Below the pieces are notes generated by a model, which saw nothing but the letters and a program-made list of their open reading frames with translations, searched no databases and was not told the DNA's origin. 34,540 nt of DNA from Clostridia bacterium (lineage in GTDB: Bacteria > Bacillota > Clostridia > Oscillospirales > Acutalibacteraceae), in contig JAFWZS010000040.1 in assembly GCA_017522205.1 (NCBI GenBank), positions 1 through 34,540 on the forward strand. The letters are read 5' to 3'. Position numbers and translations under genes: made by a program. Positions 1 to 34,540 of this stretch are shown here, one piece after another. Each line of letters begins with the position of its first letter. The first letter of the stretch is position 1.

Positions 1-1
1 C

Positions 2-457
2 TACACAGTTCAGTGGACATGGGGTCTTCCCGTTAACCTTGTAGGCGGACTTATGTTCCTTTATTTAACAAAAATCAAGGGCTACCGCTGGCAGCATTTC
101 GGCTATGCAAAAATCGTTTATATGCCCTGGAATGCAGGCGGACTTTCAATGGGTCTTTTCATCTTCATCAAGGACAATCACAAGGACAAGAAATGGACAT
201 ATAACTGCAGAATCCACGAATACGGCCACACATGGCAGTGCCTTCTTCTCGGCCCCCTTTACTATCTTGTAATTGCTCTTCCCTCAGTAATCTGGTGCAA
301 CTGCTTTGCAGGATACAGAAAGAAGAATAACGTGCCTTACAGTGCTGCTTACTGTGAAAAATGGGCAGACCTTTGGGGTCAGAAGTTCAGCGGTATGACT
401 CAGGTTGTTGATTTCAACCACTGCTCACTTCTTAAAAAAGAAGAAAAAGCTGAATAA
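2..457 (+). CDS. HEYGH-motif membrane protein, 5' truncated
   Basis: The reading frame is open from the first bases of the window, so the true start lies upstream and only the last 151 residues are seen. At least two hydrophobic stretches are visible, one near the visible N-terminus and one after the motif (LLLGPLYYLVIALPSVIWC). Between them is RIHEYGHTWQ, a match to the HExxH metal-binding signature. From memory, similar short membrane proteins with HEYGH followed by LGPLYL and a later 'ERWAD' occur in Firmicutes and Bacteroidetes without known function; here that last part reads EKWADLWG. The HExxH match suggests a zinc site, but peptidase activity is inference. A strong terminator follows 9 bases after the stop. 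Confidence 0.75.
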   Translation, partial: YTVQWTWGLPVNLVGGLMFLYLTKIKGYRWQHFGYAKIVYMPWNAGGLSMGLFIFIKDNHKDKKWTYNCRIHEYGHTWQCLLLGPLYYLVIALPSVIWCNCFAGYRKKNNVPYSAAYCEKWADLWGQKFSGMTQVVDFNHCSLLKKEEKAE

Positions 458-465
458 AAAATCAT

Positions 466-496
466 CTCCCGACAATTAAGTCGGGAGAATTTTTTT
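466..496 (+). terminator. Rho-independent terminator of the HEYGH gene
   Basis: A perfect 8-bp stem (CTCCCGAC at 466-473, GTCGGGAG at 480-487) with a 6-base loop is followed by a run of T. It lies between two convergent genes and probably ends transcription for both. Confidence 0.9.
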
Positions 497-517
497 GCTT
501 TTTCGTCAAAAAATTAT

Positions 518-1453
518 TTATTTTGTGTTGTAATGTGCTACTACCCTGTCGTATTCTTCATCGGTAATTTCAACGATTCCGCCGTGCTTAAAGCCGTAAG
601 GGAAGGAAAAGCTCTCTTTGCTCATTGTGAAATTGCTATCACCGGGCTTTGAGGAAACAAAGGGCACATAACCCATTTTCGGCTTTTCGCAACCGAAAAA
701 GTCAAGCATAAGACACCATCTTCCGTCGGGAAGAACGAGAGTTGTGGGAGCTTCGTAGCTGCCCGGTTTTTCGAGAGTTGACATATACTTTTCAAAGGCC
801 TCATCGTGCTTATAAGGGCCGTAGAGATTTTCGGCTGTTGCGTGCATATTCATTGACGGGTCGTGAGCATTTTTATAGAACATATGATATGTATCATCGA
901 TTTTTCGGATATGAGTATCGAGTATTTCATTGTTCTTTGTGAAGAACAATTTAGGCTCGCTGAAAGTTTCAAAATCCTTGGTTGTACAGCAGTAAATTGA
1001 CATATGGCTGTAATTATCCTCTTTTACTGTTGACCCCCAATGAATGAGATACTCGTCATTAATCTCGTCATAGAACACCTCGGGAGCCCAGAGGCAACCG
1101 AAATCGTCTCTGCCGAAATAGATTCTTTTCTGCTCTGAGAAGTTTACAAGATCCTTTGTCTTCCACATACAAAGACACTTACTGCCCGTTGAGTTGACCT
1201 TTTTCCAGTCAACCTGATAGTTTTCATCCATTTTATAAACGATGCACTCGTCGGTTGTGAGTATAACGAAAGAGCCGTCTCTCATACGGACAATTTCAAT
1301 ATCACGGCAACCCTTTGCACCCATTGTGCTTGTGAGAATAGGTTCACCGCCGTTGACCTCTGTCCAGTTGAAACCGTCTTTACTGAGTGCAAAATAGACC
1401 TGTTCACCGTCAGGTGTCAGTTTTTCTTTGAAATGAGTGAATAGGTATGGCAT
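518..1453 (-). CDS. GH43-like five-bladed propeller glycosidase
   Basis: A 311-residue protein without a signal peptide, hence probably cytosolic. The pattern is that of glycoside hydrolase family 43/beta-fructosidase-like propellers: repeated 'SKDGFNW' and 'TKDLVNF' blade strands, WAPEVFYD in the second third, and GSYEAPTTL later. GCRDIEIVRM, WAPE and YEAP carry acidic residues in places where this fold places its catalytic acids; which of them are catalytic is inference. The likely substrate is a short arabinose- or xylose-containing oligosaccharide. The start at 1453 has a good ribosome binding site (AGGAG, about 7 bases upstream). Its first 37 bases overlap the end of the secreted esterase gene, so the two are co-transcribed and probably translationally coupled, which fits removal of acyl and glycosyl groups from plant polysaccharide. 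Confidence 0.8.
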   Translation of the reverse strand: MPYLFTHFKEKLTPDGEQVYFALSKDGFNWTEVNGGEPILTSTMGAKGCRDIEIVRMRDGSFVILTTDECIVYKMDENYQVDWKKVNSTGSKCLCMWKTKDLVNFSEQKRIYFGRDDFGCLWAPEVFYDEINDEYLIHWGSTVKEDNYSHMSIYCCTTKDFETFSEPKLFFTKNNEILDTHIRKIDDTYHMFYKNAHDPSMNMHATAENLYGPYKHDEAFEKYMSTLEKPGSYEAPTTLVLPDGRWCLMLDFFGCEKPKMGYVPFVSSKPGDSNFTMSKESFSFPYGFKHGGIVEITDEEYDRVVAHYNTK

Positions 1454-2505
1454 AATCTTTCTCCTAAATTAAAAATATAACTAACATAATGCTCTATTCG
1501 GTTTTTAAGAATCTCAAAAATCAGGCCGAGGCTGAGATTGGCACCCTCATCCTTAACAGCATCGTTACCGCTATCAGTTGCAGCATAGCCGTCAAAATTG
1601 CTTTCGTAGCCCGACAGCCAGGATATCATTCCGTCAGGGTAAGTAAGATTTACATAACTTCCCTTTCCGTTAACCGTGGTCATAAAGGGATAATCTCCGT
1701 TTTTAGAAGAGAACATATCGTGATTTACGGCAAACCAAGCAAAATGGGGACTGATGGTCGGAATGCCGTTTTCGTAGCATACTATCTCCAGCGATGAAAA
1801 GCGCAGGTCCTCCGGTCTGTTGCTTGCCTTGACAATATTCTCCCATGTGGGCATAACGAAGGCAAAATAATGTGCAACTGTATCGGGAACACCGCTTGTA
1901 AGCCACATAGGAATATCTTTAAGCTGAGCAACGGCTTCATCTCCCGGAACCCATGCAGGACAGATGGGAAAAATTGCCGCAAACATATCGGGATAAGCCA
2001 CGGCTAATTTAAGCGTCATTTTACCGCCCATGGAATAACCGCCCAAATATATGCGTTTCACATCTATATTCTCTCTGTTTTCTTCGATGAAACTGTCAAT
2101 AGTTCTTCTCAGCGGAAAAATAAGTTCGTCTGACCAATAAAGATTCTCTTCTTCAAGAGAACGCGGAGCCATAATGAACGCCCCACCGGAATTTTTAAAA
2201 CGGCTCTGAAAATCATCGCTCGCCCAATAGGCAATGTTACTTGTTGAAAGCTGTTTTCCGTCTTCACCTCCGTTACCCATACCGTGAAGCCAGATAACTA
2301 AGGGGTATTTTGTGCTGTCATTTTCTTTTACCGGTGAAAAATATCGGTAGTCAATTGAGTATCCGTCTGTTTCCGGACCTATACCGAATTCAAAAAGCTC
2401 ACTCAGCATTTCCGGGTCGTCGTTTGCTGCAAAAGTGCAGAAGGAAAAGGTTGACACTGTCAGCAGAAGGCACAAAAACAGGCAAAGTATTTTTTTCAGT
2501 TTCAT
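1417..2505 (-). CDS. Secreted alpha/beta-hydrolase esterase (CE1/PHB-depolymerase-like)
   Basis: A 362-residue exported esterase. The N-terminus is a classic signal peptide (MKLKK, hydrophobic core, FAA). WLHGMGNGGEDG gives the oxyanion region, GGYSMGG places the nucleophile at Ser158, TSGVPDTV offers the acid, and HFAWFAVNHDMF a histidine. This matches dienelactone-hydrolase/CE1-like 'predicted peptidase' esterases that deacylate plant polysaccharides. The start at 2505 was chosen because GGAG lies just upstream; a longer frame to 2529 lacks this. The last 40 residues form a hydrophobic, amphipathic segment (GLIFEILKNRIEHYVSYIF) like the tails of other secreted hydrolases nearby. A near-consensus promoter precedes it and the GH43 gene follows with overlap. 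Confidence 0.85.
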   Translation of the reverse strand: MKLKKILCLFLCLLLTVSTFSFCTFAANDDPEMLSELFEFGIGPETDGYSIDYRYFSPVKENDSTKYPLVIWLHGMGNGGEDGKQLSTSNIAYWASDDFQSRFKNSGGAFIMAPRSLEEENLYWSDELIFPLRRTIDSFIEENRENIDVKRIYLGGYSMGGKMTLKLAVAYPDMFAAIFPICPAWVPGDEAVAQLKDIPMWLTSGVPDTVAHYFAFVMPTWENIVKASNRPEDLRFSSLEIVCYENGIPTISPHFAWFAVNHDMFSSKNGDYPFMTTVNGKGSYVNLTYPDGMISWLSGYESNFDGYAATDSGNDAVKDEGANLSLGLIFEILKNRIEHYVSYIFNLGERLCHTYSLISKKN

Positions 2506-2546
2506 AAAATCTCTCCTTTGTGTTTCCAAATTTATACACTTAAACG

Positions 2547-2575
2547 ATTATAGCACAGGAAAAATCAATTTTCAA
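2547..2575 (-). promoter_or_regulatory. Sigma-A-type promoter of the esterase-GH43 operon
   Basis: On the minus strand, TTGAAA (2575-2570), a 17-base spacer and a consensus TATAAT (2552-2547) lie about 40 bases upstream of the esterase start. Confidence 0.8.
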
Positions 2576-2660
2576 TATAGGAATGGAGCTGTAAATAATA
2601 AAAATACGGACTGTTTTGCAAGGCGATGAATTGGCTTTTATAACTCATCAGCGAAGCGGC

Positions 2661-2739
2661 TTCATTTTTCAATTTTCATTTTTCATTAAGAAAAGTCGCA
2701 ACAGAACAAATGAATAATGAATGATGAATGATGAATAAT
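2661..2739. repeat. Opposed arrays of AATG-type heptamers
   Basis: Minus-strand bases 2687-2661 read as about four 7-base units of type AATGAAA. After a spacer containing AAGAAAAGTCGCA (2688-2700), the plus strand at 2709-2736 holds four units: AATGAAT twice, then GATGAAT twice. The spacer motif recurs inverted at 2764-2776 in the tmRNA terminator. The element could fold as a long imperfect hairpin. No open frame or gene is seen in 2576-2741. Confidence 0.75.
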
Positions 2740-2741
2740 AC

Positions 2742-2779
2742 AAAAAGAAAAGCCACACTTTCGTGCGACTTTTCTTTTT
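2742..2779 (-). terminator. Terminator of the tmRNA gene
   Basis: An A/T-flanked hairpin (AAAAAGAAAAGCCACAC, loop TTTC, GTGCGACTTTTCTTTTT) begins at the mature 3' end of tmRNA. Read on the minus strand it gives a stem followed by a U-rich tract; the sequence is nearly symmetrical and may act both ways. Confidence 0.85.
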
Positions 2780-3129
2780 GGTGGAGACGGCGGTAATCGA
2801 AACCGCGTCCGAAAATCCATCCACATAACCTTCTCCGGGTGCAGTCAGTCTTTTAACATTCCCTCACCCGTACGCCGATTGACAGGCTTACGGATTCAGT
2901 AGACTCTGATGCATGATGTCATACGAGCCTGCTCTGACATTCACGTTCACTGCTGAGTCGACGCCTTCAGATGAGCCGCAGTACTCTCAAAGAAGACGGG
3001 CCGCAATTAGGCAGCCTTTAATACTGTTGTATTATTGTCGTTTATTTTTAAGTTGCGATTTTTATAGTGGTACCGCACCACTACCCGCTTATTATGCTTC
3101 AAAACCCCCGTCGAAATCCTTTCGTCCCC
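2779..3129 (-). ncRNA. ssrA: Transfer-messenger RNA (tmRNA)
   Basis: tmRNA frees ribosomes stalled on broken messages and adds a degradation tag. On the minus strand the RNA starts GGGGACG and ends CGTCTCC-A-CCA; these ends pair over 7 bp (one G-U) as the tRNA-like acceptor stem, and CCA is encoded. The 3' part contains GGTTTCGATTACC, the T-arm, and the 5' part contains GGATTTCGACGGGGG, both tmRNA hallmarks. The tag frame ends GCT GCC TAA at 3007; reading back gives about NLKINDNNTTVLKAA from 3054. The resume codon is inferred: the GCA that would match the usual alanine resume codon hits a stop after one further codon. Length is about 351 nt, normal for one-piece tmRNA. SmpB, its partner, is encoded 0.7 kb upstream on the same strand. 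Confidence 0.95.
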
Positions 3130-3139
3130 GTGAGTTTTA

Positions 3140-3169
3140 TATATAAACTGATTACTCAGCTTATTTCAA
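3140..3169 (-). promoter_or_regulatory. tmRNA promoter overlapping the end of the XRE gene
   Basis: Minus-strand TTGAAA (3169-3164), 18 bases, then TATATA (3145-3140) place a start close to base 3129, the predicted first base of tmRNA. The -35 box lies inside the last codons of the upstream regulator gene. Confidence 0.7.
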
Positions 3170-3701
3170 TTTTAACGTTTGTTCCGTCGTCTGCAGTCAG
3201 ATCGAAAACCTCTCCGGTTACACCGTTTTTCACAAGCTCAAGAATCTGACCCAGCTGTAAATCGTCAACAACTGATGTTCCGACAATACCTGAAATCTTG
3301 ATTCCCACATTCGCAAGCTTAAGTACAAAACTCATAGGCAAAGCTATTTTAATGGGCTTGCCCCTGTTATCAATAATATGAACTCTGAACTTGAGCTTAC
3401 TAACATCAACTGCTTCACTTATGGGCAGCTGTTCTTTATTGCTGAAATCAGTTTTTACTCCCATAAGCTCATCGATACTTACTTCCAGTATCTCAGCAAT
3501 TTTTGGGAGCAGCATTATATCAGGACAGGATACATCATTTTCCCATTTTGATACCGCCTGAGCAGTAACACCGAGAAGAACTGAAAACTCTTCCTGAGTG
3601 AGATTGTGTTTCTTTCTTCTGTCGGCAATTCTTTTGCCAAGTGTTTCAGACTGTTCGTTCTGTGTGTTTTTGCTTTGCTCGTTTTTGTTAAAAAGTGTCA
3701 T
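3156..3701 (-). CDS. XRE-family helix-turn-helix regulator with C-terminal effector-like domain
   Basis: A 181-residue protein. Residues about 20-80 are a Cro/C1-type HTH (LGKRIADRRKKHNLTQEEF, VTAQAVSKWEND, LLPKIAEILEVSIDELMG). The rest is a separate domain ending in DLTADDGTNVKIEIS. From memory, this resembles the short 'LPLSL...ELIK.G..G..vdi...DG..V.I.' segment found next to YvlB/DUF4097-type proteins; its role is unknown. GGAG lies 8 bases before the start. It sits between smpB and ssrA on the same strand and has its own likely promoter. Target genes cannot be read from sequence; autoregulation is possible given the AACC/GGTT repeats around 3785-3840. Confidence 0.85.
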   Translation of the reverse strand: MTLFNKNEQSKNTQNEQSETLGKRIADRRKKHNLTQEEFSVLLGVTAQAVSKWENDVSCPDIMLLPKIAEILEVSIDELMGVKTDFSNKEQLPISEAVDVSKLKFRVHIIDNRGKPIKIALPMSFVLKLANVGIKISGIVGTSVVDDLQLGQILELVKNGVTGEVFDLTADDGTNVKIEIS

Positions 3702-3746
3702 AGTTACATTCTCCTTTTCGGCTTTTGCCTTTGATTTTGTAACTAA

Positions 3747-3775
3747 ATTTTACCGGAAAATATTCTTTTTCTGAA
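3747..3775 (-). promoter_or_regulatory. Probable promoter of the XRE regulator
   Basis: TTCAGA (3775-3770), 17 bases, TAAAAT (3752-3747) on the minus strand, 46 bases before the start codon. Upstream (about 3785-3840) are repeated AACCGTTGGTT and GGTTTAGCCC-type motifs that could be operators. Confidence 0.45.
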
Positions 3776-3846
3776 GCGAATATCGGTTAAATGGGCTAAA
3801 CCAACGGTTGATTTACCGTAAAAGCAGCTTAACTGACGGTTGTTTT

Positions 3847-4314
3847 TTAATATCTCTCTTTAAAATTTCGCTCGATTTCTCTCTGAGCGTCCTTCTTAGC
3901 GGCAACATCACGTTTGTCGTAATTCTTTTTACCCTTGCAAAGACCTACTTCTATTTTGGCTCTGCCCTTGAGGAAATATACGCTTAAGGGTATGAGGGTC
4001 AGACCCTGCTGTTTCGTCACACCGAAAAGACGGTTGATTTCTCTTTTATGCATAAGAAGTCGCTTTACACGCATAGGGTCACGGTTGAAAATGTTGCCCT
4101 GCTCGTAGGGTGAAACGTGCATTCCGTTGACGAAGATTTCGCCCCCGTCAATGCTGCACCAGGAATCCTTGAGGTTTACTCTGCCCTTACGGATAGACTT
4201 TACCTCTGTGCCGAAAAGCTCAATTCCTGCCTCGTAGGTTTCAAGAACAAAATAGTCGTGCTGAGCTTTTTTGTTCTGTGCAATTATCTGTCTGTCGTCT
4301 TTGTTTGATACCAT
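3847..4314 (-). CDS. smpB: SsrA-binding protein SmpB
   Basis: SmpB binds the tRNA-like domain of tmRNA and carries it into the A site of stalled ribosomes. The 155-residue protein has the family signatures in order: IIAQNKKAQHDYFVLETYEAGI, GTEVKSIRKGRVNLKDSW, FVNGMHVSPYEQGN, RLLMHKREINRL, LTLIPLSVYFLKGRAKIEVGLCKGKK, and the basic C-terminal tail YDKRDVAAKKDAQREIER that reaches the mRNA channel. Length is normal. Its RNA partner ssrA lies downstream on the same strand, separated by an XRE regulator, an arrangement less tight than in many Firmicutes. Confidence 0.97.
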   Translation of the reverse strand: MVSNKDDRQIIAQNKKAQHDYFVLETYEAGIELFGTEVKSIRKGRVNLKDSWCSIDGGEIFVNGMHVSPYEQGNIFNRDPMRVKRLLMHKREINRLFGVTKQQGLTLIPLSVYFLKGRAKIEVGLCKGKKNYDKRDVAAKKDAQREIERNFKERY

Positions 4315-4335
4315 AAAGCTCAGCCTCCTGTCTTA

Positions 4336-4442
4336 CCCTTCCGACTGCTTCGCAGCCACCTTTTCCTCCGGAAACGGGAACCCTTTTGTCACTTCGTGAC
4401 ATTTCCCCTAACAGGGGAATTACCTTTCAGGGACGGCAAGGG
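4336..4442. repeat. Multi-hairpin intergenic element between smpB and DUF6440
   Basis: An outer imperfect stem (CCCTTCCG at 4336-4343 against CGG-C-AAGGG at 4434-4442) encloses three short hairpins: CTGC-TTC-GCAG (4345-4355), TGTCAC-TTC-GTGACA (4387-4401) and TTCCCCT-AAC-AGGGGAA (4403-4419). From memory, elements with this 'ccttccg...cttcg...aacagggg...gggacggcaaggg' layout recur between genes in Ruminococcaceae. Confidence 0.7.
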
Positions 4443-4444
4443 CA

Positions 4445-4636
4445 TTATTTTTCGTATCTGTTTATAATGGGAGTTATAACGGGTTTTCCGTCTCTGTCTA
4501 AAAGCGGAGTAAGTCCCCCGCTGTAACCGCTCTGACGGTAAAGGTAGTTTACACCTGTTTCTTTATCCACCCATATTTCCATTGTGCCAAGCATACCTTG
4601 TGTGTATACTTTTTCAAATCTGTCGTTTTTTGCCAT
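4445..4636 (-). CDS. DUF6440-like small protein
   Basis: A 63-residue cytosolic protein with no signal or membrane segment. Its pattern, 'RFEKVYTQG...MEIWVDKETGVNYLYRQSGYSGGLTPLLDRDGKPVI', is that of a small conserved Firmicutes family known to me as DUF6440, function unknown. An AGAGGTG-like ribosome binding site precedes the start. It lies downstream of recR in the same direction, with an inverted repeat between them, so co-transcription with recR is possible but uncertain. Confidence 0.8.
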   Translation of the reverse strand: MAKNDRFEKVYTQGMLGTMEIWVDKETGVNYLYRQSGYSGGLTPLLDRDGKPVITPIINRYEK

Positions 4637-4663
4637 AGTGACACCTCTGATAAATCCACAGCT

Positions 4664-4702
4664 CGCCGCTTGGCGTTACTTTTCCTGGCGCGGAAAAGTA
4701 AC
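4664..4702. repeat. Inverted-repeat hairpin between recR and DUF6440
   Basis: An 11-bp perfect stem GTTACTTTTCC (4675-4685) / GGAAAAGTAAC (4692-4702) with loop TGGCGC, preceded by a small CGCC-GCTT-GGCG hairpin. A palindromic 'ggcgttacttttc...gaaaagtaacc' element of this kind is familiar from clostridial intergenic regions. It may also attenuate transcription from recR. Confidence 0.7.
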
Positions 4703-4725
4703 CAAAACGCGCTGTCGCTTTTTCA

Positions 4726-5328
4726 TTATAACATTCTTCGTCCCTCAAGTGCTCTGGTAAGTGTTACCTCGTCGGCATATTCAAGGTCTGCACCAACGGG
4801 TACACCGTAAGCAAGTCTGCTGACAGACACGCCCATAGGCTTCAGAAGTCTAGAAATGTACATAGCCGTAGCTTCACCCTCAACGGTAGGATTGGTTGCC
4901 ATAATGACTTCCTGAATCTTTCCGTCACCCATTCGGGAAATAAGCTCCTTGATTGTAATATCCTCAGGGCCGATTCCGTTCATAGGCGAAATTACACCGT
5001 GAAGCACATGATAGGTACCCTCATATTCGTGGGTACGCTCAAAGGCCATTACATCTCTGGGGTCCTCAACAACGCAGACAACGCTTTCGTCACGCTTACT
5101 GCTTTTGCAGATAGGACACAGCTCCTCCTCTGCAAGGTTGCAGCAGCAGGAGCATTTTTTAATTTTTTCGTGAGCCTCAAGAATAGCCTTTGAAAAGGCT
5201 TCGGCATCCTCTTTCTTCATGTTGAGCACATAAAAAGCAAGGCGCTGAGCGCTCTTGTGGCCTATTCCGGGCATTCTCTCAAACTGCTCAATGAGCCTTT
5301 GGAGAGTTACTACACCATATCCTGCCAT
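4726..5328 (-). CDS. recR: Recombination mediator protein RecR
   Basis: RecR acts with RecF/RecO to load RecA at gapped DNA. The 200-residue protein has the N-terminal helix-hairpin-helix (MPGIGHKSAQRLAFYVL), a four-cysteine zinc finger (CSCCCNLAEEELCPIC), a Toprim domain (VVCVVEDPRDVMAFE; ATNPTVEGEATAMYISRLL) and the end LAYGVPVGADLEYADEVTLTRALEGR. The length is standard. Its start overlaps the stop of ebfC by one base (TGATG), so the two are translationally coupled in the dnaX-ebfC-recR operon. Confidence 0.97.
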   Translation of the reverse strand: MAGYGVVTLQRLIEQFERMPGIGHKSAQRLAFYVLNMKKEDAEAFSKAILEAHEKIKKCSCCCNLAEEELCPICKSSKRDESVVCVVEDPRDVMAFERTHEYEGTYHVLHGVISPMNGIGPEDITIKELISRMGDGKIQEVIMATNPTVEGEATAMYISRLLKPMGVSVSRLAYGVPVGADLEYADEVTLTRALEGRRML

Positions 5329-5660
5329 CAGAAGGGAAGGTTAAGTCCGCCCTTAGCGGCATTCATTGCCTGTTCCATAGCATCCTCAGCTTTTCTCATA
5401 GCCTCGTTTGCAGCTGCGATAATAAGGTCTGAGAGCATTTCGATATCTTCAGGGTCTACAACGTCGGGCTGCATATTGATGCTCTTGATTTCGTGAGCAC
5501 CTGAAACTGTAACCTCAACAGCTCCGCCGCCTGCTGATGCAGTAAAGTCGGTTGCTTCAATTTCTGCCTGCTTTGCTTCAAGCTGAGCCTGCATTTCCTG
5601 AATCTGCTTCATCATATTCATTCTGCCACCCTGAGGTGCGCCGGGAATTCTTGCTTTCAT
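5328..5660 (-). CDS. ebfC: YbaB/EbfC-family nucleoid-associated protein
   Basis: A 110-residue homodimeric DNA-binding protein of the YbaB/EbfC family, conserved between dnaX and recR. Seen are the Met/Gln-rich first helix (MNMMKQIQEMQAQLEAKQAEIE), the central sheet (FTASAGGGAVEVTVSGAHEIKSI) and the acidic stretch DPEDIEMLSDLIIAAANEAMRKAEDAM. GGAG stands 10 bases before the start. The stop overlaps the recR start. Confidence 0.95.
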   Translation of the reverse strand: MKARIPGAPQGGRMNMMKQIQEMQAQLEAKQAEIEATDFTASAGGGAVEVTVSGAHEIKSINMQPDVVDPEDIEMLSDLIIAAANEAMRKAEDAMEQAMNAAKGGLNLPF

Positions 5661-5703
5661 AGTTTGTGTCTCCTTTATATTATGATTGTATTTTTTACTT
5701 TTA

Positions 5704-7359
5704 TTATTTTACGTCTACGTTTACGCCCATATCTCTTGCTCTTGAAATGAGATTCTGAAGCGGATCTTTTTTAGGCTCTGCCTTTTTTTCCGGTGAAGGA
5801 TTACTGTTGTAAAGTCCGAGACGGTACTCCTTGCCTGTTACACGCAAAATACTGTCCTTAACGTGTCTTGCGTTACCGCTTATTCTGATAAACGAGCTAA
5901 GAGTGGGATTGTTGCTCTTGATAAGTACAAAGTCCCCTCTTATTACCGCCTCAGAGTCCGTAAGCACACCCCACAAGGGAGCGTTGACCTTCTGAAGCTC
6001 GGAGAGCACCTCTGCCCAGGGAATTGTTTCCTCATCTTCGGCATCGTTTTGCTTAGTGGGTTCTTCGGCCGTTTTTTCGGGTGAAGGTTCACTTTCAAAA
6101 GTCGGTTTCAGAGCTTCCTGCTCTGCCTTCGGCATTTCGGGCTGTGCCTTTGCCTCGGGCTTCGGTTCATTTGCATAGCCTTCTGCAGATACCGTTGGTG
6201 CAGCTTTGACAGCTCCCGTTTTAATCGCAATTTCAAGCTCGGAAATTCTTCTGAGAAGGGCCTCATTGTCGTCGCTGAGGCTTGGTGTACACAGCTTAAT
6301 GAATGTCATTTCCATTTCAGTTCTGCGGTTGACACCTCGTTTTATGTTAGCCATACACTCCTGAAGAAGTGAAATGCAGTAAAGGATTGTTTCAAGAGTA
6401 AAGGTTTCGCTCTGCTCTTTATACTGACTGAGCTCATCCTTTGTGCAGACAAGGAATGAACCCGAATCCTTAACGGTTTTCACAATCATCAGATTTCTGA
6501 AGTGATTGGTCATATCTGAACAAAGTCTCTCCATATCGCAGGAGGACGCGTGAAGGTCGCTTATAAGTGAAAGAGCATCTGCGCTCTTCTTATTAGCCAC
6601 CGCTCCGGCAAGACTGAAAAGGTGATCCTTGCCTGTCATTCCTGCCACACGGCAGACTATGTCAGCCGTTACGTGTCTGTCGTGACCGATGCACTGATCC
6701 AAAAGTGAAAGTGCATCTCTCATACCACCGTCGGCGATTCTGGAAATAAGGGAAACTGCATCCTCGTCAAGAACAAGGTTTTCCATTTCGGCGATATATT
6801 CCATTCTCTTACCCATTGCTTCGGGAGAAACACGCTTGAAATCAAAACGCTGACATCTTGAAACAATAGTAACGGGAAGCTTATGCACTTCCGTAGTTGC
6901 AAGGATGAATTTAACGTGTGCGGGAGGCTCTTCAAGAGTTTTCAAAAGTGCGTTGAAAGCACCGATTGAAAGCATATGAACCTCGTCTATAATATACACT
7001 CTGTACTTGCAGGAAGCGGGTGTGAAGTTGATTTCCTCACGGATGTCACGGATGTTTTCAACGCCGTTGTTACTTGCAGCGTCAATTTCAACAACGTCAA
7101 GGATTGCACCTGAGTCAAGCCCTCTGCAGATTTCGCACTCATTGCAGGGGTTGCCGTCAACGGGACTTAAGCAGTTTACTGCCTTTGAGAGAATCTTTGC
7201 ACAGGTGGTTTTACCCGTACCTCTTGAGCCCGTGAAAAGATAGGCATGAGAAAGCTTTCCCGTTTCAATTTCCTTTGAAAGGGTTTCGGTTATATGCTCC
7301 TGACCCACAACGTCAGAAAAAACCTTGGGTCTGTATTTTCTGTAAAGCACCTGATACAT
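5704..7359 (-). CDS. dnaX: DNA polymerase III subunit gamma/tau
   Basis: The clamp-loader ATPase of the replisome, 551 residues from the start at 7359 (MYQVLYRKYRP, the canonical N-terminus, with GGAG upstream); the frame reaching 7434 runs into the SRP RNA gene and was not used. Visible are Walker A GSRGTGKTT, the four-cysteine zinc module (CLSPVDGNPCNECEIC), Walker B with DEVHMLS, the sensor ATTEVHKLPVTIVSRCQRF, and after about residue 370 a Lys/Pro/Glu-rich linker and a short C-terminal domain. At codons 524-526 the message holds A AAA AAG in the zero frame; a -1 slip would end after three more codons, removing only about 22 residues. It is transcribed with ebfC and recR and lies just downstream of the SRP RNA. 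Confidence 0.97.
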   Translation of the reverse strand: MYQVLYRKYRPKVFSDVVGQEHITETLSKEIETGKLSHAYLFTGSRGTGKTTCAKILSKAVNCLSPVDGNPCNECEICRGLDSGAILDVVEIDAASNNGVENIRDIREEINFTPASCKYRVYIIDEVHMLSIGAFNALLKTLEEPPAHVKFILATTEVHKLPVTIVSRCQRFDFKRVSPEAMGKRMEYIAEMENLVLDEDAVSLISRIADGGMRDALSLLDQCIGHDRHVTADIVCRVAGMTGKDHLFSLAGAVANKKSADALSLISDLHASSCDMERLCSDMTNHFRNLMIVKTVKDSGSFLVCTKDELSQYKEQSETFTLETILYCISLLQECMANIKRGVNRRTEMEMTFIKLCTPSLSDDNEALLRRISELEIAIKTGAVKAAPTVSAEGYANEPKPEAKAQPEMPKAEQEALKPTFESEPSPEKTAEEPTKQNDAEDEETIPWAEVLSELQKVNAPLWGVLTDSEAVIRGDFVLIKSNNPTLSSFIRISGNARHVKDSILRVTGKEYRLGLYNSNPSPEKKAEPKKDPLQNLISRARDMGVNVDVK

Positions 7360-7383
7360 TGATTTCACTCCTTTACGAAAAAA

Positions 7384-7535
7384 ATAAGATACATTCACTT
7401 GGTCACACAGTGACAGGCTTTGGCTGTGTCGCACAGACTTTCCACTTAATGCTGCTCGGTTCCCCGCCTGACATGGTTCATGGCGTACTGTCGCACAGGA
7501 CCCGCCACTGCATGACCAAATTAAAGTATCTTACT
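7384..7535 (-). ncRNA. ffs: Signal recognition particle RNA (4.5S-type)
   Basis: SRP RNA pairs with Ffh to target nascent exported proteins. The minus strand reads CCATGTCAGG-CGG-GGAA-CCG-AGCAGC: the conserved asymmetric loop (CAGG/AGCAG) and GGAA tetraloop (7463-7460) are intact, while the closing stem is CGG/CCG instead of the common UCC/GGA, a compensated change. Flanking arms pair up to AAGATAC...GTATCTT, near 7532 and 7387, followed by a T run that probably ends transcription. The position directly upstream of dnaX is as in Bacillus. The ends are approximate. The length, about 150 nt, is shorter than the 260-nt Bacillus form with an Alu domain. Confidence 0.88.
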
Positions 7536-7569
7536 CTTTTATGGGTTACCCCACATATATAGCTTTGAT

Positions 7570-7598
7570 ATTATAATATAAATCTCAGAGAAAATCAA
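7570..7598 (-). promoter_or_regulatory. Strong promoter of the SRP RNA (and possibly dnaX operon)
   Basis: TTGATT (7598-7593), 17 bases, consensus TATAAT (7575-7570) on the minus strand. The start would be near 7563, about 28 bases before the first SRP RNA helix; the 5' leader holds a small GGGTAACCC palindrome. Confidence 0.8.
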
Positions 7599-7643
7599 GG
7601 GGTTTGAAAGATTTTCTTTCTTAATCCCCTTATCGGCAGATAT

Positions 7644-7662
7644 TGTGTACATATGCTACACA
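7644..7662. promoter_or_regulatory. Inverted repeat, possible operator
   Basis: TGTGTA-N7-TACACA, with a second outer arm pair ATTGTGT (7642-7648) and ACACAAT (7667-7673). It lies in the 316-base gap between the divergent SRP RNA and LCAT-like genes, about 120 bases upstream of the latter's promoter. No further gene or structure is evident in this gap. Role as an operator is a guess. Confidence 0.25.
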
Positions 7663-7781
7663 CAAAACACAATACATTTCTTACTTCCCTGTTTACACAT
7701 TTGCTCATTTACTATACGTTTTATGTACAAAATCAACATAAAATCTCCTCATTTTTCTACATTCCAAAACAAAAGTTTTAA

Positions 7782-7810
7782 TTGAAAATTTGTTAAAAAT
7801 ATGTTAATAT
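7782..7810 (+). promoter_or_regulatory. Promoter of the first LCAT-like hydrolase
   Basis: TTGAAA (7782-7787), 17 bases, TAATAT (7805-7810), 41 bases before the start codon. Confidence 0.7.
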
Positions 7811-7851
7811 GAACTCGGCATGGCTTAAGTTTTAAATTGGAGGTTAAAGAT

Positions 7852-9594
7852 ATGAAAAAATTAATAGCTCTTATCCTGGTAGTTGTTCTTTCAATCACAA
7901 TGATGACGCCAATCGCATCAGCTGTTGATGCAAATGACACACCGGTTGTTATTCTCAGAGGTGACGGTGTATCACTTACAAAAATTGACGAAAACGGCCA
8001 GGAAGTTGAAGTTTATCCCGTTGGGCTCGACAGCATTGACGGCAAAGTAGGAGAAACCGCAAAGAATATTCTTATACCCTTCCTCACAGAAGGCCTTCTC
8101 TTCGACAAGTGGGATAACTACTACGAGGTATGCTACGAAGAGCTTTCACCCATTATGGCTGAAGTTGTTCTTGACGACAACGGTAACCCCAGAAATCAGA
8201 CCGGTATCGGCACTGAAACTACGAGAGATAACAGAAACTCCTGTAAGGTTGACAGACGCCATCAGTCAAAATACGGTGCAACAGACTATACCTTCTACTA
8301 TGACTGGCGCCTTTCCCCCTATGATATTCCTACAGGTGAAACAAAATCAATCGTTGATCTTCTTCACGAATACATCGGAAATGTAAGCAAAGCAAACGGA
8401 AACAGAAAAGTAACTCTTGCAGGTAACTGCCTTGGCGGCTCTTATGTTCTTGCTTATCTTCAGAAGTACGGCGATGCAGGTCTCATAAAAAATGTATTCT
8501 TCAACGCAACAACAGGTAACGGCACATCCATTCTCACTGATGTTTTCTGCGGTGATATTGAGCTTGATGCAAAGGCTATTCAGAGATTTGCTGATGAATA
8601 CATTGACGCTGACGCTGACACCCTTGCAGGTTTTGTTGACACAGCTCCCGTTATAAACGACCTCGTTCTCAAGAGTGTTGACCTTGCAGTTCAGCTTGGT
8701 CTTCTTGATGATTTTGCAGGAAAAATAGGCGAAATTTATCAGAAGGTTTATGAAGTTCTTGTTCCTATGCTTGTTATCGCTTTTTACGGCACAATGCCGG
8801 GCTATTGGACAATGATTGAGCCTGAGCGTTTTGAAGAAGCAAAGAATTTCGTATTCGGTCCTGAAGGCAGCGAATACCGTGTGAAATATGCAAAAATAAT
8901 CGAGAAAATTGACTATTACTTCAACACGGTAGGCTTCCACAAGAAAGCAATTATCAAGGCTTGTCAGGATAAAGACATCCACTTCGGTGCAACAGCAAAG
9001 TACGGCATTCAGATGTATCCGTTTGTAAAGAGTCAGGATCAGCTTGCAGATGAAAAGGTAGACTTTGAAAATGCCTCATTCGGTGCAACTGTTGCGAAAT
9101 CAGTTTACGAAGTGCTTCCCACTTCACATATTGACGCTGCAATCGCTGCAGGCAATGAAAAATACATTTCACCTGACAAGCAGATTGATGCTTCAACAAG
9201 CCTTTTCAAAGATACTCTTTGGGTAGAAAAGAATATGTCTCACGACGCCTGGAGATATGACTATGAGGTTATTGAAGCTTTCGCAAGTAACGATAAATTC
9301 ACCGTCTGGAGTGATCCAAATTTACCTCAGTTTGTTATCCGAATTCCCGGCACTGGTGAAATTGACCCCGACACAGGCCGTGAAGACCACGATACATCAA
9401 CAGTTGAAAAGATGGTTGCTGATAATTCAGACAACAACAACTGGCAGGACACACCTGAAGACAGCAAAACTCCAGAAAAGCCCACAGTAGCCTCAAGACT
9501 TGTGGCTTTCTTCCGTTGGCTTACTGCAATGTTCAAATTTATTCTTCACATTTCAAACGACAATCCCGGTTCACTTGAAGATGCTATAAACTAA
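7852..9594 (+). CDS. Secreted LCAT-like alpha/beta-hydrolase with Cys nucleophile elbow (copy A)
   Basis: A 580-residue exported protein with a clear signal peptide ending near ASA. YYDWRLSP (Asp151-Trp152-Arg153) and the elbow LAGNCLGGSYVLAYL fit the lecithin:cholesterol acyltransferase/lipase fold (PF02450-like), but the expected Ser of G-x-S-x-G is Cys193. The later SPDKQIDAS and MSHDAW segments are conserved with copy B and could supply Asp and His. A Cys elbow of type GxCxGG is known from polyhydroxyalkanoate synthases; whether this is an esterase, acyltransferase or inactive lipid binder is open. The tail from about residue 548 is amphipathic (VASRLVAFFRWLTAMFKFIL). The start at 7852 has GGAGG 8 bases upstream. 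It stands alone, with its own promoter and terminator, convergent with its paralogue. Confidence 0.8.
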   Translation: MKKLIALILVVVLSITMMTPIASAVDANDTPVVILRGDGVSLTKIDENGQEVEVYPVGLDSIDGKVGETAKNILIPFLTEGLLFDKWDNYYEVCYEELSPIMAEVVLDDNGNPRNQTGIGTETTRDNRNSCKVDRRHQSKYGATDYTFYYDWRLSPYDIPTGETKSIVDLLHEYIGNVSKANGNRKVTLAGNCLGGSYVLAYLQKYGDAGLIKNVFFNATTGNGTSILTDVFCGDIELDAKAIQRFADEYIDADADTLAGFVDTAPVINDLVLKSVDLAVQLGLLDDFAGKIGEIYQKVYEVLVPMLVIAFYGTMPGYWTMIEPERFEEAKNFVFGPEGSEYRVKYAKIIEKIDYYFNTVGFHKKAIIKACQDKDIHFGATAKYGIQMYPFVKSQDQLADEKVDFENASFGATVAKSVYEVLPTSHIDAAIAAGNEKYISPDKQIDASTSLFKDTLWVEKNMSHDAWRYDYEVIEAFASNDKFTVWSDPNLPQFVIRIPGTGEIDPDTGREDHDTSTVEKMVADNSDNNNWQDTPEDSKTPEKPTVASRLVAFFRWLTAMFKFILHISNDNPGSLEDAIN

Positions 9595-9604
9595 AATATG
9601 CTGT

Positions 9605-9640
9605 GGCGGTTACGCATAAAGCGTAATCGCCCTGTTTTTT
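9605..9640 (+). terminator. Terminator of LCAT-like copy A
   Basis: GGCGGTTACGC (9605-9615), loop ATAAA, GCGTAATCGCC (9621-9631), with one G-T pair, then CTGTTTTTT. Confidence 0.9.
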
Positions 9641-9666
9641 CAGCAAATATAAACCGGCAAGGCACG

Positions 9667-9783
9667 GGGCGCCGATAGCCGGAAGGCTTTCCGGCTATCC
9701 AAAGTGCAACACAATCCCCTGAAGGATTGTGTTGCACTTTGGATTACTGCATAAAACAAAATTTTATGCAGTAATCGGCGCCC
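9667..9783. repeat. Perfect four-way-junction palindromic element
   Basis: All 117 bases are accounted for by four perfectly paired arms and three loops. Outer arm 9667-9676/9774-9783, 10 bp. Hairpin 1, 9677-9684/9689-9696, 8 bp, loop GGCT. Hairpin 2, 9697-9717/9724-9744, 21 bp, loop CCTGAA. Hairpin 3, 9745-9756/9762-9773, 12 bp, loop CAAAA. No base is unpaired at the junction. GAT/ATC triplets at each arm base allow a 3-bp branch migration to a second fully paired form (7, 11, 18 and 15 bp). It sits between two terminators in the gap between the convergent LCAT-like genes. Function unknown. Confidence 0.95.
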
Positions 9784-9805
9784 TTTTCGCCTCTTTCACC
9801 CGACT

Positions 9806-9840
9806 GACAAAAGAAATCCGCCACACCTCAGTGTGGCGGA
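9806..9840 (-). terminator. Terminator of LCAT-like copy B
   Basis: Perfect 10-bp stem TCCGCCACAC (9817-9826)/GTGTGGCGGA (9831-9840), loop CTCA; on the minus strand it is followed by TTTCTTTTGTC. Confidence 0.88.
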
Positions 9841-9856
9841 AAGAGTATAATTTCAA

Positions 9857-11485
9857 TTATTTTGATGCAAATTCAAAAAGTGCTTTTATCCATGCAACAA
9901 AGGCTTCAAAAAAGTTTTTGATCCTGGTTAAAATGCTTGTGGGATAATCCTTTTCCTTATCTGCTTCCCATGCCTCTACGTTGCAGTTTTCTTCAGTCAT
10001 TTTAACTGCAAAATTTGATTCCTTTTCATATACAACATACTGACCGAAATCGAAATCGTCAACTGTAAGCTGTCTGTCTGCAGTTGTTACGGTGTAAAGC
10101 AGCTGTGTTTCCCATACAGACCAGTTGGAGTGCTTGTTACCCTTGATAAACCATGTGTTGTCGGGGAAAAGGCAGGTTGATGCATCAATCTGCTTATCGG
10201 GTGAAATGTACTTGCCTTTGCCTTCGCTTACTCTCCCGGCAATATATTCCTCAGAAAGAGTATCGTAAACTGTTGAGGTCGTTGCACCGAATGAAGCGCT
10301 GTTTACAGAAGCAAACTGGTCAGCTACAAGAGTCTGTGATTCGGTAAGAGGAATCATCTGACAGCCGTATTTTGCAATAATTGCAAGGTTAGCACCTGAA
10401 TCCTTGACCTGAGAGAGAAGCTCGGGAATACGCACACGTACATTTGTATGATAGTCGTCAAGCTTTTTGATGAGTCCTGCATATTCCTTGCGAAGCTCAC
10501 TGCCTTCAGGGCCGAAAACAAATTCCTTTGCTGTTTCAAAATCGTCTTTCTTCACTGTTGCCCAATATCCCGGCCAGGTAAGAACCGATGCACGTGCGAG
10601 AGCTGAGGTTACACCCTTTTCAAGCTTAGCATAAAGCTCAGATTCTGTAAAGCCTGAAACCGCACCGATAAGACCGCTTTTATTTGCAAGGTCAACAGTT
10701 TTAAGAATGAAGTCGTTGACTTCCATTACGTTATATACGTTACAGTCAACAAGAATTCTCATTATTGAGTTGCCGTCAAGTGCAATCTTGCCTGAAATTG
10801 CTTCACTTATAGGCTCCATACCGTTTACTGTACTTCCGTCAATACCAAGACCGTAAATATCATCTGTGCCGTATTTTAAAACGTAAGCAAGAATTACGTT
10901 TGTACCGAGGCAAAGGCCTGTGATTGCAACCTTTTCTGCACCCGTAACTTCTTTAACTGCATCTATGTAATCCTTGAACTGATCAGCAATTGTAAGAGGA
11001 TCAAGACGCCAGTCATAATGGAACTTGTAATTCCAGTCAAGGTAACAGCCCCACTCTTCTTTTGCGTCCTTTTTAAGATTTTCTGCAACATCCTTTTTCC
11101 TCTCCTCAGAAAGACCCGAACCGTCCTTGGGTTCACCGTCTTTTGTAAGAAGTGAGTCTTCAAAAATGTCTGCGATTTCCTCATACAGATTGTTGTAATA
11201 GTTATCCCATTTGTCAAAGAGCATACCTTCAACAAGGAAGGGATAAAGCACGTTAGCAACAGCACCCATAATGTCGCTATCTTCGTCGTCACCTGTCATA
11301 CCCTTGAGAATATCTGTGGTTTTAAAAATCTGGTTTCCGTTGCCGTCATAAAGAGGTTCACTGTCACCTGCAATTGAAACAACAGGTATTGTACTCCACC
11401 AGCTCGTCAGTGTTGCGGCATAAGCAGGTGTACCTAAGGTAAAGAGCATAACCCCTACAACAAGTAATGATAAAAGCTTTTTCAT
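9857..11485 (-). CDS. Secreted LCAT-like alpha/beta-hydrolase with Cys nucleophile elbow (copy B)
   Basis: A 542-residue exported paralogue of copy A, convergent with it. It has a signal peptide ending at AYA, the FHYDWRLDP motif (Asp158), the elbow ITGLCLGTNVILAYV with Cys192 where a lipase has Ser, GPEGSELRKEYA, and SPDKQIDASTCLF followed by NKHSNW (candidate Asp and His). Shared block order and length show an old duplication; the elbow Cys is kept in both, so it is not a sequencing error. The C-terminal tail ILTRIKNFFEAFVAWIKAL is an amphipathic helix like that of copy A. Two in-frame ATGs (11491 and 11485) are possible; the second is better spaced from GGGAG. Confidence 0.8.
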   Translation of the reverse strand: MKKLLSLLVVGVMLFTLGTPAYAATLTSWWSTIPVVSIAGDSEPLYDGNGNQIFKTTDILKGMTGDDEDSDIMGAVANVLYPFLVEGMLFDKWDNYYNNLYEEIADIFEDSLLTKDGEPKDGSGLSEERKKDVAENLKKDAKEEWGCYLDWNYKFHYDWRLDPLTIADQFKDYIDAVKEVTGAEKVAITGLCLGTNVILAYVLKYGTDDIYGLGIDGSTVNGMEPISEAISGKIALDGNSIMRILVDCNVYNVMEVNDFILKTVDLANKSGLIGAVSGFTESELYAKLEKGVTSALARASVLTWPGYWATVKKDDFETAKEFVFGPEGSELRKEYAGLIKKLDDYHTNVRVRIPELLSQVKDSGANLAIIAKYGCQMIPLTESQTLVADQFASVNSASFGATTSTVYDTLSEEYIAGRVSEGKGKYISPDKQIDASTCLFPDNTWFIKGNKHSNWSVWETQLLYTVTTADRQLTVDDFDFGQYVVYEKESNFAVKMTEENCNVEAWEADKEKDYPTSILTRIKNFFEAFVAWIKALFEFASK

Positions 11486-11520
11486 GATCATTCTCTCCCT
11501 TATTTTTATTATTGATTAGA

Positions 11521-11529
11521 ATAATACCA
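11521..11529 (-). promoter_or_regulatory. Possible extended -10 promoter of copy B
   Basis: TGG-TATTAT on the minus strand (11529-11521), 36 bases before the start; no good -35 box is seen. Confidence 0.4.
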
Positions 11530-11581
11530 TCAAAAGGATATATCTTTATTAATATTAAGTTAACAAACTATTTTTATTGAT

Positions 11582-11617
11582 AAAAACTGAGCCGGATGTC
11601 CTTATGAACACCCGGCT
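11582..11617 (-). terminator. Terminator of the Thr/Pro-linker exported protein gene
   Basis: On the minus strand AGCCGGGTGTTC...GACATCCGGCT forms an imperfect stem, followed by CAGTTTTTA, just after the stop at 11634. Confidence 0.75.
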
Positions 11618-11633
11618 GATTTTTTGATTCAAA

Positions 11634-12578
11634 TTAATATACGAAGTCTGTAAGATGCATTGCGTTATCGAGAACGGCATCACCTGTTACGTCTGAGCCT
11701 GCAACCTTACCGCTGTTAACAATGATAAGAATGTGCATATAAAGGTCACCTGAAACAATCTGATCTGTTTCGGGGTTATAAATAAGCTCAGCTGTGCAGT
11801 CGTAATACTTAAGGTCAAAGTCAAGATCCTTGATAAGCACCTTCACTGCAAAGTTGTTCTGAAGAACATCGTCAACGTCTCTTCTTCTGATGGGATTGAA
11901 CATTGCACCAATATGGTTGTTACAGGTTGTTGCACCTGCATCGATGGGTTCGGGATTCATTTCGTCAACAAGCTCAATTGTAAGCTTTATGTTTCCGTCA
12001 GAAAGCTTTTCAGAAGTCGCTCTTTCAATCTTGCTTACATCAGTAAGAACGCAGCCCTTTGTTGTTTCATAAAGAGGGAACCACTTCATATCTCCACCCT
12101 TGGGGAAGTTTTCCGGGTTAGCTCTTGCTGTTTCTTCATCAACAAAGAACATTGAAGCTACCGGCATAATCTTGTCAAGAATACCGCCGAGGTTTGCCTT
12201 CTCTTCGGGAATTGTCTGGAATTCAACCTTGTTATAGCCTACCTGCTTTGCTTTAGCATCGTCCATAAGCTGAGTATACTTCTTAAGGATTGCTTCATTA
12301 CCCTGGGGAATGCCGTTTTCATCCTTGGGAGCTTCTGCCGAGGGCTTTTCTGCGTCGGGCTTTTCTTCAGCTGAACCCTGAGTGGGAGCTTCTGTAGGAG
12401 CCTGTGTGCTGGGCTGTGTGGCAGGCTGAGTTGCCTGCTGGGTTGGCTGAGTCTGGTTTACAACAGGTGTGCCTTCAACCTTAACGTTGATGCCGATTCC
12501 GCCTGAAACCATAAAATAAGCTGCAACGCAAACAATTACGCTGAATATGGCTGCTATGATATAGTCCTTCTTTTTCAT
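11634..12578 (-). CDS. Exported, N-terminally anchored protein of unknown function with Thr/Pro linker
   Basis: Not recognised. The 314 residues comprise a short basic start, one hydrophobic segment (about 8-27) that is either an uncleaved signal anchor or signal peptide, a low-complexity Thr/Gln/Pro linker (about 42-72, with repeated TQPAT-like units) then Glu/Lys/Pro, and a soluble domain from about residue 95. The soluble domain has a helix (ILKKYTQLMDDAKAK), and three cysteines (one in KGCVLTD, one in ATTCNNHIG, one in YYDCTAEL). It looks like a surface protein held off the membrane by a linker. GGAG lies 9 bases before the start. It carries its own promoter and terminator and no C-terminal amphipathic tail. 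Confidence 0.75.
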   Translation of the reverse strand: MKKKDYIIAAIFSVIVCVAAYFMVSGGIGINVKVEGTPVVNQTQPTQQATQPATQPSTQAPTEAPTQGSAEEKPDAEKPSAEAPKDENGIPQGNEAILKKYTQLMDDAKAKQVGYNKVEFQTIPEEKANLGGILDKIMPVASMFFVDEETARANPENFPKGGDMKWFPLYETTKGCVLTDVSKIERATSEKLSDGNIKLTIELVDEMNPEPIDAGATTCNNHIGAMFNPIRRRDVDDVLQNNFAVKVLIKDLDFDLKYYDCTAELIYNPETDQIVSGDLYMHILIIVNSGKVAGSDVTGDAVLDNAMHLTDFVY

Positions 12579-12621
12579 TTTTTCTTCTCCTTTGTGATTT
12601 AAAAAATTTTAACACACTCAC

Positions 12622-12650
12622 AGTTTAGCACTATTGAAAAAATAAATCAA
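12622..12650 (-). promoter_or_regulatory. Promoter of the Thr/Pro-linker protein gene
   Basis: TTGATT (12650-12645), 17 bases, TAAACT (12627-12622) on the minus strand, 43 bases before the start. Confidence 0.6.
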
Positions 12651-12660
12651 TATCTTTATC

Positions 12661-13332
12661 TTATTTTTCCTTACTGATTTTCACGAAATGCCTTATGAGG
12701 TAAACAATACTTGCCACGGGAATTGCAAAAATCACTATTTTGATTATAAGGTGGATTGGAATGTAGTCATAAATTCCGTCGCCTAAAATTGTAAAAAGCA
12801 CCACTCTCGGCATAATGCCGATAACCGAAGCAAGGAAATATCTCGGGAATTTGCACTTTGAAGCACCCCAGAAAAGGCTCACAAAGTCAATTGGAAAAAC
12901 GGGTAAAGCTCTTATCCCGAGAAGTGCAGGAAAATTGTCACCCAGCTTCATGTCAAGGATTTTCTGTCCGCCCTTGCTTTTCCTGAGAAGCTTTTCAACA
13001 TAGTCACCGCCTAAAAATCTTCCGAGAAAATAAGTTGCCGTAACTTCAATGATGATTCCCACAAGGCTGATAAGACAAGCCGTAACGGGAGAAAACGCCA
13101 TACCGATTGAAATATAGATAAGCGAAGCGGGTATAATAAAAAGAACCGCCTTGACGAAATAAATTCCCCATATTGTAGCAACGGCAAACGCAACACTTGA
13201 GCTGCCTTCTACAATTGCTCTGACATCTATGTTTTTAAGCTCGTCATAATAAATTACTGCAACGACAAAAATAACCATTGCAACGGCTACTCTGAGAAGT
13301 GCCATAAGAGTTGATTTCGTTTTCTTACTCAT
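12661..13332 (-). CDS. TVP38/TMEM64 (VTT domain) membrane protein
   Basis: A 223-residue integral membrane protein of the VTT/SNARE-associated (DedA-like) superfamily. Hydrophobic segments occur near residues 10-28, 45-80, 90-105, 165-185 and 190-210. The family block is visible: FIIPASLIYISIGMAFSP, then GIIIEVTATYFLGRFLG, FPALLGIRALPVFPIDFVSLFWG and ASVIGIMPRVV, with the conserved Arg-x-x-Pro and Gly/Pro residues. Members are implicated in moving lipids or lipid carriers across the membrane; the substrate here is unknown. The start at 13332 (AAAGGA upstream) was chosen over a TTG at 13350. Confidence 0.85.
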   Translation of the reverse strand: MSKKTKSTLMALLRVAVAMVIFVVAVIYYDELKNIDVRAIVEGSSSVAFAVATIWGIYFVKAVLFIIPASLIYISIGMAFSPVTACLISLVGIIIEVTATYFLGRFLGGDYVEKLLRKSKGGQKILDMKLGDNFPALLGIRALPVFPIDFVSLFWGASKCKFPRYFLASVIGIMPRVVLFTILGDGIYDYIPIHLIIKIVIFAIPVASIVYLIRHFVKISKEK

Positions 13333-13434
13333 ATTAAATCCTTTCCGCAATATAATTCAAAGGGTATTATACACCAAAAGGAAAACAAAGGAAAGCGAAA
13401 AAGTAAAAATTAATTTATTTAACATATTTTTTTA

Positions 13435-13463
13435 TGGACTTTTAAGGTTAAATATGATATATT
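13435..13463 (+). promoter_or_regulatory. Probable promoter of the radical SAM gene
   Basis: TGGACT (13435-13440), 17 bases, TATATT (13458-13463), preceded by TGA as an extended -10. Confidence 0.5.
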
Positions 13464-13509
13464 ATGATGGATAGTTTTGTTTTACAGAATTCAAGCGAGG
13501 TGTAATCCT

Positions 13510-14940
13510 ATGACAATAAAAGAAAAAGCCGAAAGAGCTGCAGCAGGTGCAACCCTTGACGGACTTCTCAAATATGTTGATAAAAACCCTCAGGAAAATA
13601 TGGTGAAGCTTCTTGATATTTCAGAAAAACTTCTCGGCGGTACTTTCCCGAAGCATTATATTGATGCTATGCGTGAAGCTATTATCAAGGGTGACAATGT
13701 ATACTATCAGCTCGGTCTCAGCATTCTCAAAGACCTTGACAGAGGTGTTCTCAAAAAGATGCTGCTTGCAATGGGTCTCGGTGCAGGTATTAAGGGTACA
13801 AAGGCAGTAAGAGAAAACAGGGAGATTTACAAGTGCAACATCCCCTTTCTTATTCTTATGGACCCCACAAGTGCCTGTAACTGCAAGTGTGAGGGCTGCT
13901 GGGCTGCCGAATACGGCCACAAAAACAGCCTCACCTACGACGAAATGGCTTCTGTTGTTTCTCAGTGTAAAGAGCTTGGCACTCACCTGTTTATGTTCAC
14001 CGGCGGTGAGCCCCTTATCAGAAAAGACGACATAATAAAGCTCTGCGAGGAAAACCCTGACTGTGCTTTCCTTGCATACACCAACGGTACACTCGTCGAT
14101 GAAAAGTTCTGCGACGAAATGGTACGTGTGGGCAACATTGCTCTTGCTCTTTCAATTGAGGGGGATGAAGGCTCCAACGATGCAAGACGTGGCGAAGGTA
14201 TGTATCAGAAGGTTATTGATGCTATGGCTCTTCTCAGACAAAAGGGCTGTCTTTACGGTATGTCAGTTTGCTACACAAGTCAGAATATTGAAAAGGTTAC
14301 AAGCGACGAATTCCTTGACAAAATGGTTGATCTCGGCGTTAAGTTCGGTCTTTACTTCAACTATATGCCCGTCGGTCACGATGCTCCCCCTGAGCTTATT
14401 CCCACTCCCGACCAGAGAGAATATATGTACAGACGTATGAGAGAAATGCGCAACACCAAAACAGGTAAACCTATGTTCTTTATGGACTTCCAGGGTGACG
14501 GCGAATATGTAGGCGGCTGTATTGCAGGCGGTAGAAACTACTTCCACATCAACTCTGCAGGTGATATGGAGCCTTGCGTTTTCATTCACTTCTCAGATTC
14601 CAACATCAGAACACACACCATTCTTGAGGGACTTAAGAATCCCCTGTTTATGGCGTTCAGACACGACCAGCCCTTCAACAACAACCATATGAGACCCTGT
14701 CCTATGCTTGAAAATCCCGACTGTCTCAGAAGTATTGTCAAGAGAACGGGTGCAAAGTCCACCAACCTTATTGAAGAAGAAACTGCTGAAATGCTTTGCA
14801 GCAAGTGCGACAAGTTTGCAAGAGAATGGGCGCCCAGAGCTGAAGAAATCTGGAACAGCACATCTCACCCCAATCCCAAAACGCAGTATTACAGAGATAC
14901 TCCTGAGGGAAGAGCTGAGTTTGCAAATAAAGCTGAATAA
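13510..14940 (+). CDS. Radical SAM protein with C-terminal cysteine cluster
   Basis: A 476-residue cytosolic radical SAM enzyme. The iron-sulfur/SAM motif CxxxCxxC is Cys123, Cys127, Cys130 (within SACNCKCEGCWAAEYG), followed by FMFTGGEPLIRKDDI (SAM binding), TNGTLVDEKF, and LALSIEGDEGSNDARRG. About 120 residues precede the radical SAM core as a helical domain. The C-terminal part is SPASM-like: GGCIAGGRNYFHINSAGDMEP followed by CVFIHFSD, later CPMLENPDCL and MLCSKCDKFAREW, able to hold extra iron-sulfur clusters. Such proteins modify peptides, cofactors or lipids; no precursor peptide or partner gene is adjacent, so the substrate is unknown. GAGGTG lies 8 bases upstream of the start; a terminator follows the stop. 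Confidence 0.85.
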   Translation: MTIKEKAERAAAGATLDGLLKYVDKNPQENMVKLLDISEKLLGGTFPKHYIDAMREAIIKGDNVYYQLGLSILKDLDRGVLKKMLLAMGLGAGIKGTKAVRENREIYKCNIPFLILMDPTSACNCKCEGCWAAEYGHKNSLTYDEMASVVSQCKELGTHLFMFTGGEPLIRKDDIIKLCEENPDCAFLAYTNGTLVDEKFCDEMVRVGNIALALSIEGDEGSNDARRGEGMYQKVIDAMALLRQKGCLYGMSVCYTSQNIEKVTSDEFLDKMVDLGVKFGLYFNYMPVGHDAPPELIPTPDQREYMYRRMREMRNTKTGKPMFFMDFQGDGEYVGGCIAGGRNYFHINSAGDMEPCVFIHFSDSNIRTHTILEGLKNPLFMAFRHDQPFNNNHMRPCPMLENPDCLRSIVKRTGAKSTNLIEEETAEMLCSKCDKFAREWAPRAEEIWNSTSHPNPKTQYYRDTPEGRAEFANKAE

Positions 14941-14950
14941 ATTACCGTAG

Positions 14951-14975
14951 GGGCGCCCATTGGGCGTCCTTTTTT
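14951..14975 (+). terminator. Terminator of the radical SAM gene
   Basis: GGGCGCCC (14951-14958), loop ATT, GGGCGTCC (14962-14969), then six T. Confidence 0.85.
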
Positions 14976-15027
14976 AAACCATTTTTAAGTTTCATCCTTA
15001 CTATTATTATAAAAGGAGGAATGAAAA

Positions 15028-15396
15028 ATGAAAACCTTAGGCAACATTTTATGGGTAATTTTCGGCGGTGCTTTAACTGCACTGGGTTGGTGTCTTTACG
15101 GCGTACTGTGGAGCATCACCATTATCGGTATACCCTTAGGTAAACAGTGCTTCAAGCTTGCAAGGCTCAGCTTTATGCCCTTTGATAAAAAGGTCACTGA
15201 TGCAGACGACGGTGTTTTCGGCACTCTTGCAAACATAATCTGGGCAATCACAACGGGTATTCCCATGGCTCTTGAAAACCTTATTGCAGGGCTTACCCTC
15301 TGCATTACAATTGTAGGAATTCCCTTCGGCAAGCAGTATTTTAAAATGGCTCGTCTCGCCCTTGCCCCCTTCGGTGTTAAAATTGAAAAAATCTGA
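15028..15396 (+). CDS. yccF: YccF-family membrane protein
   Basis: A 122-residue inner-membrane protein of the YccF family (DUF307), function unknown. It holds two copies of the family repeat: LGNILWVIFGGALTALGW...TIIGIPLGKQCFKLARLSFMPF and ANIIWAITTGIPMALENL...TIVGIPFGKQYFKMARLALAPFG, each with two hydrophobic stretches and the signature IVGIPxGKQ-FKxAR-xxxPFG. The AGGAGG site is 7 bases before the start. No functional link to the neighbours is evident. Confidence 0.93.
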   Translation: MKTLGNILWVIFGGALTALGWCLYGVLWSITIIGIPLGKQCFKLARLSFMPFDKKVTDADDGVFGTLANIIWAITTGIPMALENLIAGLTLCITIVGIPFGKQYFKMARLALAPFGVKIEKI

Positions 15397-15400
15397 TAAA

Positions 15401-15444
15401 TTAAAAATCAGCTGTTTGCGAAAAGCAGTTGATTTTTAATTTTC
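15401..15444 (+). terminator. Terminator of yccF
   Basis: TTAAAAATCAGCTG (15401-15414) pairs with CAGTTGATTTTTAA (15426-15439) with one G-T pair; the stem itself ends in a T-rich arm followed by TTTTC. Confidence 0.75.
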
Positions 15445-15457
15445 TGTATGGTAATAT
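15429..15457 (+). promoter_or_regulatory. Promoter of the 50-residue protein gene
   Basis: TTGATT (15429-15434), 17 bases, TAATAT (15452-15457). The -35 box is inside the right arm of the yccF terminator. Confidence 0.6.
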
Positions 15458-15492
15458 GAAGTTACAGAAAACATACTAAAAGGAGAGTTATT

Positions 15493-15645
15493 ATGGGACT
15501 TTTTATCGTACCTTTAGTTCTTATTGAACTTCCGTTTATTCTTCCCAAGCTTATTTTTACATATTTCACCGATACAATAGTCTACATTTTCAGTGGTGAT
15601 TTTTTTGAAGACTTTAAAACCTTAAAAGATAACGGAGATATATAA
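15493..15645 (+). CDS. Small hydrophobic protein, 50 residues
   Basis: Not recognised. The frame encodes MGLFIVPLVLIELPFILPK, then LIFTYFTDTIVYIFSG, and a charged end DFFEDFKTLKDNGDI. The first 35 residues are hydrophobic enough to be one or two membrane segments, with a Pro-containing turn. Support for a real gene comes from AGGAG 7 bases before ATG, a near-consensus promoter at 15429-15457, and a strong terminator just after the stop. It may be a small membrane protein. Confidence 0.6.
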   Translation: MGLFIVPLVLIELPFILPKLIFTYFTDTIVYIFSGDFFEDFKTLKDNGDI

Positions 15646-15663
15646 AATCGCTTGAGCATCTGT

Positions 15664-15697
15664 GCCACCTGTTATTTCACATACAGGTGGCATTTTT
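15664..15697 (+). terminator. Terminator after the 50-residue gene
   Basis: Perfect 9-bp stem GCCACCTGT (15664-15672)/ACAGGTGGC (15683-15691), followed by ATTTTT. Confidence 0.9.
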
Positions 15698-15742
15698 CAC
15701 AAAAACTTTTTATTAATATGACAAAAATCTCTCTCACAGCTA

Positions 15743-15771
15743 TTGCAACAATAAGAAATATTTGGTATTAT
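15743..15771 (+). promoter_or_regulatory. Promoter of the scaffold-GGGtGRT operon
   Basis: TTGCAA (15743-15748), 17 bases, TATTAT (15766-15771), 53 bases before the first start codon. Confidence 0.7.
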
Positions 15772-15824
15772 TATGGATGGTAACAAAGAACCAATAATAA
15801 ATTCCGAAAGGAGATTTTCGCATC

Positions 15825-16517
15825 ATGAATTATTCACATGAAGTTGAAACAATGTGCATGGTCAAAAAAGGACCGAACCACGGCCCCGCTCCCATTCCTG
15901 AAGAAGGCAAGTGGGTAAAGGCTTATGAAATCAAGGACATTTCCGCTTTCACACACGGTGTGGGCTGGTGTGCTCCTCAGCAGGGCGCTTGTAAGCTCTC
16001 ACTCAACGTTAAGAACGGTATCATCGAAGAAGCTCTCGTTGAGACAATCGGTTGCTCAGGTATGACTCACTCAGCTGCTATGGCAAGTGAAATTCTTCCC
16101 GGCAAGACAATCCTCGAAGCTCTCAACACTGACCTTGTTTGCGACGCTATCAACACAGCTATGCGTGAACTTTTCCTTCAGATCGTTTACGGCCGCAGCC
16201 AGTCCGCTTTCTCAGAAGACGGTCTTTCAATCGGTGCAGGCCTTGAAGACCTTGGTAAGGGACTTCGTTCACAGGTTGGTACAATGTACGGCACAAAGGT
16301 TAAGGGCGTTCGTTATCTTGAAATGGCTGAAGGCTATGTAACAAGAATGGCTCTTGACGACGATGATCAGGTTATCGGTTACGAATTCGTTTCTCTCGGC
16401 AAGATGACAGACTTCATCAAGAAGGGCGACGACCCCAACACAGCTTGGGAAAAAGCTAAGGGCACTTACGGCAGATTCGCTGACGCCGCTAAGTACATCG
16501 ACCCTCGTCACGAATAA
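15825..16517 (+). CDS. NifU/IscU-like iron-sulfur scaffold protein paired with GGGtGRT
   Basis: A 230-residue cytosolic protein. Residues about 40-130 resemble the NifU N-terminal/IscU scaffold fold: GVGWCAPQQGACKLSLNVKNG, then VETIGCSGMTHSAAMASEIL and NTDLVCDAINTAM. Cysteines at 49, 56, 77 and 106 are candidate cluster ligands; the usual G-C-G-D motif is absent. From memory, this protein is annotated as 'iron-sulfur cluster assembly scaffold protein' and is found almost always next to a GGGtGRT protein in anaerobes, without a known role. AAAGGAG is 11 bases before ATG, slightly long. Codon use is strongly biased (AAG, AAC, TTC, GCT, GGT, CAC), suggesting very high expression. Only 15 bases separate it from the next gene. 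Confidence 0.85.
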   Translation: MNYSHEVETMCMVKKGPNHGPAPIPEEGKWVKAYEIKDISAFTHGVGWCAPQQGACKLSLNVKNGIIEEALVETIGCSGMTHSAAMASEILPGKTILEALNTDLVCDAINTAMRELFLQIVYGRSQSAFSEDGLSIGAGLEDLGKGLRSQVGTMYGTKVKGVRYLEMAEGYVTRMALDDDDQVIGYEFVSLGKMTDFIKKGDDPNTAWEKAKGTYGRFADAAKYIDPRHE

Positions 16518-16532
16518 GGGAGGTATAGAATA

Positions 16533-17531
16533 ATGGCTTTATTTGAAAACTACGAAAGAAGAATTGATCAGATTCTCGCTACTCTTAATAAGTACGGCAT
16601 TTCTTCAGTTGAAGAATGTAAGGAAATCTGCGCTGCAAAGGGTATTGACCCTTACAAGATTGTTGAAGAAACACAGCCCATCGCTTTTGAAAACGCAAAG
16701 TGGGCTTACACAGTAGGTTGTGCAATTGCAATCAAAAAGGGCTGCACAAAGGCTGCTGACGCTGCTGCAGCTATCGGTGAAGGTCTTCAGAGCTTCTGTA
16801 TCCCCGGTTCAGTTGCTGCTAACCGTCAGGTTGGTCTTGGCCACGGTAACCTCGGCAAGATGCTTCTTTCAGAAGAAACAGAATGCTTCTGCTTCCTTGC
16901 AGGTCACGAAAGCTTCGCTGCTGCTGAAGGCGCAATCAAAATTGCTCTTAACGCTAACAAGGTAAGAACTCAGCCTCTCCGTGTTATCCTTAACGGTCTC
17001 GGCAAGGACGCTGCTATGATTATTTCAAGAATCAACGGCTTCACATATGTTCAGACAGAGTTTGATCCCTACACAGAAACAGTTACAGTTGTTAAAGAAA
17101 CTCCTTACTCAAACGGTGACAGAGCTAAGGTTAAGTGCTACGGTTCAGACAACGTTCCCGAAGGCGTTGCAATTATGAAGCACGAAAACGTTGGTGTTTC
17201 AATCACAGGTAACTCAACTAACCCCACCCGTTTCCAGCACCCCGTTGCAGGCACATACAAGAAGTGGTGCGTTGAAAACGGCGTAAACTACTTCTCAGTT
17301 GCTTCAGGTGGCGGCACAGGCCGTACACTCCATCCCGACAACATGGCTGCAGGCCCTGCTTCATACGGTATGACAGACACAATGGGCCGTATGCATTCAG
17401 ACGCTCAGTTCGCAGGTTCATCATCAGTTCCTGCTCACGTTGAAATGATGGGCCTTATCGGCGCAGGTAACAACCCCATGGTTGGTATGACTGTTGCATG
17501 TGCAGTTGCTATTGAAGAGGCTTCAAAGTAA
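16533..17531 (+). CDS. GGGtGRT family protein
   Basis: A 332-residue cytosolic protein of the family named for its motif, here GGGTGRT at residues 259-265 followed by LHPDNMAAGPASYGMTDTMG. Other conserved-looking stretches are SFCIPGSVAANRQVGLGHGNLGKML, CFCFLAGHESFAAAEGAIKIA and ILNGLGKDAAMIISRING. No enzyme class can be assigned from the sequence; the glycine-rich motif suggests nucleotide, flavin or phosphate binding (inference). A GGGAGG site precedes the start. It shares promoter, extreme codon bias and terminator with the NifU-like gene, so the two products probably act together, perhaps as an iron-sulfur enzyme of anaerobic metabolism. Confidence 0.88.
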   Translation: MALFENYERRIDQILATLNKYGISSVEECKEICAAKGIDPYKIVEETQPIAFENAKWAYTVGCAIAIKKGCTKAADAAAAIGEGLQSFCIPGSVAANRQVGLGHGNLGKMLLSEETECFCFLAGHESFAAAEGAIKIALNANKVRTQPLRVILNGLGKDAAMIISRINGFTYVQTEFDPYTETVTVVKETPYSNGDRAKVKCYGSDNVPEGVAIMKHENVGVSITGNSTNPTRFQHPVAGTYKKWCVENGVNYFSVASGGGTGRTLHPDNMAAGPASYGMTDTMGRMHSDAQFAGSSSVPAHVEMMGLIGAGNNPMVGMTVACAVAIEEASK

Positions 17532-17553
17532 GTTTTCTTAAATATAAAAATTT

Positions 17554-17584
17554 CTCCTGTCTCGGTTGAGGCAGGAGTTTTTTT
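17554..17584 (+). terminator. Terminator of the GGGtGRT operon
   Basis: CTCCTGTCTC (17554-17563), loop GGTT, GAGGCAGGAG (17568-17577), one G-T pair, then seven T. Confidence 0.93.
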
Positions 17585-17645
17585 GTTGATTTTCAAGTCC
17601 AATAGTGGTAGTATGATAAGTGAACATATACTAGGAGGCATGAAT

Positions 17646-18728
17646 ATGAAAAAATCTTATAAAAAAATAATATGTTATATGCTTGCTACAATTATAATCA
17701 TTGGGTTTCTTCCAATTAATAAGTTATTTGCTTATAGCACAAATTCATCTTTGACAAATTGGAGCAAAGCTTCTGCAGTTTTTGTCGGAGACAGTATTAC
17801 ATATGGTTCAAAAACAGACAAAACATATCACGCATACATTAACGAAACTAATACCTTTAAATCAGTTAAATCAATGGGTGTAAGTGGTTCTTGTATCAGT
17901 TCACAATCAGATTACGGTCATAATTGTTCACCTCTTATTGATCGTTATGCATCCATCCCCAACTCCGACCTGATTGTAATTTTTATGGGCACAAACGACT
18001 ATAGTCACGAAACCTCTCTCGGCAACATTACCGACACAACAGATATTTCTTTTTATGGTGCATTGAACGAAATCGCCTGCGGACTGAAAACTGCTCATCC
18101 TGACAGTCAAATTGTTTTTGTTACGCCACTTCATCGTTATGGTTTTGGCACAAGCAAAATTCTCGGAACACAGTTTACTTATGATTATATACCCAACGGA
18201 AAATGTCATACTTTATCAGACTATGTAAATGCTATTAAAGATATCTGTAAAAAATATTCTATTCCCGTAATTGATCTTTATAATCAATATCCAATTGACC
18301 CCACAAACGAAGCTGAAAGAAACATTTATATGCCTGACGGGCTTCACCCAAATGCAAAAGGTCATAAACTTATTGCTGATTTACTTCTTCTTAATCTTAA
18401 GATAATCCCCAAAAAAGGTATAAACACTATTCCCGCTGAACATTTGCACTCGTATAGTGCTACTATACATTCATCTACTTGTACATCTAATGGATATATA
18501 GTTTATATATGTGCGTGCGGAAACACCTACAATGAAGTACTTGATTTTACAGCTCATAGCTTCAAAGACGGTAGTTCAAAATGTGAAAACTGCGATTTTG
18601 ATAAAGCAGACAACTGCCCCTGCAACTGCCACAAAGGCGGCATTTCCGGCTTCTTCTTCAAGATCATCAACTTCTTCCAGAAGCTCTTCGGTATGAACAA
18701 AAACTGTGCTTGCGGTGCAGCACACTAA
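17646..18728 (+). CDS. Secreted SGNH/GDSL hydrolase with Cys-rich tail
   Basis: A 360-residue exported esterase. After a signal peptide (hydrophobic residues about 7-28) come the SGNH blocks: VGDSITYG with Ser50, FMGTNDYSH with Asn117, and MPDGLHPNAKGH with Asp231 and His234, the full catalytic set. From about residue 262 there is a small Cys/His module (HSYSATIHSSTCTSNG, YICACGNTYNE, CENCDFD), typical of clostridial surface proteins. The end is CPCNCHKGG, a hydrophobic helix FFFKIINFFQKLFG, and NKNCACGAAH. The body is AT-rich with AAT/TTA-type codons, while the last 40 codons or so are GC-richer and like the neighbours, which suggests a transferred enzyme joined to a native tail. AGGAGG lies 7 bases before the start at 17646. 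Substrate unknown. Confidence 0.88.
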   Translation: MKKSYKKIICYMLATIIIIGFLPINKLFAYSTNSSLTNWSKASAVFVGDSITYGSKTDKTYHAYINETNTFKSVKSMGVSGSCISSQSDYGHNCSPLIDRYASIPNSDLIVIFMGTNDYSHETSLGNITDTTDISFYGALNEIACGLKTAHPDSQIVFVTPLHRYGFGTSKILGTQFTYDYIPNGKCHTLSDYVNAIKDICKKYSIPVIDLYNQYPIDPTNEAERNIYMPDGLHPNAKGHKLIADLLLLNLKIIPKKGINTIPAEHLHSYSATIHSSTCTSNGYIVYICACGNTYNEVLDFTAHSFKDGSSKCENCDFDKADNCPCNCHKGGISGFFFKIINFFQKLFGMNKNCACGAAH

Positions 18729-18741
18729 TAAAAATATTAAA

Positions 18742-18770
18742 GGGAACGGCTCACACCGTTCCCTGCTTTT
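18742..18770 (+). terminator. Terminator of the SGNH gene, probably bidirectional
   Basis: Perfect 8-bp stem GGGAACGG (18742-18749)/CCGTTCCC (18756-18763), loop CTCACA, then TGCTTTT. Confidence 0.85.
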
Positions 18771-18790
18771 ATATATCCGTTACCGTTTCG

Positions 18791-20188
18791 TCAGCTATTT
18801 TGCATTTTGCATTCTGCATTCTGCATTTCCTCTCCCCTGCCAATCTTCGCAATCAGGTTCTTATAAAGATAGCTGAAGAACACAAGCGTCACCGCAAGTG
18901 ACATAACCTCTGCTATGGGGAAGGATAACCACACCTTGTTGATGTCCCCTGTTTTTGAAAGGAGATATGCAACGGGAAGAAGCACCACAATCTGTCTTGC
19001 GAAAGAGGTTATCATTGAGAAGTAGCTCTTTCCCAGAGCCTGGAAGGTTGAACCGAGAGTGATGCACACACCTGCAAAAATGAAGCTCAGTGAAATGTAT
19101 CTGAGAGCAGGTACACCTATTGCAAGCATATCCTCACTTGCCTTAAAGAGCATAAGCATCTGCTCCGGTATAAGCCACATGAGAAGCATTCCGAAGGCCA
19201 TTATGCAAAACGAAATAATTGCACTGAATCTGATGGTTTCCATAATTCTCTTTCGGTTCTGTGCACCGTAGTTGAAGGCAACTATGGGAATAACACCGTT
19301 GTTGAGACCGAAAATAGGCATAAAGATGAAGGACTGAAGCTTGAAGTATACACCGAAAACTGCAGCTGCAGTGGGAGTGAAGCCCAGAAGAATCTTGTTG
19401 AAAAGGAAGTTCATTACCGAACCGATGCCAACCATAATGATTGACGGAACACCGATTTTATATATTGCACCGATATATCTCAGGTCAGGAACCATATTCT
19501 TAAGGTGAAGTCTGATTTCCTTATTCTTCCAAAGGTTGAGGAAGATACCCATACCGAAGGCTACAAACTGACCGATTACCGTTGCAACAGCGGCACCCTT
19601 AGCTTCCATTCTCGGGAAGGGTCCGAGGCCGAGAATAAGAATCGGGTCAAGGATAATATTGGTGATTGCACCTGAAAGCTGCATAAACATCGAAAGGGTT
19701 GTTTTGCCCGTCGCCTGAGCAAGTCTTTCCATCATAACCTGACCGAAAATACCGAATGAAGCAATACAGCAAACCGAAAGATAGTCAACCCCGTAAGTAA
19801 AAATCGGTGAGCTTTCATCCACCTGACTTTTAAAGAAAATTTCCGTTCCGAAAAATCCGAACAGCATAAATACAAAGGCACTTGCAATCGCAAGAAATAC
19901 ACCCTGCCCCGCAACCTTATTGGCTTTGTCAAACTCTTTTGCACCGAGGTGTCTTGAAAGCAGAGCGTTTACACCAACACCCGTACCCGTTGCAACACCA
20001 ATCATCATATTCTGTGCCGCAAATGAAAGTGAAACTGCAGTAAGGGCATCCTCACAAACCTGAGCTACAAAGATACTGTCAACGATATTGTAAAGAGCCT
20101 GAACCAGCATGGAAACCATCATAGGAAGGCTCATTGTAACCACAAGTTTTTTAATAGGCATAACGCCCATTTTGTTTTCCTTTTGCAT
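18791..20188 (-). CDS. MATE-family multidrug/sodium antiporter
   Basis: A 465-residue, 12-segment integral membrane protein of the MATE family. The N-terminus is typical (PIKKLVVTMSLPMMVSMLVQALYNIVDSIFVA), the first half has VSLSFAAQNMMIGVATGTGVGVNALLSRHLGA, and the second half repeats the pattern (FGLNNGVIPIVAFNYGAQ). Members export cationic drugs or metabolites using Na+ or H+ gradients; the substrate is unknown. GGAGG is 6 bases before the start. The last residues (EEMQNAECKMQNS) are not family sequence: they translate a heptamer repeat that has entered the gene end. It converges with the SGNH gene. Confidence 0.93.
   Translation of the reverse strand: MQKENKMGVMPIKKLVVTMSLPMMVSMLVQALYNIVDSIFVAQVCEDALTAVSLSFAAQNMMIGVATGTGVGVNALLSRHLGAKEFDKANKVAGQGVFLAIASAFVFMLFGFFGTEIFFKSQVDESSPIFTYGVDYLSVCCIASFGIFGQVMMERLAQATGKTTLSMFMQLSGAITNIILDPILILGLGPFPRMEAKGAAVATVIGQFVAFGMGIFLNLWKNKEIRLHLKNMVPDLRYIGAIYKIGVPSIIMVGIGSVMNFLFNKILLGFTPTAAAVFGVYFKLQSFIFMPIFGLNNGVIPIVAFNYGAQNRKRIMETIRFSAIISFCIMAFGMLLMWLIPEQMLMLFKASEDMLAIGVPALRYISLSFIFAGVCITLGSTFQALGKSYFSMITSFARQIVVLLPVAYLLSKTGDINKVWLSFPIAEVMSLAVTLVFFSYLYKNLIAKIGRGEEMQNAECKMQNS
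18801..18828. repeat. Four tandem heptamers inside the MATE gene end
   Basis: TGCATTT, TGCATTC, TGCATTC, TGCATTT in direct succession; on the minus strand this is an AATGCAG/AATGCAA array, the same layout as the AATGAAT array at 2709-2736. Confidence 0.8.
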
Positions 20189-20218
20189 AAACTTCCTCCA
20201 TAGTCTGAAATATAACTG

Positions 20219-20247
20219 ATTATACCATTTTTTGTAATATAAATCTA
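20219..20247 (-). promoter_or_regulatory. Promoter of the MATE gene
   Basis: Minus-strand TGG-TATAAT (extended -10 at 20227-20219) with a weak TAGATT 17 bases upstream (20247-20242). The rest of the 270-base divergent gap to 20458 is AT-rich and shows no gene. Confidence 0.6.
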
Positions 20248-20393
20248 CATTTTTACCGAATTTTCTTTGTTGATTTTGTCCCTTTTATAATTTTTAATTT
20301 TGTGCAAAACTTATAAAGTTTTGGGCAACTTATAAAAAAATAAAACTCACCTTTTGTACAAACAGTAAAAAAGATTTTTTAACGTTCAAAGCA

Positions 20394-20422
20394 TTTAATT
20401 TTACACTTTAATGTGTTATAAT
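20394..20422 (+). promoter_or_regulatory. Promoter of the double phosphoesterase gene
   Basis: TGT-TATAAT (20414-20422), an extended -10; only a weak TTTAAT stands at the -35 position. Confidence 0.65.
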
Positions 20423-20458
20423 ACTTGGGTTAAATAAAGTTTTAAGGAGGAACCTTAA

Positions 20459-23400
20459 ATGAGAAACTTTAAAAAGATTATTTCCGTTATTCTCACCCTC
20501 ACTCTCCTTCTCGGCACAGTGAGCCTCGTTTCAGGTGCAGAATTATGGAAAAGTAAAACAGTTTCATCACTCTCATTCGCAACACTTTCCGACCCTCACT
20601 ACTACCCCGATTCTCTTACGGGCGGTAACTGTGCGGCTTATCAGGATTACTGCAAGGGCAGCACAAAGCTTTACCCTCAGAGTGAAACAATTATCAGAAC
20701 GGCTATTGAAACAATGGCAAGACGAAATCCTGAGCTTAAATACGTGCTCGTACCCGGTGACCTTACAAAGGACAGCGAATATGAAGCTCACACAGGTCTT
20801 GCTGAAATTTTCCTTGAATATGAAGAAAAGTACGGTCTGGAGTTTCTTGTTACAACAGGTAACCACGATGTTAATACAACAGATGCAACCACCTTCCAAA
20901 ACGGCAAAGCAGAACAAGGCAGAGCTATCACTTCTGATGAATTCAAAGAGGTTTATGCTGACCTCGGTTACGATCTTGCTTACGAAACCTACGAAGAGTA
21001 TTACGCAAAGACTTACCCCGGTGAAAGCACTGACGTAAGAAACAAGCTTTCCTATGTGGCAGACCTCGATGAAAATCACCGTATTATCGTTATGGACAGC
21101 TGCGTTTATTCATTTGATGAACCTCAGAAGCAGCATACAGGCGGCGAGATTTCAGAAGAAGCTATGAAATGGATTAAGGGTATTTCTGACGATGCAAACG
21201 AAAAGGGCAAAACTCTTATGATGATGCTTCACCACGGTCTTGCTGCTCACATGGAAACTGAGCCTTCAATTACCTTTGCTTTCCCCCTTGACAACTACCT
21301 TGAGGTTGCTGAGCAGTTTGCTTCATGGGGTATCCACTATGCATTCAGCGGACATCTTCACACAGACGATGCAGCTTCTGTAATCAACGACGATGGCGAA
21401 GTTCTTTACGACTTTGAAACAGCTTCAATTACAGGTTATCCCTGTACATACCGTGAAATGACTCTCACTACCTTTGAAAACGGCGAGAGCGAAATGGAAG
21501 CTCAGAGTGTAGACTTTGATGCGGCATACGAATACAGCTACGGTGGAAAAACCTACGAAAAAGGTACTGCTAAGACAGCTATGTTTGATATCAGCTTCGG
21601 TGGAAATATGACTGAAAACGGCAAGGCTGATGCAGTAGATTTCCTTGCTGAAATGGCTTGCGGCTTCCTTCGTAAGTATATTACACAGATGAACGAAATG
21701 GGCAGCGTTGACGCTTTCCTCAAGAGCATGGATATTGACCTTAAGGCAATTATCGGCGGTTTCCTTGAGCCCTATATTGGTGAAGGTATTGCTCTTGGCG
21801 GTTACAATATTTTCTCTGTAGACAATATTATGTGGTTTCTTAACGACCTTCTCGGTCAGGTTTATGACCTTTACATCAAGGATCCTCAGAAGCTTTACGA
21901 CCTCATTTACGATATAGTTGCAAAGCTTGGTGCACTTGAGGTTTCCGACTATCCCAGCACAGCCTTTATTGACACTCTCGGCTTTGGCGACAAGGACAAG
22001 AAGGGTACATTTGATGTGCTTATTCTCACAATTATGGCATACTGGTACACCGGCAACGAGGATTCGGCTGATGACAAATTCATACAGGATGCAATCCAGA
22101 AGTTCAGAAGCGGTGACCTTCTTGAAAAGGTGTTCAACACTCTTGTTGATATTATCCTCAACGATATTCTTGACGAGGCACTTCTTTCAAAGCTTGAAAT
22201 CAGACTTGGAAAGCTTATGAACGACGATATAATAGGCAAGTCAATGGGCGGCGGGATTGACTATTTCGTAAATGTGGTTCTTCGTGGTGACCCCACATAT
22301 ATGAACCTTGTTGACACAATTTTCGCTCTTGAAATTCTTCCATGGACCAGCATTTACGATGTACTTGACGATCTTCTTATCAGCAAATATCTTACTCCGA
22401 GTCAGTTTGAAGGCACAGGCACTTACGTAGCTTATGTAATAAACGACTTTACAAGTGACGTTAATCCTCAGTTCAAGGGCGACTACAACGTAAAGTACAG
22501 CACTGAAAGAGTAGAAGTTCCCGTTACAAGAGCCAACTACAGACTTCCCACAATGGTCAGCGTTACTATGGGTAAAGACAGCAAGACAAGCGCTTACATC
22601 AACTGGTTCTCAAAGTACTCAGTTGGCGGCGACATTGAAATCTATAAGGCAGACTCTGAGCCCACCTTCAAGGGTATACCCACAGAAAAGGCTGACTTCG
22701 GTATTAAGCTTGAATCAACTCAGGTTCAGCGTTCCTTCCCCGGTATCGACCTTGGTATTGCCGGTTTCATTACATATATGTTTAATATGAACCGTCACAC
22801 CGTAACTCTTACCGACCTCGAGCCCGACTCAACCTACTACTACCGTGTAGGCGATGCAGAAAGAGGCTGGTGGAGCGAAACAGGTAAAATCACAACAGCT
22901 GACGGCAGCAAGAATACCACCTTCTTCCATATGACTGACCCTCAGTCACAGAGTGAGGCACAGTATGAAAGAGCCTGGGCAAACATTACCGAAACAGCAT
23001 TTGAGCTTTATCCCGATGCAGATTTCATTATCAACACCGGTGACCACGTTGATAGTGCAGACAACACCAAGCAGTGGCAATGGATGTTTGACACAGCTTC
23101 AAAAGAGCTTATGAGCACCTATATGATGCCCACAGCCGGCAACCACGAAACTCACGGTGAATTTGCTCTCTATAACAACTTCGCTCTCCCCTATGCCCCC
23201 GATCAGGATTTCTCAACGGGCACATATTACTCATTCGATTACAACAACGTTCACGTTGCAGTACTCAACACCAACGACCTTGACGAAAACGAAGCTCTTA
23301 CAGCTAAACAGTTAGAGTGGCTTCAGAAGGATATGGAAAGCAGTAAGGCACAGTGGAAGTTCGTTGCACTTCATAAGGCTCCCTACTCACACGGCTCACA

Positions 23401-23986
23401 TTACAAAGACGACGATGTTTGCCAGATTCGTGAACAGCTTCAGAACCTTATGCCGGCTCTCGGAATCGATATGGTATTCCAGGGACACGACCACGTTTAT
23501 ATGAGAACAGGTTCACTTGTAAACAACGCAAACACAGCTTACGATCATACTTACCTCAACCACGACGGTGAGGTTTACAGAACACAGATCAAGCCTACAG
23601 GTACAACCTATGTAATTTCAGGCACATCAGGCGTCAAGACCTACCTTACAAACGACCTCGGTGCAACTGACAAGTACTTCCCCAGAGGTGAAAAGATGCT
23701 TGCCGTTGACGCTCCCATGTTCTCCTCAATTGAAATTGAAGACGGCGTTCTCTACTTCACATCCTATGCAGTATTTGATGACCGCATTGAGGTTGAAGAC
23801 CGCTTTGCAATTCAGAAGGATACAACTCAGGGCGACGTTGCTGAGGGCTACACCGAACCTCCCGTAGAGGAAGAAAAGGAAAATAAAGTTCTCGACACAG
23901 TTCAGAAAATTGTCGAGGTTCTTGCAAAGGTTATTAAGGTTCTTCTTAACATCTTCAAGATTTACTTTATGAATCCGGTTAAATAA
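20459..23986 (+). CDS. Secreted protein with two metallophosphoesterase domains
   Basis: A 1175-residue exported protein. After a signal peptide (to about residue 27), domain 1 (about 38-330) is a calcineurin-like phosphoesterase: SDPHYY with Asp45/His47, GDLTKD with Asp101, GNHD at 134-137, HHG at 258-260, GHLH at 298-301. A helical region of some 300 residues follows. Then a fibronectin-like N-domain of purple-acid-phosphatase type (about 690-820) leads to domain 2: TDPQ with Asp827, GDHVD with Asp862, GNHE at 894-897, HKAPYSHG, and GHDHVY at 1009-1014. Both metal sites look complete. The protein ends in an amphipathic tail (VQKIVEVLAKVIKVLLNIF). Likely role: phosphate release from extracellular phosphoesters. 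AAGGAGG is 8 bases before ATG. It is monocistronic. Confidence 0.88.
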   Translation: MRNFKKIISVILTLTLLLGTVSLVSGAELWKSKTVSSLSFATLSDPHYYPDSLTGGNCAAYQDYCKGSTKLYPQSETIIRTAIETMARRNPELKYVLVPGDLTKDSEYEAHTGLAEIFLEYEEKYGLEFLVTTGNHDVNTTDATTFQNGKAEQGRAITSDEFKEVYADLGYDLAYETYEEYYAKTYPGESTDVRNKLSYVADLDENHRIIVMDSCVYSFDEPQKQHTGGEISEEAMKWIKGISDDANEKGKTLMMMLHHGLAAHMETEPSITFAFPLDNYLEVAEQFASWGIHYAFSGHLHTDDAASVINDDGEVLYDFETASITGYPCTYREMTLTTFENGESEMEAQSVDFDAAYEYSYGGKTYEKGTAKTAMFDISFGGNMTENGKADAVDFLAEMACGFLRKYITQMNEMGSVDAFLKSMDIDLKAIIGGFLEPYIGEGIALGGYNIFSVDNIMWFLNDLLGQVYDLYIKDPQKLYDLIYDIVAKLGALEVSDYPSTAFIDTLGFGDKDKKGTFDVLILTIMAYWYTGNEDSADDKFIQDAIQKFRSGDLLEKVFNTLVDIILNDILDEALLSKLEIRLGKLMNDDIIGKSMGGGIDYFVNVVLRGDPTYMNLVDTIFALEILPWTSIYDVLDDLLISKYLTPSQFEGTGTYVAYVINDFTSDVNPQFKGDYNVKYSTERVEVPVTRANYRLPTMVSVTMGKDSKTSAYINWFSKYSVGGDIEIYKADSEPTFKGIPTEKADFGIKLESTQVQRSFPGIDLGIAGFITYMFNMNRHTVTLTDLEPDSTYYYRVGDAERGWWSETGKITTADGSKNTTFFHMTDPQSQSEAQYERAWANITETAFELYPDADFIINTGDHVDSADNTKQWQWMFDTASKELMSTYMMPTAGNHETHGEFALYNNFALPYAPDQDFSTGTYYSFDYNNVHVAVLNTNDLDENEALTAKQLEWLQKDMESSKAQWKFVALHKAPYSHGSHYKDDDVCQIREQLQNLMPALGIDMVFQGHDHVYMRTGSLVNNANTAYDHTYLNHDGEVYRTQIKPTGTTYVISGTSGVKTYLTNDLGATDKYFPRGEKMLAVDAPMFSSIEIEDGVLYFTSYAVFDDRIEVEDRFAIQKDTTQGDVAEGYTEPPVEEEKENKVLDTVQKIVEVLAKVIKVLLNIFKIYFMNPVK

Positions 23987-23995
23987 AATAACGAT

Positions 23996-24032
23996 ACCCC
24001 GAAGTTCAACAAAGACTTCGGGGTGTGTTTTT
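23996..24032 (+). terminator. Terminator of the phosphoesterase gene, bidirectional
   Basis: Perfect 10-bp stem ACCCCGAAGT (23996-24005)/ACTTCGGGGT (24015-24024), then GTGTTTTT. It lies between two convergent genes. Confidence 0.9.
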
Positions 24033-24864
24033 ATCTGTAATACCTGTCTGTTCTTTTAAGATAATCAATGAGCATCATGGGCCAGTCGGTCTGAATTATA
24101 TCAAAGCCTCTGTCACTGAGCCAGCCCCAGCCCTCGTCTTCACTTACCGTAAGGGCTGTGTCGTCGCTGTGACCGCCTGAAAGCTGCTGCTTATAATTAT
24201 AGATTATGGAGTTCGCCCACACAAGAATACCGTCACGGTGCATTTTTTCTATGAACTCTTCACTTGCAACCTCGGCTGTGTCGTCTTTGAAAAGCACCTC
24301 AACGCCAACGTAGTTTAAACCGCTTTTTAAAAGGTTTTCGTGTTCGGGGTGAGTATCTCTGACGATAGGCATAAAAGGCAAATCAGTGGCAATTTCAGTA
24401 AGAATATTCACCACTTTTTTGTTGTAGCTGCTCTTGACTAAAATCTGATCTTCCATACCGTGCCTTTTAACCGCTTCATAGATTTTCTTAGGGTTCGACC
24501 AGAACTTATCTATGTTGATAAAGCATCTGCCCTTGAAGGCTTCCAGAAAATCGTCAAAGGTAGTTATTCCGAACTGAGTGGGTGCATTATCATAGTTTAC
24601 ATACCTGAGCTTTTTTATAAGGCTCATTGGCAGAGCATTAAGAAGTATCAGCTTATCAAGGTGGGCACTTTCCATCAACGGATGAAACAGAAAGAGCTTT
24701 CCGTCAACGCTGCAGTTAAGGTCAACCTCAAGCATATCTGCACCCTGCTTAAGGGCAATTTCGTAAGCAGCCATTGTATTGCAGGGAATGTTGCCTCCTG
24801 CTGCACCTCTGTGGGAAGTAATAATTATGTTTTCCTTTGCTTTTTCCTTAAGTGAAAAGTTCAT
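24031..24864 (-). CDS. GDPD-like glycerophosphodiester phosphodiesterase
   Basis: A 277-residue TIM-barrel phosphodiesterase of the GDPD/PI-PLC-like superfamily, without a signal peptide. Motifs: IITSHRGAAGG (catalytic His-Arg), NTMAAYEIALKQGADMLEVDLNCSVDGKLFLFH (metal-binding Glu-x-Asp and the second His), and DIIQTDWPMMLIDYL at the end. It would cleave glycerophosphodiesters to glycerol-3-phosphate and an alcohol. GGGGAG lies 6 bases before the start at 24864, which is preferred to the longer frame from 24882. It faces the secreted double phosphoesterase; a joint role in phosphate or lipid head-group scavenging is inference. Confidence 0.88.
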   Translation of the reverse strand: MNFSLKEKAKENIIITSHRGAAGGNIPCNTMAAYEIALKQGADMLEVDLNCSVDGKLFLFHPLMESAHLDKLILLNALPMSLIKKLRYVNYDNAPTQFGITTFDDFLEAFKGRCFINIDKFWSNPKKIYEAVKRHGMEDQILVKSSYNKKVVNILTEIATDLPFMPIVRDTHPEHENLLKSGLNYVGVEVLFKDDTAEVASEEFIEKMHRDGILVWANSIIYNYKQQLSGGHSDDTALTVSEDEGWGWLSDRGFDIIQTDWPMMLIDYLKRTDRYYR

Positions 24865-24919
24865 TCCGCTCTCCCCTTTCATTTATATAAAGATATCACA
24901 TACACAGGAAAATTGCAAC

Positions 24920-24949
24920 AGAAAAGAGACTGCACAAAGACAGTCTCTT
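24920..24949 (-). terminator. Terminator of the BIG2 repeat protein gene
   Basis: Perfect 9-bp stem AAGAGACTG (24924-24932)/CAGTCTCTT (24941-24949), followed on the minus strand by TTCTGTTGC; only 4 bases after the stop codon. Confidence 0.8.
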
Positions 24950-24953
24950 AATT

Positions 24954-27900
24954 TTATTCCGTCACCGTTACAAGGCAGGTTGCCATAAAGCCTCCGTCAT
25001 CTGTTTTAACGGTGATTATTGTTGTGCCTGCACCTGTGGGAGTTACAACGCCGTTTTTGATTGTTGCAACCTTTTCGTCGCTTGAACTCCAGGTGATGTT
25101 TTTGTTGGTTGCATCCTCGGGAGTGATAACTGCCGTGAGAGCTGCTGTTTCACCCATTCTGAGGCTTACTTCCTTTTTGTCGATTGTGATACCTGTTACC
25201 TTGCTTGCAACAGTAACCGCAGCCTTTGCCTTAACAATACCCTCTGAATCTGTTACGGTAATTTCAGCAGTACCCGTACCTACGGGAGTAAGTACACCGT
25301 CTTTTACGGTAACAACCTTTTCGTCTGATGAGTACCATTTGAGAGTTTTGTTATTTGCGTTTTCGGGGAAGACTTCACATTTAATTGTTGCAGTTTCGCC
25401 CTTATAGAGATAGTATGCATCGCTTTCCAGCTTGATAAGTGTTACGGGTTGAATAACGGTCACAGTACAATATGTCATATATCCGCCGTCAACAGTTTCA
25501 ACCGTAATCTTAGCTTCACCCTTACCCTTTGCAGTTACAACACCGTCTTTTACTGTTGCAACCTTTTCGTTGGTTGATTTCCAGAGCATTTTCTGCTCAC
25601 TTGCATCTGAGGGTGTGATTGTAGCCTTAAGGGTAACTGTACCGCCAACGTTGAGACTTACGTTTGTCTTGTCAAGGGTAATTCCTGCAACAGCCTTGGT
25701 TACAACAACCTTGACTGTCTTGGTGATGCCCTTTGTGTAAGCGGAAGAAATTGTGATTGTTACTTCACCCTTTTTAAGAGACTTTACGGTACCGTTTGAA
25801 ACCGTTGCAATGCTTTCGTCACTGCTTTCGAAAATAAGGTCACGGTTCTCTGCATTTTCGGGAAGAGCTTCAGCTTCAATTTTAATTACTCCGCCTTCGT
25901 GTACTGTATAGGTTTCAGTTTTAACCTTGATTTCCGTTACATTCTGAAGCACGGTTACGTTACACATATCAAGAAGACCGCCGTCTTCAGTTTTTACCGT
26001 AACGATAGCAGTACCCTTTGAAAGGCCGGTGATTTTTCCACCCTTTACTGAAACAACCTTATCGTCTGAGGTTGACCAGATAACGGTTCTGTTGTCTGCA
26101 TTTTCGGGAAGAACAGAAGCCGTAAGAGTTTCGGTTTCACCGTTGTGGAGAGTAAGCTCGTTTTTGCTGAGCTTAATCGAGGTTACAGGCTCATTTACCT
26201 TAACCTTACATTCTGCAGTAAAGCCGCCGTCTTCAGTTGTAACGGTGATTACTGCTTCGCCTCTCTCTATACCTGAAACTGTACCGTTATTCACAACGGC
26301 TATCTTTTCGTCACTACTCTTCCATGTTACGTTCTTGTTGTGGCTGTCTTCGGGAAGAACCTTTTCAATAAGAGTAAAGGTTGCACCCTTGTTTATTACA
26401 ATTGAACTTTCATTAAGTTCAACCTTTTCAGCCTTACGCTGAACTGTTATTGTGCAGGTTGCCTTGAAGTCACCGTCAGTTGTTTTAACCGTAATTGTAG
26501 CCTTACCGGGGGCAACTGAAGTAATCTTACCTGAGGAGTCAACAGTAGCAACTGTCTTATCGCTTGTGTACCACTTTACTGCCTTGTTGTAAGCGTCTTC
26601 GGGAGCAACTGTTGCTTTAAGTGTCAGCTTTGAACCTACGAAGAGAGTGTCCTCTGCCTTGCTGAGAGTTACACCTGTTACGGGTTCGTTTACTGTTACC
26701 TTACACTTTGCAGTTTTATTGTTTTCCTTGCTCTTTACTGTAATTGTTGCAGTACCGCCCTTAACAGCAGTGATAACACCCTTTGAAGATACTGTTGCAA
26801 CAGCTTCGTTGGATGAAGTGTAGGTTACACCCTTTTCACTTGCATTTGAAGGAGCAATTGTGGGAACAAGGGTATAGGTCTTGCCTTTCACCAGAGTTAC
26901 AGAGGTTTTATTGAGCTTGAGGGATTCAACGTGCTGCTTTACGGTTACGGTACACTTTGCAGTAATACCGTTTGAGGTTGTAACCGTAATTGTCGTCTTG
27001 CCCACCTTCTTAGGTGTGATTACACCTGATTTAAGTGAAAGAATCTTTTCGTTTGCAATCTTATAGGTAAGCTTTCTGTCGTTTGCATTGGTGGGTCTTG
27101 CAGAAGCCGAGAACTTTGCAGTTTCACCCATATAGACAGTAATTGAGGTTGCTGAAAGCTTAACTGAGGTTACGGGCTGCTTAACTGTCACCTTGCAGGT
27201 AGCTTTCTTTCCGTTTGAGGTTTTGACAGTAATTGTTGCTTCACCCTTACCTACTGCCTTGATTACACCCTTTGAACTTACTGTCACAACCTCATCATTG
27301 CTTGTGTACCACTTGAGTGTTTTGTTGGTTGTGTCTGAGGGTGAAATTGTAGCTTTGAGAGTATATGATTTTCCGTTGTTGAGTGTTACTGCTGTCTTGT
27401 TGAGTTTAACTGAGGTTGCAGCACGTTCAACCGTAACTGTGCAAGTTTTCTTGAAGCCACCGTCAACTGTTTTCGCAGTTATCTTGACTGTACCCGGTTT
27501 CAAGGGAGTTACAACACCGCTTTGTGATACCTTTGCAATTTTACTGTCGCTTGTGTACCATTTGATATTGGTATTGGTTGCATCCTTTGGATAAGCAGCA
27601 GCCTTCAGAGTGAGTGTCTTTCCGATGTAAACCAGAGCACTCGACTTATTTATTTTTATGCTTGTTACCTTCTTGATTACAGTTACCTTGCAGGTTGCCG
27701 TTTTATTTCCGTCAACGGTTTTGCAGGTGATGGTTACAGCACCCTTACCTACTGCAGTAATCTTACCTGAGGAGCTTACGGTTGCAACCTTCTTGTTGCT
27801 TGATGACCATTTCACACTCTGGTTACTCGCATCAGAAGGCTTAACTGTTGCTTTAAGAGTATAGGTATCACCCACCTCGAGAGTGCCTGATGTCTTGTTG

Positions 27901-30900
27901 AGCTTTACAGAGCTTACGGGCTGAATTACAAGCACACGGCAGGTATCTGTTTTTCCGTTGTCCTTTGTTTTGACAGTGATTGTTGCATAACCGGGGCCTT
28001 TTGCAGTAACAACACCCTTTGAAGAAACGGTAGCAACGTCGTTATCGCTTGAAGAATAGGTTACTGTTTTGATTGAAGCACTTGAGGGCTTTACTGTGGG
28101 TGTGAGTGTACTTGTCTTGCCCACATTGATTGTAAGTGAGCTCTTGTCAAGTGAGACACTTGTTACAGGCTTGATAACGGTAATTACGCAGGTTGCCTTG
28201 AATTCACCGTTGGCAGTTGCTGCAGTTATTGTGGTCTTACCTGTTTTTAGTCCCTTTACAACGCCCTTTGATGTAACTGTTGCCACCTTCTGATTGCTTG
28301 AAGTCCATGAAACATACTTGCTCGTTGCGTTGTCGGGCTTGATTGTTGCCTTGAGAGTATAAGTGCTGCCCACATCAACGTTTGCCTTCGTCTTGTTAAG
28401 GCTGATTCCCGTTGCCGGCTGAGTTACCGTCACACGGCAGGTGGTTGATGCATTGCCGTCCTTTGAGGTTACGGTAATAACTGCAGTGCCTACTCCGACA
28501 GCAGTAACAACACCCTTTGAAGAAACGGTTGCAACCTTTTTATCTGAAGACTTCCAGCTTACATTTTTATTTGATGCAGATGTGGGACTTACTGTTGCCA
28601 CAAGAGTCTTTTTCTTTCCTGCATCAAGTGAGATACTTGTTGATTCAAGTGAAACTGATGAAACAAGCTGAACAACCTCAACGGTACAGGTATCCTTGAA
28701 GCCACCGTCTTCGGTCTGTACTGTGATTGTTGCAGTACCCTTTGCCTTACCCGTAACAACACCCGATCCGTTTACCGTAGCAATGCTTTCGTTGCTCGAG
28801 GTCCAGATAAGGTCGGTGTTTGCTGCATCAGAGGGCTTTACAACTGCAGTAACAGTTCTGTTTTCACCCTTCGGTACGGTTACGCTTGAGGTGCTGATTG
28901 TAACACCCGTAACGGCAACATAAACCGTTACACGGCATGTTGACGAGTAACCTCCGTCTACTGAGGTTGCAGTGATCTGTGTTTCACCGCTCTGAAGAGC
29001 TGTTACAAGACCTTTCTGGTCAACTGTTGCTACAGTGCTGTCTGATGAGAACCAGATAAGCTCTCTGTTGGTAGCATTTACGGGAATAACTGTTGCAACG
29101 AGTGTGTGTGATTTTCCCTTTGCAACCTTTACGTCTGCTGCTGCGAACTGAACACCGAGTACGGGCTGAACAACGGTAATCTTACATTTTGCAGTATAGT
29201 TTCCGTCGTTTGTTCTTGCAGTAATGTATGCCTGACCTGCACCCACAGCCTTGATAAGACCGTGTTCGTCAACAGAGGCAACGTTGAGATTTGATGAGAA
29301 CCAATTTATCTTTGTGTCACTTGCGTTTGTGGGAAGTAACGTTGCAATTACAAGATGCTCTGAACCCTTTTCAAGTGAAATTTCCGTTGTGTCAAGATTT
29401 ATACCTGTTACGGAAACCTTGTTTCCAACGGTTACTATGCATGAAGCAATGTGGTTGCCGTTTTCGGACTGAATTCTGATTTCGGCTGTGCCTGCTTTTC
29501 TTGCAATTACGTTACCTTCGGTGTCAACGAGAAGGATTGTGGAATCGCTTGTGTACCACTTGATTTTCTGATTGCTTGCAGTTTCGGGATAAACTCTTGC
29601 CTTAAACTGATAGCGCTGACCTACATACATTCTGTCAAGCGAATCTATAAATTCAATTCCTGCAACACTCTGATTTACGCTTACCTTACATTTAGCAGTA
29701 TATTCACCGTCAACGGTAGTAGCTGTGATAATACATGAGCCACCGTCCTTAGCCTTGACGATACCGGCAGAATCAACAGTTGCAACCTTTTCGTCTGATG
29801 AGGTCCAGGTTACCTGCTTGTTTGTTGCTGCAGAAGGAGTTACCGTTGCAACGAGCTCAAAGGTTTCACCTGAGTTAAGACCGAGAACAGTTTTGTTGAG
29901 TGTGATTCCGTTTACACCGATAACAACAGTTACCGTACATGAGGCGGTAAAGCCTCCGCTGTTTGTCTTACAGGTGATAACTGCCTGACCTGTTTTGATA
30001 CCGGTAAGCTGTCCGTTTTTGTCAACGGTTACAATACTTTCATCTGAGGATGACCATGTAAGTCCGTTGTCTGAGGCATATTCGGGAATGATTGTTGCCT
30101 GAAGATGTGTTGTGCCTCCGACTGAAACCTTTGCCGTAGAAGGAAGCGTTACACCCGTTACGGGCTGAGTTACGGTCACTTCACAGCTTGCAGAAATACC
30201 GCTTCCGTCTGCAGCCGTTGCAGTGATTGTTGTCTTACCGGGATAAAGAGCCTTAACTTCACCGGCAGGTGTAACTGTTGCAACCTTTTCATCTGATGAG
30301 GTCCATATAACGTCACTGTATTTTTCACCCTCTGTTGTGGTTACGGTTGCTTTAAGAAGATGCACCTTACCGCTTTCAAGAGAAAGAGAGGTCTTGCTGA
30401 GTGTGACACTTTCTGCAAGGTCGGTTACGATAATCTTGCAGGTGATTGTGAGATTGCTTCCGTCTTTTGTTTTTGCAGTAACAAAGCATGTACCCACACC
30501 GTTCGGATAGAGAACACCGTCATAGTCAACGGCACAGACACCTGTGTTGTCACTCGTCCAGTCGAGAACCTGATTACCTGCATTTTCGGGAAGAATTTCA
30601 ACTCGTACTCTCTGTGCTGTTGCATCGAGAGTGAGAACCTTTACGGTATCGATAGCCTTAAGAGAAGTAATCTGTGGCTTTACGTTTACGTTGAATGAGC
30701 CACCCTTACCGCTGCCGTCAGTTGCAGTGTAGGTGATTTTTGCAACGCCTTCCTTAACACCCTTGATTTCAATTGAAGCAACGTCACCGTTTACCTTTGC
30801 AGCTGAAACTCTTACAACATCTTCGTTTGATGAAACCCAGTTAAGGTCCTTTATGCTTGCGTTTGAGGGGTTGATTTTAACGCTGAAGGTTCTTGTTTCG

Positions 30901-31781
30901 TCCTCTGTGATGCTGAAGCCGTCAGCAGGAATAATTGTTACGGGCTCAATTGAGGTTATGTAAAGGAACTTGCTTACTGTTACGTCACAGCCTGCAACAT
31001 ACTTCTTGCCATCAGCAGTTGTTGCAGTAACTGTAATACGGCATGAGCCTGTCTTAAGACCCGTTACTTCACCGTTTGAAGATACAACTGCAACCGCATC
31101 GTTGCTTGAAGTCCATTTGAGGTTGTATTCCTCTGTGGGTTCGGCGTTTCCGTCAGCACCGAAAACGAGGGCTGAAAGTGTGATTTTCTTGTTTTCAAAG
31201 AGCTCTGCCTCTGTCTGTGAAAGCTTGACTCCTGCAGCAGGGTTCTGAATGTTGATTTTGCAGGAAGCTGTGTAATTGTTTGAAGAAGCGATTACCGTCA
31301 CACCGCTTGGTGAATATTTTTTGACGGTAACGAGACCTGACTGTGAAACGGTTGCAAGGCTTTCGTCTGAGGTCTGCCACTTGATTTCATCGGCAGCATC
31401 AACCGGTGTAAGAATTGCAGTGAGCTGAAGTGTTTCACCTACGGCAACGTTTGCAGTAGTCTTGTCAAAAGCAATGCCCTGAGTATGAAGTTTAAGGTTA
31501 GCAATTGCGTTTTTGAGGTTTGAGGTACATCTGTCGATAGCGCTCTGATCGTCACTTCCCTGAAGAAGCACAGAAGCAAGGTCATAGTAAGCGGACAGCA
31601 CTGTGGTGTCGATATACTTGCCCCATTCAGCTTTAGGCGGAACTGTATCATAGACCTTCTGCAGTTCACTTGTGTCTGCTGCAACGGCTTCAATTTTCCA
31701 CAGGTCAGCTATAGGCGATAAAGGTACCGCCGTAAGCACAATTATTGAAGTCATAAGCAAAGCTAAAATTCTCTTTGTCAT
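24954..31781 (-). CDS. Giant exported protein of 26 BIG2 (bacterial Ig-like) domains
   Basis: A protein of 2275 residues. A signal peptide (about 1-30) is followed by a helical segment (about 35-95, ELQKVYDTVPP...NLKNAIANLKLH) resembling a FIVAR-type three-helix module. Then come 26 consecutive Ig-like domains of about 83 residues each, to the last residue. Each shows the BIG2 pattern: 'P..A.n..l.W.SSd..vatV...G.v.....G...I.....dg....C.VTV'. Most domains carry a single Cys in the last strand. Domains 12-20 are Lys-rich, the others more acidic. No LPXTG, SLH, dockerin, transmembrane or amphipathic tail is seen, so anchoring is unexplained. BIG2 arrays usually act as stalks or adhesins, but no tip domain is present. 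GAGGT lies 6 bases before the start at 31781. It is monocistronic. Confidence 0.93.
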   Translation of the reverse strand: MTKRILALLMTSIIVLTAVPLSPIADLWKIEAVAADTSELQKVYDTVPPKAEWGKYIDTTVLSAYYDLASVLLQGSDDQSAIDRCTSNLKNAIANLKLHTQGIAFDKTTANVAVGETLQLTAILTPVDAADEIKWQTSDESLATVSQSGLVTVKKYSPSGVTVIASSNNYTASCKINIQNPAAGVKLSQTEAELFENKKITLSALVFGADGNAEPTEEYNLKWTSSNDAVAVVSSNGEVTGLKTGSCRITVTATTADGKKYVAGCDVTVSKFLYITSIEPVTIIPADGFSITEDETRTFSVKINPSNASIKDLNWVSSNEDVVRVSAAKVNGDVASIEIKGVKEGVAKITYTATDGSGKGGSFNVNVKPQITSLKAIDTVKVLTLDATAQRVRVEILPENAGNQVLDWTSDNTGVCAVDYDGVLYPNGVGTCFVTAKTKDGSNLTITCKIIVTDLAESVTLSKTSLSLESGKVHLLKATVTTTEGEKYSDVIWTSSDEKVATVTPAGEVKALYPGKTTITATAADGSGISASCEVTVTQPVTGVTLPSTAKVSVGGTTHLQATIIPEYASDNGLTWSSSDESIVTVDKNGQLTGIKTGQAVITCKTNSGGFTASCTVTVVIGVNGITLNKTVLGLNSGETFELVATVTPSAATNKQVTWTSSDEKVATVDSAGIVKAKDGGSCIITATTVDGEYTAKCKVSVNQSVAGIEFIDSLDRMYVGQRYQFKARVYPETASNQKIKWYTSDSTILLVDTEGNVIARKAGTAEIRIQSENGNHIASCIVTVGNKVSVTGINLDTTEISLEKGSEHLVIATLLPTNASDTKINWFSSNLNVASVDEHGLIKAVGAGQAYITARTNDGNYTAKCKITVVQPVLGVQFAAADVKVAKGKSHTLVATVIPVNATNRELIWFSSDSTVATVDQKGLVTALQSGETQITATSVDGGYSSTCRVTVYVAVTGVTISTSSVTVPKGENRTVTAVVKPSDAANTDLIWTSSNESIATVNGSGVVTGKAKGTATITVQTEDGGFKDTCTVEVVQLVSSVSLESTSISLDAGKKKTLVATVSPTSASNKNVSWKSSDKKVATVSSKGVVTAVGVGTAVITVTSKDGNASTTCRVTVTQPATGISLNKTKANVDVGSTYTLKATIKPDNATSKYVSWTSSNQKVATVTSKGVVKGLKTGKTTITAATANGEFKATCVITVIKPVTSVSLDKSSLTINVGKTSTLTPTVKPSSASIKTVTYSSSDNDVATVSSKGVVTAKGPGYATITVKTKDNGKTDTCRVLVIQPVSSVKLNKTSGTLEVGDTYTLKATVKPSDASNQSVKWSSSNKKVATVSSSGKITAVGKGAVTITCKTVDGNKTATCKVTVIKKVTSIKINKSSALVYIGKTLTLKAAAYPKDATNTNIKWYTSDSKIAKVSQSGVVTPLKPGTVKITAKTVDGGFKKTCTVTVERAATSVKLNKTAVTLNNGKSYTLKATISPSDTTNKTLKWYTSNDEVVTVSSKGVIKAVGKGEATITVKTSNGKKATCKVTVKQPVTSVKLSATSITVYMGETAKFSASARPTNANDRKLTYKIANEKILSLKSGVITPKKVGKTTITVTTSNGITAKCTVTVKQHVESLKLNKTSVTLVKGKTYTLVPTIAPSNASEKGVTYTSSNEAVATVSSKGVITAVKGGTATITVKSKENNKTAKCKVTVNEPVTGVTLSKAEDTLFVGSKLTLKATVAPEDAYNKAVKWYTSDKTVATVDSSGKITSVAPGKATITVKTTDGDFKATCTITVQRKAEKVELNESSIVINKGATFTLIEKVLPEDSHNKNVTWKSSDEKIAVVNNGTVSGIERGEAVITVTTEDGGFTAECKVKVNEPVTSIKLSKNELTLHNGETETLTASVLPENADNRTVIWSTSDDKVVSVKGGKITGLSKGTAIVTVKTEDGGLLDMCNVTVLQNVTEIKVKTETYTVHEGGVIKIEAEALPENAENRDLIFESSDESIATVSNGTVKSLKKGEVTITISSAYTKGITKTVKVVVTKAVAGITLDKTNVSLNVGGTVTLKATITPSDASEQKMLWKSTNEKVATVKDGVVTAKGKGEAKITVETVDGGYMTYCTVTVIQPVTLIKLESDAYYLYKGETATIKCEVFPENANNKTLKWYSSDEKVVTVKDGVLTPVGTGTAEITVTDSEGIVKAKAAVTVASKVTGITIDKKEVSLRMGETAALTAVITPEDATNKNITWSSSDEKVATIKNGVVTPTGAGTTIITVKTDDGGFMATCLVTVTE
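24957..31484 (-). repeat. Tandem array of about 250-bp BIG2-coding units
   Basis: 26 in-frame units of about 80-86 codons. They are diverged enough for each to be told apart by eye, but share DNA words such as the one for 'VATVSSKGVV', so unequal recombination could change copy number between strains. Assembly collapse is a risk here. Confidence 0.85.
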
Positions 31782-31929
31782 AATTCTACCTCGTTTCATA
31801 CTCAGATTTTTTATCTTAAAGTCGATATATTTTATATTTATATAATACTATAAATGGCATAAAACACCACTATAGTAACCTACATTATATTACAAAGAAC
31901 TCACGGTGTCAACCATTTAGTAAGAGCAG

Positions 31930-31958
31930 TTGAAAAAGTTTACAATTTGTGTTAGAAT
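31930..31958 (+). promoter_or_regulatory. Promoter of the exonuclease III gene
   Basis: TTGAAA (31930-31935), 17 bases, TAGAAT (31953-31958), 38 bases before the start. Confidence 0.7.
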
Positions 31959-31996
31959 AATTGAGAAATAAATGATAAAAGGGCGGAGAAAACGCT

Positions 31997-32755
31997 ATGA
32001 AAAAATTCATCTCATGGAATGTCAACGGAATAAGGGCCTGCGTTCAGAAGGGCTTTCTCGATTTCTTCAAGGATATTGATGCCGACATTTTCTGTCTTCA
32101 GGAAACAAAGCTTCAGGAAGGACAGATTGAACTCGATTTAGAGGGTTATTACCAGTACTGGAATTATGCCGAGAAGAAGGGCTATTCGGGTACGGCAATT
32201 TTCACTAAGGAAGAGCCTATAAACGTAATTTACGGAATGGAAAATGAGGAGCATAATACCGAGGGCAGACTGATAACCCTTGAGTTCCCCAACTTCTATT
32301 TTGCAACCTGCTACACTCCCAACGCTCAGGACGGTCTTAAAAGAATCGACTACCGTATGAAATGGGAGGATGCTTTCAGAGAGCACCTTAAAAAGCTTGA
32401 CAAAACAAAGCCTGTTATCTTTTGCGGTGACCTCAACGTGGCTCATCAGGAAATTGACCTTAAGAATCCCAAGACCAACCGAGGCAACCCCGGCTTCTCT
32501 GACGAGGAAAGAGGAAAGTTCGGTGAGCTTTTAGAAAGCGGATTTGTTGACTCCTTCCGTTATCTTTATCCTGATACCACCGATGCCTACTCCTGGTGGA
32601 GCTACCGCTTCAAGGCAAGGGAGAAAAATGTGGGCTGGAGAATCGACTATTTCGTTGTTTCAGAGCGAATCAAAGACAAAATAAATGAGGCAAAAATTCA
32701 CACTCAGATTTTCGGCTCAGACCACTGTCCCGTTGAGCTTTTAATTGACTTATAA
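31997..32755 (+). CDS. xth: Exodeoxyribonuclease III / AP endonuclease
   Basis: A 252-residue DNA-repair nuclease of the ExoIII (ExoA/XthA) family that cuts at abasic sites and trims 3' blocked ends. All signatures are present: ISWNVNGIRA, FCLQETKL, GYSGTAIFTK, ATCYTPNAQDGLKRIDYRMKW, FCGDLNVAHQEIDLKNPK (catalytic Asp/Asn), YSWWSYR, VGWRIDYFVVS and GSDHCPVEL (catalytic His). The length matches the family. GGAG is 8 bases before the start. Its promoter lies in the divergent gap with the BIG2 gene. Confidence 0.97.
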   Translation: MKKFISWNVNGIRACVQKGFLDFFKDIDADIFCLQETKLQEGQIELDLEGYYQYWNYAEKKGYSGTAIFTKEEPINVIYGMENEEHNTEGRLITLEFPNFYFATCYTPNAQDGLKRIDYRMKWEDAFREHLKKLDKTKPVIFCGDLNVAHQEIDLKNPKTNRGNPGFSDEERGKFGELLESGFVDSFRYLYPDTTDAYSWWSYRFKAREKNVGWRIDYFVVSERIKDKINEAKIHTQIFGSDHCPVELLIDL

Positions 32756-32767
32756 TACCCTTTTCAG

Positions 32768-32829
32768 CCCGAAAAAAGGCAATTCTCAGATTCTGAGAGT
32801 TATTCCCTTTTCTTCGGGTGGTGTTTTTT
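32768..32829 (+). terminator. Nested-hairpin terminator of xth
   Basis: Outer CCCGAA (32768-32773)/TTCGGG (32813-32818) plus an AAAAGG/CCTTTT arm enclose an inner CTCAGA-TTC-TGAGAG hairpin; a six-T run follows. Confidence 0.75.
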
Positions 32830-32838
32830 CTTTCCTTG

Positions 32839-32847
32839 TGCTATGAT
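32839..32847 (+). promoter_or_regulatory. Extended -10 promoter of the membrane XRE gene
   Basis: TGC-TATGAT, 46 bases before the start, just after the xth terminator; the -35 region is poor. Confidence 0.5.
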
Positions 32848-32893
32848 GGCTTTGCAAGGAAAAACTCCCCATATATCTGAAAGGAGAACAGTT

Positions 32894-34207
32894 ATGAACA
32901 AAAAGACATTAGGGCAGTTTATTGCCGAACTCAGAAAAGAAAAGGGATTTACACAGCGAGAGCTTTCCGAAATGCTTCAGGTGTCCGATAAGACTATCAG
33001 CCATTGGGAAAGAGACGAATCTTCACCTGATATTTCCATTTTACCTGAGCTTTCAGCCATCTTCGGCATAACCGTTGACGAGCTTTTAAAAAGAGAGAAA
33101 AATCCCCCTTTAAGCGATACTGTTATATATCCTCAAAGTGAAAACAGTATGAAAGAAAGTGAAAATTCAGAAAAATCTCATAAAGAGGAAACTTTGGAGG
33201 AAAGGTTCCGTAAGTATAAGCTCTTAAGCTTAATCGGCACAGGCTTCGGTGTTTTCTCACTTGTTTCAATGTTTTTTTCAAGCTCCGTACTTTCCTGGAT
33301 GATGAGCTATTTCACGTCTTTCACCTACACACAGACCATACCTCTGCTTTCCACGCTTAAGTATATTATAATTTCACTGATTCTCACTATTGCTGTAAGA
33401 ATTTACTTCTCTCACACTTTTATTCCCAGTGAAGCAAACGAGGACACCCCATACATTTATAAAGCAAACAGAATTTTCACTCTGAATATCTATCTTGTAA
33501 TTATCAACGTTATCTTCGGCATAGTGCCGATTTTTGAAATATTCTTCCCTTTTATAACCCTTTATCTTATTGCAGCACTCATATCCGCAGCCGTTATTTT
33601 TGCCATTGATGAAATTCTCAAGGCAAGAGGTTTACTGATGGCAAAGAACAAAAAGCTTATCAGACTTCAGATTATTTCAGTTACTGTTGCAACAGTACTG
33701 ATTCTCCTTGGTGGCGGTATATGGGGCTTTGCAGAAATTTGGTCACCCACCCCGAAGGAGCTTGTTTTCGATAATATCAACGAATTTGTAGCCTTTATGG
33801 AAACACCATGTGAAAAACCCGAGGATGCATGGAAAATTGACGGTGTTTCAGCTTCAACCTTCCCGCCCACATTACCACCCACAACATCACCCTCACAGAC
33901 CACAAATCAGAGTCCCGTTCAGCAGATACCCGAAACCACCAAGCCAGCCTTTTACTATGCAAGTGTATTAAACCCGGAAACCGGCAAGACAGTCACGTTC
34001 AAGCATCTTAACGGCAATGTGTACAGATATTATTCTTCTGCAGAAGACAGCAAGTATTATGTAAAAACCTACAAAGAGGAGCTTCGGCCTAAAGACTGGG
34101 GCAAACTGCAGGATATGCTCTGTTATCTTGTTCCTCTTTACTGTGTGGCAGTTATTTTCCTTTCATTTATTATATATATAATTAAGGCGAAAAAGCTCAA
34201 AGTGTGA
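32894..34207 (+). CDS. Membrane-anchored XRE-family regulator
   Basis: A 437-residue protein. Residues about 5-65 are a Cro/C1-type HTH (LGQFIAELRKEKGFTQRELSEMLQVSDKTISHWER). A charged linker (about 75-115, Ser/Glu/Lys-rich) leads to about six hydrophobic segments: residues about 120-143, 160-180, 195-215, 218-240, 258-280, and one near the C-terminus (YLVPLYCVAVIFLSFIIYII). Between the last two is a region of about 125 residues with a Thr/Pro/Ser-rich stretch (TLPPTTSPSQTTNQ), which should lie outside the cell if the HTH is inside. It looks like a one-component membrane-bound regulator that could sense an outside signal. AAGGAG is 8 bases before the start at 32894. Targets unknown. Confidence 0.85.
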   Translation: MNKKTLGQFIAELRKEKGFTQRELSEMLQVSDKTISHWERDESSPDISILPELSAIFGITVDELLKREKNPPLSDTVIYPQSENSMKESENSEKSHKEETLEERFRKYKLLSLIGTGFGVFSLVSMFFSSSVLSWMMSYFTSFTYTQTIPLLSTLKYIIISLILTIAVRIYFSHTFIPSEANEDTPYIYKANRIFTLNIYLVIINVIFGIVPIFEIFFPFITLYLIAALISAAVIFAIDEILKARGLLMAKNKKLIRLQIISVTVATVLILLGGGIWGFAEIWSPTPKELVFDNINEFVAFMETPCEKPEDAWKIDGVSASTFPPTLPPTTSPSQTTNQSPVQQIPETTKPAFYYASVLNPETGKTVTFKHLNGNVYRYYSSAEDSKYYVKTYKEELRPKDWGKLQDMLCYLVPLYCVAVIFLSFIIYIIKAKKLKV

Positions 34208-34540
34208 AGAAAGACTGATGTCCCTTCCGTCTTCGTCTGCAACGAATCCATCTTTTCCTTAATGGGACGGCAAGAACAGATGTACAAATATAAACTTGAC
34301 GAAACGGTAATAACATCTATAAAACCAAAAGGAAGACAGATTTCGCCGGCACCCCATAAGGCAGTATTTGTTTCTCGAACAAAATTCCCTGTATCTTGTG
34401 GGAAAGCCTCGCAAGGCGACAGCCTTGCTGCATTTTTGGCTTTGATACAAGAAATTTTCAGTTCTTACGAAACTGCGAAGCACTTTAAAATGCGAAATAA
34501 TTGTGCAAGAAAAGGCAAAAACCACCGATAATGCTGACGC
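34208..34540. other. No confident gene; unassigned 333-base end of window
   Basis: Long frames exist on both strands here (plus 34262-34531, minus 34259-34525) but neither has a ribosome binding site or a recognisable family. The plus frame is rich in Lys/Arg/Ser (ISPAPHKAVFVSRTKFPVS). It could be an intergenic repeat or the edge of an unseen element. No terminator hairpin was identified for the gene ending at 34207. Confidence 0.35.

Follow-up and report, generated by a model that had tools for sequence, protein, structure and literature searches.

A perfectly paired four-way fold in a Clostridia genome belongs to a dispersed family of intergenic repeats

Described folded repeats and the element of the window

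The closest described systems are represented here by excerpts of their sources, and the likenesses and differences given below are those of the excerpted descriptions. Pneumococcal BOX repeats, together with RUP and SPRITE (PMC3049150), are short, dispersed, intergenic and tightly folded, with a narrow host range, as is the element reported here; BOX is also over-represented between convergent genes, and its inner module folds almost separately. BOX keeps the sequence modules boxA, boxB and boxC, as far as a comparison by description only can tell (PMC3049150), whereas the inner hairpins of our element are free of conserved letters, always three in number, and held together almost only by Watson-Crick pairs. 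REP sequences of the REP/RAYT Y1 system (PMC3733652) are likewise palindromic, extragenic and gene-less, and their spread is attributed to an enzyme that works on folded single-strand DNA; they are, however, palindromes of 20-40 bp with a GTAG tag, while the element is a four-way fold of 75-130 bp. The bcr1 repeat of the Bacillus cereus group (PMC2267715) is comparable in being dispersed, ~150 bp long and conserved in its fold, and in coming from a Gram-positive group, and mobile-element traits are claimed for it in the title of a work cited there, but its family is defined by sequence. Hairpin repeats of mitochondria (PMC2800124) are invading, some of them double or triple hairpins, and their letters diverge between hosts; they differ in being organellar, those with triple hairpins are highly AT-rich, and the excerpt notes no enclosing outer stem. 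A further work (PMC13155455) is, by its excerpt, about single perfect inverted repeats.

The window is a stretch of 34,540 nucleotides from a Clostridia bacterium of the Acutalibacteraceae (contig JAFWZS010000040.1). An earlier note, made from its letters alone, had described positions 9667-9783 as a mismatch-free four-way junction, and our analysis bears this out: the arms are of 10, 8, 21 and 12 bp and the loops of 4, 6 and 5 nt, giving 51 Watson-Crick pairs and a junction with zero unpaired bases. The outer arm is formed by GGGCGCCGAT at 9667-9676, all 10 bases of which pair with ATCGGCGCCC at 9774-9783; it encloses hairpin 1 (9677-9696), hairpin 2 (9697-9744) and hairpin 3 (9745-9773), all of which fold. 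The minimum free energy (MFE) fold with DNA parameters is this form (-56.1, z -14.8), and with RNA parameters it is a shifted form (-82.3, z -14.9) with an outer arm of 7 bp and hairpins of 11, 18 and 15 bp. None of 200 shuffles matches the fold with either parameter set, in agreement with the claim that it lies beyond chance.

The junction of the window copy can thus slide, by 3 steps, as had been claimed; within the family sliding is not conserved, since the junction is without gaps in 42 of 99 folded copies and sliding is possible in 3 of those 42. This share, taken over six genomes, is lower than a naive chance estimate of ~44%, which ignores common descent.

The element lies between two terminators, as the earlier note had it: a terminator-like site of the left gene at 9605-9641 on the + strand (stem 9605-9631) and one of the right gene at 9807-9840 on the - strand (stem 9840-9817), both neighbouring features outside the element. 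The convergent genes stop 72 and 73 nt from the core. The flanking genes (7837-9594 and 9857-11491) are indeed paralogues, with 33% protein identity, and neither has a Pfam match at E 0.001. Each of the 34 genomes of the genus has 8-27 matches to the family of the second paralogue (9857-11491). Elsewhere in the window, 24954-31799 on the - strand encodes a protein of 2281 residues, in which 25 stretches match the bacterial Ig-like domain Big_2.

Copies in the genus and a shared architecture

The comparison set comprised 34 genomes of the genus, the genome of the window being called G000. A check for other copies, using patterns and covariance models, revealed many dispersed copies in 6 of the 34; the perfect four-armed fold is one member of a dispersed family in the genus. 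G000 holds at least nine copies, eight at places found by the pattern GGCGCC..GGCGCC, each a full element, and a ninth found by model R3, with a long inner loop in the middle hairpin. G007 has six, the first of which was found with a covariance model built on the window copy, and covariance models gave 13 copies in G016, 5 in G005 and 2 in G031. The first two elements in G019 came from a sequence-free scan of neighbouring loci and show the same architecture in other letters; 65 distinct copies were read there and at least 65 are present, the 103 model rows often being both strands of one place and having been read in part. The 100 copies read over the six genomes are short, gene-less, dispersed and multicopy, as MITEs are. 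At the sensitivity of the pattern and covariance-model searches the other 28 genomes were negative. A DNA similarity search of the 34 genomes gave no match beyond the window element itself; such a search is blind to the copies because only the outer arm retains letters. Run with filters off, model R1, for which the window copy was the only source, recovered the element in each of the 29 loci given to it, all known beforehand to hold one, with zero further matches in the 83 kb of these loci.

Three G019 contigs (C47, C181 and C171) have an end only a few bases away from a copy, which is expected if repeats break assembly. Two copies at locus L217 of the same genome (6345-6418 and 11144-11217) are 95% alike over the element plus at least 115 nt on one side, while the other flanks differ; the break sits at the element edge with a contig end nearby, and could be either a rearrangement at the element or an assembly effect.

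All 99 folded copies consist of an outer stem and exactly three hairpins. Letters are conserved in the outer arm only, over 6-10 bp; in hairpin 1, for example, other copies have different letters with the pairing retained. The outer arm, which serves as a terminal inverted repeat of the kind that MITEs have, is GGCGCCGAY/RTCGGCGCC at the eight pattern places in G000 and the six in G007, GGCTCC with covarying neighbours and its complement in G019, and mostly GGCGGCTCC in G016, G031 and G005. The three pairs outside GGCTCC covary, a fraction of 0.874 being paired with their own partner vs 0.705 with shuffled partners (0 of 500 shuffles); a still longer outer stem was tested in the G019 copies and found no support. 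A weak G-rich consensus motif reading inward is seen on both sides of the G019 copies in a flank profile. By eye, the left flank of the window element (9647-9666) carries a weak inward-reading G-rich motif like CGGTNAAGGTGAG, and the right flank (9784-9803) resembles the same motif on the other strand.

Compensatory changes are present. In an alignment of 21 sequences, 20 of them from G019 and the other from G005, both-side changes occur at 14 pairs vs 8.2 in shuffles, and cells with a both-side change number 53 vs 14.3 expected (0 of 500 shuffles), in counts that treat related copies as independent. The earlier note had reasoned that a lone element whose arms decay without covariation would argue against a maintained or mobile one; both copies and covariation were found.

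Searches beyond the carriers were of varying reach. Among phages and plasmids, a DNA similarity search gave nothing useful, the single plasmid match being 25 bp long (E 0.7). Among the matches of the outer-arm pattern listed for a genome collection, 129 in 120 loci were folded and none was element-like; the same holds for 227 in 210 loci among those listed for viral contigs, and at two further viral loci the partner arm is absent within 130 nt. The folding criterion by which such arm matches were rejected lets through 98 of 99 true copies. In these collection loci a sequence-free scan called a 48-bp two-hairpin structure (L183), which is not the element, and a run of model R1 over 80 of these 120 loci produced a single weak match (L142, E 0.059), which was set aside. 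A family-wide pattern scan of 398 genomes, only 7 of them of the genus, found matches in G031 and in G408, the latter rejected as its fold differs from the element. Model R3, with at most 9 candidates scored per genome, found the element in G000 only among the 398; it missed both known G031 copies and three of the eight G000 pattern places, and absence outside the genus is therefore weakly supported. Within the genus, 14 outer-arm matches outside G000 and G007 were folded and none was an element, the rest being judged by eye from partial sequences; single hairpins in G013 (46 nt, E 0.017) and in G026 and G029 (26 nt, E 0.077) were likewise set aside.

Three letter-free hairpins within one stem are absent from BOX, REP, bcr1 and the mitochondrial repeats as the excerpts describe them. 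We know of no four-way junction in bcr1. Among open-licence papers, judged by title and the start of the abstract, no description of such a family was found.

Placement near gene ends and orthologous sites

In G019, 62 of the 65 copies lie outside predicted frames of at least 110 codons, as called by a simple custom frame finder; of the other three, two fall within short frames (113 and 126 codons) and one within the 5' part of a 299-codon frame, the real start of which may be internal. For the 58 copies with both neighbours, the gene layout is tandem in 41, convergent in 12 and divergent in 5. Of the 70 sides towards a gene 3' end, 53 have a terminator, vs 3 of the 53 towards a 5' end; the T-run typically ends ~25 nt from the core, and the core is 51-94 nt past the stop codon on 40 of the 70 sides facing a 3' end. 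A G007 copy (L312) is 70 and 71 nt from both stops. The neighbour genes mostly differ between G019 and the other carriers; there are a few exceptions, one of them a gene followed at its 3' end by an element in G016 as well as in G019 (92.6% identity).

The gap between a metallo-hydrolase gene and hrcA holds an orthologous element in G000 and G007, the products of the two genes being 84.5% and 97% identical, respectively; on the hrcA identity, G007 is the nearest relative of G000 among the genomes compared. A search with hrcA gave 30 loci, of which the 14 with a full metallo-hydrolase gene beside hrcA were used and 16 were set aside. All 12 other genomes with this gene order are without the element, and this is the only locus with clean empty sites; the gap is 324 nt in G000 and 314 nt in G007 vs 159-193 nt in these 12. 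The simplest reading is that a unit slightly larger than the core was inserted before G000 and G007 parted; alternatively, the other genomes could have lost it by deletion. Because the insertion is longer than the core and the G-rich motif is present, the flanks are possibly part of the unit. A terminator-like hairpin is seen at the empty sites; by eye, its counterpart at the hrcA locus of G000 and G007 (L314 and L315) looks degraded. A 38-bp two-armed hairpin called at another locus of the hrcA search (L328) is not the element.

A second orthologous G000/G007 site adjoins a gene whose product has a tRNA-editing domain (91% identity). As two sites are common to both genomes, there is no case for recent movement. 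In the orthologous pairs L307/L311 and L303/L313 the outer-arm letters are kept, one with an extra outermost pair. Together these two pairs show 27 both-arm changes vs 2 one-sided breaks; the 27 comprise 7 both-side Watson-Crick substitutions and 20 whole-pair gains or losses, the extra outermost pair included, a split that is soft, as it depends on a simple custom pair alignment.

How the family may have spread and kept its fold

The earlier note had also considered a structured RNA. A structured RNA or mRNA-stability element working in transcripts would fit the very stable RNA fold and the covariation, but the pairs themselves speak against it: G-U makes up 1.1% of pairs (43 of 3835) in 99 copies, counted as if related copies were independent, so that the exact p value carries no weight, vs 12.1% (68 of 560) in a set of 53 terminators flanking G019 copies, and MFE folds of the tmRNA and SRP RNA of the window have 19 of 112 and 5 of 32. 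In addition, the element is usually past a terminator, its orientation relative to tandem genes in G019 is unbiased (20:21), and Rfam gives no match to it at gathering thresholds; we consider function in transcripts highly improbable. Since each G-U pair would be an A-C mismatch in the opposite strand, the deficit implies that either both strands are constrained or both arms change together, and the four-way pairing is apparently kept at the DNA rather than the RNA level.

Copy number, empty sites and patchy distribution support the spread of a gene-less insertion element, and we believe that the family, dispersed in the genus, is probably a non-autonomous, gene-less insertion element of ~120-160 bp. 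The earlier suggestion of a mobile folding repeat therefore holds as regards copies, empty sites and compensatory change, but not as regards the size and tag of REP or target duplication. The GTAG tag is absent from the G019 flank profile, and direct repeats flanking 61 G019 copies show no enrichment (k = 3, 4, 5, 6 and 8, offsets 0-49), so that no target duplication was seen, though old copies could have lost theirs. For REP, target duplication is not expected. A likeness to attC, also raised earlier, is contradicted by near-perfect arms, no extrahelical bases and three internal hairpins, an integron attC being a single imperfect hairpin that has extrahelical bases and R/L boxes. As the tested features of REP and attC are missing and MITE fails on target duplication, we file the element in no named family; it is best read as a non-autonomous insertion element that resembles MITEs and REPs in kind but is new in architecture. 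IS200/IS605 elements move by a single-strand route without target duplication, and the absent duplication and strand-symmetric fold would fit a route of this type. Against it, Y1 genes do not track the element: Y1_Tnp (PF01797) occurs in 21 of 34 genomes and is missing from the carriers G000, G005 and G031 (completeness 74%, 72% and 97%), and no adjoining element was found at the Y1 loci by a scanner that recovers 49 of 65 known G019 copies. The search for a mobilising enzyme, which covered Y1_Tnp, gave no partner, two of the three carriers without the gene being incomplete genomes of about 73%.

We propose that copies were once spread by a trans-acting enzyme, which would act on folded single-stranded DNA, recognise its outer stem and possibly the G-rich flanks too, and insert the element near terminators. 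The arms might then stay perfect for two reasons: the fold is important, and one arm serves as template for the other during replication or repair. Such template switching in hairpins has been described (PMC8794818), and near-perfect arms with both-side changes fit it, with or without selection on the fold. That the copies are nothing but mutational relics, palindromes inserted once and perfect solely through template switching, is suggested by the predominance of both-arm changes and whole-pair gains or losses and by the rarity of G-U intermediates; we nonetheless think it very unlikely, as template switching alone would not hold exactly three hairpins in one stem in 99 of 99 copies, nor conserve the outer-arm letters. 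The main rival to an insertion element is a host function as a bidirectional boundary, be it an insulator, a backup terminator or a supercoil-relieving cruciform, under both-strand selection at gene ends. The recurrent spacing from stop codons in G019, in the window and at L312, the unbiased orientation, the pairing retained at two orthologous sites and the degraded look of the hrcA hairpin all speak for such a role. Against it, the family was found in 6 of 34 genomes, in 2 to at least 65 copies, with neighbour genes mostly unshared between G019 and the other carriers; a parasite, too, is best tolerated past gene ends, and with most neighbouring terminators of G019 in place there is little readthrough left to block. 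We regard a boundary role as unlikely, but it is compatible with spread as an insertion element, and the two could coexist.

Much more tentatively, the insertion element might represent a class of mobile DNA that inherits a fold and not a sequence, in which a dedicated enzyme would recognise the four-way junction by its outer stem and intrastrand templating would keep rewriting the three hairpins. If so, copies would diverge in letters yet remain perfect substrates. Families like this may be widely missed, because similarity search is blind to them and only 6-10 bp of outer arm are fixed. The G-U deficit relative to terminators in the same gaps offers a simple test of whether a fold is constrained at the DNA or the RNA level, and orthologous copies, empty sites and both-arm rewriting in two close species provide a natural system for the origin and upkeep of palindromes.
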